Below, one piece after another: positions 1-53,077 of a stretch of DNA of 53,077 nt (position 1 is the stretch's first letter; each line of letters begins with the position of its first letter). The stretch lies in contig JAJZRD010000002.1 in assembly GCA_021845945.1 (NCBI GenBank), positions 1 through 53,077 on the forward strand. Direction: 5' to 3'. Position numbers and translations under genes: made by a program. This stretch comes from Chloroflexota bacterium. GTDB lineage: Bacteria; Chloroflexota; UBA6077. The notes beneath the pieces were generated by a model. That model was given only the letters and a program-made list of their open reading frames with translations, was not told the origin of the DNA and did not search any database.

Positions 1-1
1 G

Positions 2-1501
2 AACGCCGGTGGCGGCGCGTGGGCCTCCTACGGAGGGAAGCAGGGGCAGCCCTTCGATCTGAACAAGCAGCACACGGGCAAGATGGCTGCCTTCGGCGTC
101 AAGATCACCCGGGAGGGCGTCCAGTACGAGGCCACCACCCTGTTCAAAGGCTATCCCGCGCCTCGGCCCTTCTATCCCTACACCTCCAACGTATACCAGG
201 AGGTCATCCCGGCCATCGACGCCCAGTATCCCTATCCGGCGAAGGTCCTGTGGCTGCACATGGGGACACCTGCCCTGGCGGTTCCAGGCGGTGGGGACCA
301 GATCCGGATGCTGCGCGACCTGGACAGGGTGCCGCTCTTCATCGCCGACGACGTGGTGATCGGCGAGACCTCCATGTACGCGGACTACCTCTTCCCGGAC
401 CTGACCTTCGCCGAGCGCTGGGCCTTCCTGGGGCTCACCCCCAGCGAGAAGACCAAGGGGGTCAAGGTACGCCAGCCCATCGTCGGCCCGATCCCGGAGA
501 TCGTCACCGTGTATGGCGAAGAGATGCCCATCTCCATGGAGTCGATGATGCTCGCCTTCGCGGAGGCACTGGGCACACCCGGCTACGGAAAGGGCGGCTT
601 CGACTCGGGACTGGATTTCACCCGACCGGAGGACTACTACCTCAAGGCGGTGGCGAACATCGCGGCCGGCGATGCTCCCACCGACGGTGTGCCTCAAGCC
701 GACGCCGAGGAGCTGCGGATCTTCCGGGAAGCGCGCAAGTCGATGCCCCCCGCGGTTTTCGACGAAGCCAAGTGGAAGCGGGCCGTGGGAGAAGCCAACT
801 GGGCGCGCACCGTTTACGTCCTCAACCGGGGAGGCCGCTTCGAGGGGTACGACAAGGCGTACAGCGGCAACTACCTCGGCCATCCCTACGGAAAGCTGTT
901 GAACCTCTACGTGGAGCCGGTGGCGGCAGGGAAGGACTCCATCACCGGCAAGCCGCACTCCGGCATCACCCGCTACGACCCGGTGAAGAACAGCAACGGG
1001 GAGCCGGTGAAGGACGAGGAGTATCCCTTCTACCTGGTGACCTTCAAGGAGGTCACCGGCGGACAATCCCGCACGCCCGGCAACTACTGGTCGCAGGGAG
1101 GCGTGCTTCCCGAGAACCGGGTGCGGATGAACCCCAAAGACCTGGCAGCTCTGGGCCTCAAGGACGGCGACCTGGTTCGCTTCTCCTCCCGCACCAACCC
1201 CGATGGCACCATAGAGGTGGTGGCCGGCAAGCCGGAGGTGATCGTCGGCAAGGTGCAGACGGTCGAGGGGGTGAGGCCTGGAACCGTCCAGGTATCCTGG
1301 TCCTATGGCCACTGGGCCTATGGCGCTCGAGAGACCGAAGTGGACGGACAGCGGGTGCCCGCCGACCCGCGGCGGGGAACAGGTCTCTGCACCAACGCCC
1401 TGCTGGCCCTGGATCAGGGAACCAAGACCACCTGCCTCACGGATCCTATCGGTGGGAGCGCCTCCTTCTACGACACCCGAGTAAAGGTGATGAAGGTCTG
1501 A
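2..1501 (+). CDS. Molybdopterin oxidoreductase, tetrathionate-reductase-A-like (5' truncated)
   Basis: The frame is open from base 2, so this is the C-terminal ~500 residues of a longer protein whose start lies outside the window. The segment has the layout of the catalytic subunit of DMSO-reductase-family enzymes and resembles TtrA/ArrA-type subunits. The last third is a molybdopterin-dinucleotide-binding beta-barrel domain containing GNYWSQGG and RMNPKDLAALGLKDGDLV. The N-terminal Fe-S and twin-arginine regions are not visible, so substrate and cell location cannot be read. The family moves electrons to or from sulfur oxyanions or arsenate through Fe-S and membrane subunits, presumably encoded upstream. 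A 16-bp hairpin follows the stop. Family assignment is firm; TtrA identity is tentative. Confidence 0.8.
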   Translation, partial: NAGGGAWASYGGKQGQPFDLNKQHTGKMAAFGVKITREGVQYEATTLFKGYPAPRPFYPYTSNVYQEVIPAIDAQYPYPAKVLWLHMGTPALAVPGGGDQIRMLRDLDRVPLFIADDVVIGETSMYADYLFPDLTFAERWAFLGLTPSEKTKGVKVRQPIVGPIPEIVTVYGEEMPISMESMMLAFAEALGTPGYGKGGFDSGLDFTRPEDYYLKAVANIAAGDAPTDGVPQADAEELRIFREARKSMPPAVFDEAKWKRAVGEANWARTVYVLNRGGRFEGYDKAYSGNYLGHPYGKLLNLYVEPVAAGKDSITGKPHSGITRYDPVKNSNGEPVKDEEYPFYLVTFKEVTGGQSRTPGNYWSQGGVLPENRVRMNPKDLAALGLKDGDLVRFSSRTNPDGTIEVVAGKPEVIVGKVQTVEGVRPGTVQVSWSYGHWAYGARETEVDGQRVPADPRRGTGLCTNALLALDQGTKTTCLTDPIGGSASFYDTRVKVMKV

Positions 1502-1535
1502 GCCACCACCCAGTTGAGGCCAAATCGGTCTTCCA

Positions 1536-1570
1536 CAGGAGGCGCGCGGCGTCTCGCCGCGCGCCTCCTG
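1536..1570. terminator. Hairpin terminator between convergent genes
   Basis: A perfect 16-bp stem (CAGGAGGCGCGCGGCG and its complement) closes a 3-nt loop between the oxidoreductase stop and the minus-strand small ORF. There is no long T tract. It could serve both strands. Confidence 0.65.
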
Positions 1571-1573
1571 CCC

Positions 1574-1741
1574 TTATCCGGGCAGCTTGCCACGCAGGGC
1601 CAGATCCTCTGCCACCCAGTCCAGCCCCAGCCGCTCCAGGGTAAGCCGGGTTGGCACGCCGGTCTCCGGATCCCACCCCATCAGGTAGTAAGTAGCTGTG
1701 GAGGGGCTCAGAACCAGTGAAACGTCTCCCTGAGGCGCCAA
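1574..1741 (-). CDS. Small ORF (55 aa), last gene of the HMGL/YrdC-like unit
   Basis: Unrecognised small protein. A TTG start at 1741 has a perfect AGGAGG 8 nt upstream, inside the last codons of the preceding gene (which ends at 1708), so it would be translationally coupled. A GTG at 1762 in the same frame is an alternative giving 62 aa. The product has no cysteine cluster, signal peptide or membrane segment; the C-terminal half (PTRLTLERLGLDWVAEDLA) looks like a folded helix. It may be a genuine small subunit. Codon composition resembles its neighbours, but homology is unknown. Confidence 0.45.
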   Translation of the reverse strand: MAPQGDVSLVLSPSTATYYLMGWDPETGVPTRLTLERLGLDWVAEDLALRGKLPG

Positions 1742-2685
1742 CGACGAATCCTCCTCGCACACTCCTCCACCTCGGCATCCAGGTCTCGCTCCGGGTCCGC
1801 CTGCCTCGCGGCAACCTTGGCGGTCTCAGCCCCGATGACCGGAAAGCCGGTCCGCATCGTGAAGCCGTGTGCGGAGAAGCTGCCTCGCCGCTTCATCACC
1901 CACACCGGCTCCTCTCCTTCCAGCGGAGCCACGAACTGCGAATGGGAGCTGGCGATGCCGATGGGTTCCACCACCGGATCCTCTATGACGACGTCGTACC
2001 TGCCGATGCCGCGACTCTTCAGGTAGGCGAGGAGATCCGGGGTGTTGAAGGGTGGCGTTTGCTTGGGATCGTTTAGGGAAGAGACGCCAAGCTGCACACC
2101 TCGGTTCTGCGCCTTCACCTCCCGCACCAACCGAACCAGGGCTGGGTCGTCGATCCAGAAGAAGCAAACCGTGGGAACTGGAGTGTGCGGGGCAACGTCG
2201 GGGTCGAAGGCCGGCGTCACCACGGCTTCAGACAGGGTACCGCCTTCCACCCTGTAGGGGAATATCAGGTGGAAAGGGGCAAGTCCTTTCCAGACCCTTC
2301 GCAAAGATGCCGGGTCCCGAAGGTAGCGGTACGCCGGGTGAACCTTCTGCCAGTCCACGTGCCGGACCACCTCTTCCGGTGGCTCCAGCAGGGGGATCTT
2401 GGAGCCGGGCGGACGGCCCTGCTTCAGGCTCCAGAACTTCTGGAAGTAGCTGGCCCCATCGACCCGGCCACAAACGCCCGATACTCCCCATCCATGAAAG
2501 GCCACCGGCGCATCGGCCAGCAGCGCGTCCACCACCTGCGGAAGGTGGTGACGCTCCCGGAAGGATAGAACCGATACCACCTTGAGTGTCCCATCCTCCA
2601 GGGGTATCTGCTCGGTGCGCGTTCCTTTCCCGCTCATGTGTCCCACCCTCTTGCCTGCTTTGGGGTCGAAGCTAGGAGATGCCAT
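1708..2685 (-). CDS. Divergent Sua5/YciO/YrdC-like protein
   Basis: 325 aa if started at ATG 2685, which has GGAGGG 8 nt upstream and overlaps the end of the preceding HMGL-type gene (stop at 2672); ATG 2637 is an alternative. A YrdC-type nucleotide-binding fold is suggested by SLKQGRPPGSKIPLL (residues ~86-100, resembling the KxR/GRP...PL signature), PFHLIFPYR (resembling the TLILP strand) and GVSSLNDP (~200-207, resembling the TSAN motif). Known members make threonylcarbamoyl-AMP for tRNA t6A or act as carbamoyl-AMP domains. This protein is diverged at every motif and belongs to a metabolic-looking unit, so a role other than tRNA modification is likely. The window's tsaD lies 40 kb away. 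Fold call moderate, function unknown. Confidence 0.6.
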   Translation of the reverse strand: MASPSFDPKAGKRVGHMSGKGTRTEQIPLEDGTLKVVSVLSFRERHHLPQVVDALLADAPVAFHGWGVSGVCGRVDGASYFQKFWSLKQGRPPGSKIPLLEPPEEVVRHVDWQKVHPAYRYLRDPASLRRVWKGLAPFHLIFPYRVEGGTLSEAVVTPAFDPDVAPHTPVPTVCFFWIDDPALVRLVREVKAQNRGVQLGVSSLNDPKQTPPFNTPDLLAYLKSRGIGRYDVVIEDPVVEPIGIASSHSQFVAPLEGEEPVWVMKRRGSFSAHGFTMRTGFPVIGAETAKVAARQADPERDLDAEVEECARRIRRWRLRETFHWF

Positions 2686-3898
2686 AGCCACCACCCTCCA
2701 AGCTGTTGGCTATGTCGACTAGATCCTCTTCAGACAGCAAACGGTTCATCTCCGTGGCCGCCGCCAGGGCCTTCTCCACCAGCTCGTCGGAGCAGCGGAT
2801 GCCGAGCTTCCGGGCAACCCACTCGACGTTTGCCCGACCGGACAGCGGTCCGATCCTCACGTCGGCCTCCCTGTTGAACCACCTTTGGTCTACCACGGAG
2901 TAGGGCAACCCGGCCTCGACGCCCAGACGTCTTGCCTTGAGCATGGCCGCGGCGTGGATGCCGGAAGCCGTCACCCCCACCTTTTGACCGATGCCCGGGT
3001 AATTCACCCGGAGAGGCACCTCGAACATCCTGGAGCCGCACTCGCTCAGGGCCGTGGTCCCGCTGATGTCTTGCCGCCTCGGGTCGCCAGCGATCTTGAG
3101 GTTGAGGAGGAGGGCTTCCAGGGGCGTGTTCCCCGCCCTCTCCCCTATGCCGAGCACGGTCCCATGAACCCGCGTTGCTCCCGCCTCCAGGGCCGCGAGA
3201 GCGTTCACGACGGATAGGCCGCGATCGTCGTGGCCGTGCCAGTCGATGGGGATGCCGGGAAACCCGTTGAGAACATTCTCCTCGAAGAAGTCGATGAGTG
3301 CGACCACACTGCGCGGGGTAGCCGCGCCGCTGGTGTCGGCGATGCAGACTCTCTGGCCCCCACATTCCAGGCCCGCACGGAATATCTGCCGGATAACCTC
3401 CGGCTCGGTCTCGGTGGTGTGCTCCGTGGCGATGGTGGGTTTCAGCCCCTCCTGGACGGCGAGGGCGACGCTCCCCTCCATCCAGGAGATCATGTCGGCG
3501 ACGTGCCAGCCCTCCACCCAGCGCCGGACTGGGCTTGATCCTACGAAAAGGATAACCTCGATGGATCTCCCGCTGCGCTGCGCCATTTCCGCCGCCGCCC
3601 TGACGTCCGCCTCGAGGGTCCTGGCCAGGCATACCGCCTGCACCTCCTCCGGCAGCTCGCTCGCCAGTCTGATGGCATCCCTCAGATGGGGCCCCCCCGC
3701 AACGGGGATTCCGATGTCGACCGCATCGACGGCTACGTCAAGCAGGCGATGAAGGAGCTGCATCTTCTCGTCGAGGGTGGGATGGCGGATCTCGGCATCC
3801 TGCAGTCCATCACGGAGGGAGGTGTCGAGAATCTCGATGGTGCGCCTGGAGAAGTCGTAGTTGCCCCAGTTGTGGTTGTTCGGCCCTGCTGGAATCAG
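2672..3898 (-). CDS. HMGL/isopropylmalate-synthase-family enzyme with non-canonical start
   Basis: A DRE-TIM metallolyase-type acyltransferase of ~408 aa. The only in-frame ATG (3763) would delete the catalytic N-terminus, because the codons just before it encode LDTSLRDGLQDAE, the family's DTxLRDGxQ signature with the active-site Arg and metal Asp (R29, D30 from the start used here). The metal HxH is in DWHGHDDRG (~H221/H223), and GIGERAGNTPLEALLLNL matches the synthase signature. No ATG, GTG or TTG lies between the in-frame TAA at 3965-3967 and 3763; I place the start at CTG 3898 (ATT 3895 is alternative), 9-11 nt after AAGGCGG. It lacks the C-terminal LeuA regulatory domain, so citramalate-, homocitrate- or isopropylmalate-type condensation cannot be separated. 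It overlaps the YrdC-like gene. Confidence 0.8.
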   Translation of the reverse strand: MIPAGPNNHNWGNYDFSRRTIEILDTSLRDGLQDAEIRHPTLDEKMQLLHRLLDVAVDAVDIGIPVAGGPHLRDAIRLASELPEEVQAVCLARTLEADVRAAAEMAQRSGRSIEVILFVGSSPVRRWVEGWHVADMISWMEGSVALAVQEGLKPTIATEHTTETEPEVIRQIFRAGLECGGQRVCIADTSGAATPRSVVALIDFFEENVLNGFPGIPIDWHGHDDRGLSVVNALAALEAGATRVHGTVLGIGERAGNTPLEALLLNLKIAGDPRRQDISGTTALSECGSRMFEVPLRVNYPGIGQKVGVTASGIHAAAMLKARRLGVEAGLPYSVVDQRWFNREADVRIGPLSGRANVEWVARKLGIRCSDELVEKALAAATEMNRLLSEEDLVDIANSLEGGGYGIS

Positions 3899-4025
3899 AT
3901 TCGCGATCCGCCTTCGCCGGAGAGTTATGCTGACGCTAGCACATATTAACAGATTGATGCTGGCTTATCTACTGGCGTCCATTGCCGGCCGGGGTCGTGG
4001 CCGGCATCCTGGCATGGCTGCCCCG

Positions 4026-5690
4026 CTAGGCCGCGGGCAGGGTGAAGCGGAAGGAGGTGGACTTCCCCATCTCGCTCTCCACCCAGATCCGTCCCCCGTG
4101 GGCCTCCACCAGCCCCTTGCTGATGTACAGGCCGAGCCCCAGCCCAGGCACCTTCTCCTTGATGGCGGCTCGAGTGCGATGGAAGCGGGTGAAGATCATG
4201 TCACGGTCCTCCGGGGCTATCCCCAGACCCCGATTGGTCACCGAGATCAACACTTCCCCAGCTCGAGGCTGGAGCTCCAGCAGGATCTCGCAGCGGGGGA
4301 AGGAGTACTTGGCAGCGTTGGAGAGCAGGTTCACCAACACCTGCTCCAGACGGGTGGGATCCGCTAGGACGGCGGGCACGGGACCGTGGACGTCGATCCG
4401 GACGGGATGGCCCTTGGTGATCTCCGCCGTCCTCTCCACCAACTCCTCCACCAACCTCGGCAGGTCCACCGGCTCCTTCGCCAGCGTGAGCCGGTTGCTC
4501 TCGATGCGAGAGGCATCCAGAAGATCGGCGACCATCCTCTCCAACCGTTTGGCGCTGGAGAGGATGCTTTCCACCGCTTTGCGCTCCTGAGTCCGGCCGT
4601 GCTGTTCAGGTGGGAGACGTTGGAGCAGACCGGCGAAGCCGGTGATGATCGTGAGGGGGGAGCGGAGATCGTGAGCCACCAGCGAGATGAACTCCTCCCG
4701 AGCCTGTTCCAGCAGCCGTATGGGGGTGATGTCCCGGTATATGCTCATGGCCAGAGCCACACGGCCCTCTTCGTCCCGAACGGCGCTGGTGCTGAAGAGC
4801 AGATGGAGTCTCCTCCCATCCGGGCGAACGAGGATGAGCTCCTCACCGCTGATCGCCTCCCCTCGTACGGCTCGGGCCAGGGGAAACTGCTCCGAGGGCA
4901 CAGACCGGTTGTCGAGGTAACGGACGCCGAAGCGCCCGGCGTAGTCGGTCCACCTTTGCTCCTCCTCGATCTGCGGCGAAGGGCCCAGGATCTCCCTGCC
5001 CACCCGGTTGCGCCGCAGAATCCGTCCATTGCCGTCGGCAATGGTGATCCCCTCGCCCACTCCTTCGATCACCGCATCCAGTTCCGCTGCCCATCGCTGC
5101 GCCTGATCGGCCAGCTCTCGCCCTCGCCGGTTGGCCGCCACCAGCCGCTGGTTGGCTTCCTTCAGCTCCGCCAGCAGCCGCTCCCGTTCTTCCTCCGTTC
5201 GCTTTTGCTCGGTAATGTCCCGGGCAATGGTGGCGGCACCCACTACGCGGCCGCGATCGTCCTTAATCGGGGTCACGCTCACCGCTACGTCGATCCCGTG
5301 GCCGTCCTTGCGCAGCCAGACGGTCTGGTGGCGCTCCAGCCGCTCACCTCTCCCGATCCGATCCAAGATGTTCGGCAACTCGTGGGTACGGTCCGGAGGG
5401 ATGAGGATGGAGGACGGTTTCCCGATGGCCTCCTCGGCCGAGTAGCCGAAAAGCCCTTCGGCGGCGGCGTTCCAGCTGTTGATGATGCCATCCAGGGTCT
5501 TGCCGAAGATGGCACACTCGGAGCACTCGCTGACCGCGGCCAGCAGGGCTCGCTCAGCCAGAGTGCCTTGGTCGGGCTGTCCCCCCTCCAGCTTCGGGCG
5601 CCGCTCTCTGGGCACAGTCCCGCCCTCCCCATCCATGATTTCGCCACGAGGCCTGGATACCAAGATGCGAGCCACGGGTGTCGGCGGCAA
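4026..5690 (-). CDS. Soluble PAS-PAS sensor histidine kinase
   Basis: 554 aa, no membrane segment, so a cytoplasmic sensor. PAS1 is at ~45-165 (includes IINSWNAAAEGLFGYSAEEA and ends ARDITEQK), followed by a coiled coil (~165-200) and PAS2 (~200-320). HisKA starts at ~335 with phosphoacceptor His in SLVAHDLRSPLTII. HATPase (~440-554) shows N-box VNLLSNAAKYS and G2 GLGLGLYISKGL. The G1 box reads VTNRGLGI, where Asn (codon AAT) replaces the usual Asp of DxGxG, so ATP binding may be impaired. No response regulator is adjacent. Start uncertain: TTG 5690 or ATG 5636. It is divergent from nadE. Confidence 0.85.
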   Translation of the reverse strand: MPPTPVARILVSRPRGEIMDGEGGTVPRERRPKLEGGQPDQGTLAERALLAAVSECSECAIFGKTLDGIINSWNAAAEGLFGYSAEEAIGKPSSILIPPDRTHELPNILDRIGRGERLERHQTVWLRKDGHGIDVAVSVTPIKDDRGRVVGAATIARDITEQKRTEEERERLLAELKEANQRLVAANRRGRELADQAQRWAAELDAVIEGVGEGITIADGNGRILRRNRVGREILGPSPQIEEEQRWTDYAGRFGVRYLDNRSVPSEQFPLARAVRGEAISGEELILVRPDGRRLHLLFSTSAVRDEEGRVALAMSIYRDITPIRLLEQAREEFISLVAHDLRSPLTIITGFAGLLQRLPPEQHGRTQERKAVESILSSAKRLERMVADLLDASRIESNRLTLAKEPVDLPRLVEELVERTAEITKGHPVRIDVHGPVPAVLADPTRLEQVLVNLLSNAAKYSFPRCEILLELQPRAGEVLISVTNRGLGIAPEDRDMIFTRFHRTRAAIKEKVPGLGLGLYISKGLVEAHGGRIWVESEMGKSTSFRFTLPAA

Positions 5691-5801
5691 TCACCCCCCA
5701 GGCCACGGTGGGGGGATCGAACCCTTTCCCTGCGTAAGGTAGCGGCATCCGGCAAGAAACTGTAGAATCCCCGTGCGAACAGACTGGCGAGAGGTGCAGC
5801 G

Positions 5802-7535
5802 ATGCTTTCCCTGAGGGTGGCTCTGGCCCAGATCAATCCCACCGTGGGAGACCTGGAGGGCAACCAGGCCAAGATACTGGACTACATGGACCAAGCCCGC
5901 CAGTCGGGGGCCGACCTCGTGGCCTTCCCGGAGCTGGCCCTCACCGGCTATCCCCCGGAGGACCTGCTGCTGAAGCCCCAGTTCATCAAGGACAACCTGG
6001 CCTGCATCCAGGAGATCGCCGCCAGGGCCAAGGGCATCACCGCGGTACTGGGGTTCGTGGACGCCGACGACGACATCTACAACGCCGCCGCCGTCCTTCA
6101 CGACGGCTCCCTGGCCCACGTCTATCACAAGGTGTTCCTCCCCAACTACGGGGTCTTCGACGAGGAGCGCTACTTCCGGCGGGGAATGGAGCAACCCACC
6201 TTCGTCATAGCCGGGGTGAAGGTAGGGGTCAGCGTCTGCGAGGACATCTGGTATCCCACCGGCCCCGCCGCCATCCAGTCCCAGGCGGGAGCCCAACTGC
6301 TGGTGAACATCAACTCCTCTCCTTACGACATGGGCAAGCGAGCTCGCCGGGAGCGGATGGTGGCCACCCGAGCCGTGGATAACGAGGTGCTGGTCTGCTA
6401 CGTGAACGCCGTGGGGGGGCAGGACGAGCTGGTCTTCGACGGCGCCAGCTTCGTGTACGACCAGACTGGCCGGTTGGTGGCCCACGCGAAGCAGTTCGAG
6501 GAGGAGCTGCTGATCGCCGACCTGGACGTGGAAGCCGTCTTCCGATCCAGGCTTCACGACCCTCGCCGGCGGGAGGAGCCCGTCTTCCCCGTGCCGGCCG
6601 GCATGCCGACGCCCAGGATCGTGCTCTCCGAACAGCCGGCCGTGGCCAAGAAAGCTCCCCTGCCGAAGGAGGAGGCAACCCTCCTGGAGGGCCCGGCCGA
6701 GGTTTTCGCGGCCCTCGTGCTGGGCACGCGAGACTACGCCCGAAAGAATCGCTTCCAGAAGGTGGTCATCGGGCTCTCCGGCGGGATCGACTCCAGCCTG
6801 ACGGCCGCCATCGCGGTGGACGCCCTGGGAGCCGGCAACGTCTCCGGTGTCTCCATGCCCTCCCGCTACTCCTCCAAGGGGAGCCGTGACGACGCCGCCG
6901 AGCTGGCCCGCAGGCTGGGCATCGAGATGATGACCATCCCCATCGAGCCGGCCTTCCAGGGGCTGCTCCAGATGCTGGAGGAGCCCTTCCGAGGGACGGA
7001 GCCCAACATCGCCGAGGAGAACCTCCAGGCCCGGGTGCGGGGGAACACCCTGATGGCCCTCTCCAACAAGTTCGGCTACCTGGTGCTAACCACCGGCAAC
7101 AAGAGCGAGATGGCCACGGGCTACGCCACCCTGTACGGGGACATGGCCGGCGGCTTCGCGGTGATCAAGGATGTCCCCAAGACCCTGGTGTACCAACTGT
7201 CCGAGTACCGCAACAGCGTCTCGCCGGTGATCCCCGAGAGCGTGATGGTGAAGGAGCCCTCCGCGGAGCTGAGGCCCGATCAGCGAGACGTGGACAGCCT
7301 GCCCCCCTACTCGACCCTCGATCCCATTCTCCAGGCCTACGTGGAGGAAGATCGCAGCATCGAGGAGATCGTGGCCCTCGGTTACCCGGAGGCGATCGTC
7401 CGCCGGGTGGCTGCCATGGTGGACCGGGCCGAGTACAAGCGCCGCCAAGCGCCGCCCGGCATCAAGGTAACCCCCCGCGCCTTCGGCCGCGACCGGCGGC
7501 TGCCGATAACCAACCGGTACGTGGAGAAGGGCTGA
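5802..7535 (+). CDS. nadE: Glutamine-dependent NAD+ synthetase
   Basis: 577 aa, the normal length of the two-domain enzyme that amidates nicotinate adenine dinucleotide to NAD+ using glutamine. The N-terminal nitrilase-type glutaminase domain (1-~270) has the Glu-Lys-Cys triad in FPELALTGYPPEDLL, YHKVFLPNYGVFDE and VSVCEDIWYP. The C-terminal ATP-pyrophosphatase domain starts near 300 and carries the PP-loop IGLSGGIDSSLTAAIA and the family segment LTTGNKSEMATGYATLYGD. ATG is preceded by GAGAGGTG. It is monocistronic, and a repeat cluster follows its stop. Confidence 0.97.
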   Translation: MLSLRVALAQINPTVGDLEGNQAKILDYMDQARQSGADLVAFPELALTGYPPEDLLLKPQFIKDNLACIQEIAARAKGITAVLGFVDADDDIYNAAAVLHDGSLAHVYHKVFLPNYGVFDEERYFRRGMEQPTFVIAGVKVGVSVCEDIWYPTGPAAIQSQAGAQLLVNINSSPYDMGKRARRERMVATRAVDNEVLVCYVNAVGGQDELVFDGASFVYDQTGRLVAHAKQFEEELLIADLDVEAVFRSRLHDPRRREEPVFPVPAGMPTPRIVLSEQPAVAKKAPLPKEEATLLEGPAEVFAALVLGTRDYARKNRFQKVVIGLSGGIDSSLTAAIAVDALGAGNVSGVSMPSRYSSKGSRDDAAELARRLGIEMMTIPIEPAFQGLLQMLEEPFRGTEPNIAEENLQARVRGNTLMALSNKFGYLVLTTGNKSEMATGYATLYGDMAGGFAVIKDVPKTLVYQLSEYRNSVSPVIPESVMVKEPSAELRPDQRDVDSLPPYSTLDPILQAYVEEDRSIEEIVALGYPEAIVRRVAAMVDRAEYKRRQAPPGIKVTPRAFGRDRRLPITNRYVEKG

Positions 7536-7558
7536 CTCAGGAGAGAGGCCGTCTTCGC

Positions 7559-7651
7559 CTCTCCCCCTGGGAGAGGCCGCCCTCGGTCCCCCGCCTCTCC
7601 CTCTGGGAGAGGGAGACCTCATCACCCCGACCCTCTCCCAGAGGGAGAGGG
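7559..7651. repeat. GGGAGAGG-type hairpin repeat cluster
   Basis: After nadE, a short palindrome CCTCTCCCCCTGGGAGAGG (7559-7577) is followed by 20-nt perfectly inverted arms (7594-7613 and 7631-7650) separated by 17 nt. The same core recurs at 27011-27106, so this is a dispersed repeat family. Here it could also act as the nadE terminator. Confidence 0.75.
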
Positions 7652-7674
7652 AACCTCCCCGTCGCCCCGTCTCC

Positions 7675-7693
7675 TTTGTGCACTTTGCACAAA
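7675..7693. promoter_or_regulatory. 19-bp operator-like palindrome upstream of the glnA region
   Basis: TTTGTGCA-CTT-TGCACAAA is a perfect 8-bp inverted repeat with a 3-nt spacer. A second, wider inverted pair follows: CTGCACG at 7719-7725 and CGTGCAG at 7761-7767. These flank a TTGACT (7734-7739) that may be a -35 element. All lie upstream of the small ORF and glnA, as expected for a regulator-binding region. The regulator is unknown. Confidence 0.5.
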
Positions 7694-7787
7694 CACCCGC
7701 CCCCGCTTTTCTGACGCCCTGCACGTAGACCCCTTGACTCCCCACTGTTAGCCTACCTATCGTGCAGTTCTGCATTGGAGGCTGGCT

Positions 7788-7988
7788 ATGTCCGAGAGCA
7801 TTCACGGTTGGAAGGTGGACAAGGGCGACGGCGTGAGAAGCGGAGCGGCGGTCGTGGACCAGAGGCTCACCTGGCTCCGACCTTTTGCGCTGAATCTCTC
7901 CCAGGGTAGCGGACAGTGGCAGCCGGCTCTCGAGCAGGAACTGGTGGACTTCCACGCCCGCTACGAGCGGGCCTGCATAGAAGACTGA
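7788..7988 (+). CDS. Small hypothetical protein upstream of glnA (66 aa)
   Basis: Not recognised. ATG 7788 has GGAGG 7 nt upstream, and an operator-like palindrome and possible promoter precede it. The product is soluble, mixed charge, with an amphipathic C-terminal helix (QPALEQELVDFHARYERACIED). glnA starts 60 nt after its stop, so the two may be co-transcribed. A role near nitrogen control would be pure inference. Conservation of the ORF next to glnA in related genomes would decide whether it is real. Confidence 0.5.
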   Translation: MSESIHGWKVDKGDGVRSGAAVVDQRLTWLRPFALNLSQGSGQWQPALEQELVDFHARYERACIED

Positions 7989-8048
7989 GGGCCGCTCCAG
8001 CCTTTCCTGGAGCGATCATCCAATAAGCAGTGAGGGGAGGTACGGTAG

Positions 8049-9527
8049 GTGGCAATAACGTCTGACATTCCTGGCATCTCGCTCCCGGGCAAGGAGAAGG
8101 CGACCCTGACCGAGCCCGAGGAGATAGTGGCTTTCGCCCGGGCACAGGGCGTGAAGATGATCGACTATCGCTTCGTGGACCTGCCCGGCACCTGGCAGCA
8201 CTTCTCCACGCCCGTCCAGGAGTTCGAAGCCGACTGCTTCAAGTCCGGGCTGGGCTTCGACGGTTCCAGCATCCGGGGCTTCCAGAAGATCCACGAGAGC
8301 GACATGCTGCTGATGCCCGATGCCGCTTCGGCCTTCGTGGATCCCACCCTCGACGTGCCCACGCTCGTCGTCGTCTGCGACGTGATGGATCCCATCAAGG
8401 GGGTGCCATACTCCAGGGATCCCCGCCACGTAGCCAAGAAGGCCGAGGCCTACCTGGTGAAGACCGGCATCGCCACCACCAGCTACTGGGGCCCTGAGGC
8501 CGAGTTCTACATCTTCAACGACATACGGTTCGACCAGACCAGCCACAGCGGCTTCTACTTCATCGACTCCGAAGAGGGCATCTGGAACAGCGGGCAGAAC
8601 GGGGGCAAGCCCAACCTGGGCTTCCGGCCCCGCTACAAAGAGGGCTACTTCCCGGTCCCGCCCATGGACAAGCAGCAGGACCTGCGCTCCGAGATCGTGA
8701 TGAACCTGATCGCCTCAGGCATCGACGTGGAGGTCCACCACCACGAAGTGGGAACCGCCGGCCAGGCCGAGATCGACATGAAGTTCAAGACCATGGCCTT
8801 CATGGGCGACCAGGTGATGAAGTACAAGTACATCGTCCGGAACACCGCCTACAGGAAGGGCTACACGGCGACCTTCATGCCGAAACCCCTCTTCGGCGAC
8901 AACGGCTCCGGCATGCACGTCCACCAGAGCCTCTGGAAGGACGGATCCAACCTGTTCTTCGACAAGTCGGGCTACGGCTTGGTCAGCGAGATGGCTCGGC
9001 ACTACATCGGCGGCATCCTGAAGCACGCCCCGGCCCTCCTGGCGTTGGCGGCGCCCACCACCAACTCCTACCGCCGGCTGGTGCCCGGCTACGAGGCACC
9101 CATCAACCTGGTGTACTCGAAGCGGAACCGCAGCGCCTGCATACGGATACCGATGTACTCGGACAACCCGAAGGCCAAGAGGGTCGAGGTCCGCTTCCCG
9201 GATCCCTCCTGCAACCCCTATCTCACCTTCGCGGCGCTGATGATGGCGGGGTTGGACGGAGTTCAGAACGGGATCGAGCCGCCGGCACCCGTGGACGAGG
9301 ACCTCTACGAGATGTCGCCGGAGGAGCGAGCCCACATCAAGTCGACCCCGGGAAGCCTGGCCGAGGTGTTGAAGTCCCTGGAGGAGGACAACGAGTTCCT
9401 GCTGAAGGGAGGCGTCTTCACCAGCGACCTGATCGAGACCTGGATCGAGTACAAGCGGGAGCGAGAGGTGGACCCGATGGCCCTGAGGCCCCATCCCTAC
9501 GAGTTCTTCCTCTACTACGACGCCTGA
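8049..9527 (+). CDS. glnA: Glutamine synthetase type I
   Basis: 492 aa. Catalyses ATP-dependent amidation of glutamate by ammonia in the cytoplasm as a dodecamer. The beta-Grasp N-terminal domain is followed by the catalytic domain: GFDGSS near residue 75, metal/ATP residues in WGPEAEFYIF, EVGTAGQAEIDMKF, GDNGSGMHVHQSLW (His in the active site), the APTTNSYRRLVPGYEAP loop and RVEVRFPDPSCNPY. EDLYEMSPEE holds a Tyr where adenylylated GSI-beta enzymes are modified; no glnE is visible here. GTG start with GGGAGG 8 nt upstream. A 13-bp hairpin terminator follows. Confidence 0.97.
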   Translation: MAITSDIPGISLPGKEKATLTEPEEIVAFARAQGVKMIDYRFVDLPGTWQHFSTPVQEFEADCFKSGLGFDGSSIRGFQKIHESDMLLMPDAASAFVDPTLDVPTLVVVCDVMDPIKGVPYSRDPRHVAKKAEAYLVKTGIATTSYWGPEAEFYIFNDIRFDQTSHSGFYFIDSEEGIWNSGQNGGKPNLGFRPRYKEGYFPVPPMDKQQDLRSEIVMNLIASGIDVEVHHHEVGTAGQAEIDMKFKTMAFMGDQVMKYKYIVRNTAYRKGYTATFMPKPLFGDNGSGMHVHQSLWKDGSNLFFDKSGYGLVSEMARHYIGGILKHAPALLALAAPTTNSYRRLVPGYEAPINLVYSKRNRSACIRIPMYSDNPKAKRVEVRFPDPSCNPYLTFAALMMAGLDGVQNGIEPPAPVDEDLYEMSPEERAHIKSTPGSLAEVLKSLEEDNEFLLKGGVFTSDLIETWIEYKREREVDPMALRPHPYEFFLYYDA

Positions 9528-9581
9528 TAGCCCTCCGCCGATCCGGTCACAGCCGGATCGAAGGTAAGGTGATTGCCACCT

Positions 9582-9613
9582 GGCCGGATGCCGTCCCCTC
9601 ACGGCATCCGGCC
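9582..9613 (+). terminator. glnA terminator
   Basis: A perfect 13-bp stem GGCCGGATGCCGT / ACGGCATCCGGCC with a 6-nt loop lies 55 nt after the glnA stop. The tail GCTCTGTTTAG is only weakly T-rich. Confidence 0.75.
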
Positions 9614-9621
9614 GCTCTGTT

Positions 9622-9770
9622 TAGCTATCAGCTATCAGCCTTCAGCATCCGGGACTCAGCACCCGGCACCAGCTGCTCGACCCTGGTTTGCCTCATCAAC
9701 CACCTGGACGCGGCGAAACCTCCTGTGCTATACCGTCAGCGAAGAGGCTGATAGCTGATAGCTGATAGCT
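9622..9770. repeat. Inverted heptamer repeat arrays
   Basis: 9622-~9665 reads as 7-nt steps related to AGCTATC (AGCTATC, AGCTATC, AGCCTTC, AGCATCC, GGGACTC, AGCACCC). 9746-9770 is GCTGATA repeated three times, the complement of the first array, so the two arms can pair around ~100 nt of unique sequence. This resembles the short tandemly repeated heptamers of some Chloroflexota and cyanobacteria. No gene lies inside. Confidence 0.7.
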
Positions 9771-9787
9771 CACAAGGGAGGTGGCAC

Positions 9788-10573
9788 GTGGCTGGGCTAC
9801 CGAAAGGCTTCAAACGGGGGCTGCTCTTTGGTGCCCTCTTCGCCCTCTTCTGGGGGGTGCTGGCCGACCGCCGGAGGCGCGGCGCCCTCGGTGGTGAGAT
9901 GATCGAAAGGGCGGGGGCACTTCCGTTCGTGGGGCCGCGCCTATCCGCCGCCTTGAGAGACCGGCTGAAGGAGGGCGTTTACCGGGCCGTGGCGGAGGAC
10001 GTGGCATCCAAGGCCCCGTCCGGAGAGCTGCTGGAGCTGGGGAGCGGATCCGGCCGGCTGGCCGTGGAGATCGGCCGCCGGGCCCGCGACCTGCAGATCA
10101 CCACCATGGATCCCTCGGCGGAGCTGGTGCAGGTGGCCGAGTACAGGATCCATAGCGCGGGGCTGGGCCGGCAGACCAAGGTGGTGCACGGCGACCCGAG
10201 GGACATCCCCTTCCCAGACTGCTCCTTCGACTACGTAGTCTCCCTCCGAAGCTTCCGGAGGGCCGATGCACCGGAGAGGGTCCTCGGCGAGATCCACCGG
10301 GTGCTGAGGCCCGGGGGCAAGGCGTGGATCTACGACTTCAGGAAGGAGACCCCCGAGGAAGCGTGGGAGCTGGTCCGCCAGAAGCTGTCCCTGGTGATGC
10401 AGCCCCTCTTCGACTCGAGCATCATGGCCTCCTGGAGAGCGGCCTACAACGAGGCACAGATCGATCTGTACGCAGCGGATTCCCCCTTCAAACAGGCAAC
10501 CCTGGAGGCGATTCCGGCCGAGATCGCGGGGGTGCAGATCCGCGCCCTCACCAGGGCCACCTTACAGAGGTAG
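9788..10573 (+). CDS. Membrane-anchored class I SAM-dependent methyltransferase
   Basis: 261 aa. One N-terminal hydrophobic segment (~11-26, GLLFGALFALFWGVL) is followed by basic residues (DRRRR), suggesting an anchor with the catalytic domain in the cytoplasm. The Rossmann methyltransferase fold shows motif I LLELGSGSGRLA (~80-91), the acidic end of beta2 in TTMDPSAE, the PFPDCSFDYVVSL motif and the EIHRVLRPGGKAWIYDF segment typical of UbiE/type-11 enzymes. Substrate unknown. GTG start with GGGAGG upstream, directly after the heptamer array. The next gene is a tRNA, so context does not help. Confidence 0.8.
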   Translation: MAGLPKGFKRGLLFGALFALFWGVLADRRRRGALGGEMIERAGALPFVGPRLSAALRDRLKEGVYRAVAEDVASKAPSGELLELGSGSGRLAVEIGRRARDLQITTMDPSAELVQVAEYRIHSAGLGRQTKVVHGDPRDIPFPDCSFDYVVSLRSFRRADAPERVLGEIHRVLRPGGKAWIYDFRKETPEEAWELVRQKLSLVMQPLFDSSIMASWRAAYNEAQIDLYAADSPFKQATLEAIPAEIAGVQIRALTRATLQR

Positions 10574-10584
10574 AAGTACGGAAT

Positions 10585-10627
10585 GGGAGGGCGAGGCTCC
10601 TGCCGAGCCGCCGTCGCTCGCCCTCCC
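10585..10627. repeat. GGGAGGGCGAG dispersed palindrome, copy 1
   Basis: GGGAGGGCGAG (10585-10595) and CTCGCCCTCCC (10617-10627) form 11-bp arms around ~21 nt, just after the methyltransferase stop. A larger relative is at 24485-24553. It may terminate transcription. Confidence 0.65.
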
Positions 10628-10649
10628 GGCACCAAGCTACCTCCCTCGG

Positions 10650-10678
10650 TTGCCCCGGGCATGCGCCTTTGATACAAT
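10650..10678 (+). promoter_or_regulatory. Promoter of tRNA-Thr
   Basis: TTGCCC (10650-10655), 17-nt spacer, TACAAT (10673-10678), about 40 nt before the tRNA: a good housekeeping-sigma match. Confidence 0.65.
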
Positions 10679-10717
10679 TATTGTGCACGGGGTGACGACG
10701 CCCTGTGCCGGTCGCAA

Positions 10718-10789
10718 GCCGACGTAGCTCAGAGGTAGAGCAGTGGTTTCGTAAACCACCGGTCGTCAGTTCGAATCTGACCGTCGGCT
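10718..10789 (+). tRNA. tRNA-Thr (anticodon CGT)
   Basis: A complete cloverleaf can be drawn: acceptor GCCGACG/CGTCGGC, D-arm GCTC-AGAGGTA-GAGC, anticodon stem GTGGT/ACCAC with loop TTCGTAA (anticodon CGT, decodes ACG), T-arm GTCAG-TTCGAAT-CTGAC, discriminator T. The CCA end is not encoded. A G+C-rich genome with many ACG codons would use it. Confidence 0.95.
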
Positions 10790-10942
10790 CTGTCTTACTT
10801 TCGACCCCCGGCAGTGATGGCCAGCTGCCACACGCCCGTTTCAGATAGGGACCTCCGCCTTTTGGTCATTTAGTTCACGCCGGCCCGCTTCCCTAACCTT
10901 ATCGTTAACCTGTAGAATAACCCGTCCTCAGGTAGCTTAGGG

Positions 10943-10966
10943 AATGCTGAAGGAATGCTTAGCATT
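10943..10966. promoter_or_regulatory. Operator-like repeat before tctB
   Basis: AATGCT-T-AGCATT (10954-10966) is a perfect palindrome, and a further AATGCT lies exactly 11 bp upstream (10943). A possible -10 (TAGAAT, 10913-10918) precedes it, so a repressor bound here would sit at the transcription start of tctBA. Inferred only. Confidence 0.35.
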
Positions 10967-11051
10967 TGCTGAATCCCTCGGCGAACCAGACCCGCGCGAG
11001 TTCTCGCATCCGAGACCGTCCACCTTCGATTCTCGTGTGGAGTGGTGCATC

Positions 11052-11510
11052 ATGAAGCGTCCCTACCAGGTCACCGGCATCGTGTTCATCCTGTTCTCGG
11101 CCTTCATCGCCAGGGAGTCCCTCGACCTCAAGTTCTACACCTCCCTGGGCCCCGGTCCCGGCTTCTTCCCCTTCTGGCTCTCCGTCTTCCTGGGCACCCT
11201 GGCGGCCATCATGCTGTACCACGCCACCTTCAAGCCACAGGACCCCATGCCCGCCGACTTCTTCGCCAACGCCAAGGGCTACCTGCGAGCGGGCGCCATC
11301 CTCCTCGCCCTGGTGGCCAGCGTGCTCCTCATGGAGCCTCTCGGCTTCCGGCCGATGATGCTGGCCTTCTACCTCTTCCTGCTCTTCGCCCTGGGCCGGC
11401 AGAACATCCTGGTCACCATCGCCGTGGCCCTCGCCGGTAGCTGGGGTGTCTACCAGGTGTTCGTCGAATTGCTCAAAGTCCCGCTCCCCATCGGGATCTT
11501 CGGTATTTAG
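11052..11510 (+). CDS. tctB: Tripartite tricarboxylate transporter small subunit (TctB)
   Basis: 152 aa from ATG 11052 (GGAG upstream); an earlier in-frame ATG at 10944 would add 36 residues without membrane character and cover the operator-like palindrome. Four hydrophobic segments: ~5-22, ~40-57, ~82-100 and ~105-145. TctB is the poorly conserved small membrane subunit paired with TctA in secondary uptake of tricarboxylate-like acids delivered by TctC. tctA follows after 9 nt. Confidence 0.85.
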   Translation: MKRPYQVTGIVFILFSAFIARESLDLKFYTSLGPGPGFFPFWLSVFLGTLAAIMLYHATFKPQDPMPADFFANAKGYLRAGAILLALVASVLLMEPLGFRPMMLAFYLFLLFALGRQNILVTIAVALAGSWGVYQVFVELLKVPLPIGIFGI

Positions 11511-11519
11511 GAGGATTTG

Positions 11520-13016
11520 GTGGAAAGTCTCCAACTGCTCGCCCACGGCTTCACCATCGCCCTGCAGCCCACCAACCTGCTGTTTGCCGTCATGGGCTGT
11601 CTCCTGGGAACCCTGATCGGCGTTCTGCCCGGCGTCGGCCCCGCGGCCGGCACCGCCATCCTGATCCCTATCACCTTCGTCCTCGATCCAACCCCCGCCA
11701 TCATCATGCTCTCCGCCATCTATTACGGCGCTATGTACGGCGGAACCATCACCTCGGTCCTGATCAACACCCCGGGCGAGGCCGCCTCGGCCATCACCTG
11801 CCTCGAGGGCTACGAGATGGCCAAGAGGGGACGCGCCGGAGCCGCCCTCTCCATCGCCGCCATCGGCTCCTTCATCGGCGGCAGCATCGCCACCATGGGC
11901 TTGGTCGTGATCGCCCTCCCGCTCACGGCGCTCGCCCTCAAGTTCGGCCCTCCCGAGTTCTTCGCCCTGATGGTCCTCGGCCTCTCCCTGGTCACCGGCC
12001 TCGCGGCCAAGTCCATGACGCGCGCCCTCATGTCCGCCGTCTTCGGCCTGCTGATCGCCATGGTGGGGATCGACCCGGTCATGGGCGCCCCTCGCTTCAG
12101 CTTCGGCCTGACCGAGCTGCTGGACGGCTTCAACTTCGTCCCGGTGGTCATGGGCATCTTCGGCATCAGCGAGATCCTCCTGAACGCCGAGAGCGAGGTC
12201 CGGGGTGTCTTCGATACCAAGATGAGCAGCCTGGTCCCCACCAGGCAGGACCTGATCGACTCCGCGGGAGCCATCGCCCGGGGCACCGGCATCGGCTTCT
12301 TCCTCGGGCTGATCCCCGGCGTGGGCGCCGTCGTCCCCACCTTCATGTCCTACGTCGCCGAGAAGAAGGTCTCCAAGCACCCCGAGAAGTTCGGCACCGG
12401 CGTCATCCAGGGGGTCGCGGGACCCGAGACGGCCAACAACGCCTACGCCAACGCCGCCCTCATCCCACTCTTCACCCTGGGCATCCCGGGCTCCCCCACC
12501 ATCGCCATCCTGATGGGCGCCTTCATGATGAACGGCCTGATCCCGGGCCCCTTCCTCTTCAAGGAGCACGCCGACTTCGTCTGGGCCGTCATTGCCAGCC
12601 TCTACGTGGGCAACGCCATCCTGGTGATCCTGAACCTGCCACTCATCCCCATGTGGGTGGCGATCCTGAAGGTGCCCTACGCCATCCTGTTTGCCCTGAT
12701 CCTGGGCTTCTGCGTCCTGGGCTCCTACAGCCTGGACAGCAGCGTCTTCGACGTGGGGGTGATGATCGCCTTCGGCGTGATCGGCTACCTGTTCAAGAAG
12801 CTGGACATCCCACTGGCTCCCGTGGCCCTCACCCTGATCCTGGGACCGCTGATGGAGCGGGGCCTCCGGCAGTCGCTGGAGATCTCACGGGGCGACTTCA
12901 CCATCTTCTTCACCCGCCCCATCTCCTTGGGACTGCTGACGATCGCGGTGGCCTTCGTCCTGAGCGCCACCTTCCGGACGGTGTCCCAACTCCGCGGTGG
13001 CGACACCCAGCTGTAA
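11520..13016 (+). CDS. tctA: Tripartite tricarboxylate transporter large subunit (TctA)
   Basis: 498 aa, the usual TctA length, with ~11-12 membrane segments. Family signatures: [15 protein letters not shown] (~30-45), [25 protein letters not shown] (~66-90), its internal-repeat counterpart [14 protein letters not shown] (~260-275) and [21 protein letters not shown]. TctA forms the cation-coupled pathway accepting substrate from TctC. GTG 11520 lies 5 nt after a perfect AGGAGG; TTG 11517 is too close to it. Substrate cannot be read from TctA. Confidence 0.93.
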
Positions 13017-13156
13017 GGACGCGTCTCCACGTCCATGGCACGGTTTCTGCGCTAGAAGAACGTGGAGGGTGTGCCCTCCACCCCGTCCCTCGGGAATAGC
13101 GGGGCCCCGGTTTCCGGGTGGACGGATCGACAATCGAATAGACAACTGAATACGAG

Positions 13157-13192
13157 CAGAGGGGGCTCGACCCGCGGGTCGAGCCCCCTCTG
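13157..13192. terminator. 36-nt perfect palindrome after tctA
   Basis: CAGAGGGGGCTCGACCCG followed directly by its complement, 140 nt after tctA. There is no T tract. It separates tctBA from the independent tctC promoter and probably ends the tctBA transcript. Confidence 0.6.
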
Positions 13193-13223
13193 TGCGATTC
13201 CACTCTCACCCCAAAGTTCCTAC

Positions 13224-13252
13224 TTGACCGGCGATGAACTATGTACTAGATT
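13224..13252 (+). promoter_or_regulatory. tctC promoter
   Basis: TTGACC (13224-13229), 17-nt spacer, TAGATT (13247-13252). It predicts transcription from ~13259 and a ~190-nt leader before tctC. Confidence 0.7.
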
Positions 13253-13282
13253 GCCCCGGAGTCTCTTCCGAAAGGAGGTGAG

Positions 13283-13450
13283 GTGAGGAAAAGCTGGGCC
13301 TGCGGCGCATCGCGGGCCGGCAGCTGCAGGAAATCCATCTGCAACGACGAGAGGTCAGGGCAACGCGGCCCGCCGGCGAGGGCGCTCCCGGGTTCCACGA
13401 GGCGAACGGCTCAGGGACTCAATCGGGAACAGAAGATAGGAGGAGAGTAA
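13283..13450 (+). CDS. Possible 55-codon leader ORF of tctC
   Basis: A near-perfect Shine-Dalgarno AAAGGAGGTGAG (13271-13282) abuts GTG 13283, opening a frame of 55 codons whose TAA (13448-13450) is immediately followed by the tctC ATG (13451). The tctC ribosome site GGAGGAG lies in its last codons. The product would be Arg/Ser/Gly-rich with four Cys (starting MRKSWACGASRAGSC) and has no recognisable domain. It may be a regulatory or translational-coupling leader rather than a functional protein. Chance openness in G+C-rich DNA is the alternative. Confidence 0.4.
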   Translation: MRKSWACGASRAGSCRKSICNDERSGQRGPPARALPGSTRRTAQGLNREQKIGGE

Positions 13451-14593
13451 ATGGGACGTCAGCATCTTCTCGGTCTATCCCTCGTCGCCACAGCGGCCCT
13501 TGCCTGGGCGGCCGTTGCCTGCTCTTCCCCGGCGGCACCAGCCCCCACCGCTGCACCGGCGGCTAAGGCCCCCACTGCTCCCGCCCCAGCTCCCACGACG
13601 GCGCCCGTCGCCGCCGCTCCCACCAAGGCCCCTGAAGCGACCAAAGCTGCTGAGGCAGCCAAGCCGGCCCCCACCAGCGCCGCCATCCAGAAGCCGGCGG
13701 ACTGGCCCCAGAAGCCGATCACCTTGATCATCCCTTGGGACGCGGGAGGCAGCACCGACGTCGGATTCCGGTTGTTGGCACCCCTGATGGAGAAGGCCCT
13801 GGGGACCCAGATCGAACTGGTTAACAAGCCCGGGGCCGGCGCCCAGGTGGGCGTCACCGAGCTGGCCAAGTCCAAGCCCGACGGCTACACCATCGGGAAC
13901 GTCAGTGCGCCGGCGGTGATAACCCAGTACCTGGATCCCGACCGAAAGGCCGCCTTCACCTGGGACAGCTTCGCCCCCATCGGTCTGCACGTCTTCGACC
14001 CGGGCGTTCTGGCCGTTGCCACGAACAGCAAGTACAAGACTCTGAAGGATCTCATCGAGGACGCAAAGGCCAACCCGGAGAAGGTAAAGGTGGCCACCAC
14101 CGGCATCATGGGGGACGACCACCTGGCGATCCTGGCCCTCCAGAGGATAGCGGGCATCAAGTTCGCCATCGTCCACTTCACGGGGGGTGCCCCGCAGACG
14201 CAGGCGCTGCTGGGCGGCCACGTGGACGTAGGGTTCGACAACGTGGGCACCTACGCGAAGCTGGACAAGCAGGGACAGACCCGCACCCTCGCCGTCATGG
14301 ACAATCAGCGGAACAAGTTCCTGGCGAATGTGCCGACGGCAGAAGAGCAGGGCTACAAGGTCTACTCCTCCTCTTCTCGAGGTCTTGCGGCTCCCGCAGG
14401 CACCCCGAAAGAGATCGTCTGGGCCCTCGCCAAGGCGATGGAGGAGGCCATGAAGAACCCGGAACTCAACAAGAAGATGGACGACGCAGGTCTCACCCAG
14501 CGCTACATGAACCCCGACGAGTTCGCCAAGTACTGGAAGCAGTTTGAGGAGCAGGTCAAGCCGCTGATGGCGGATGCAAAAGCAACCTCGTAG
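13451..14593 (+). CDS. tctC: TTT substrate-binding lipoprotein (TctC)
   Basis: 380 aa. A lipoprotein signal peptide (hydrophobic ~5-22) ends with lipobox AVAC, so it is anchored outside the cytoplasmic membrane. An unusually long Ala/Pro/Thr linker (~25-82) leads into the Bug/TctC fold (~85-375): PITLIIPWDAGGSTDVGFR, LVNKPGAGAQVGVTELAKSKPDGYTIGN, VPTAEEQGYKV. Bug proteins bind carboxylates with the loop after beta1 and the GGxG segment. Ligand unknown. It has its own promoter downstream of tctBA, allowing excess binding protein. A strong terminator follows. Confidence 0.92.
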   Translation: MGRQHLLGLSLVATAALAWAAVACSSPAAPAPTAAPAAKAPTAPAPAPTTAPVAAAPTKAPEATKAAEAAKPAPTSAAIQKPADWPQKPITLIIPWDAGGSTDVGFRLLAPLMEKALGTQIELVNKPGAGAQVGVTELAKSKPDGYTIGNVSAPAVITQYLDPDRKAAFTWDSFAPIGLHVFDPGVLAVATNSKYKTLKDLIEDAKANPEKVKVATTGIMGDDHLAILALQRIAGIKFAIVHFTGGAPQTQALLGGHVDVGFDNVGTYAKLDKQGQTRTLAVMDNQRNKFLANVPTAEEQGYKVYSSSSRGLAAPAGTPKEIVWALAKAMEEAMKNPELNKKMDDAGLTQRYMNPDEFAKYWKQFEEQVKPLMADAKATS

Positions 14594-14602
14594 CGGCTAG
14601 GC

Positions 14603-14645
14603 GACGACAGGCCCGGCCGGTCCTGCACCGGCCGGGCCTGTCGTC
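14603..14645. terminator. Bidirectional terminator between tctC and the phosphoribosyltransferase
   Basis: An 18-bp perfect stem (14603-14620 / 14628-14645, GACGACAGGCCCGGCCGG) with loop TCCTGCA lies between the convergent stops at 14593 and 14656. Confidence 0.8.
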
Positions 14646-14655
14646 CTCTCGGTGG

Positions 14656-15255
14656 TTACCTGGCGCCGGGCGCGGCTTCCAGGGGAATCTTCCCGGCCTT
14701 GCAGATGGGACAGCCGCCGGGCTCGTAGGTCTCGTGCTCCACCAAGCAGAAGGAAGGATACTTGAAGGTGACGTTGCCCCGATTCCAGATGGCGGCCACC
14801 CCAACCACCTCGCCGCCCTCCCTCTCCACGGCTTCTATCACCCTCATCGCCGACCCTCCGGTGTCCAGCACGTCCTCCACCACCAACACCCGCCTACCGG
14901 CGATCATGTCCACCACCGACGGCCGGAAGTAGCGGTTCTCCCGCTCTCCCTCGGCGTAGACGGCGATGGCCTTGGGCTCCAGGTAGTAGGCCACGAAGGG
15001 CGCCATCATCGCTCCACCCATGGAGGGACCCGTCACAACCTGGATCTTATCGGCGAAGTAGTGCTTTGCGATACGGTAGCAGAGCTTGCTGGACACATCG
15101 ACGTTGGCCAGAACCCGATCCTTCTCCACGTAGACCGAGCCATGCAGTCCCGAGGAGTACTTGTAATGGCCTCCCTCAAACAGTGCCCCAGTGCTTGCGA
15201 TCAGCCGATGGACCTGCTCCCTCTCCTCCACCTCAACACCTCCAGCGAGAGTCAC
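14656..15255 (-). CDS. pyrE: Orotate phosphoribosyltransferase-like protein
   Basis: Type I PRTase, ~199 aa from GTG 15255. OPRT-like: HYKYSSGLHGSVYVEKDRVL near the N-terminus, TGPSMGGAMMAPFVAYYL, and the PRPP signature RRVLVVEDVLDTGGSAM. The C-terminus carries EPGGCPICKAG, a CxxC pair unusual for PyrE. In pyrimidine synthesis OPRT joins orotate to PRPP; no other pyr gene is near, so a related purine/pyrimidine PRTase remains possible. An upstream ATG (15351) lies before the probable -10. GTG 15231 with GGAGG 7 nt upstream is an alternative start. Confidence 0.75.
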   Translation of the reverse strand: MTLAGGVEVEEREQVHRLIASTGALFEGGHYKYSSGLHGSVYVEKDRVLANVDVSSKLCYRIAKHYFADKIQVVTGPSMGGAMMAPFVAYYLEPKAIAVYAEGERENRYFRPSVVDMIAGRRVLVVEDVLDTGGSAMRVIEAVEREGGEVVGVAAIWNRGNVTFKYPSFCLVEHETYEPGGCPICKAGKIPLEAAPGAR

Positions 15256-15261
15256 CCCGCT

Positions 15262-15267
15262 AGTATA
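15262..15267 (-). promoter_or_regulatory. -10 element of the PyrE-like gene
   Basis: TATACT on the minus strand. Seven nt downstream is position 15255, the first base of an in-frame GTG, suggesting a leaderless transcript. The -35 (TGGAAG) is weak. Confidence 0.4.
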
Positions 15268-15365
15268 CAACGATACCCGTGGACTTCCATCAGGCAGCTT
15301 TCCACGGTTGCGCCTGAACCCGATCTCAATCCCGAGGGGAGGTCGCGACATCGGCGCCGCAACGG

Positions 15366-15572
15366 CTATCGCCGGCCCAGAGCCACCACCCTTGGCCGTA
15401 GGACAAAGGTCCGCTTGTTCTCCTGCCTAGCCTGCTCCCACTGCTCCTTCAGTTCCGGCTCCCGGATGTAGAACTCAGAGCCGCAGTTGATGCAGTACAT
15501 CACCCAATCGAGGCCGATGGAGTCCCACTTTGCCAGTTTGCCACCACACCTCTCGCACTGCACGGTGATCAC
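15366..15572 (-). CDS. Small zinc-ribbon protein (68 aa)
   Basis: GTG 15572 has GGAGGG 7 nt upstream. The product begins MITVQCERCGGKLAKWDS and has two CxxC knuckles (CERC, CINC) 20 residues apart, a classic zinc ribbon, then a charged helix (ELKEQWEQARQENKR) and a basic tail. Zinc ribbons of this size bind nucleic acid or protein partners; no specific role can be given. The longer reading to 15875 adds low-complexity, proline-rich residues and is unlikely. Confidence 0.7.
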   Translation of the reverse strand: MITVQCERCGGKLAKWDSIGLDWVMYCINCGSEFYIREPELKEQWEQARQENKRTFVLRPRVVALGRR

Positions 15573-15889
15573 CGTCGAACCCTCCGACACGTTTACTTGC
15601 ACTAATCCTATCCAGATCCAACGGCAAGCAGGCCAAGGCTGCGATGGGAAGCGGCTACGTTGGAGTCGTTGCTTTGATGCCGCTCCCTGCTGCTGCCCCA
15701 TCGCAGGAAATCCGGTCGCTTCCGTGGTGGGATCGCTGGGGAAAGCCACTGGCAATAACCGGGTGGTAGATGTGCAAATTCCAGGCCAGTGCACCGGATC
15801 GAGCGAGCACCGCGGAGAGGGGGAGAAACGGGGAGGCGGGGACGCAGAGTCGTACAGAGGTGGGGAAGCCGGCATTCGGTACCCGGCAC
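15573..15889. other. Intergenic region without a convincing gene
   Basis: Overlapping frames here are compositionally poor. 15870-15893 contains heptamer-like steps (GGCATTC, GGTACCC, GGCACTC) related to the array at 9622. Nothing else is seen. Confidence 0.5.
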
Positions 15890-18238
15890 TCAGAGGGTGC
15901 GGTCCAACTCCTCCCGCACCGCTCGCGCAAGGGTCTGCAGCGTCACGGGTTTCGATAGGTAGGCACCAACCCCCTGCGCCTGAGCCTCGCGCACCCGGGC
16001 GGATTCCGCGAGACCCGACAGGAGGATTGCCCGCTGGCCGGGGTGGATCTCTCGTATGCGGCGGTAGGTTTCCGCCCCGTCGATGCCCGGCGGCATGACC
16101 ATGTCCAGGATCAGGAGATCCACCGGCCGCTCCCCGACCTGGGCGACCGCCTCTTCTCCGCCTGCCGCGACCGCCACCCGGTATCCCAGCTTCCCCAGCA
16201 GCCGGCTCACCAGCTCCCGCTCAAGAGGGTCGTCGTCCACCACCATGAGGGTCTCGGTTCCGCCCTTCACGGGATCGCCGGGGGTTTCATCTCCGGCTTC
16301 CCTGGAAATGGGCAGGTAGACGCTGAAGGTAGTGCCCTTGCCCACCTCGCTCTCCAGGTCCAGGCAACCCCGGTGGTCCTCCACTATCGCCTGAACCACG
16401 CTTAACCCCAAGCCCGAGCCGCGATGCCGGTCGGTTCGCTTGGTGGTGAAGAAGGCGTCGAAGATCCTATCCCGGATCTCGGCGGGAATACCGCAGCCGG
16501 TATCGCCGATAGTGAGGCGGACGTACTCGCCGGCCTCGATCCGGTTGTAGTGGCCGTAGGGTTGGTCCAGGTTGAGGTTCTCGGTCTTCAGGGTGACTAC
16601 CCCCACTTCTTGCATGGCCTCCCGAGCATTGGAAAGCAGGTTGGAGATCACCCTCATCAACTGGGCCGGGGCCCCGGCTACCGGCAGGAGATCGGGATCC
16701 AGATCCAGCTCCACCGCCAGTGTGTCGGGCCGATCCCCCATCTGCATCACAGCCTGCTGCACTAACCGGTTGAGGTCGGCGGGCTGTTGGGCGATGTGTC
16801 CCCGCCTGCCCAGGGCCAGCAGGTCCCGATTGATTTCGGCCATCCGGCCGGCGGCTTCCATCATAACGTCGCAGCACTGCGAGGCAGAGTGCCCTGGCGG
16901 CAGCTCCATCTTTATCAGCTCCGGATAGGCCAGTAGCGGAGATAGCAGGTTGTTGAAATCGTGTGCCACCTGCCCCGCTATTCGCCCGGCCGTTTCCAGC
17001 CGATGGGCCCGCAGAAGCCGCTCCTCCATCTGCTTCCGTTCGGTGACGTCCCTGGCTACGGTCACCACACCGACCACTTCTCCGGTCTCCGATCGAAGGG
17101 GCACTTTGCGCACGTGGCAGACCCTGGCATCGTCCTCCTCCTCGTAGTCCAGTACCGTGCCGGAACTCAGCACCCGGGAGTCCTCCTCCATTACCCGCGG
17201 GCCCTTCACCGGCCCATGCAGCTGCAGAGCCGTTTTCCCCTGGATCTCTTCCTTGGGCCGGCCCAGCCTCCGGGCCATCTCCGAGTTCACCAACAGGTAG
17301 CGCCCCTGAGCGTCCTTGACGTGGATGACGTCGTCCACCGCCTCGACCAGGGTCCGGTACAGTGTCTCGCACTGGCGCAGCGCCTCCTCGGCCGAATAGC
17401 CATGGATCTCTTCCGCGCCTCGGTTCCGGAAGAGCACCTTCCCGCCGCCGTCGGCGCAGATGATGGCATCCTTCGTCGTCTGCGCGACGGAGCGCAAGGT
17501 GATGCCCCGGTACACCAGGTAATAGGAGAGGACTTTGAAGAGATGGCCCGCAGAGTCCATTATCCCGTGGGGATCGGAGTCCAGGGTGAGACTCAACTCG
17601 GAAAGGATCGTGGCCACCATGGCACCGGTCAGCAGGAGATAGGCCGAGGGATCGACCTGGTGCCGCCGAGACCGTAGTCGCAGCAGGGCAACGAGTACCA
17701 GAAGGACGACGAGGTACTCGCCGGCAATCTCGAAGGGAGTCAGCCCCTTCCCCTCGACGAAACAGACCGGAAAGGCCTGGATCCACAGTATGCAGGCCAG
17801 CAGGCCTCCGGTAACGACGGCGTACAGCGAGAGGACGACAAGCCGCGGGAACTCCCGCCGGAGAAAGAAAGTGGCCAGCAGGAGGGATACCGCCTCGACG
17901 AACCGTCCGGCTATCCAGAACTGAGTGGGGACGTTCAGGTCGTAGGCCGGGTACTCGCCCATACCCTGGTAGGTCAGCAGGTGGGCGAAGTCGAGAAGAG
18001 CAACGAAGGGAAAAGTATTGCCCAGGAACAGCGAGAAGCCGTTGCTCGAGTCGCTGGGAGCCCTCGTCGCCAGAGCCCAAATGGAGACGGCGACTGCGAT
18101 GCCGAATCCTTCGACCGCGGCATGAAACAGAGGGTAACCATGGGTTGCCGCAATATGGAGGGCGAGGCCCGCGAGGAGGGCGGCCGCCAGCGCTGGGGTC
18201 CCCCAGACCCGGCAGCCGGGTTGCTCAACAGTTCTCAC
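15890..18238 (-). CDS. MASE3-PAS hybrid histidine kinase with C-terminal receiver
   Basis: ~782 aa from GTG 18238 (AGGGG upstream), which places the first membrane helix near the N-terminus; ATG 18418 would add a non-conserved 60 residues. Order: MASE3-type membrane sensor with ~7 helices (~15-240), including FPFVALLDFAHLLTYQGMG; a short PAS-like segment and a full PAS (~280-400, ending VARDVTERK); HisKA with H in AGQVAHDFNNLLSP; HATPase with intact DTGCGIP and GSGLGLSVV; receiver (~660-780) with DDDP, LILDMVMPPGIDG (phospho-Asp) and SKP. The DFNNLL class usually passes phosphate to its own receiver. No output regulator is adjacent. Confidence 0.88.
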   Translation of the reverse strand: MRTVEQPGCRVWGTPALAAALLAGLALHIAATHGYPLFHAAVEGFGIAVAVSIWALATRAPSDSSNGFSLFLGNTFPFVALLDFAHLLTYQGMGEYPAYDLNVPTQFWIAGRFVEAVSLLLATFFLRREFPRLVVLSLYAVVTGGLLACILWIQAFPVCFVEGKGLTPFEIAGEYLVVLLVLVALLRLRSRRHQVDPSAYLLLTGAMVATILSELSLTLDSDPHGIMDSAGHLFKVLSYYLVYRGITLRSVAQTTKDAIICADGGGKVLFRNRGAEEIHGYSAEEALRQCETLYRTLVEAVDDVIHVKDAQGRYLLVNSEMARRLGRPKEEIQGKTALQLHGPVKGPRVMEEDSRVLSSGTVLDYEEEDDARVCHVRKVPLRSETGEVVGVVTVARDVTERKQMEERLLRAHRLETAGRIAGQVAHDFNNLLSPLLAYPELIKMELPPGHSASQCCDVMMEAAGRMAEINRDLLALGRRGHIAQQPADLNRLVQQAVMQMGDRPDTLAVELDLDPDLLPVAGAPAQLMRVISNLLSNAREAMQEVGVVTLKTENLNLDQPYGHYNRIEAGEYVRLTIGDTGCGIPAEIRDRIFDAFFTTKRTDRHRGSGLGLSVVQAIVEDHRGCLDLESEVGKGTTFSVYLPISREAGDETPGDPVKGGTETLMVVDDDPLERELVSRLLGKLGYRVAVAAGGEEAVAQVGERPVDLLILDMVMPPGIDGAETYRRIREIHPGQRAILLSGLAESARVREAQAQGVGAYLSKPVTLQTLARAVREELDRTL

Positions 18239-18445
18239 AATTGCCCCTCGGTGATCTGTGGCGACCGCAAAGCACTCCCCCCTTCCCCTCAGGCCGTCCA
18301 ATAGTTGGGCTCCAACCTTCAGATCGGGTGCCGGCGATGGAGAAATGGCCATCAGGGGGAAAAGTTGGAGACCAGCGGCCTGGCTCTCAGGCTCGTCTTG
18401 GGAGATGGGCGGAAGCATACCAGTTGTGGAGAAGCGAACTGGCCA

Positions 18446-18480
18446 CGGAGGAGGCGGCAGGGGTGTTGCCGCCTCCTCCG
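18446..18480 (-). terminator. Terminator of the chemoreceptor gene
   Basis: A 14-bp perfect stem (CGGAGGAGGCGGCA and complement) with a 7-nt loop lies 50 nt past the minus-strand stop at 18532. It also separates that gene from the hybrid kinase. Confidence 0.7.
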
Positions 18481-18531
18481 CGCCGTAGCAGCAGCTCCTC
18501 CGACGGCCACGCGTCGTGAAGCCGCTGGGAA

Positions 18532-20613
18532 CTATCCCGCTGCCACGGACCTGAGCTTGGGCTGCTTGGGGGCCCCATCCGCCGCCCAATCGTCACTGCG
18601 GCGCTTCATGATCACCCGGGCCTCCTCCCCCAGCTTAAACTGAGCCACGACGGCTTGAAGCTCCTCGGCCATCTGCGCCAGCTCCTCGGCCTGGGCCACC
18701 ATCTCCTCCGCCTGGCCGTTCATCTCCTCGGTGGAGGCGCTCACCTCCTCCGCGGCGGCGCTGGTCTCCTGGCTGACCGCGGCGATCTTGTCGACAGACC
18801 CACCTACCACCTGGCCGGAGGCGGCCATCTCCTGGGTGGCGGCGGTGGACTCCTCCACGACCGCCGAGATGGAGTCCATGAGATCGACCACCTGCCGAGA
18901 GGCAGCCTCCATCTCCTGGACGGCAGAGGCGATGTGAGTCATCTGGCTCGCGGACTCCTGGACCGAGGAGAGGATGTTCTTGAGGGCATCACCGGCTTCC
19001 TCCGCCAGTCGAGCGCCCGCCTCCACCTCCTGCGTACCCTGAGCCATCGCCTCCACGGCTTCCTGAGTTCCCCCCTGGACCTGAGCGATCAGGTCGGCGA
19101 TCTCCTTGGTGGAGCGGCTGCTTCTCTCGGCCAGCTTCCTCACCTCGTCGGCGACGACCGCGAAGCCCCGGCCGTGCTCCCCCGCCCTCGCTGCCTCGAT
19201 GGCGGCGTTGAGGGCCAGCAGGTTGGTCTGCTCGGCGATGTCGTCGATGGCCTCCACGATGGAGCCGATCTGCTCCGAGTAGTTGCTCAACTCCCGGATC
19301 TTGGCTGCCGCGCTGGAGGTGGTGGCCTTGATCGCCGCCATGCCCTGGGCGGTCTTGTGGACCGATTCGGCCCCCGAAGAGGCAGCCCGGTGGGTTCCCT
19401 CAGCAGCCGTCGAGACCTCGTTGGAGGCACTGGCCACACGGGAGATGGAGCTACCCAACTGGGCGACGGACGCCGAGGCCTTTTCCACGGACTTGGCCTG
19501 ATCCTGGGCCCCCCTGGCGATCTGGTCGATGGCACGGGACAACTGGCCCATCGAGGAGGAGGTCTCCTGGGTGGCCGAGGCCTGCTCTTGGCTCCCGCGG
19601 GCGACCTGCTGGATGGTGGTGGCTATCTGCTGAGTGGCGGAACTCGTTTGCTCGGAGGCCGCCGACAACTGCTGGCTGGCCTCGGTGAGGGACTGGGCCG
19701 AGGCGGAGACGCTTCCCACCATCTCCCGCAGATTGGCGATCATCCGCTCGAAGGCGATGCCCAGGGCGTCCCTGTTGGATCGAGGGGCCACCTGCTGGGT
19801 AAGGTTGCCCCGGGACACTGCTTCAGCCACCTCGGCCATACCCCGGACGTACTGGATCATGTTGCGGAAGGAATCGGCCATCTGGCCGATCTCGTCACCA
19901 GACTTGACCTTGATCTCCTGCTCGACGTCCCCCTGAGCCAGCCCGTCGGCCGCCTTGGCCATGGCCCTGACCCCGTTGGCGATAGCTCCCGAGAGGAAGA
20001 AGGCGATCCCGAAGCCGACCAGAACCGCCAGAACCACCAGGCCCACCATCTGCACGCGGGCACCTTCGTACGTGGCGACGCCATGGCTCTCCGAATCGTC
20101 GGCCTCTTTCACGTTCATTTCGATCAGCTTGTCCAGGGCGTCCGCCACCGGCACCAGCTTATCCCGCGCTGCCCCTTGGAAGAGGGTCAGCGCCTCTTGG
20201 TCCTTGCCCTCTTTCTTGAGTTGGAGAACCGTGTCCCGGTCCGCCTTGTAGGCGGACCACGCCGTGTTGAACTTTGATACCATCTCCTTCTCGGCTGGGA
20301 GCAGCTTCGCCTTGCCGTACTTGTCCATGTTCTCCAGCATGGTCTTGTCGTAGGCGGCGATCTTGCTCTCCGCTTCGGCTATCTTTGCCTTGTCCTGGGC
20401 CACCAGGGCCTCCAGGATGTTGACCCTCATCCGGTGAAGGCTTTCGGCGGCGTTGTCCATCTCTTCGATGGGCAGCAGGCTGTCCTCGTACATGGAGGTC
20501 ATCAGCCCGCTAACCATCCCGAGGTTGGAAAGGCTGATCGCGCCGACTACGGCCATCAACACCAGGACGGCGGCGAAGCCCAACAGCATCTTGGCTCGCA
20601 CGGAAAACCTCAT
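18532..20613 (-). CDS. Methyl-accepting chemotaxis protein
   Basis: 693 aa. TM1 (~10-30, [19 protein letters not shown]), a four-helix-bundle (4HB_MCP-type) extracytoplasmic sensor (~31-185), TM2 (~188-210), HAMP plus a second HAMP-like region (~210-310), then a long coiled-coil signalling domain (~320-675). The conserved hairpin tip reads [19 protein letters not shown] followed by [18 protein letters not shown], which binds CheA/CheW. No CheR-tethering pentapeptide is at the C-terminus, and no che genes are in the window. The ligand is unknown. Its start region faces the orphan regulator at 20920 across an AT-rich repeat. Confidence 0.95.
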
Positions 20614-20746
20614 TGGTATCAGTTCCTCCCCATCTTAATTACTGCGTCCGAGTTGGGGTTCCCAAAACGGACCCCGGGGGCCCGGGCACAGTAATACACC
20701 ATCGGCACCCCAACCACCGGATCGTAGAGAAAAGGGCCTCTCCCAC

Positions 20747-20786
20747 ATTAACAATCGGTAATGACTATCATTAACAACTGTTAATC
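20747..20786. promoter_or_regulatory. Pho-box-like direct repeats between chemoreceptor and orphan regulator
   Basis: ATTAACA (20747), GTAATGA (20758), ATTAACA (20770) and GTTAATC (20780) recur at ~11-bp steps, like the stronger array before pstS at 25705. The second step is degenerate. Either divergent gene could be controlled. Confidence 0.4.
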
Positions 20787-20820
20787 TTCCTTTCAGAAGC
20801 CGCCCGTACGCCCGCTCCGC

Positions 20821-20829
20821 TGCTATAAT
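20821..20829 (+). promoter_or_regulatory. Extended -10 promoter of the orphan regulator
   Basis: TGCTATAAT, a perfect extended -10, ~90 nt upstream of GTG 20920. The same nine bases precede phoB at 30598. Confidence 0.6.
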
Positions 20830-20919
20830 GGTCTGCTTCGGCCTCTCCGAGAGCTCCGGCAGCTCCCCGCTGCAACCACGTCACCCCGTCTCTGGTAGAA
20901 GGGAATCAAGGGAGCCAAG

Positions 20920-21630
20920 GTGACCAAGATCCTAGTGGTGGACGACCAGCCTCTGCTGTTAGACACCCTCCGCCGAGTCCTTGGCACAGTCGGCTTCGAG
21001 GTGCAGACCGCCGACGACGGCGAATCCGCCCTGAGGCTGGCGCGAGAAGAGCGCCCCGATCTGATCCTCCTGGACGTCGTACTACCGACGATCAGCGGGC
21101 TGGAGGTATGCCGCATCTTGAGGAAGGACAGCTCGGTGCCGATCTTGATGCTCACCGCCATGGACAAGGAAGTGGACAAGGTGGTCGGGCTGGAGATGGG
21201 GGCAGACGACTACCTGACCAAGCCTTTCAGCGTGCGAGAGCTGCTGGCGCGGGTGAAGGCACTGCTCCGGCGGGTCGAATGGGGACAATCGCTGGAGGAA
21301 ACGGCGGCCTGCGCGGAGCCGGTGGTGGTCAGCCGATTGAGAGAGAACGGCGTGGAGGTAGACCTGGTCTCACGTAGGACCGTCCGCACGGGTGTCCCCG
21401 TCGACCTGAAACCGAAGGAGTTCGACCTGCTGGCTTTCCTGATGCACCATCGGGGGCAAGCCTTCCCCCCTGGACAGCTGCTGACGGAGGTGTGGGGGTA
21501 CCAGGACACCTCCGACACCCGGACGGTGGTCGTCCACATCCGGCGGCTCAGGGAGAAGCTGGAGAACGATCCCTCCCAACCGAAGCTGATCCAGACGGTG
21601 AGGGGCGTGGGGTATCGCTTCTGGCAGTAG
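20920..21630 (+). CDS. OmpR/PhoB-family response regulator (orphan)
   Basis: 236 aa. Receiver domain (1-~120): acidic pair VVDDQ, phospho-Asp in DLILLDVVLP, TAMD and KPFS with the conserved Lys. Winged-helix DNA-binding domain (~140-235): [52 protein letters not shown]. It closely resembles the window's PhoB (30629) in order and motifs, so it may be a paralogue, but no kinase is adjacent. GTG start with GGGAG upstream. A palindromic repeat overlaps its stop codon. Confidence 0.93.
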   Translation: MTKILVVDDQPLLLDTLRRVLGTVGFEVQTADDGESALRLAREERPDLILLDVVLPTISGLEVCRILRKDSSVPILMLTAMDKEVDKVVGLEMGADDYLTKPFSVRELLARVKALLRRVEWGQSLEETAACAEPVVVSRLRENGVEVDLVSRRTVRTGVPVDLKPKEFDLLAFLMHHRGQAFPPGQLLTEVWGYQDTSDTRTVVVHIRRLREKLENDPSQPKLIQTVRGVGYRFWQ

Positions 21631-21678
21631 AGACGCGACACGTCGCGTCTGCACCACCATGGTGTGCCGCGTCTCTAC
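21627..21678. repeat. GTAGAGACGCG palindromic repeat, copy 1
   Basis: GTAGAGACGCG and CGCGTCTCTAC arms enclose a nested GACGCGACACGTCGCGTC hairpin and a CACCACCATGGTGTG hairpin. It lies between convergent genes and probably terminates both. Relatives are at 31318 and 42721. Confidence 0.75.
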
Positions 21679-22562
21679 CCTTTGAAGGAGCCCTGCAGCA
21701 GCTCCAGAAAGGCCGACAGGACCGGCGACAGATGCTTGTCCCGGTGCAGCAGGGTCAGGAAGGGCCGGGTCAGCCGGAGTCCACGCACCTGCACAGCCTT
21801 GAGGGCGCCGTACTGGAGCTCCAGGTCCACCGTGGCCCGGGAGACGATGGCAACCCCCAGCCCCGCCCGAACCGCCCGCTTGAGGGCCTCCGGGCTCCCC
21901 AGCTCGAGGGCCGGCTCCACCCGCACCCCCTGCTCCGCCAGCCGCCCCTGGACGATCTCCCGGGTGCCCGAGCCCGGCTCCCGCTCCAGGAAGGGCTCCT
22001 CCGGCAGATCCCCTACCGCCACCCACCCTCTCTCCGCCCATCGATGGCCGGGCGGGACGATCAGCACCAGCTCGTCGGTGTGGAAGGGTCGGGTCTCCAG
22101 CTCCGGATCGCTCACATCGGCCTCCACCAGCCCCAGGTCCAAGGTACCCCCCGCCACCTGCTCCGCGATCCGGTGGGTGGGCGCGATGTCCAGCACCAAT
22201 CGCACCCCAGGGTGGGAGCGGCGGAAGGCGCCGAACAGCTCGGGAAGCAGGTAGTTGCCGATGGTCAGGCTGGCGCCCACCACCAGCTCACCGGAATCCA
22301 ACCCCCGGAAAGCCGCCATGGTCCTGCGGGCGGCCTCAGCCTGGGTGAGGATGCGGGAGGCGTAGGCCAGCATGGACTTCCCCTCCTGAGTGAGCAGCAC
22401 CCTCCTGCCCAGCCGCTCGAAGAGTCGCACCCCCAGCTCCCTCTCCAGGGCCTTTACCTGCATGCTGACGGTTGACTGAGTGAGGAAGATGCTCTCGGCG
22501 GCCCTGCTGAACCCCCCCTCGGTGGCCACAGCGTGGAAAGAGCGCAGCTGCTCGAAGTTCAC
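21675..22562 (-). CDS. LysR-family transcriptional regulator (CysB/CbbR-like)
   Basis: 295 aa. N-terminal winged helix-turn-helix (MNFEQLRSFHAVATEGGFSRAAESIFLTQSTVS... with the family LTQEGK turn), then a periplasmic-binding-protein-type effector domain (~90-290) including LVVGASLTIGNYLLPELFGAFRRSHPGV, a form common in CysB/CbbR/RbcR-type regulators. LysR proteins usually control the divergent gene; here that is the small ORF-TauE-DUF1634 set, so the effector may be a sulfur compound or organic acid. The 210-nt divergent region holds a direct repeat ATTATATC x2 (22592-22608) and TATCGAT/ATCGATA half-sites. Confidence 0.92.
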   Translation of the reverse strand: MNFEQLRSFHAVATEGGFSRAAESIFLTQSTVSMQVKALERELGVRLFERLGRRVLLTQEGKSMLAYASRILTQAEAARRTMAAFRGLDSGELVVGASLTIGNYLLPELFGAFRRSHPGVRLVLDIAPTHRIAEQVAGGTLDLGLVEADVSDPELETRPFHTDELVLIVPPGHRWAERGWVAVGDLPEEPFLEREPGSGTREIVQGRLAEQGVRVEPALELGSPEALKRAVRAGLGVAIVSRATVDLELQYGALKAVQVRGLRLTRPFLTLLHRDKHLSPVLSAFLELLQGSFKG

Positions 22563-22573
22563 CCCTCGCCTCC

Positions 22574-22621
22574 TATCGATTAGATGGATGGATTATATCA
22601 ATTATATCTGCTTGATCGATA
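22574..22621. promoter_or_regulatory. AT-rich LysR target region
   Basis: The divergent spacer has ATTATATC twice in tandem (22592, 22601), flanked by TATCGAT (22574) and ATCGATA (22615) in inverted orientation. This is the likely LysR binding and autoregulation site. Inference from position and symmetry. Confidence 0.4.
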
Positions 22622-22647
22622 CTGCCCGGACCCATAGAATGTCGGTG

Positions 22648-22755
22648 GAGGGGCAAAGCCCCTCGGCTCGTAGGGCCGGTTGTCCAAGCCTGGAGAAATC
22701 CACCGCGAAGTGAGCCGACAGAGCCGGGTTTCCCTGGCCTCTCGGCTCGCTTCGC
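22648..22755 (+). other. Structured 5' leader upstream of the 102-aa gene
   Basis: GAGGGGC-AAA-GCCCCTC (22648-22664) is a tight hairpin. A second stem pairs GCGAAGTGAGCCGA (22705-22718) with TCGGCTCGCTTCGC (22742-22755), followed by GTTTTCG. It could be a repeat remnant, an attenuator or a regulatory leader. No known riboswitch class was recognised. Confidence 0.35.
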
Positions 22756-22774
22756 GTTTTCGAGGACTGAAGCC

Positions 22775-23083
22775 ATGAGAATCGCCTGGCCGACCCACAC
22801 ATGGTTCACCGGCACCAGCGATCTGGAGCGGGGCTGGCAGGAGCAGGTGATGCAAGAGGTGAAGCTGGGATCGCTCTCCGGTTTGAGCCGGCAGGAGATC
22901 GTCCGGCGGGTGGCCCAGAAGATGTACCGGCAGGACGCTCGTGATCTCGGCCCCCTGGTGGACCTCGGACTGTTCAGCTGGGAGATCTACCTCCGGGATG
23001 CCGAGCTGGCCGTGGATTGGCTGCTCCAGCAGCAGAGCAGCTCCGAAACGCCAGCCAAGAGAAACCAAGGGGTAGAGGGTTGA
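22775..23083 (+). CDS. Hypothetical protein (102 aa) before the TauE-like permease
   Basis: Unrecognised soluble protein, mostly helical by eye (DLERGWQEQVMQEVKLGSL, SRQEIVRRVAQKMYRQ, AELAVDWLLQQQ). No signal peptide or cysteine cluster. ATG start with GAGG upstream. Its stop TGA overlaps the TTG of the TauE/SafE gene (TTGA), so the two are translationally coupled and probably functionally linked. It begins the set controlled by the divergent LysR gene. Confidence 0.65.
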   Translation: MRIAWPTHTWFTGTSDLERGWQEQVMQEVKLGSLSGLSRQEIVRRVAQKMYRQDARDLGPLVDLGLFSWEIYLRDAELAVDWLLQQQSSSETPAKRNQGVEG

Positions 23084-23928
23084 CGGATCCCACCCATTTC
23101 CTTTTTGCAACCTTTGCCGTCTCCGTCCTGGCCGGCGTCCTGGGGTCGCTGCTGGGACTCGGTGGCGGGATCATCGTGATCCCGGCGCTGACGCTGCTGT
23201 TTGGTGTCGACATCCGCTACGCCATCGGAGCGAGTATCGTCTCCGTGATAGCGACCTCCAGCGGCGCCACCGTCTCTCACCTCAAGGAGAGCATCGCCAA
23301 CCTGCGGGTGGGCATGCTGCTGGAGACCGCCACCACCACCGGCGCCGTAGGCGGCGCCATGCTGGGGGCCTTCGTCACCGGCAGCATCCTCTACCTGATC
23401 TTCGCGGCGGTCCTCGCCTACTCGGCCGTTGCGATGTTTCACCGGCGCAACGCCGATAATACGCCCAATTTGGCCAACGATCGATGGTCACGGCGACTGA
23501 AGCTGAGAGGCCAGTTTCTGGACCGCGCCAACGGCCGGGTCCTGCGATATGGCGTGGTGGGGGTGCCTGCCGCCATGGCGTTGATGTGGATCGCCGGAGT
23601 GGTTTCGGGCCTGCTGGGCGTCGGCAGCGGCACTCTGAAGGTCCCCGCCATGGACCTAGCCATGAGGCTCCCCATGAAGGTATCCACGGCCACCAGCAAC
23701 TTCATGATCGGTGTGACGGCGGCCGCGGGGGCCGCCGTTCACTTCGCCCACGGAGACATAGTACCGTTGGTCGCGGCGCCCGTGGCCCTGGGGGTCCTGG
23801 TGGGGGCCTCCGGCGGGGCACGGCTTCTGGGCCGGGTCCAGAGCCATTCGGTACGGTTGCTCTTCGTCCTGGTCCTAGTCGTCATCTCGGTGCAGATGGC
23901 CGCCAGGGGCCTGGGGCTCACGGCTTGA
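23080..23928 (+). CDS. TauE/SafE-family membrane permease
   Basis: 282 aa from TTG 23080, which overlaps the upstream stop. About eight membrane helices in two homologous halves; each half carries the family's glycine-rich element (GSLLGLGGGIIVIPAL at ~20-35 and GLLGVGSGTLKVPAMDL at ~182-198) followed by ATSSGATVSHL / TATSNFMIGVTAAAGA. The family exports or imports sulfonates, sulfite, sulfoacetate and related organic anions. The DUF1634 protein follows 17 nt later, a frequent genomic partner. Substrate is not readable. Confidence 0.88.
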   Translation: MTDPTHFLFATFAVSVLAGVLGSLLGLGGGIIVIPALTLLFGVDIRYAIGASIVSVIATSSGATVSHLKESIANLRVGMLLETATTTGAVGGAMLGAFVTGSILYLIFAAVLAYSAVAMFHRRNADNTPNLANDRWSRRLKLRGQFLDRANGRVLRYGVVGVPAAMALMWIAGVVSGLLGVGSGTLKVPAMDLAMRLPMKVSTATSNFMIGVTAAAGAAVHFAHGDIVPLVAAPVALGVLVGASGGARLLGRVQSHSVRLLFVLVLVVISVQMAARGLGLTA

Positions 23929-23945
23929 GAGGGAGGTCAGACCCG

Positions 23946-24425
23946 TTGGCTTACGCAAGAAGGACCCGGTCATCGACGACGCTGGAGAGCGGCAGCCGGG
24001 TCACAGCCCAGAAAACCAAGGAACAGTTGCCCGTGTTGGAGGAAAAGGACCACGACCTTCAACTGGAGAAGGTGGTCGGCCACGTTCTGCGCTACGGATC
24101 CCTGGTGAGCGTCACAATCGTCGTGGTGGGCATCGCCATGATGGCGTGGTCCGCCCTGTTCCGTTCTCAGGGGCTTCCAGCGGTCCCGACGGCGGGGTAT
24201 GCCGCCCCCTTCCGCAGCCCGGCCGGTCTGCTGGCCGACTTGCGAGCCGGGGACCCTTCCGCCATGATCAGCATCGGGCTGATGGTGCTGATCGCCACAC
24301 CGGTCATCCGGGTGGCATCGACGGTGGTCTACTTCCTCCTCCATCGGGACAAGCCCTATCTGGCCATCACCAGCTTCGTCCTGCTGGTGCTGATCGCCGG
24401 CTTCCTCGTCGGAAGCGAGGGGTGA
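23946..24425 (+). CDS. DUF1634-type membrane protein
   Basis: 159 aa from TTG 23946 with GGGAGG 9 nt upstream. A polar N-terminus (~1-45, LPVLEEKDHDLQLEKVVGHVLRYG) leads into three membrane helices (~50-70, ~98-118 and ~128-150). The small three-helix form and position directly after a TauE/SafE gene match DUF1634. The function is unknown; it may be an accessory subunit of the permease. A dispersed palindrome follows. Confidence 0.75.
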   Translation: MAYARRTRSSTTLESGSRVTAQKTKEQLPVLEEKDHDLQLEKVVGHVLRYGSLVSVTIVVVGIAMMAWSALFRSQGLPAVPTAGYAAPFRSPAGLLADLRAGDPSAMISIGLMVLIATPVIRVASTVVYFLLHRDKPYLAITSFVLLVLIAGFLVGSEG

Positions 24426-24484
24426 ATTCGTAGTGCGGCACCTTGGTGCCGCTTTGGGAGGCGGCTTGACGCGGCGGGAATGCC

Positions 24485-24553
24485 GGGAGGGCGAGCCTCC
24501 TGGCGAGCCACCGGACAATCGCGAGGCCGGCTCGGCGGGAGCCTCGCCCTCCC
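24485..24553. repeat. GGGAGGGCGAG dispersed palindrome, copy 2
   Basis: Arms GGGAGGGCGAG (24485-24495) and CTCGCCCTCCC (24543-24553) enclose inner arms CTCCTGGCGAGCC / GGCTCGGCGGGAG. Related to 10585-10627. It lies in the spacer between convergent genes. The rest of 24426-24650 shows no gene. Confidence 0.65.
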
Positions 24554-24650
24554 GCAGAAACCCCTCGCCGTCGCGCTGCCCCCACCCTGGGCGTGCACGA
24601 CGTTTCGCACCGCCTTGGTTTGGGGCGGTGCCAAGCCACCGCACCCCAGG

Positions 24651-25529
24651 TCAGATTCGGTAGGTCTCGAACAGCCTCTTGTCCGCCTCGCCCAGGACGT
24701 CGGCGAACACCTCCACGTAGGACTCCAAACCCGAGTTCTTCAGCTTCTTCTTCAGCAGCTCGTCCAGCTGGAAGAGGCCGGCCGCGTTCAGCATGTGCAC
24801 CGTGATGCGGATCGGCTTGGTCTCCCCCTCCTCGATCTCCAGGTTGTCGATGGCGGCGGCGGAGACCGAGTGGATGTTCATGTGACCCGCCTCGAAGGCG
24901 ATGCGGCTGCGCCCCTTGGCCATGTCCAGGGCATCACCCAGCCGGATCGTCCCCGCCTCGAGGGTCAGGGGGCGGCCGTCACTGCGGTGGTTCAATATGG
25001 CGTGCAGCACCTCGGAGACGATCACCCTTCTGGCGATCGGGAGATAGATCCCATCCAGTAGCTCCATCGCCTTCCCATGAGCGATGAACAGCCCCATCTC
25101 TTCGTGGTTGACCCGGTCTATGGACATCCCCACGTCGTGGAGCAGGGAGGCTAGGACCACCACCACCTCAGCATCCTCGTTGGTCAACTGGTGGTTCGTG
25201 ACGACGCTGGGGACCAGACCACCGGCCATCAGCATGCGGAGCAGCCGGAGGGAGATGTTGACGACAATCTGCATGTGGATCGGGCCGTGGTCGCTCATCC
25301 CCAGCCGATCGACGGCGTTGATGTTCTGGCAGCGCCATATGGTGTGCAGGTCTTCGTCGGCGTTGATGCGGGCCAGAAGCTGCTGCAGGGTGGGGTTGTG
25401 CCGGGCGGGCAGCCGGATCATCTCCGAGGGATGGAGCGGCTCGGTGCCCACCGGCGTGGACTCCGGTTGAGGCAGCGGGAAACCCTCCACCCGACGGATC
25501 TCCGGTTTCGGTCCGGTCTCCTGAGCCAT
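24651..25529 (-). CDS. HD-domain phosphohydrolase-like protein
   Basis: 292 aa, soluble. HD superfamily metal residues appear in SDHGPIHMQIVVNISLRLL (~80-98, first His), SLLHDVGMSIDRVNHEEMG (~128-146, the HD pair and a further His) and LHAILNHRSDGRPLTLEAGTIRLGDALDMAKGR (~175-207, later His and Asp). A C-terminal ~85 aa domain with ETKPIRITVHMLN and LLKKKLKNSG follows. Such proteins hydrolyse phosphate esters or cyclic nucleotides, but the substrate is unknown. It is divergent from the pst operon; a phosphate-related role is only suggested by position. Confidence 0.82.
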   Translation of the reverse strand: MAQETGPKPEIRRVEGFPLPQPESTPVGTEPLHPSEMIRLPARHNPTLQQLLARINADEDLHTIWRCQNINAVDRLGMSDHGPIHMQIVVNISLRLLRMLMAGGLVPSVVTNHQLTNEDAEVVVVLASLLHDVGMSIDRVNHEEMGLFIAHGKAMELLDGIYLPIARRVIVSEVLHAILNHRSDGRPLTLEAGTIRLGDALDMAKGRSRIAFEAGHMNIHSVSAAAIDNLEIEEGETKPIRITVHMLNAAGLFQLDELLKKKLKNSGLESYVEVFADVLGEADKRLFETYRI

Positions 25530-25704
25530 AGCTACACCTCCAGCTGCATACTGCCCCCTGGGCTTGCACCCATAGGCTACGACGAGGACAGTCAGGGATG
25601 CAAGGGCTTCAGGATCGCAGGATCGCTAGACCCCATCGGTGGAGAAGCTTCCCCCCCACTGGCCTGTCTCTTGCCGGATGTTGTCGTAGATGCCTCTAGA
25701 GATC

Positions 25705-25759
25705 GTTAACCAGACGTTAACATACCGTTGAAGGCCCGTTAAAGCGCACCCGATAGCAT
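25705..25759 (+). promoter_or_regulatory. Pho box and promoter of the pst-pho operon
   Basis: GTTAAC (25705), GTTAAC (25716), GTTGAA (25727) and GTTAAA (25738) are spaced exactly 11 bp apart on one face of the helix, as in PhoB/PhoP activator sites. TAGCAT (25754-25759) is a plausible -10 located 10 nt after the last repeat, while no -35 consensus is seen, as expected for an activator-dependent promoter. The rest of 25530-25704 shows no gene. Confidence 0.8.
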
Positions 25760-25816
25760 GATGGTCGAGACAAGAGGTAAAGATCTCCAAAGGAAAGAAG
25801 GAGCAGAAAGGAAAAC

Positions 25817-26983
25817 ATGCTAAGAGGATCGAGAGCATCTTCGGCTTCAACGACGATCTCTACGAGAGGATGGAGGGTCCTGCTGGCCGGAGCCTTCGCC
25901 GTGATGCTGATCGGAGCCGCGGCGTGCAGCGGGGGAGCCGCCCCGGTCACAGCACCCTCGAACACGGCCTCTCAGTCCGGGCAATCAGCGGCAGGGACCG
26001 GAGGATCGGCCAAGGAGATGACCGGGGCTGGAGCCACCTTCCCCTACCCCCTCTACTCCAAGTGGTTCGACGTCTACAACAAGAAGGCGGGCGTCCAGAT
26101 CAACTACCAGTCGGTCGGTTCGGGCGCCGGCATCCAGCAGCTGTCCCAGCGGACCGTCGACTTCGGCGCCAGCGACGCCCCCATGACCGACGAGCAGCTC
26201 AAGGCAGCGCCCGGCGAGGTGCTGCACATCCCGACGGTGATGGGCGCCGTGGTAGTGACCTACAACCTGGCTGGGGTCGACAAGGGATTGAAGCTCACTC
26301 CTGACACCCTGTCGGGCATCTTCCTGGGCAGCGTCAAGAAGTGGAGCGATCCCAGGATCGCCGCCGATAACCCGAACGTCAAGCTGCCCGATGCGGACAT
26401 CGCCGTGGTGCACCGGTCCGACGGCAGCGGCACCACCAACATCTTCACCGACTACCTGAGCACGGTGAGCCCCGAATGGAAGAGCAAGGTCGGCAAGAGC
26501 ACCTCGGTCAATTGGCCGGTGGGCCTTGGGGCGAAGGGGAACGAGGGCGTCGCGGGCCAGGTGAAGCAGACCCCAGGATCGATCGGCTACGTGGAGCTGG
26601 CCTATGCGGTCCAGAACAAGCTACCCTACGCCTTCATGAAGAACCAGGCGGGCCAGTTTGTGGAGCCGACCCTGGAGTCCACGACGTCGGCGGCGGCAGG
26701 GTCCGCGTCCAACATGCCGGAGGACCTGCGGGTTTCGATCGTGAACGCCCCGGGCGAGAAGTCCTACCCCATAGCGGGCTACACCTACATCCTGGTCTAC
26801 AAGGATCAGCAGGATCCGGCCAAGGGAAAGGCGCTGGTGGACTTCCTCTGGTGGGGGATCCACGACGGAGAGCAGTACGCCACGGGTCTGCTGTATGCAC
26901 CACTGCCGAAAGAGGTGGTCACCAGGGACGAAGCCAAGATCAAGTCCATCGCCTCCCAGGGGAAGCCGCTGTACCAACAGTGA
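25817..26983 (+). CDS. pstS: Phosphate ABC transporter substrate-binding lipoprotein
   Basis: 388 aa. Lipoprotein signal (hydrophobic ~20-36) with lipobox GAAAC, Ser/Gly-rich linker to ~65, then the PstS fold: MTGAGATFPYPLYSKW (phosphate loop 1), SVGSGAGIQQ, DFGASDAPMT (binding Asp), and RSDGSGTTNIFTDYLS (phosphate loop with Arg-Ser-Asp-Gly-Ser-Gly-Thr). It delivers inorganic phosphate to PstCA. It is first in the pst operon, behind four Pho-box repeats. A long hairpin separates it from pstC, which could make the pstS message more abundant. Confidence 0.97.
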   Translation: MLRGSRASSASTTISTRGWRVLLAGAFAVMLIGAAACSGGAAPVTAPSNTASQSGQSAAGTGGSAKEMTGAGATFPYPLYSKWFDVYNKKAGVQINYQSVGSGAGIQQLSQRTVDFGASDAPMTDEQLKAAPGEVLHIPTVMGAVVVTYNLAGVDKGLKLTPDTLSGIFLGSVKKWSDPRIAADNPNVKLPDADIAVVHRSDGSGTTNIFTDYLSTVSPEWKSKVGKSTSVNWPVGLGAKGNEGVAGQVKQTPGSIGYVELAYAVQNKLPYAFMKNQAGQFVEPTLESTTSAAAGSASNMPEDLRVSIVNAPGEKSYPIAGYTYILVYKDQQDPAKGKALVDFLWWGIHDGEQYATGLLYAPLPKEVVTRDEAKIKSIASQGKPLYQQ

Positions 26984-27010
26984 CGGGGATAGGGGCGAGG
27001 GCTTAACTCC

Positions 27011-27106
27011 CCTCTCCCCCTGGGAGAGGGTCGGGGTGAGGGCTGTTTGGTTGGCAACGTCTCAGCCCTCACCCGCCCTTCGGGCGGCCTCTCCCAGGGG
27101 GAGAGG
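27011..27106. repeat. GGGAGAGG-type hairpin repeat between pstS and pstC
   Basis: 19-bp perfect arms (27011-27029 and 27088-27106, CCTCTCCCCCTGGGAGAGG and complement) with inner arms GTGAGGGCTG (27036) / CAGCCCTCAC (27063) and a CGCCCTTCGGGCG mini-hairpin. Same family as 7559-7651. It may attenuate transcription between pstS and pstC. Confidence 0.75.
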
Positions 27107-27127
27107 CGACTTGGGAAGAGAGGTGCA

Positions 27128-28102
27128 ATGACTGAAAACGCGGCTCGCGCAGTTCAAGTAGAGAAGCTTGGACTGAAGACCAGGGTGGGCAACAGGGGAG
27201 ACACAGCCTTTCGTGGGGTCGTGACTCTCCTGGCCTGTGGCATTCTGGCCCTCGTGGCCTTGATGGTCATCAAGATGGCCGACGGCTCCATGCCGGCCAT
27301 CCAACGGTTTGGCCTCGGGTTTCTCTGGGGCACCACCTGGGACCCGGTGGCCCAGGAGTTCGGGGCGCTGCCCTTCATCTTCGGCACCGTGGTTTCCTCG
27401 TCGATCGCCCTGCTCGTAGGAGGACCCATCGGCCTGGGCGCCGCCATCTACCTCTCGGAGCTGGCCCCAGACTGGCTGCGCAACCCGGTGTCCTTCCTGG
27501 TGGAGCTGCTGGCGGCGATACCCAGCGTGGTATACGGCCTCTGGGGGGTCTTCGTCATGGCACCCTGGCTGCGCTCAGCCCTGGAGCCCCTCCTGAGCCG
27601 AAGCCTCGGCTTCCTGCCACTCTTCCAGGGCCCCAGCTATGGCATAGGGATGCTGGCCGGCGGACTGATCCTGGCCATCATGATCCTCCCCACCATCACC
27701 GCTGTCTCCCGGGACGTGATGAGGGCAGTGCCCAGAACTCAGCGGGAGGGCATGCTGGCCCTGGGGGCGACCCCATGGGAAGTGATATGGGGAGCGGTCA
27801 TGCCCTATGCCCGCTCCGGCATCCTTGGATCGGTGATCCTCGGGCTGGGCCGGGCCCTGGGAGAGACCATGGCCGTGACCATGGTGATCGGCAACCGTCC
27901 CGACATCTCCGCCTCCCTTTTCGCCCCCTCCTACACCATGGCCAGCGTCATCGCCAACGAGTTCAGCGAGGCCACCTACAACCTCTACCTATCGGCACTG
28001 ATAGAGATCGGCCTCGCCCTCTTCGGAGTGACGCTCCTGCTGAACGCCCTGGCCAGGCTGCTCGTCTGGCGGACGGCTCGCATGCCGGCAGGAGGGGGAT
28101 GA
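27128..28102 (+). CDS. pstC: Phosphate ABC transporter permease PstC
   Basis: 324 aa from ATG 27128 (AGAGAGG upstream). Six membrane helices; the first at ~30-53. The permease domain has the coupling (EAA-type) loop [27 protein letters not shown], the contact with Pst[31 protein letters not shown] marks the start of the transmembrane domain. With PstA it forms the high-affinity phosphate channel. Its stop overlaps the pstA start. Confidence 0.95.
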
Positions 28103-28968
28103 TGTCAGAGAGAGGCTTGACGGTAACCAGGACCAGCCATCTTCGGCGCAGGGCCATCAATGGGGTCATGCTGGGGCTCACCCTCGCCAGCACCGGGCTG
28201 GCCATCGCCTTCCTATTCAGTGTGCTGGGATGGGTGCTGGTGCAGGGAGGGTCCGCCCTGAACCTGGACTTCTTCACCCAGCTGCCCAAGCCGGTGGGGG
28301 AGCCCGGCGGCGGGATGGGGAACGCCATCCTGGGCACCCTGATCCTGCTGGCCCTGGCATCGCTGATCGGGATCCCCATCGGCCTGGGAGCCGGCATCTA
28401 CCTGGCCGAGTACGGCGGTGGGAGACTGGGAACGGCCATCCGTTTCCTCACGGACGTGCTGGCCGGTGTCCCCTCCATAACCATCGGGATCTTCGCCTAC
28501 ACCATGGTGGTGCTGCCGATGCGCGGCTTCTCGACCCTGGCAGGTGGCTTTGCCCTGGCCATCATCATGATACCGACGGTGACTCGGGCCACCGAGGAGA
28601 TGATGAAGCTGGTATCAGGGTCGCTGAGAGAGGCCTCGCTGGCCCTGGGGATACCCCAATGGAAAACGGTACTGAGGGTGGTGGTGCCGACGGCCATGGG
28701 CGGGATAGTCACGGGGGCGATGCTGGCCGTCGCCAGGGTGGCAGGCGAAACCGCCCCGCTGCTCTTTACCGCCTTCGGCAACCGCTTCTGGTCCACGGCT
28801 CTGGATCGCCCTATCGCGGCGCTACCGCTCCAGGTTTTCACCTACGCCCTATCCCCCTACGACGATTGGAGGGCTCAGGCATGGGCCGGGGCCTTCGTCC
28901 TGGTGGCCCTGGTGCTGGCGATCAACGTGGTGGCCCGTTTCTTCGCCCGCGGAATACGCAGTCAATGA
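28102..28968 (+). CDS. pstA: Phosphate ABC transporter permease PstA
   Basis: 288 aa; tandem ATGs at 28099 and 28102 overlap the pstC stop, with GGAGGGGG just upstream. Six helices. Family segments: [34 protein letters not shown], and the coupling loop [44 protein letters not shown] is the typical PstA segment near helix 5. It partners PstC and PstB. Its TGA overlaps a possible pstB ATG, so translation is probably coupled. Confidence 0.95.
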
Positions 28969-28976
28969 GGTGGCGA

Positions 28977-29810
28977 ATGTTGGATGTCAAACCCCGGATC
29001 TCGGAGAATCAGCCCCAGCTGCAGGGGGTGCAAGCGGCTGGCAAGCGGGTGGAGATCCAGGATCTGAGCGCCTGGTATGGGGAGAAGCTGGCCATCGAGG
29101 AGGTCAGCCTCTCCGTCGAGCCGAACAGGGTAACGGCCATCATCGGTCCCTCCGGCTGCGGCAAGTCGACGCTGATCCGCTGCATCAATCGGATGCACGA
29201 GGTAGTGCCGGGCGCTCGAGTGGCCGGAAGGGTGCTGCTGGACGATGAGGACATCTACGCGCCGGGGATCGATCCGGTGATGGTGCGCCGGCGCATCGGC
29301 ATGGTGTTTCAGAAGGCGAATCCCTTCCCCACCATGTCGATCTTCGACAACGTGGCGGCCGGCCTCCGGCTGAACGGCCTCGCCAATCGGCGGGAGTTGC
29401 CTGCCATCGTGGAGAAGAGCCTGCGGCAGGCAGCCCTGTGGGACGAAGTGAAGGACAAGCTGAGCCAGCCCGGGACGGCTCTGTCCGGTGGCCAGCAGCA
29501 GCGGCTCTGCATCGCCCGCGCCCTGGCCGTCGAACCGGACGTGCTGCTGATGGACGAACCGGCCAGCGCCCTGGATCCCGTGGCCACCCTTCGGATCGAA
29601 GAGCTGATGCAGGAGTTGAAGCAGAGCTACACCATCGTCATCGTGACCCACAACATGCAGCAGGCGGCACGGGTATCCGACCACACAGCCTTCATGCTGG
29701 CGGGCGAAGAACGGGTGGGGAGGCTGATAGAGTTTGGCGAGACGAACCGGCTGTTCACCAACCCGAAAGACAGGCGAACCGAGGATTACATCACGGGGAG
29801 ATTCGGATAG
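28977..29810 (+). CDS. pstB: Phosphate ABC transporter ATPase PstB
   Basis: 277 aa from ATG 28977 (GAGGTGG upstream); ATG 28965, overlapping the pstA stop, would add four residues. ABC signatures in order: Walker [21 protein letters not shown]-loop [13 protein letters not shown] (the PstB-specific NPFP), signature [16 protein letters not shown], Walker [14 protein letters not shown] and switch THNMQQA. The YITGRFG C-terminus is also PstB-typical. Powers phosphate import and, in known systems, passes the transport state to PhoR via PhoU. Confidence 0.97.
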
Positions 29811-29921
29811 GGCATCAGGGAATGATTGATGCGGCAGATCCAACCGAGCTACACTGACGATGTGGCCGGACTCGACGTAGGGCGATCAACCGAGAAGCAT
29901 CACAGGGAGGGAAAAGAGGCG

Positions 29922-30593
29922 ATGACCACCACCCGAGCCACTTTCGACCGCCAACTGGCAGGGCTGAAGGACGATGTGCTGATCCTGGGCAGCATGGTGG
30001 ACAAGGCCATCGCCCGCTCCGTCGACGCGCTCAAGCGTCGCGACAGGAACGAGGCGGAGGTGATCATCTCCGACGACATGAAGATCAACCGCAAGCGGTT
30101 CGAGATCGAGGAGAAGTGTCTACTGCTGCTGGCCACCCAACAGCCAATGGCCAGCGACCTGCGGGTGATCGCGGCCGCCATGCACATCATCACCGACCTG
30201 GAGCGGATGGCGGACCACGCGGAGGGGATCGCCAAGATCAACCTGATGCTGGGGGAAGAGCCACTGATCAAGCCGCTGGTCGATATCCCCCTGATGGCCG
30301 ACAAGGCCCGGGAAATGCTGCGACGGAGTCTCGACGCCTTCGTGGCCCGAGACGTCGAGGGAGCGAAGCTGCTGGCCTCCGAGGATGATCAGGTGGACGC
30401 CCTGTACGACCGGGTCTATCGGGATCTGCTGCGGATAATGATCGATGATCCCAACACCATCACTCGAGCCACCTATCTCCTCTGGGTCGCCCACAACCTG
30501 GAGCGGATCGCCGACCGGGTAACCAACATCTGCGAGCGGGTGGTCTTCATGGTCACCGGCCAGATGGAGGAGACCAACGTGTCGAAGTACTGA
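29922..30593 (+). CDS. phoU: Phosphate signalling protein PhoU
   Basis: 223 aa from ATG 29922 (GGGAGG and AGAGG upstream); the frame opens earlier, but the added residues are unlike PhoU. Two tandem three-helix PhoU domains: the first with [17 protein letters not shown] and [25 protein letters not shown], the second with [31 protein letters not shown]. The two E/D-R-(I/M)-AD-(H/R) motifs bind metal clusters. PhoU couples PstB to PhoR and restrains phosphate uptake. It lies between pstB and phoB. Confidence 0.95.
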
Positions 30594-30597
30594 GTGC

Positions 30598-30606
30598 TGC
30601 TATAAT
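30598..30606 (+). promoter_or_regulatory. Extended -10 promoter before phoB
   Basis: TGCTATAAT straddles the end of phoU and would start transcription at ~30613, giving phoB-phoR a basal promoter independent of the Pho box. The same nine bases occur before the orphan regulator at 20821. Confidence 0.55.
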
Positions 30607-30628
30607 CCTATCGGAGGTGCAGCATCCA

Positions 30629-31321
30629 GTGGCGAAGATCCTGGTGGTGGACGACGAGCGGATCCTGCTGGATACCCTTCGGTACAACCTCTCCAAAGCC
30701 GGCTACGAGGTGAGGACCGCCGCCGACGGCGAGGCCGCCCTGAGGGTAGCCCGGCAGGAATCCCCGGACCTGGTCCTCCTGGACGTCATGCTCCCCAAGC
30801 TCGATGGCTTCGACGTGTGTCGCACTCTGCGGCAGGTAAGCTCGATCCCCATCCTCATGCTGACTGCCAGGGACGAGGAGATCGACAAGGTACTCGGCCT
30901 TGAACTGGGGGCAGACGACTACCTCACCAAGCCCTTCAGCATGCGAGAGTTGATGGCGAGGGTGAAGGCGCTGCTGCGACGGGCGGAGATGGTGCAGCCC
31001 GACGAGGAGCGCCCGACGGGCAAACCGCTGCGGGAAGGGGAGCTGGAAGTCGACCTCGTCTCCCACCAGGCTACCCGCGGCGGCAATCCTCTCCATCTGA
31101 AGCCCAAGGAGTTCGACCTGCTGGCCTTCCTGATGGGCCACCGAGGGCAGGCCTTCTCTCGAGATCAGCTGCTGCAGCAGGTGTGGGGATACGACTACGC
31201 CGGCGACACCCGAACGGTGGACGTCCACGTGCGATGGTTGAGGGAGAAGGTGGAGGTCAACCCTTCGAAGCCGGAGCTGATCGAAACGGTGAGGGGCGTT
31301 GGATATCGATTCAAAGGATAG
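30629..31321 (+). CDS. phoB: Phosphate regulon response regulator
   Basis: 230 aa from GTG 30629 (GGAGG 11 nt upstream); GTG 30617 overlaps the Shine-Dalgarno and is less likely. Receiver: VVDDERI, phospho-Asp [18 protein letters not shown]. OmpR-type winged helix: [59 protein letters not shown]. Position after phoU and before a PhoR-like kinase makes the PhoB/PhoP role nearly certain; it should bind the 11-bp repeats before pstS. Confidence 0.95.
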
Positions 31322-31345
31322 AGAGGCGAGATCTCGCGTCTCTAC
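31318..31345. repeat. GTAGAGACGCG-type palindrome, copy 2 (phoB-phoR spacer)
   Basis: TAGAGAGGCGAGA (31319-31331) pairs with TCTCGCGTCTCTA (31332-31344) with one mismatch. It overlaps the end of phoB and fills most of the 31-nt phoB-phoR spacer, so it may tune phoR expression. Confidence 0.65.
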
Positions 31346-31352
31346 ACGGTTC

Positions 31353-33119
31353 ATGCCCACCAGCCTCCGTTCCCGCATCGCCATAGCCTACGCCACCCTG
31401 ATGATCCTGTGCGTAGGCGCCTTGAGTCTCTACCTGGTGGAGGTTGGCCAAGGCTCCTACATGGCCACCCTGCACCAGGGCGTGGAGGGTCAGGCGAAGC
31501 TGGTGGCCGTGGCCGTGCGCCCCTACCTGACCGACCATCGCCCAGAGGCCGAGATCGATGCCCTGGCCAAGCGGCTCGGCCAAGAGACCGGGGTCCGGGT
31601 TACCATCATCGACCGAACGGGGGTGGTGCTGGGGGATTCGGAGCACGACCCCCTCACCATGGAGAACCACGGCCAGCGGCCGGAGGTGCGGGCGGCCCTG
31701 GAGAGCGGCAGCGGCGAATCCCAGCGCCAGAGCGCCACGGTCGGCTACAACACCCTGTACGTAGCGGTTCCCATCCACGACGGCGACCAGCTGCTGGGGG
31801 TGGCACGCGTCGCTCTGCCCTTGGCGGAGGTCAACCAGGCTTCGCTCGAGATCGTCAGGGCCATAGGGCTGGGAGGGCTGGTGGCACTGGTGTTGGCCAT
31901 CCTCCTGGCATTGGTCATCGCGCGGAGCGTCACCGGCCCCGTGGAGGAGCTGACCTCCGTGGCCGGCCGGGTCGCCGAGGGAGAGCTGGACCGGCGAGTT
32001 AGGGTCTACTCCCGGGATGAGGTGGGGCGGCTGGGCAGGGTCTTCGATCTGATGGCGGACAGACTCCAATCCACCATCAAGACCATCTCCTCGGAGAGGA
32101 ACACCCTGGCAACCGTCCTCGCCACCATGGCCGATGGGATCCTGATCGTGGACCACCAGGGGCGGGTCGTGCAGGCCAATCGGGCGGCCGACCTGCTGCT
32201 GGGGGCGGCTACCTCCTCCCTGGAGGGGAGATCCTTCGTCGAGGCGCTGCGGGACCACGAGCTGAGCGCCGTCCTCCAGAGGTGCCTGCAGCAGGCAACC
32301 CCTCAGAGCGGGACGGCCGAGGTAGGGTCCGGCCGTAGATTCCTGCGGATCGTGGCGACCCCCCTGCGCGGGAAGCAGGAGGGGGCCCTGGCTCTGCTCC
32401 AGGATCTGACCGAGATCCGGCGAACGGAGGCCATTCGTCGCGACTTCGTCGCCAACGTCTCCCACGAGCTGCGGACGCCCCTGGCCTCCCTGAAGGCGCT
32501 GGTGGAAACCCTCGAGGAGGGCGCCCTCGACGAGCCCGAGGTGGCCCGAGACTTCCTCTCCAAGATGCACGTGGAGCTGGACGGACTCACCCAGGTGGTG
32601 AGCGAGCTGCTGGAGCTGTCCCGGATCGAGAGCGGGCGGGCAGCCCTGGCCCTCCGGCCCGAGGAGGTGGGGCCGATCGTGCGGGAAGCGGTGGAGCGGC
32701 TGGCTGCCCAGGGCGATCGGGCCGGCTTGAAGCTATCGATGCAGCTGCCTCCGTCGCTGCCCAGGGCCGTGGCGGATCGAGAGAGGATCCGCCAGCTACT
32801 GGTGAACCTGATCCACAACGCCGTCAAGTTCACCCCGGCGGGCGGTGAGATAGTCGTGGGTGCACGCCACGAAGGGGATCGGGTCCTGATTTCCGTTGCC
32901 GATACGGGCGTGGGCATCTCTTCGGAGGACCTTCCCCGCATCTTCGAGAGGTTTTACAAGGCCGATCGCTCACGATCCGGCGGCGGCACCGGGCTGGGAC
33001 TGGCCATCGCCAAGCACCTGGTGGAGGCCCACGGCGGCCGGATCTGGGCCGAGAGCGTAGAGGGAAAGGGCTCCACCTTCACCTTCAGCCTGCCCACGGC
33101 CGAGAGTGCTGAGTCCTAG
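31353..33119 (+). CDS. phoR: PhoR-like membrane sensor histidine kinase
   Basis: 588 aa from ATG 31353. TM1 (~10-28), extracytoplasmic sensor (~30-165), TM2 (~172-195), HAMP (~195-248, [12 protein letters not shown]: [16 protein letters not shown]), PAS (~260-360), HisKA with [22 protein letters not shown], HATPase with [58 protein letters not shown]. The large extracytoplasmic domain and PAS match Gram-positive-style PhoR rather than the E. coli form. Partner of the adjacent PhoB. An imperfect hairpin follows. Confidence 0.95.
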
Positions 33120-33133
33120 GGGCCGCAAACGAC

Positions 33134-33173
33134 GGATGGCCATGACTGAAGAGGACCCCAGTCATGACCATCC
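33134..33173 (+). terminator. Hairpin after phoR
   Basis: GGATGGCCATGACTG (33134-33148) pairs with CAGTCATGACCATCC (33159-33173), 14 of 15 positions. Probable end of the pst-pho transcript. No T tract. Confidence 0.6.
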
Positions 33174-33282
33174 TTGCCCTATCTAGAAGTTGTTACAGTC
33201 GGCTCCGCTTATCCCCGCCTTCCCGGGAAGCAGCACACTGGAGGAACAGGGTAGAACGAAGAGAAGGTCGTCTCTCTACTGG

Positions 33283-34047
33283 CTACCTCTCCGCAACAAC
33301 GGGATTCCGTAGCGTACCCACACCCCCCACTTCAATCTCAACCACGTCTCCAGGCTCCAACAGGCCAACTCCTGGGGGTGTGCCGGTGAGGATGACATCG
33401 CCGGGCAGCAGGGTCATGCTCTTGGATATCCAGCTGATCAGCTTCGGCACCGAGTGGATCAACAGCTTGGTGCTGGAGGACTGGCGGACCTCACCGTTCA
33501 CCCTAGACTCCACCTTCACGTCGCTGGGGGCCAGCCCCGGGGCGACAAAGGGACCCAGCGGGCAGAAGCTGTCGAAGGACTTTGACCTGGCATACTGGAC
33601 CTCCTTCTTCTGGAGGTCCCTATCCGTCAGATCGTTGCCACAGGTGTAGCCGAAGACGTACTGGAGGGCATCCTCAGGCTCGACGTTCTTCGCCGTCTTT
33701 CCGATGATTACGGCCAGTTCAGCCTCGTGGCTGAGCCGCTGGGTAATGGCAGGCCTGACTATCGGCTCACCATGAGCAACAAGGGCAGTGGGAGCCTTCA
33801 GGAAAATCAAGGGATCGAAGGGCTGGATCTCCTTCAGTTCGTCGGCGTGGCCCACGTAGTTGTAGCCCACCGCCACTATCTTGCTGGGCGTGCAGGGAGG
33901 GAGGATCTTCACATCGCCCAAGGAGAACTGCTGCCCGTTGGGGCTGAACTCCCCCATCGGATCGCCGTCGATGGTAACGACGGTGTCCCCCTCCACAAGC
34001 CCATACCGGGCTGGGGAGCCGTTAGCAGAAAACCTCAACAGCTTCAT
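33283..34047 (-). CDS. Fumarylacetoacetate hydrolase family protein (a)
   Basis: 254 aa from ATG 34047 (AGGAAGG ~10 nt upstream; TTG 34056 alternative). C-terminal FAH fold: KIVAVGYNYVGHADEL, metal-binding Glu in LSHEAELAVIIGK (ExE) with GYTCGNDLTDRDLQ (Asp), SFDSFCPLGPFV, and the closing PGDVILTGTPPGVGLLEPGDVVEIEVGGVGTLRNPV. Family members are metal-dependent C-C hydrolases, isomerases or oxaloacetate decarboxylase/tautomerases. Last gene of the gntR-tct operon, 20 nt after its paralogue. Substrate probably a 2-oxo-acid; inference. Confidence 0.9.
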   Translation of the reverse strand: MKLLRFSANGSPARYGLVEGDTVVTIDGDPMGEFSPNGQQFSLGDVKILPPCTPSKIVAVGYNYVGHADELKEIQPFDPLIFLKAPTALVAHGEPIVRPAITQRLSHEAELAVIIGKTAKNVEPEDALQYVFGYTCGNDLTDRDLQKKEVQYARSKSFDSFCPLGPFVAPGLAPSDVKVESRVNGEVRQSSSTKLLIHSVPKLISWISKSMTLLPGDVILTGTPPGVGLLEPGDVVEIEVGGVGTLRNPVVAER

Positions 34048-34066
34048 CTCTAGCAAGCCTTCCTGA

Positions 34067-35029
34067 CTATATCTCTTCGGCGGTGATAGGGTTCTTCAAG
34101 GTACCGACGCCCTCGATCTCGGTGATCATCAGGTCGCCGGGCTTCATGTAGGTGTGAGGGTTGCGGTCCTTGGCGAGGCCGCCTGGGCAGCCGGTAGCCA
34201 CGACGTCTCCAGGCTCCAGCGTAAACACCTGGGAGCAGAAAGCCACCAACTGCGGGATGTTGTACACCAACTGGTTGGTGTTGGAGTTCTGGAGCACCCG
34301 ATCGTTCACGGTCAACTTGACGCCCAGATTGTGGGGATCGGGCACCTCATCCTTGGTCACCAGGTAGGGGCCCATGGGGGCAAAGGTGTCGAAGGACTTG
34401 CCGCGCAGGTTCTGGCCGTCCTTCTTGGTCAGATCGCTGGCGCTCACGTCGTTGAAGGCCATGTAGCCCGCGATCACGTCGTAGGCCTGCGCCTCGGGGA
34501 CGTGCTTGCACCGCTTGCCGACCACGAAGGCCAACTCCGCCTCGTAGCCCAGGGCCTGGGTCATTCGCGGATGGATCACTGGATCGAAGGGCCCAGTCAC
34601 GGCATTGGCGTACTTTCCGAAGATGCGAGGCTCCGAAGGGGGCTGAATCCCCGTCTCGGCCAGCATGTCGTGGTAGTTGTGGGCGGCGCAGATCAGCTTG
34701 GCCGGCCGCAGGATCGGCGGGCCCAGCTTCACCTCGGCCTCGGCGTACACCACCTGTTCACCCCTCGGCCCCACTACCTCGGCCCCGGCGAGGAGCCACT
34801 CCCGCACCTCGGCCAGCACGGTCGCGGCGTCCTTCATGGCCCGATCGCCGGACTCCAGGAACAGCACCATCTCCGAGGGGATGAGGACGTCGGCCAGGGC
34901 GTAGGGTCTTGGCTCACCGTCTCGAGCCAGGCGACCCGCCAGGGCCATATTCAGATCGACGATCTTGTCGTCTAGTTTGGCTCCCAACCTGCTGACACGA
35001 CCTGCATAGAAGGTTGCGAATCTCACCAC
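34067..35029 (-). CDS. Fumarylacetoacetate hydrolase family protein (b)
   Basis: 320 aa, longer than its neighbour by an N-terminal ~95 aa domain (MVRFATFYAGRVSRLGAKLDDKIVDLN...). FAH core: KLICAAHNYHDMLAETG, LGYEAELAFVVGKR (ExE), GYMAFNDVSASDLTKKDGQ, KSFDTFAPMGPYLV, PGDVVATGCPGGLAKDRNPHTYMKPGDLMITEIEGVGTLKN. GCPGG replaces the usual GTPxG, and an inserted NPHTY segment near the active-site mouth suggests a different substrate from the other FAH. Transcribed with it and with the isocitrate-dehydrogenase-like gene. Confidence 0.9.
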   Translation of the reverse strand: MVRFATFYAGRVSRLGAKLDDKIVDLNMALAGRLARDGEPRPYALADVLIPSEMVLFLESGDRAMKDAATVLAEVREWLLAGAEVVGPRGEQVVYAEAEVKLGPPILRPAKLICAAHNYHDMLAETGIQPPSEPRIFGKYANAVTGPFDPVIHPRMTQALGYEAELAFVVGKRCKHVPEAQAYDVIAGYMAFNDVSASDLTKKDGQNLRGKSFDTFAPMGPYLVTKDEVPDPHNLGVKLTVNDRVLQNSNTNQLVYNIPQLVAFCSQVFTLEPGDVVATGCPGGLAKDRNPHTYMKPGDLMITEIEGVGTLKNPITAEEI

Positions 35030-35054
35030 TTACTCCTTTGAGTGATATGTGTCA

Positions 35055-36050
35055 TCAAACGCGGACCACGATGGCCTCCGCCATCTCCCTGGTGCCTGCT
35101 CTACCCCCGAGATCGTAAGTAACATGGATGCCATCGCGAACAACCGCTGCCACGGCTGACTCGATCCTATTCGCGGCATCAACCTCGCCGAGGTGCCGAA
35201 GCATGAGAGCGCCGGTGAGGATCATGGCACCGGGGTTAACCTTGTCCAGCCCTGCATACTTGGGCACACTACCGTGGACGGACTCGAACACCGCGGCGCC
35301 ATCGCCGAAGTTCCCACCTGGGCCCATCCCCAACCCACCGGCCAGGGCCGCAGCCAGGTCCATCACAAGATCCCCGTACACGTTGGGCATCAGCAGTACA
35401 TCGTACTGCTCGGGCTTCAAGACCAGTTGCATGCACATGTTGTCGACCATGCGCTCTTCAAACTCCACCTCCGGGTAATCCTGGGCCACCTGCTGGGCGG
35501 TCCGGAGGAAGAGGCCATCGGTAAGCTTCAGGATGTTTGCTTTGTGAAGGACGGTGACCTTCTTACGCCCCTCTTGTCGAGCATACTCGAAGGCGAAGCG
35601 GGATGCTCTCTCCGCCCCCCGGCGGGTGATGAACTTCAGCGCCACTGCCGCGTCCTCGCCCACCTTCTGTTCAACCCCCTGGAAGGTGTCCTCCATGCTC
35701 TCCCGGATCGCCACCAGGTCCACCTGTTCGAAGCGGGACCTGACGCCGGGATACAGCTTGGCCAACCGCAGGTTCGCGTAGAGGTCCAGCTCCTTGCGCA
35801 GGGTCATGTTGGGACTCGGGAAACCCTTGCCCACAACGTTGGTTAGAGGCCCCTTCAACGCCACCCGGTTGCGCCGGATGGACTCCAGGGTGACCGCCGG
35901 AACGGGGCTACCGTGCTCCGGGATCGCCACCTGGCCGCCGGGGGCTTCCTCCCACTCGATCTCGACTCCGGTAGCGTTGACGACCTGGATCGCCGCCGCC
36001 ACCACCTCGGGACCGATCCCGTCCCCAGGTATATAGGTCACTCGGTACAC
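35055..36050 (-). CDS. Isocitrate/isopropylmalate dehydrogenase family enzyme
   Basis: 331 aa, the length of NAD-type decarboxylating dehydrogenases. YIPGDGIGPEV start; substrate region SPNMTLRKELDLYANLRLAK resembles isocitrate/homoisocitrate enzymes (Ser/Asn and Arg binding carboxylates) more than isopropylmalate enzymes; Tyr in RESMEDTFQGVEQ; Lys in TVLHKANILKLTDG; metal Asps in MLMPNVYGDLVMDLAA-type segment (LLMPNVYGDLVMDL); ESVHGSVPKYAG near the cofactor site. It oxidises and decarboxylates a 2-hydroxy-acid bearing a 3-carboxylate. Being inside a TTT/FAH operon it is probably catabolic, not the housekeeping Krebs enzyme. ATG start. Confidence 0.85.
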   Translation of the reverse strand: MYRVTYIPGDGIGPEVVAAAIQVVNATGVEIEWEEAPGGQVAIPEHGSPVPAVTLESIRRNRVALKGPLTNVVGKGFPSPNMTLRKELDLYANLRLAKLYPGVRSRFEQVDLVAIRESMEDTFQGVEQKVGEDAAVALKFITRRGAERASRFAFEYARQEGRKKVTVLHKANILKLTDGLFLRTAQQVAQDYPEVEFEERMVDNMCMQLVLKPEQYDVLLMPNVYGDLVMDLAAALAGGLGMGPGGNFGDGAAVFESVHGSVPKYAGLDKVNPGAMILTGALMLRHLGEVDAANRIESAVAAVVRDGIHVTYDLGGRAGTREMAEAIVVRV

Positions 36051-36129
36051 TGTCTTGCTCCCAGCAAAGAATGGTCACACGATTGCCGTTCCGGGAATCG
36101 TGTTGCCTTGTGTGAAGCAGATCGCCGTT

Positions 36130-36555
36130 CTACGGCAGCTTCAGCATCAGCACGCTGCTAAACAGGAAATAGGTCGAGGCGACGTAGACCACCGGCACGG
36201 CCGTCAGTTGGATCAGATTCCGGACGCCGCCCAGCAGCAGCATCACCAGTATCAGCGCCGCCGTGCTGACGATGTAGCCCAGCGGCTCGAACAGCAACAG
36301 GTACGCGGCGGCGATGACCAAGGAGACGAGGGCCAACTGCCACCTCCCGCCCTCGACAGGTTTGTACGGGCTCCTGAGCGCTCGCACCATGACGGCGAGA
36401 GCGCAGAGCCCCATCAGCGTCGCCATGAGCCGCGGGTACATGGCCGGTCCGGGGTCCGCCGCATTGGCTGCGGACTGGAAACTCCCCGCGAGGACAAAGG
36501 CCACCACCGCCGTGGACAAGAATACGGCTCCGACCAGCAGTTCGCCTATCTTCAT
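36130..36555 (-). CDS. tctB: TTT small membrane subunit (TctB), second system
   Basis: 141 aa, four hydrophobic segments (~5-25, ~38-58, ~72-90 and a split segment ~95-135), as in TctB. KIGELLVGAVFLSTAVVAF at the start and ADPGPAMYPRLMATLM (the family's PG(P/A)xxP(R/F) motif) support the call. It is low in sequence identity to the TctB at 11052, which is normal for this subunit. Placed after tctC here rather than before tctA. Confidence 0.82.
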   Translation of the reverse strand: MKIGELLVGAVFLSTAVVAFVLAGSFQSAANAADPGPAMYPRLMATLMGLCALAVMVRALRSPYKPVEGGRWQLALVSLVIAAAYLLLFEPLGYIVSTAALILVMLLLGGVRNLIQLTAVPVVYVASTYFLFSSVLMLKLP

Positions 36556-36625
36556 AGAAGTTGCCCTTCCAGTGCCGGGTTGGGGCCTGCACCAGGACCT
36601 TTCTTAGGGGTTTCCGGCCGCCAAG

Positions 36626-36682
36626 CTGAGCGAAGCGAAGCATCTTCATGAGCAGGACATAGGATCCTTCGCTTGCGCTCAG
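36626..36682. repeat. CTGAGCGAAGCGAAG inverted repeat in tctC-tctB spacer
   Basis: CTGAGCGAAGCGAAGCATC (36626-36644) and GATCCTTCGCTTGCGCTCAG (36663-36682) are near-perfect inverted arms (one indel, one mismatch). REP-like dispersed hairpin, possibly a 3' stabiliser of the tctAC message. Confidence 0.6.
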
Positions 36683-36716
36683 AATGGCAGGCAAGGGATG
36701 CTGAGACCTACCGCGG

Positions 36717-37796
36717 CTACTTCTTGGTAAGCCCGATCTCCTTCAGCAGCTCAGTGGTGTCCTTGAACTCCTTCTGGACGGAAGCCGTGAACTCCTCGGG
36801 CCCCATGTAACCGTTCATCTGGTTGGTGTTCTTCATGTATTCCAGCCAGCCCGGCTCGTCCATGGCCTTCTTGAAGTCGGTGTGCAGGGTGTCCAGCACC
36901 TCCTTGGAGATACCCTTCTTGGCGAAGATGCCCCGCCACTGGGTCAGGGTCACGCCGTAGCCCAACTCCTTGAAGGTTGGGGTGTCCTTCAGGGCCGGCA
37001 GCCGAGTGGCACCGGTATGCACCAGAGGGGTGGCCTGGCCGGCTTCCACAAAGGAGTAGATGCTCGCGGGCGCGGTGCTGACCGCATCCACGTGCCCGCC
37101 GAGACCCGCGGTGACCGACTGGGAGCCGCCATCGTAAGGCACCCACTTGAAGGTGAACCCCGCCAGCTTGGCGAAGAGCAGGGCCGTCAGATGCTGCCCG
37201 GAAGCGGTCCCATTGCCACCGATGGTCAGTTTGCCGGGGTTGTCCTTGGCGTACTGAATCATCTCCTTGACGTCCTTGAACCGGCCCGTCTTGGTGATCA
37301 GGATGAAGGGATCCTGCTGGGTTCGGATAATGAATTGAAAGTCGTCCAGGCTGAACTGGCCCTTCAGGTCGGTGTTGAGAACGCCGGTGATGGCTGCCGT
37401 GGTGGCACCGATGGTGTAACCGTCGGCGGGAGCAGCCTTCATCGCCGCGAACTGAACCCCGCCGCTACCGCCGGTCTTGGTGGTGACAACGATCGGTTGG
37501 CCCAAGAACTTCTCGGCGTTCTTGCCCAACTCGCGGGCCATCACGTCGGCCGGCGACCCGGCGCTGGAGGCGTTCAGAAGCTCGATGGGCTTGGAGGGAT
37601 AGCCCTTGCCGGCTGCTTCCTTCGCGAGTGCGCCTTTGGACACGGCCGGCGCGGCCTGGGTGGGCTCGGACTTCTGACTCGACTGGGGGCTGGAGGATCC
37701 GGTGGAGGCTGCCGGTGCCGGTGAACCAGAGCAGGCGGCTGCGCCAAAAGCCAGCAGGAGAACCACTATCCAAGCAACCATAGACCGCTTGCGCAT
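36717..37796 (-). CDS. tctC: TTT substrate-binding lipoprotein (TctC), second system
   Basis: 359 aa from ATG 37796 (AAGGAAGG upstream). Signal peptide with lipobox GAAAC, Ser/Pro linker (~24-60), Bug-type fold: KPIELLNASSAGSPADVMAREL, VVTTKTGGSGGVQFAAMKAAPADGYTIG, GGNGTASGQHLTALLFAKLAG, GGHVDAVSTAPASIYSFVEAG. In the first loop the usual PWxxGGxTD is replaced by NASSAGSPAD, so ligand contacts differ from the TctC at 13451. Probably recognises the operon's carbon source. Confidence 0.92.
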   Translation of the reverse strand: MRKRSMVAWIVVLLLAFGAAACSGSPAPAASTGSSSPQSSQKSEPTQAAPAVSKGALAKEAAGKGYPSKPIELLNASSAGSPADVMARELGKNAEKFLGQPIVVTTKTGGSGGVQFAAMKAAPADGYTIGATTAAITGVLNTDLKGQFSLDDFQFIIRTQQDPFILITKTGRFKDVKEMIQYAKDNPGKLTIGGNGTASGQHLTALLFAKLAGFTFKWVPYDGGSQSVTAGLGGHVDAVSTAPASIYSFVEAGQATPLVHTGATRLPALKDTPTFKELGYGVTLTQWRGIFAKKGISKEVLDTLHTDFKKAMDEPGWLEYMKNTNQMNGYMGPEEFTASVQKEFKDTTELLKEIGLTKK

Positions 37797-37852
37797 GATG
37801 TCCTTCCTTTCCCTTTCCGTTTTGGAGAATTGGGTTCCCAGTAGACTAGCTG

Positions 37853-39388
37853 TCACAGCCGACCCTCCATGGGGTCGGCCACCTCCTGGCCAAGCTCGAC
37901 AGTGCGGGCTGCCATCTGTCGCCAGGCCTTGACCTCGCGATGGACCTGGTAGGCCAGAGAAGCCAGGGTTAGCCCAAGCACCACCGCGCTGATCGGCCGG
38001 CTGAAGAAGATGGCGAGGCCTTCGTCGGACACGATCAAGGAACGCCGGAAGTTGGTCTCCATCGTTGGTCCGAGCACCATTGCCAGCACGATAGGAGCAA
38101 CAGGGAAGCCGAACTTGCGAAGCAGGTAGCCGAGTACGCCGAAGAACATGGCCACCCACACCTGGAACATCTCACCTGATTCCGCATAGGCCGCCAGCAA
38201 GCAGACGGCGAGCACGATCGGCATCATTATCGCCTTGGGAACGGCGACCACCTGAGTCCAGAGCTGCGTGCCGGCCAACCCGATAATGGTCATCATGATG
38301 TTGCCGATCATCAGGCTGGCGAAGAGCCCGTACACCAGAGGAGCCTGCTTCACGAACAGCATGGGGCCAGGCTGCAATCCCTGGATGGTGAGAGCGCCGA
38401 TCATGATGGCGGTGGCAGCCGAACCGGGTATGCCCAGGGTCAGCAGTGGGACCAGGGCGCCGCTAACCACGGCGTTGTTGGCGGCCTCCGGGGCCGCCAC
38501 CCCCTCCAAAACGCCGGTGCCAAACAGCTCAGGATGCTTGGAGGCTCGCCGCTCCTCGTTGTAGGCAATGAAGGAGGCGACGGCCTTACCCGAGCCGGGG
38601 AACAGGCCGATTACGAAGCCGATGATGCTTCCACGCACGATGGCTCCCCAGGTCCCCAAGGTCTCCTTGAGGGTTGGAAGAGCCCCGGATACCTTCATCG
38701 CGGACAGGTCCTTCTCCCAGATCTCCTCCATGGTCATCAGCACCTCGGAGATGGCAAAGAGGCCAACCAGACCGGCGATGAAAGGGATCCCCTCGAAGAA
38801 CTGCATGGTGAAGGTGTAACGCGGGGTACCCGTGATGGGATCAATGCCGATGGAAGTGACGAGCAGACCGAAGGTGACCGTCATCAACCCCTTGACCACC
38901 GACCTGCCCGCAAGGCTCGCCACCACCGTCAGGCCGAAGACTGCCAGGGCAAAGTACTCAGGCGGGCCGAAACTGAGGGCCACGCTAGCCAGGGGCACGG
39001 CCACCACGATAAGGGCGACGGTGGTCACCAACCCGGCGATTCCGGAGGCGATGATGGAGATCCCCAGGGCTTTGGCAGGCTGGCCCTTCTGAGCCAACGG
39101 GTAACCGTCGAAGCAGGTCGGCGCGGCTCCCGCCTCTCCCGGAACGTTCAGGGTAATGGAGGTTATCCCGCCTCCGTACTCTGCCGCCCCGTACAGGGAG
39201 GTGAGGAAGATCAGACTGGTGAGCGGAGAGAGGGTGAAGGTAAAGGGCAGCATCAGGGCGATCGTCATGGAGGGGTTCAACCCCGGCAGCGCTCCCACCG
39301 CATAGCCCACCAGCGATCCGAGGAAGAGAGCGATCAGGTTCTGCCATTGAAGGGTAACCTGGAAACCGTTGAGCATCTGTTCAAGCAT
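37853..39388 (-). CDS. tctA: TTT large membrane subunit (TctA), second system
   Basis: 511 aa, ~12 helices. SLVGYAVGALPGLNPSMTIALMLPFTF (the PGLxPxxxxA motif), TSLYGAAEYGGGITSITLNVPGEAGAAPTCFDGYPLAQKG, internal-repeat GLFPGSGKAVASFIAYNEERRASKHPELFG and LGIPGSAATAIMIGALTIQGLQPGPMLF. The first gene after gntR; ends 57 nt before the tctC start. Forms the transport pathway with the TctB at 36130. Confidence 0.94.
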   Translation of the reverse strand: MLEQMLNGFQVTLQWQNLIALFLGSLVGYAVGALPGLNPSMTIALMLPFTFTLSPLTSLIFLTSLYGAAEYGGGITSITLNVPGEAGAAPTCFDGYPLAQKGQPAKALGISIIASGIAGLVTTVALIVVAVPLASVALSFGPPEYFALAVFGLTVVASLAGRSVVKGLMTVTFGLLVTSIGIDPITGTPRYTFTMQFFEGIPFIAGLVGLFAISEVLMTMEEIWEKDLSAMKVSGALPTLKETLGTWGAIVRGSIIGFVIGLFPGSGKAVASFIAYNEERRASKHPELFGTGVLEGVAAPEAANNAVVSGALVPLLTLGIPGSAATAIMIGALTIQGLQPGPMLFVKQAPLVYGLFASLMIGNIMMTIIGLAGTQLWTQVVAVPKAIMMPIVLAVCLLAAYAESGEMFQVWVAMFFGVLGYLLRKFGFPVAPIVLAMVLGPTMETNFRRSLIVSDEGLAIFFSRPISAVVLGLTLASLAYQVHREVKAWRQMAARTVELGQEVADPMEGRL

Positions 39389-39451
39389 CTATCATATCCT
39401 GCCCCAGCTCTCGAGAGTGGACCCGGCGCCGCTAACAGTTGCTCTTAGCCT

Positions 39452-40153
39452 TTATTGCTGTCCCACCTCCTGGAAGAGATCTAGGGTGATGCCCTCAACG
39501 TGCGCACGCATTACCGCCTTGGCCCTCCGTGCATCTCCTTTCTCGATGGCATCGTAAAGCCTGACGTGCTGCTCATGGTATTTGAAGGGCAGACCTGCTC
39601 CGCTCAGCCCCTTCTTCTTGACCTCATACCAGATGGGTCCGCTCATTCTCTCGACGATGGGGGACATGGAAACATAGAGGATGTCGTTGTGAGCGGCCTT
39701 GGCAATGGCCAGGTGGAAGGCCCGGTCGCCGTCTACCGGGTGGCGCCCAGCCACCAGCTCCGCAGCCATGTCGTCCAGGATGGCCTTGATGCTCTTGAGA
39801 TCCCCGTCGGTCCGCTTTCGGGCCGACAGCTCGGCAAGGCTTGGCTCAATGGCGAGCCGGGCCTCGAGAATCTCCAAGGGGCTGTCCTCCTTGGACAGGA
39901 GCAGCTCCGCGAACCCGTCGTGGGGCTGGGCCACGAAGGCCCCACCACCCGCCTTGATCCTGATGAGGCCTAGGGCCTGAAGGGCGCTGAGGGCCTCCCG
40001 CACGGAGGGGCGGCTGATGGCCAGCTGTTCCGAGAGCAGCCTCTCGGCGGGCAACCGATCGCCCGGTTTGTAGTGCCCTTCTTCGATCAGGGCACGGATC
40101 TGGTTCATCGCCTGGAGATAGACCTTCTGCGGGGTAATCGGCTTCAGGACCAT
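39452..40153 (-). CDS. GntR-family regulator, FadR subfamily
   Basis: 233 aa. N-terminal winged helix (~8-75): LIEEGHYKPGDRLPAERLLSEQLAISRPSVREALSALQALGLI. C-terminal all-helical FCD effector domain (~85-225) with ARLAIEPSLAELSA, AFHLAIAKAAHN (metal/ligand His and Asp region DGDRAFHLAIA) and HEQHVRLYDAIEKGD (His). FCD proteins typically sense small carboxylates with a bound metal. It is the first gene of the operon and its promoter carries a FadR-type palindrome, so it probably autoregulates and is induced by the transported acid. Confidence 0.93.
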   Translation of the reverse strand: MVLKPITPQKVYLQAMNQIRALIEEGHYKPGDRLPAERLLSEQLAISRPSVREALSALQALGLIRIKAGGGAFVAQPHDGFAELLLSKEDSPLEILEARLAIEPSLAELSARKRTDGDLKSIKAILDDMAAELVAGRHPVDGDRAFHLAIAKAAHNDILYVSMSPIVERMSGPIWYEVKKKGLSGAGLPFKYHEQHVRLYDAIEKGDARRAKAVMRAHVEGITLDLFQEVGQQ

Positions 40154-40195
40154 TCCATCCTCCCAAGTTGCGGTGAACTAAGAGAAGCCGCATGC

Positions 40196-40237
40196 AGAAT
40201 AACCACATGGTACCCTGGTTGTCAAGTGGCCAGACCA
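40196..40237 (-). promoter_or_regulatory. Promoter and GntR operator of the gntR-tct-FAH operon
   Basis: On the minus strand TTGACA (40225-40220), 18-nt spacer, TATTCT (40201-40196), predicting a start near 40189. Abutting the -35 is the pseudo-palindrome TGGCCAGACCA (40227-40237, plus-strand reading), close to the FadR-subfamily TGGTnnnACCA pattern, with ATTGGTC repeated beside it. Confidence 0.65.
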
Positions 40238-40399
40238 ATCGACCAATTCTCGAAGCGGCAGGGTCCGCGAGCAGTACCGCCGGCTCTTGGGATCCCCACG
40301 GATCGACGCTATCACCGCCCTCATCCCGACCCCCTCCCCCGGGGAGATGGAGCAATTGATCTCCCATCCTCCCGTCCCGGTTGCCTTGGCCGAGTCCGA

Positions 40400-40428
40400 T
40401 TTACCCGGCTTCACCGTTTTGCTATACT
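40400..40428 (+). promoter_or_regulatory. Promoter of the PP2C-like/propeller gene
   Basis: TTTACC (40400-40405), 17-nt spacer, TATACT (40423-40428) with an extended TG (TGCTATACT). The rest of 40238-40504 has no gene. Confidence 0.6.
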
Positions 40429-40504
40429 GCACCGAAAGCTCCTGAGACATCCCTGTTCCCCACTCTGACTCTGTCAGCTCGACCGCCTAGTTGGGAGGAT
40501 TCCT

Positions 40505-42712
40505 ATGGCAGGTGGCGTCATGTTCTCCGAGTTGCACGTGCTCTCGGGGGAACGCCAGGACAGTTCTGACCTGGTTGGGGTCGCCACCGCTCCTGTCCTC
40601 TCCTTCTTCAAGCGACGCCGCGGACAGCTCTTCACCATCGTGGAGCCTAGCCTGACCGGCGCCGAGGCCGCCTGCCGGCGGCTGATAGAGGTGATTGAAG
40701 ACGAGTATTTCCGCGATCCCTCCCGCACGGTCACCGGCGGCCTCCGACAGGCCCTGGTGGCGGCCAACGACGTCCTGCGCAGCGAGAACTCCAGGGCCAC
40801 GCCGGACCGCCAACTGCGGGCCGGCCTCTCCTGCGCCGTGATCCGGGAGTCGGACGTTTACGTCGCCCAGGTGGCGCCCGCCAACGCCTTCGTCCTCCAC
40901 GACGGCATGGTAAAGCGGGTCTTCAGCACCTACAGCGTGATCCCGGACGTCAGCAGCAACGGAACCAACCGGGCCTCGGATTCCCTGGGCGCGGGCCTGG
41001 ATCCTCACGTCAACTTCGCCTACAGCCCGCTGGAGGAGGGCGACCTGGTGGTGCTCGCCTCCGGCGCCTACTGGAAGCTGGTCCCCGACCGATACATCCT
41101 GGACGCGGCCAAGCACGTGGATCCGGACATGGCGGCTTCAGAGCTATACGGCTGCTATCTGGCCCACGCCCGGCGCCCCACCACCTCCCTGATCGTCATC
41201 CGAATGTCGGAGCTGCCGGGCCGGCATCGCAGCAGCGAAAAGCAGGAGGAGAGCCGCCCGGCCCTGGTGGAGATGTCGGAGCTCTCCACGGTGGCGGAAC
41301 GGCCCCCGGCCAGGACTCCCTCTGGAAACGGCCGGACGGCGGCAAAGGTAGCTCGGGAGCGAGAGAAGCCTGCTGCGCCGCCCCGCCCATCTCTTTGGGA
41401 GCGTCTGAGGCCGAAGCGCAAGAAGGCGGCGTCCCTCTACCCGCCCGGCCCTCCCCTGGAGGCCGTAGGCCGGACCTCGGTTCGGTTGAGGAGGCAGGGG
41501 CCGCAGAACTGGACCGATCGGCAGGGTCCCCCCTCCTGGCTGGTCAAGCTGATCCTGATGGGAGTGCTGGCGGCCATCCTCGTGCTGGCAGGCACGGCGG
41601 GGATCAACAGCTTCCGATCCTGGCAGTTGGGCGATCCGGTGGCGCTGGCCGGGCAGGCCCAGGAGAAGCGAACCGAGGCCGCTTCCGCCACCGATCCTGC
41701 TGCTGCCAGGACCCTCCTGGCCCAGTCCTACGACCTGTTCGACCGGTCGCTGCGGGCCAAGGAAGATGACTCGGTTCGCACCCAGGCGACCTCAGTGCTG
41801 GCCGACATGGACAAGATCGACAAGATCGTCAGGGTCACCCAGGTGAACACCCTGGTGGATTACGCTCCAATCGTCAACGACAAGGGCGACCCCACCCAGA
41901 TGGTGGTGGACGGCAACAGCCTCTACGTCCTGGACGAGGGGTTGGATCGGCTGTACCAGTACAACCTGACGGCCGACGGCAACGGCGTGGAGGAGCCCGG
42001 CAAGCACCAGGTGTTGGTGAAGCGAGGGGACAAGCTGGACGGGGGCACCATCGGCGACCTGCTGGCCCTGACCTGGATGCCCGCGGGGCAGTTGAGAAGC
42101 TCTCCGGCCCTGTTCGGGCTGGAGAGCGGTCGCTCCCTCGTGGCGTACGATCCCAAGTCGGGGCTCTCCCGCATCGAGGTCTCGGAGAGCCAGAAGTGGG
42201 GCAGCATCCAGGCCATCAGCGGCTTCGCCGGTGGCCTCTACCTGCTGGATACGAAGCTGAAGGGGGTCTTCTACTACCCCCCCACCAAGAACGGTTACGA
42301 AAGCGAGCCCTACACCATCATCGACTCCCGCGCCAAGGTGGACCTCTCCAAGGCGGTGGATATCGCCCTGGACGGCAACCTGTACGTTCTCGAGGCCGCC
42401 GGTACCGTCAAGCGATTCAATCGGGAGGGCCGGCCCCTGGACTTCGCGGGTGAGCTGCCCGACGGTTCGATCAAGGGACCCAAGGCGCTGTTCGCCAGCG
42501 CCAATACCCGCTCCCTCTACCTGCTGGACACGGCCGGCGAGAGGATCATCCAGTTCTCGCCCGAGGGCAAGCTGCAGAGGCAGTTCAAGGCCGACGGCAA
42601 GAACGTCTCCTTCAAGGATCTGCGGGATCTCTTCGTGGACGAGGGGGCCCGAAAGATATATCTACTGGCACACAAATCGCTGTTCAGCTTCGCCCTACCG
42701 CCGATGCAGTAG
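40505..42712 (+). CDS. PP2C-like domain / TM / beta-propeller membrane protein
   Basis: 735 aa, ATG with GGGAGG upstream. N-terminal ~1-235 resembles a PPM/PP2C phosphatase fold (LRAGLSCAVIRESDVYVAQVAPANAFVLHDGMVKRV; EEGDLVVLASGAYWKL), but the catalytic SDG is SGA and no N-terminal RxxNED motif is seen, so it is probably catalytically dead. A basic/proline linker (~236-340), one membrane helix (~345-365), then a ~300-residue domain with repeated blades (NSLYVLDEGLDRLYQYN, GGLYLLDTKLKGVFYY, GNLYVLEAAGTVKRFNREG, RSLYLLDTAGERIIQFSPEG) forming an NHL-like propeller outside the membrane. Function unknown; a signalling scaffold is possible. Confidence 0.75.
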   Translation: MAGGVMFSELHVLSGERQDSSDLVGVATAPVLSFFKRRRGQLFTIVEPSLTGAEAACRRLIEVIEDEYFRDPSRTVTGGLRQALVAANDVLRSENSRATPDRQLRAGLSCAVIRESDVYVAQVAPANAFVLHDGMVKRVFSTYSVIPDVSSNGTNRASDSLGAGLDPHVNFAYSPLEEGDLVVLASGAYWKLVPDRYILDAAKHVDPDMAASELYGCYLAHARRPTTSLIVIRMSELPGRHRSSEKQEESRPALVEMSELSTVAERPPARTPSGNGRTAAKVAREREKPAAPPRPSLWERLRPKRKKAASLYPPGPPLEAVGRTSVRLRRQGPQNWTDRQGPPSWLVKLILMGVLAAILVLAGTAGINSFRSWQLGDPVALAGQAQEKRTEAASATDPAAARTLLAQSYDLFDRSLRAKEDDSVRTQATSVLADMDKIDKIVRVTQVNTLVDYAPIVNDKGDPTQMVVDGNSLYVLDEGLDRLYQYNLTADGNGVEEPGKHQVLVKRGDKLDGGTIGDLLALTWMPAGQLRSSPALFGLESGRSLVAYDPKSGLSRIEVSESQKWGSIQAISGFAGGLYLLDTKLKGVFYYPPTKNGYESEPYTIIDSRAKVDLSKAVDIALDGNLYVLEAAGTVKRFNREGRPLDFAGELPDGSIKGPKALFASANTRSLYLLDTAGERIIQFSPEGKLQRQFKADGKNVSFKDLRDLFVDEGARKIYLLAHKSLFSFALPPMQ

Positions 42713-42720
42713 GGGAGATC

Positions 42721-42748
42721 GTAGAGACGCGACACGTCGCGTCTCTAC
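42721..42748. repeat. GTAGAGACGCG palindromic repeat, copy 3
   Basis: GTAGAGACGCGACA/CGTCGCGTCTCTAC, near-perfect 28-nt palindrome 8 nt after the propeller gene and 26 nt before tsaD. Its first 24 bases match the copy at 21627. Confidence 0.75.
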
Positions 42749-42774
42749 AGACCGCACCTATCAAGTGACGAAGA

Positions 42775-43770
42775 ATGCGTATCCTGGGGATAGAGTCCTC
42801 CTGCGATGAAACGGCGGCATCGGTAGTGGCCGATGGCCGCCGTCTGGAATCTAACGTGGTGGCCTCCCAGATCGACCTCCACCGCAAGTACGGCGGGGTG
42901 ATGCCCGAGGTCGCCTCCCGGGCCCACCTGCGGGCGATCATGCCCACCGTCGAGGAGGCGATGGAGGGGGCCCGGGTCGATTGGTCCAGGATCGCCGCCA
43001 TCGCCGTCACCCGAGGCCCGGGGCTGGCCGGGTCGCTCCTGGTGGGGGTGAACGCGGCTAAAGCGATCTCCATGGCCAAGGGGATACCCCTGGTGGGCGT
43101 GAACCACCTGGAGGGGCACATCTACTCCAACTGGATCATCACCGAGGGACCCTCCCCGGAGCCCTCCTTTCCCCTTCTCTGCCTCATCGTCTCCGGGGGC
43201 CACACCGATCTCTTCCTGATGACGGACCACGGGGTGTACCGGCGGCTGGGCAGCACCCTGGACGACGCCGCCGGCGAGGCCTTCGACAAGGTGGCCAGGA
43301 TCCTGGGGGTGGGGTACCCCGGCGGACCTGCCATCCAGCGGGCGGCCGAGGGCGGCGACCCCGACGCCTTCCACTTTCCTCGGGCGTGGCTTGGAGACAG
43401 CTACGACTTCAGCTTCAGCGGTCTGAAGACCGCTCTGCTTCGCACCGTCCGGGGGCTGGAGCCGCCGCTGCCCGTGGCGGAGCTGGCGGCCGGCTTCCAG
43501 GAGGCGGTGGTGGACGTGCTGTCCGCCAAGGTGGCCAAGGCCGCCCGACAGTTCGAGGCCTCCCAGGTGGCGGTCTGCGGAGGGGTGGCCGCTAACCTGG
43601 CGCTTCGCCAGAGGGTGAAGGAGCGAGTGACCGTTCCGGTGCACATCCCGCCCATCTACCTCTGCACCGACAACGCTGCCATGATAGCCAGCGCCGGCTA
43701 CTACCACTTCCGGGCCGGCCAGCGGGACGGTCTGGAGATGGACGTGTCTCCCAACCTGCCTCTGGCATAG
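42775..43770 (+). CDS. tsaD: tRNA N6-threonylcarbamoyltransferase subunit TsaD
   Basis: 331 aa. ASKHA fold: [18 protein letters not shown] start, the metal-binding HLEGH (in [12 protein letters not shown]; HxxxH), [65 protein letters not shown] and the C-terminal metal Asp in CTDNAAMIA. TsaD transfers the threonylcarbamoyl group to A37 of ANN-decoding tRNAs, working with TsaB and TsaE, which are not in the window. No strong Shine-Dalgarno is visible. Confidence 0.96.
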
Positions 43771-44058
43771 ACAGGTTGGGAATAACACTCATTTGGGGAC
43801 ACCCCAAAACCCGCCATGGGGCCTCGCCCCCGAACCCCCTCCACCCCGGGCAATTCACTAGCACTTGACCCCCAAGATTGCTACCACCGACCTCTTTTCG
43901 GGTACAAGACTTGCGGCATACGAACGCAAGGAATCCCCACATTGGATCTATAGGGGCGCAATTCGCAGATTCATCGAGCTCTCTGGAGCTCTATCGAGAT
44001 TGAGACAGCTCCTGCCGTGTCTATCCCATTCCGTCGCATCCTAGTGCCAGTTGTGCGG
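43771..44058. other. Intergenic region between tsaD and the groES promoter
   Basis: No frame with credible composition on either strand; a few short C-runs and GGCCTCGCCCCC-type stretches only. Nothing else identified. Confidence 0.5.
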
Positions 44059-44087
44059 TTGCGGGTCGGCGGCGTGTTCGCTAATAT
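44059..44087 (+). promoter_or_regulatory. groESL promoter
   Basis: TTGCGG (44059-44064), 17-nt spacer, TAATAT (44082-44087). Its start site falls at the left end of the CIRCE element. Confidence 0.6.
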
Positions 44088-44099
44088 ACCACTTAGCCG

Positions 44100-44126
44100 T
44101 TAGCACTCTACCCCGTTGAGTGCTAA
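44100..44126. promoter_or_regulatory. CIRCE element (HrcA operator)
   Basis: TTAGCACTC-N9-GAGTGCTAA, a perfect match to the CIRCE consensus, located between the groESL promoter and groES. It predicts HrcA repression relieved by heat shock. hrcA is not in the window. Confidence 0.97.
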
Positions 44127-44190
44127 AATGGATCCCACGAACGAACCTCAGCCATGAAGGCAATTCTTGAGAGTAAGGAGGTCTGAAGAG

Positions 44191-44487
44191 ATGGCTATCG
44201 GACTCAAGCCCCTTGGTGACCGGGTGGTGGTCAAGCCCTCGTCTCGAGAGGAGGTAACCAAGAGCGGCATCGTCCTGCCCGACACCGCCAAGGAGAAGCC
44301 CCAGGAGGGCAGCGTGCTGGCGGCGGGGCCTGGCCGCCTGCTGGACAACGGCCAGAGGGCCGCTATGGAGCTGAAGGAGGGCGACAAGGTCCTCTTCGCC
44401 AAGTATGCGGGCACCGAGTTCAAGCGCGGCGACGAGGAGCTGTTGATCCTGAGCGAGAAGGACATCCTGGCGGTAGTGACCGAGTAA
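44191..44487 (+). CDS. groES: Co-chaperonin GroES
   Basis: 98 aa from ATG 44191 (AAGGAGG 10 nt upstream). [38 protein letters not shown] covers the N-terminal strands and mobile loop (SGIVLPD, which contacts GroEL); AGPGRL forms the roof hairpin and [14 protein letters not shown] the C-terminal strand. Heptameric lid of the GroEL cage. First gene of the CIRCE-controlled operon. Confidence 0.98.
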
Positions 44488-44559
44488 TGCCCTTTCGAGC
44501 CCGCTCCCCGTGGGCTCCATCTAGTAGTGACGAAGGCTCTTGTCCTTCAGGAGGAATAG

Positions 44560-46197
<1,638 letters not shown>

Positions 46198-46250
46198 TCT
46201 CTTGTCGCGGATCGACCCCCGGGCGATCCCGAACCGTTTTCCCCACTTTG

Positions 46251-46279
46251 CAGGGGCCCCGACGTCGTCGGGGCCCCTG
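46251..46279 (+). terminator. groESL terminator
   Basis: CAGGGGCCCCGACG and its complement form a 14-bp stem with a minimal loop, 54 nt after groEL. No T tract. Confidence 0.75.
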
Positions 46280-46298
46280 GTGCCGATCAGCTCACAGA

Positions 46299-46500
46299 TC
46301 ACCGGTAAAGCGCTACCAGCAGCCGGCCTTCGGCATCGGTGAAGAGGTAGACTTCCCCTCTTGCTCCAGCCTCCGACCACCCAACTCCAATCGTATCGGT
46401 CGGCCGGCGGGGCCCCCCGGCAAGCTGAGATCGGCCCGAGCGGCGCCCAGATCGCCCCTGGCTGCCGGTCTGATCACCTTGCCAGAGGATGCAATAGTGG
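46299..46500 (-). pseudogene. Possible decayed small gene, frameshifted
   Basis: Two overlapping minus-strand frames look coding in succession: one reads ARADLSLPGGPAGRPIRLEL..., the other ends RGEVYLFTDAEGRLLVALYR just before the stop at 46299. They join at a GGGG run near 46360. A one-base shift would fuse them into one small protein. The kinase promoter (46479) lies at its 5' side. This may be chance. Confidence 0.2.
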
Positions 46501-46507
46501 ATACACT
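46479..46507 (+). promoter_or_regulatory. Promoter of the Cys-cluster kinase operon
   Basis: TTGCCA (46479-46484), 17-nt spacer, TACACT (46502-46507). Transcription from ~46514 rules out the TTG at 46507 as the start codon. Confidence 0.6.
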
Positions 46508-46590
46508 TGTGGGAGATTGACATAGCTGATCCAGGCACGAGATCCACGGGCGGAGTGCTGGCTGCTCCAAATGCACGTCCTGAGGTGGCG

Positions 46591-48741
46591 TTGAGTCCGT
46601 TTCTGGGCCTTCACCATAACCTGCTGCTCATCTTCCTCACCTACGGCCTCGCCTTCTTCACCATGGGCGTAGCGGTGGTACTGGAATGGAAGAGCGACTC
46701 AGATCTTCCACTGACTCGAGCCCTGCCGGCTCTGGCCGCCTTTGCCTTCCTCCACGGCCTCATGGAGTGGACCCACATTCTGCTGATCGCTCCCACGGGG
46801 GAGTTGATCCATGGCAACGATCCTCCAGTGGAGATAGCACAACTGCTGCTTTTGAGCGGCTCCTACTTCTTTCTCCTCTGGTTCGGCATCGACCTGGTCA
46901 CCAGCCTGAACCCGCACCGGATCCGTTGGCACTGGGCCGCCCTCCTGCTCTTTGGCCTCTGGGTGGGCACCGCTGCCCTTGCCGCATCGGCTGGCCTACC
47001 GGCGGCGGAATGGGTCGCCAGCGCCAACAGCCTTGCCCGCTACCTGCTGGGTCTCCCTGGAGGCATAGTGGTGGTCTGGGGGTTGCAGCGGCACCGGAAG
47101 ATCTTCCGCGAGCTCAAGATGCCCCAAACGGCCAGGAACTGCTTCTGGGCCGGGGTTGGCTTCGCCCTGTACGCCCTCGCCACGGGGCTGGTGACCCCCC
47201 GAGCTCCCCTGCTGCCGGCCAGCTTGCTGAACTACGGCTCCTTCCAGGCCGCGACGGGCCTGCCGGTGCAGATCTTTCGCACCCTCCTGGCGCTGGTCCT
47301 GGCCTACTTCATAGTGCGGATACTGCGAGCCTACGACGAGGAGCGGGACCGCCGGCTGGAGAACGCCACCCGGGAGCGACACCTGGCGCAGCAGCAACTG
47401 CTGGAGGCACATCGACAGGCCGAGGAGCAGCTGCGGGTGTGGAACGAGACCCTCGAGGCGAGGGTGTTGGACCGGACCTCTCAACTGGAGCGGAAGAAGC
47501 GGGAGGCCGAGGCGCTCTATCAGATCGGCACCGAGATCTCGGCCTTCTTGGACCTACAAACCATTCTCAGTTCGGTGGTGGAGAAAGCCCGACGGTTTCT
47601 GGCAGCCGACCTGGCCGCCGTCGCGCTCCTGGACCCGGAGCACAACACCATCTCGATGCAATCCGTCAGTGGGACGAGAACGGAAGAGTTCAGCCGCCTG
47701 CGGCTGAGGCCCGGTCAAGGTCTAGCCGGCCAGGTAGTGGAGACGGGAGTAGCACTGGCCATCGACGACTACCTGATGAATCCTGAGTTTCAACATGTAC
47801 CAGAGGTGGACACCGTGGTCTCCGCAGAGGAGCTTCGAGCCCACCTGGTGGTACCGCTAAAGGCAGGAGGCAGGATCCACGGGGCACTCTATGTGGCTAA
47901 CCGGGGCGACCGCCGCTTCGAGGAGGACAGCTTGTGGATGCTGGAGCAGTTGGCGGTGTGTACTTCTATTGCCATCGAGAACTGCTGCCTCTACGACAAA
48001 GCCCAAGAGGTCGCCGTGCTGCAGGAACGAGAGAGAATCGGCAGGGAGATCCACGACGGCCTGGCCCAGGCCCTGGGCTGTCTGTCGATGCTGGCTCGCG
48101 CCGCTCAAAGCCGCCTGGAGCGGGCGAACGGCGAGACAACGGCCCGAGCCCGCTCGGACTTGCTGGAGATGGAGGAGCTCGCCCAGGAATCCTACCAGGA
48201 TGCCCGCGAGGCGATCCTGGGGCTCCGGGTAAGCGCTTACGGCGGCCCGGGCCTGGTGGGCGCCCTGCGGGAGTACGTCCAACGCTTCAGCGAGCAGAGT
48301 GGCCTTGATACCCGCGTGGTGATCGGCGAGGGCTGGCCCTCCAACCTGCCGACCTCCGTGGAAATCCACGTCGTTCGCATTGTCCAAGAGGCGCTCTCCA
48401 ACGTCCGCAAGCACGCCGCGGCTCAGCACGCCTGGGTCGAGTTGAAGTCGGACGGCAGCCGTGCCGAGATCGCGGTGCAGGACGACGGCCGAGGCTTCGA
48501 CGCCGAGAGGTGTATAGAATGCAACGGCTGCCACTTCGACGAGGCAAAGTGCGGCAGTTGCGGTGGCTGCCACTTTGGTCTGCAGACCATGCGGGAGAGG
48601 GCCAGGATGATAGGCGGCGAACTGACGGTGCACAGCGCACCGGGCCAGGGGGCCCGGATGGAGCTGCGGCTGCCGCTGGAGGACAGCTGGAGAACAGGCG
48701 GCCGCCAGCGGGTCTCCCGCCTGGAGGGAGGCAGCCGATGA
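46591..48741 (+). CDS. NarX/DegS-type sensor kinase with Cys-rich insertion in the ATP lid
   Basis: 716 aa from TTG 46591 (GAGGTGG upstream; GTG 46555 or 46585 alternative). Seven or so membrane helices (~8-265), coiled coil (~270-320), GAF (~330-480), HisKA_3 with ERIGREIHDGLAQALG, HATPase with IVQEALSNVRKHA and DDGRGFD. Between DDGRGFD and FGLQTMRERA the ATP lid contains CIECNGCHF and CGSCGGCHF: six Cys at ~641, 644, 647, 654, 657, 660, each triad followed by His. This suggests an Fe-S or zinc site, so redox or metal control of ATP binding is possible. The cognate NarL-type regulator follows 19 nt later. Confidence 0.9.
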   Translation: MSPFLGLHHNLLLIFLTYGLAFFTMGVAVVLEWKSDSDLPLTRALPALAAFAFLHGLMEWTHILLIAPTGELIHGNDPPVEIAQLLLLSGSYFFLLWFGIDLVTSLNPHRIRWHWAALLLFGLWVGTAALAASAGLPAAEWVASANSLARYLLGLPGGIVVVWGLQRHRKIFRELKMPQTARNCFWAGVGFALYALATGLVTPRAPLLPASLLNYGSFQAATGLPVQIFRTLLALVLAYFIVRILRAYDEERDRRLENATRERHLAQQQLLEAHRQAEEQLRVWNETLEARVLDRTSQLERKKREAEALYQIGTEISAFLDLQTILSSVVEKARRFLAADLAAVALLDPEHNTISMQSVSGTRTEEFSRLRLRPGQGLAGQVVETGVALAIDDYLMNPEFQHVPEVDTVVSAEELRAHLVVPLKAGGRIHGALYVANRGDRRFEEDSLWMLEQLAVCTSIAIENCCLYDKAQEVAVLQERERIGREIHDGLAQALGCLSMLARAAQSRLERANGETTARARSDLLEMEELAQESYQDAREAILGLRVSAYGGPGLVGALREYVQRFSEQSGLDTRVVIGEGWPSNLPTSVEIHVVRIVQEALSNVRKHAAAQHAWVELKSDGSRAEIAVQDDGRGFDAERCIECNGCHFDEAKCGSCGGCHFGLQTMRERARMIGGELTVHSAPGQGARMELRLPLEDSWRTGGRQRVSRLEGGSR
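48511..48573 (+). other. Duplicated CxxCxxCHF motif inside the kinase ATP lid
   Basis: DNA encodes two copies of C-x-x-C-x-G-C-H-F separated by five residues (DEAKC spacing), an internal duplication between the G1 and G2 boxes of the kinase. Related kinases usually have a few residues here. Confidence 0.85.
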
Positions 48742-48760
48742 GGGAGCGCGGGAGAAGAGA

Positions 48761-49438
48761 ATGGCCATGAAAGCCCGTCCCCTGCGGGTGCTGCTGGTGG
48801 ACGACCAAGTGCTGTTCCGCAAGGGGTTACGCAGTATTCTCTCCGATTGGCTGGAGGTGCAGGTAGTGGGTGAAGCCTCCGACGGGTCGGAGGCTATCGC
48901 CCAGGCGGCTGCTCTGCGCCCGGACATCATTCTGATGGACGTTAACATGCCCACCATGAACGGGATTGAAGCCGCCAGACGCCTCCGGCGCCGGTCGCCT
49001 GAGGTGAGGCTGATCATGCTAACTATCTCCGAGCAAGACGAGCACCTCTTCGACGCCATCAAGGCGGGTGCCGACGGCTACCTGCTGAAGGATCTTAGGC
49101 CCGAGGTGCTGCGCGAGATGCTGTTGGCGGTAACCCGGGGGGAGGCGCCTCTCTCGCCGCTGATGGCCAAGAAGATCCTGGCGGAGTTTTCCCGACAGGC
49201 GCCGCTGGTGCCGGCTCCAAAGCCGACCGAGGATCTCACCTCCCGGGAGAGGGAGGTGCTGAGACTGGTGGCCGAGGGGGCAGACAACCGGACGATCGCC
49301 GATCGCCTTTGTCTGGCACCAGGAACGGCCAAGCGCCACATTCACAACATACTGTCGAAGCTCCAGGCCCGCAGCCGCAGCGAGGCGGTGGCCTTCGCTC
49401 GACACCACGGGATTCTCTCCCAGGAACCGACCCAATGA
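48761..49438 (+). CDS. NarL/FixJ-family response regulator
   Basis: 225 aa. Receiver (1-~130): LLVDDQVLFRKGL, phospho-Asp DIILMDVNMPTMNGIEA, TISEQ, KAGADGYLLKD with Lys. LuxR-type HTH (~155-220): LTSREREVLRLVAEGADNRTIADRLCLAPGTAKRHIHNILSKL. Partner of the upstream HisKA_3 kinase by position and class. Its TGA overlaps the ATG of the next gene (ATGA), so the glycan ligase/TPR protein is made in step with it. ATG 48767 is an alternative start. Confidence 0.94.
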   Translation: MAMKARPLRVLLVDDQVLFRKGLRSILSDWLEVQVVGEASDGSEAIAQAAALRPDIILMDVNMPTMNGIEAARRLRRRSPEVRLIMLTISEQDEHLFDAIKAGADGYLLKDLRPEVLREMLLAVTRGEAPLSPLMAKKILAEFSRQAPLVPAPKPTEDLTSREREVLRLVAEGADNRTIADRLCLAPGTAKRHIHNILSKLQARSRSEAVAFARHHGILSQEPTQ

Positions 49439-51582
49439 CGGCCCTACGACTGGCCCGTATCGCTACCCGAGCGGCGGAAGCCTCTCTGTTCGGAACCCTG
49501 TTCCTACTTCCCCTGACCTTCTGGCCCCTGAGCTTCCAGACGTTCGTGGCCCCCAAGCTGCTGGTCCTGAGGGGATTGACGGTACTGGCGCTGGTATCCT
49601 GGGGTCTGGCCTCCCTGCTTCGGGGGCGGCTTCGCCTTTACCGTAACCCGCTCTTCCTGCCCCTGTCCGCCTACCTGGCCGTGAGCCTGCTGGCCACCCT
49701 CTTCTCGGTGGCGCCGCGCAACAGTTGGTTCGGCCAGAGCTACCGGGGCGACGGCCTGGTGACCCTGGCGACCTACGCTACCCTGTACTTCCTGGCGGTG
49801 CAACTGCTCCGGACTCGCCTTCACCTGCGGAGAGCCATCGCCTGGACCCTGGCCGGCGCGGTGCCTGTGGCGATCATGGGCATCTTGCAGTCATACAATT
49901 GGGACCCCAGCTTCTCGAACAGCCCCTGGCTCGGGACACGGGCATCCTCCACTCTGGGCAACCCCGACTTCCTGGGGGCCTATCTGGCGCTGGCCTGGCC
50001 CCTGCCGGTGGTGTGGCTTCTCTCGGGCGGGCCGCGCTGGCAACGGTTCCTGGCAGCCGTGGTCCTGGCGCTGCTCGCTTCGGCCCTGGCTCTTTCGCAC
50101 ACCAGGGGAGCCTGGATAGGCTCGGCCGCGGGTGCCCTGGTGCTGCTCTTCTTCTTGAGGAGCCGGTTGAAGGCCCTGACCCCCTGGGTGGCCCTGGCTG
50201 TGCTGCTGGGGACGCTGCTGGTGGCCCCGGTGGACTTGGGGTGGCGCTCGCCCCTGCAGGGGCTGGTCCCCTCTTCCGGGCCACCGCCGGCGCCGCATCA
50301 GGACCAAACCTTGGCCAAGGCCCTGGCTTCCCTGGCCGCCCCGACCACCGACCGAAGCGCCCTGGCTCGCCTGCTGCTCTGGCAAGCGGCGCTGCCCCTG
50401 ATAGAGGACTCCCCGCTCCTGGGCAGTGGACCCAACAGCTACGTGGCCGTCGCCACCCGATACGTCAGTCCGGCCTGGGTCACGCTGGCCGGGAACGAGG
50501 GCCTCTTCCCCGACAAGCCTCACAATCAGCTGTTGGAGGTAGCCGTGAGCAGCGGGCTGCCGGGGCTGGCGGCCTACCTCTGGCTGCTGGTTGCCCTGGC
50601 GCGCCTGGCCTGGAGCTGGCTCCGCCGTCGCCTCCACCACCCGGCCTATCCTCTCATGGCGGCGTTGACCTCGGCCTGGGTGGGCTACCTGGTGCAGGAC
50701 ATCTTCCTCTTCGACGTCTTGGATGCCGGGGCCCTTTTCTGGCTCTTCACGGCGCTGATTTCCACCGGCGGGAGGGTGCCGGCGCGACCCCGACGGATCA
50801 ACCTGGCGTTGCCCGGGTCGATGCGCTCCGTGGCCGCCGGTTCCCTGCTGCTGGTCGGAGCTCTGGCCCTGGTGCTGGCGTGGCGCCCCTTCGGCGCCGA
50901 CCTCTACCTTCGGGATGCCCTGCTGGCCTCGAAGGACGCCCACCATCTGTCCACCGCCATGCCGCTCTTCGAGAAATCGCTGGAGATGGATGGAGGCGAC
51001 GAACTGGTACTGCTACAGTTCGCGGCCGCTCGTACCATGGAGGCCCGGTTCAACCCGCAGAAGCGGCTGGAATCCTCGCGACAGGCCATCTCGCTACTCA
51101 ACGAGGCGATCGAGCTGAACCCCAGGCTGGCCCTGCTGTACCTGCACCGGGGGAGGGCCTGGGATCTGCAGCCCGGGCAGGAGCAGGCGGCGCTGTCCGA
51201 TTACCGACGAGCGGCGGAGCTGTACCCCCACTACCCCGAGGCCAACATGGCGCTGGGCGACCTGCTGCACCGCCTGGGTCGACCGCAGGAGGCGGTGCTG
51301 GCGGGGGTGAGACTGCTGCAGGTGCGTCCGAAGGAACCGGACGTCTACTTCAATCTGGGTATCGACTACGCCGCCCTGCGCAACTGGGGCCAGGCCATAG
51401 CCGTGTGGCAAGAGGGGGAACGGCTGGCTCCCACGGACGCCGGTTTCCCCTTCCGCCTAGGCACCGCCTTCGAGGCCCAGGGCGACCTGCAGCGCGCCCG
51501 AGAGGCGTACCGGCAGGCCCTCGCCCTGGATCCCGCGCACGCGGATACTCAGAAGGCATTGGCTCGCCTAGGCCCACGGTAA
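49435..51582 (+). CDS. O-antigen ligase/Wzy-like membrane protein with C-terminal TPRs
   Basis: 715 aa from ATG 49435, overlapping the regulator's stop. About 11-12 membrane helices (~20-475), including the Wzy_C-type large extracytoplasmic loop with PLLGSGPNSYVAVATRY and DKPHNQLLEVAVSSGLPGLAAYLWLL (the conserved H-N pair of O-antigen ligases/polymerases). A further helix (~463-485), then ~220 residues of TPR repeats (ALLYLHRGRAWDLQPGQEQAALSDYRRAAELYPHYPEANMALGDLL; PDVYFNLGIDYAALRNW; AREAYRQALALDPAHADTQKAL) outside the membrane. Probably joins or polymerises surface or glycoprotein glycan. Chloroflexota lack LPS, so an O-antigen role is not implied. Confidence 0.85.
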   Translation: MTALRLARIATRAAEASLFGTLFLLPLTFWPLSFQTFVAPKLLVLRGLTVLALVSWGLASLLRGRLRLYRNPLFLPLSAYLAVSLLATLFSVAPRNSWFGQSYRGDGLVTLATYATLYFLAVQLLRTRLHLRRAIAWTLAGAVPVAIMGILQSYNWDPSFSNSPWLGTRASSTLGNPDFLGAYLALAWPLPVVWLLSGGPRWQRFLAAVVLALLASALALSHTRGAWIGSAAGALVLLFFLRSRLKALTPWVALAVLLGTLLVAPVDLGWRSPLQGLVPSSGPPPAPHQDQTLAKALASLAAPTTDRSALARLLLWQAALPLIEDSPLLGSGPNSYVAVATRYVSPAWVTLAGNEGLFPDKPHNQLLEVAVSSGLPGLAAYLWLLVALARLAWSWLRRRLHHPAYPLMAALTSAWVGYLVQDIFLFDVLDAGALFWLFTALISTGGRVPARPRRINLALPGSMRSVAAGSLLLVGALALVLAWRPFGADLYLRDALLASKDAHHLSTAMPLFEKSLEMDGGDELVLLQFAAARTMEARFNPQKRLESSRQAISLLNEAIELNPRLALLYLHRGRAWDLQPGQEQAALSDYRRAAELYPHYPEANMALGDLLHRLGRPQEAVLAGVRLLQVRPKEPDVYFNLGIDYAALRNWGQAIAVWQEGERLAPTDAGFPFRLGTAFEAQGDLQRAREAYRQALALDPAHADTQKALARLGPR

Positions 51583-51677
51583 CCCGGCCACCGAGCAGCC
51601 GATCGACTCTGCACTCCCCATGTTGTAGCTCCCGAAAACCTCCGCCGACACCCGACTTCGTGCTGCCGCTCACGAAG

Positions 51678-51727
51678 ATGTACCCGGGTGATACGCCTCG
51701 GCAGCGGAAAATGTACCCCAGGTACAT
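51678..51727. promoter_or_regulatory. Tandem operator-like palindromes before the receiver/cytochrome genes
   Basis: ATGTACC-CCA-GGTACAT (51711-51727) is a perfect 7-bp inverted repeat. ATGTACCCGGGTGAT (51678-51692) is a weaker copy beginning exactly 33 bp upstream (three helical turns). They look like paired dimer sites for one regulator. No clear -35/-10 was found nearby. 51583-51831 has no gene. Confidence 0.5.
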
Positions 51728-51831
51728 CGACACCCCTCTGGCTCCTCTTTAGCATTGCCTCGGATAGCCAAAGGATACCTGGGCTCGTCGTGCCCGCGGG
51801 GTCATCACCAGGGAAACGGGTGGAGACCTGA

Positions 51832-52200
51832 TTGGTGCTCGTCCTGTACCACCACGAGCTGTTCGCCAACGGGATCGTGGGTCTGCTGAGGGAGAAGGGC
51901 TTCTCCCCCATCGGCCTGGACGCCCGCTCCAAGGACGCACTGGAGCGGGTGCAGGCGTTGCGACCTCGGCTGATCCTGGTGGAGGACAACGACCCCGACA
52001 GCGTCTTCGCCACCAAGCTGAAGGAGATCCTGAAGCGGAACCCCGAGGTGGGGGTGATCCGCATCAACGTCGAGAGCAACCTGCTCAGCATCTACTCGGC
52101 CAGACAGGTGATGGCGACCGGTCCGGAGGACCTGTTCGACGCCATCGAACGGCTGGCCAACTGCTCGGTGCTGAACGAACGACAACAACAGCCAGTCTAG
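51832..52200 (+). CDS. Degenerate receiver-domain protein (122 aa)
   Basis: Single domain with the beta-alpha order of a response-regulator receiver: VLVLYHHELFANGIVGLLREKGF (beta1-alpha1), RPRLILVEDNDPDS (beta3), NPEVGVIRINVES (beta4), DLFDAIERL (alpha5). The acidic pair is absent (LYHHE), the phospho-Asp position reads Glu in LILVEDND, and the conserved Lys is missing, so phosphorylation is unlikely and the fold may act constitutively. TTG start with GGAG 6 nt upstream. The cytochrome gene starts 29 nt later, so the pair is probably an operon. Fold call moderate. Confidence 0.65.
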   Translation: MVLVLYHHELFANGIVGLLREKGFSPIGLDARSKDALERVQALRPRLILVEDNDPDSVFATKLKEILKRNPEVGVIRINVESNLLSIYSARQVMATGPEDLFDAIERLANCSVLNERQQQPV

Positions 52201-52229
52201 CTTCACCAGCTGGCAGAGGGGAGCCACTG

Positions 52230-53077
52230 TTGGACCAGCAGCAAGAGCTTGGCGTAGCGTTTCGCGAGGGGGGCGAGGCGGAACGGTTTCCTGCCCTCCG
52301 AGGGCGCCCTGTCTTGGTCGGCCTTTCGGTCCTGTTCCTCCTGGCCCTGTCCGCAGCGATCCTGCTGGCGGGCTGCACGGCCCAGGAATCCAAGCCCTCC
52401 AAGCCCGGTAGCTCGGCCGCACCGCCGGCTGCCGATGCCCAGGCGCAGAAACCAAGCAACGCTCCCTCCCAGCCGCAGCCCACGGCAGCGACCGGCGTGC
52501 AGCCGGTCGCTGCCCCCGGCGGGTCAACTGCCGGGGGGACTGGAATAGGCCCCGACATCCCTCACTCGGCTCAAGGGCGTTCCGACTGCCTGGCGTGCCA
52601 CGCCCGGACGGTCATGTGGCCTGTGCCGGAAAGCCACGAGGGCAGCCAGAACGACAGCTGCCAGTCCTGCCACCGGCAGATTCCTGGCGGGGCACCGAAG
52701 ATCGCCCACGCGATCGAGGGACGAACTGCCTGCGCCTCCTGCCACGCCGAGAAGTCGATCGCTCCCCTGCCTCCCAGCCACAGCAAGCGCACGGAAAAGA
52801 CCTGCGGCATCTGCCACACCCAGACGGTTACGCCCACGACGATAGCCCACACCCTGGACGGCAAGACCGCCTGCGCCTCCTGCCACGCCGAGGACAAGCT
52901 GGTCGCCCTCCCAGCCTCCCACAAGGGGCGCACCGAGCAGCAGTGCGTCGTCTGCCACACCCAGACGGTTACGCCCACGACGATAGCCCACACCCTGGAC
53001 GGCAAGACCGCCTGCGCCTCCTGCCACGCCGAGGACAAGCTGGTCGCCCTCCCAGCCTCCCACAAGGGGCGCACCGA
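52230..53077 (+). CDS. Multihaem c-type cytochrome lipoprotein (3' truncated by window end)
   Basis: Open from TTG 52230 (GAGGGGAG upstream) to the last base; 282 codons seen. Membrane segment at ~32-48 ending in lipobox LAGC, so it is anchored outside the cytoplasmic membrane. A Ser/Pro/Ala linker (~52-105) precedes haem motifs CLACH, CQSCH, CASCH, CGICH, CASCH, CVVCH, CASCH: seven CxxCH in view, two per 47-residue unit from the third on, with extra His (IAHTLDG, PASHKGR) as probable distal ligands. The family carries extracytoplasmic electrons. The last two units are tandem DNA repeats. Co-transcribed with the degenerate receiver protein. Confidence 0.92.
   Translation, partial: MDQQQELGVAFREGGEAERFPALRGRPVLVGLSVLFLLALSAAILLAGCTAQESKPSKPGSSAAPPAADAQAQKPSNAPSQPQPTAATGVQPVAAPGGSTAGGTGIGPDIPHSAQGRSDCLACHARTVMWPVPESHEGSQNDSCQSCHRQIPGGAPKIAHAIEGRTACASCHAEKSIAPLPPSHSKRTEKTCGICHTQTVTPTTIAHTLDGKTACASCHAEDKLVALPASHKGRTEQQCVVCHTQTVTPTTIAHTLDGKTACASCHAEDKLVALPASHKGRT
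52812..53077 (+). repeat. 141-bp tandem repeat inside the cytochrome gene
   Basis: Bases 52812-52936 and 52953-53077 (125 nt each) are identical; the period is 141 nt, or 47 codons, keeping frame. The unit includes TVTPTTIAHTLDGKTACASC. A diverged older unit precedes it. More copies may lie beyond the window. Confidence 0.95.

Follow-up and report, generated by a model that had tools for sequence, protein, structure and literature searches.

Histidine kinases are normally controlled at a distance, their core responding to sensor domains that are separate from it. The locus described here raises the question of whether the flap of the catalytic domain (the ATP lid) could itself receive a signal. 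In the window (the whole stretch of 53,077 nucleotides of DNA that was analysed), a sensor histidine kinase is encoded on the + strand at 46591..48741, and its lid carries a Cys-rich insert (AERCIECNGCHFDEAKCGSCGGCH, 48502..48573, + strand) flanked by the G1 box (DDGRGF) on one side and the G2 segment (FGLQTMRERA) on the other. Because this insert, which by its sequence probably binds metal, sits in the flap, the flap itself may be a redox or metal sensor.

Domain organization of the kinase

The kinase gene encodes 716 residues from a TTG start codon, placed as in the homologues P0002 and P0003, and its open frame reaches upstream to 46507 (744 residues). The N-terminal part is a membrane sensor region (46597..47340, + strand) with seven predicted transmembrane helices, based on the AlphaFold helices and on positive-inside counts, both of which also put the C-terminus of this region in the cytoplasm; the end of helix 7, which sets the boundary of the region, was placed by hand. 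The remaining domains, all on the + strand, are a GAF domain (residues 349-491, 47551..47979; Pfam GAF_2, E 1.4e-18), a HisKA_3 dimerisation/phosphoacceptor domain (residues 507-574, 48025..48228; PF07730, E 6.5e-13, 49.5 bits against a cut-off of 24) and a HATPase_c catalytic (CA) domain (residues 619-725, 48361..48681; PF02518, E 2.7e-18, 66.9 bits against a cut-off of 26.4). No PAS domain was found in the Pfam scan at E <= 0.001, and a fold search with the whole kinase model matched mainly GAF domains.

Both the kinase and its regulator are intact. The phospho-acceptor, as read from the sequence, is His516 (codon 48052-48054); H516 and D517 are invariant across 13 aligned family members, N632, D659, G661 and G663 (of the N and G1 boxes, which are intact) are invariant in the family alignments, and the CA fold is intact as well. 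The cognate response regulator, of the NarL/LuxR type according to Pfam, is encoded at 48761..49438 (+ strand), and the kinase-regulator pair is kept in all three family loci inspected (L190, L191 and L192). The DHp and CA domains of the kinase, and likewise the regulator, belong with the NarX/NarQ-type kinases and their NarL-type regulators, although the scores against the NCBIfam models stay below the cut-offs (NarQ, 105.9 against 553 bits; NarX, 95.4 against 578 bits; NarL, 193.1 against 250 bits), and the window kinase differs from NarX and NarQ in its seven-helix membrane sensor with a GAF domain and in its Cys-rich lid.

A Cys-rich insert in the ATP lid

The positions of the HATPase_c and HisKA_3 matches place the insert after the G1 box and before the G2 box, that is, in the ATP lid, where a preliminary description of this DNA had also put it. 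The translated frame across the lid reads DDGRGFDAERCIECNGCHFDEAKCGSCGGCHFGLQTMRERA, with six Cys codons that start at 48511, 48520, 48529, 48550, 48559 and 48568 and a last His codon at 48571-48573. The resulting pattern, CxxCxxC-x6-CxxCxxCHFG, occupies 48511-48573, exactly the interval given in that description, from the first Cys codon to the end of the last His codon. The kinase holds 11 Cys in total, those that fall in its HATPase domain are all in the lid and, at the family Cys frequency of 0.0063, the binomial probability of six Cys in 26 residues is 1.3e-8, which makes the module a real feature, far beyond chance. In two alignments, the window lid is about 13 residues longer than those of its relatives (the Cys-free ones being 12-14 residues shorter), and the lids of the more distant P0009 and P0019 are shorter still.

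The preliminary description had seen here a double CxxCxxCH module. Its six Cys stand, but two identical repeat units do not and were rejected, given that the DNA of the two lid units is identical at just 16/27 bases and that relatives retain differing subsets of the Cys (P0005 shares only CxxC-x9-CxxC). The second CHF is not simply a repeat, H-F-G being the ordinary start of the G2 segment (SHFGL, EHFGL and GHYGL in Cys-free relatives). AlphaFold models the lid with low confidence (pLDDT about 57-70), as a six-residue helix and a three-residue turn in the full model and with neither in the model of the CA domain only.

Recurrence and phylogeny of the lid Cys

The homologues were collected with the whole kinase (18 proteins at E <= 1e-40) and with P0005 (120 of 277 matches listed), and the family set drawn from the matches listed comprises 135 proteins, including the window kinase (P0001). 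Lids were parsed in 129 of these (128 of them distinct), and the six remaining proteins have no Cys cluster in the lid region of their C-terminal sequence. Lid length across the family runs from 8 to 27 residues and, among the matches listed, the 129 parsed lids hold no Cys (120 lids), one (1), two (3), four (2) or six (3), with P0001 and P0002 as near copies among the three six-Cys lids; two or more Cys are present in 7 of the 128 distinct lids (among the matches listed, window included).

P0002 is 99% identical to the window kinase and has the same lid (it represents a cluster of 6 sequences and comes from another contig, of 2,648 bases); it was also the sole match, among 70 candidates, of a protein search with only the lid. 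The closest homologue beyond this copy among the matches listed, P0003 (64% identical), has no lid Cys. The Cys lid recurs in independent homologues, with the same six Cys in P0022 (53% identical; lid CGQCDGCRMGEECLDCSGCHFG, one residue less between the two halves) and four in each of P0005 and P0023, the former aligning without gaps to C1, C2, C4 and C5 of the window and the latter retaining C2, C4, C5 and C6. In P0021 the lid is short and carries just CxxCHFG, and P0024 and P0025 have long lids with two Cys only, one near either end. Between P0001 and P0022, which are separated by a tree path of about one substitution per site, the Cys are kept at 6/6 positions, against 8/20 for the other lid positions (Fisher p 0.017).

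In a tree of 66 of the 128 catalytic regions, built with the lid removed (identifiers up to P0067 and every Cys-lid protein), the seven proteins whose lids hold at least two Cys all fall in one 11-member clade (support 100/100), and P0031, with its single lid Cys, lies outside it. Four of the 11 clade members, P0003 and three others, have no lid Cys, and absence of the Cys pairs from close homologues is what the preliminary description had named as counting against its reading; among independent homologues, the module recurs whole in P0022 and in part in P0005 and P0023. In a fuller tree that resolves the clade, made from 15 rows and 682 columns without the lid, P0001 pairs with P0003, which has no lid Cys (100/99), and P0021 with P0022 (99/98), and monophyly of the Cys lids within the clade is rejected (p-AU 2.45e-7). 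The Cys lids being non-monophyletic, either a Cys lid present in an ancestor was repeatedly lost or eroded, or there were multiple gains. Based on these sequences, the module looks as if selection maintains it in some lines while others can do without it, since four clade members are Cys-free and the Cys lids do not make up one sub-clade.

Distribution in other genomes

The membrane domain is present in 50 of 400 sampled Chloroflexota genomes (with at most six candidates scored in most genomes), and the 25 lids parsed from 30 membrane-domain loci hold at most one Cys each, the loci that yielded no parsed lid being L124, L125, L128, L139 and L147. A CA profile built from four Cys-lid CA domains was run on 400 Chloroflexota genomes, with at most 11 candidates scored per genome; the top score was 104 bits, and the 28 lids parsed from 30 of its loci also hold at most one Cys each (L242 and L254 gave no lid). 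Across all loci collected, none of the 102 distinct lids parsed by regular expression has two or more Cys. A pattern scan of the genome contigs for GxGF with two CxxC pairs, which says little, gave at least 120 stretches, 120 of which, checked in frame, left five frames and none that reads as a HATPase lid, and a search of the contigs with the whole kinase gave 33 stretches matched by pattern and no relatives. Because the surveyed Chloroflexota lids hold at most one Cys, the Cys lid looks rare and restricted to one clade within the genomes and proteins searched.

Genomic neighbourhood and haem linkage

The downstream neighbours named in the preliminary description were all recovered, namely the LuxR-type regulator, a Wzy_C/TPR glycan ligase (identified with Pfam) and a multihaem c-type cytochrome (52230..53077, + strand), which has 7 CxxCH in its available part and runs off the window. 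This cytochrome is a possible functional partner of the kinase. Of 23 family neighbourhoods (the best 23 of 76 match places, each spanning 4.8-16.8 kb), 8 contain a frame with three or more CxxCH, while none of 19 control stretches taken from these genomes does (Fisher p 0.005). The difference is supportive and not strong, since 14 of the 19 controls come from the start of a contig and L200 and L203, both among the eight multihaem-bearing loci, look closely related. Additionally, a single CxxCH starts within the first 150 residues of 34 of the 135 family proteins (among the matches listed). In 12 aligned proteins this motif lies either within the loop joining TM2 and TM3 or next to the one joining TM4 and TM5, both of which are outside by positive-inside counts, and its carriers look like a family of seven-helix sensor kinases that bear haem c.

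With the N-terminal CxxCH in 34/135 proteins and multihaem genes near 8/23 loci, the wider kinase family looks like a haem-linked sensor family, pointing to respiration. This applies to the family at large, for which the haem-linked setting suggested earlier holds; in the Cys-lid clade, where the N-terminal CxxCH occurs in 0 of 11 members (P0026 being without its N-terminus in the alignment), the setting comes down to the window's cytochrome.

The carriers of the N-terminal CxxCH (at residues about 78-150) are P0004, P0006, P0033, P0035, part of P0037-P0063, P0065, P0066 and P0074. Directly past the regulator of a related kinase pair, at L192:1368-2777 (- strand), there is a cytochrome gene with 11 CxxCH.

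A putative metal site and its alternatives

From the lid sequences we infer metal binding, the identity of the metal and an effect on kinase activity. The lid thiolates most likely bind a metal, in a site that would be redox- or metal-responsive and would tune the kinase; jointly with the assignment of the protein to the NarX-like (HisKA_3) sensor kinases, bound to the membrane of a Chloroflexota-type bacterium, this is the explanation that we favour, with a confidence about midway between doubt and certainty. CxxC pairs are frequent zinc ligands. For this reason, and because sets of exactly four Cys recur (in P0005 and P0023) and fit the need of a tetrahedral site, Zn is favoured as the first choice and an Fe-S cluster as the second.

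The P0022 lid resembles zf-CXXC (PF02008; E 1.6e-4, 22.1 bits, with 10.9 bits for the window lid and a cut-off of 26.5) and that of the window resembles Fer4_6 (E 0.002, 18.5 bits against a cut-off of 25), sub-threshold likenesses that do not decide between Zn and Fe-S. The lids of P0022, P0005 and P0023 had no match to Fer4 models, no Pfam model matched those of P0005 and P0023, and in the PDB the lid sequence had weak matches only (E 0.47 and worse), mostly to nuclear-receptor zinc fingers. The likeness to zf-CXXC lies in the pattern CxxCxxC-x4/5-CxxCxxC, best seen with the P0022 lid, but it stays below the gathering cut-off and covers only profile positions 6-28 of 48. The zf-CXXC finger binds two zinc ions, and its two distal Cys are presumably without counterpart in the lid; the resemblance is most likely convergence.

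In the proposed mechanism, the six thiolates, or the core of four that some relatives have, would bind metal in a site that links the two halves of the lid, whose dynamics would differ with and without metal. Ordering or loosening of the lid would tune ATP binding and lid closure, then autophosphorylation and ultimately the adjacent NarL-type regulator, the switch being the loss or oxidation of the metal site. The lid would in this way add an intracellular redox or metal input on top of the 7TM and GAF sensing. A more specific version, which we regard as rather doubtful, is that a redox cofactor has moved, from the outside c-haem motif in the membrane sensor of the relatives to a Cys-ligated metal or Fe-S site in the lid of the haem-motif-free clade, where redox would gate ATP handling directly, with no relay from a sensor domain.

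The lid Cys could also work as a metal-free thiol switch, in which disulfides, or reaction with NO or oxidants, lock or free the lid. Two-Cys lids do exist in the clade (CxxC in P0021; one Cys near either end in P0024 and P0025) and, in the available parts of two reports (PMC8199190, PMC8534201), a redox disulfide in the CA domain of SrrB affects autophosphorylation; nevertheless, six Cys in CxxCxxC spacing and the four-Cys sets of P0005 and P0023 exceed the need of a disulfide, and the SrrB-like pair in NarQ lies, in the portion of the literature consulted, opposite the catalytic site and outside the lid, so we consider this switch fairly unlikely. We think it unlikely, too, that the insert is a structural zinc knuckle that stabilises the elongated lid with no sensing role: the long lids of P0024 and P0025 have no inner Cys, therefore length alone needs no metal, and the haem-linked family setting favours a redox input, even though P0022 has the zf-CXXC-like pattern, the insert is absent in relatives whose kinase motifs look intact and lid insertions of another kind are known elsewhere (RH376, in the text of PMC10359499 consulted).

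Drift of a low-constraint loop, with lids that vary freely and Cys that have no function, would agree with the wide range of family lid lengths (8 to 27 residues) and with the several clade lines without lid Cys, but it is improbable in view of the Cys-biased conservation between P0001 and P0022 (6/6 against 8/20), of the binomial probability of 1.3e-8 and of the 0/102 distinct lids with two or more Cys from the collected loci. The two CxxCH strings in the lid, together with the membrane-part CxxCH of 34/135 family proteins (among the matches listed), might further suggest attachment of c-type haem. Such attachment takes place outside the membrane, and both the AlphaFold model and the positive-inside counts make the lid cytoplasmic, in agreement with the earlier placing of the CxxCH-bearing domain; moreover, the His is an ordinary lid residue, with Arg in its place in P0023, and in P0005 it is Arg, not Cys, that precedes the His. 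Haem c in the lid is hardly conceivable with the lid in the cytoplasm, and it was dropped on topology.

Comparison with known systems

The metal-site reading brings the window kinase close to NreB, AirS and Hik2/CSK, which likewise have clustered Cys in kinases of a respiratory or redox context. In the available part of PMC4601167, the Fe-S Cys of NreB lie in an N-terminal PAS domain and those of AirS in the N-terminal region, and in that of PMC13421787 the Hik2 cluster lies in a GAF domain. The window kinase has no group of four Cys in an N-terminal PAS domain as in NreB, its Cys group being in the lid, and the contrast in placement with NreB and AirS drawn in the preliminary description is upheld to the extent of that source (PMC4601167). 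SrrB shares the presence of redox-type Cys inside the catalytic domain (PMC8199190 and PMC8534201, in the sections available), but it has one Cys pair, outside the lid, and the like pair in NarQ is away from the active site (again in the sections available); an SrrB-type pair in the CA domain outside the lid is absent from the window kinase.

Among lid insertions, RH376 has a large one, but its tested role is dimerisation, and the text consulted (PMC10359499) describes no Cys or metal in it. In a comparison with the catalytic domains of VraS and DesK (4gt8, 3ehh), the VraS lid is short and Cys-free in the alignment. MORC2, a eukaryotic GHKL ATPase, combines an ATP lid with a zinc finger, but its zinc is held in a separate CW domain (PMC5811534, available in part). 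Lid insertions and redox Cys or clusters in kinases are thus each known, and a Cys or metal site in the lid is apparently undescribed within the open-access literature, where our searches turned up no account of a metal site or Cys cluster in a histidine-kinase ATP lid (most subscription journals lie outside this scope). If the metal-site reading is true, a cofactor in the lid would give direct control over the moving part of the catalytic cycle, as a compact redox or metal input, and the relatives found in nature, whose lids hold 6, 4, 2 or 0 Cys, would be a ready-made test series.

Other features of the locus

The window's GroEL shares 92% identity with its counterpart in genome G092 (which belongs to the 29 genomes of the class of G022). 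Of ten genomes from other phyla, nine give best matches of 62-66% and the tenth one of 70%, over a piece of 394 residues. G092 matches the gene at 40505-42712, tsaD, groES and groEL in the same order; kinase, regulator, ligase and cytochrome are absent from the 10 kb downstream of its groEL, and the membrane domain has no match in this genome. Because of this absence despite the matched upstream genes, the kinase block is variable even among near relatives. The block missing at the corresponding place in G092 is 46200-53077, downstream of groEL.

The cytochrome at 52230-53077 contains near-identical tandem units (TVTPTTIAHTLDGKTACASCHAEDKLVALPASHKGRT). The interval between ligase and cytochrome encodes a 122-aa protein (51832-52200) with no Pfam match, which by eye resembles a degenerate receiver domain. 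Elsewhere in the window, a hybrid histidine kinase with MASE3, PAS and receiver domains (15890-18589) adjoins a methyl-accepting chemotaxis protein.
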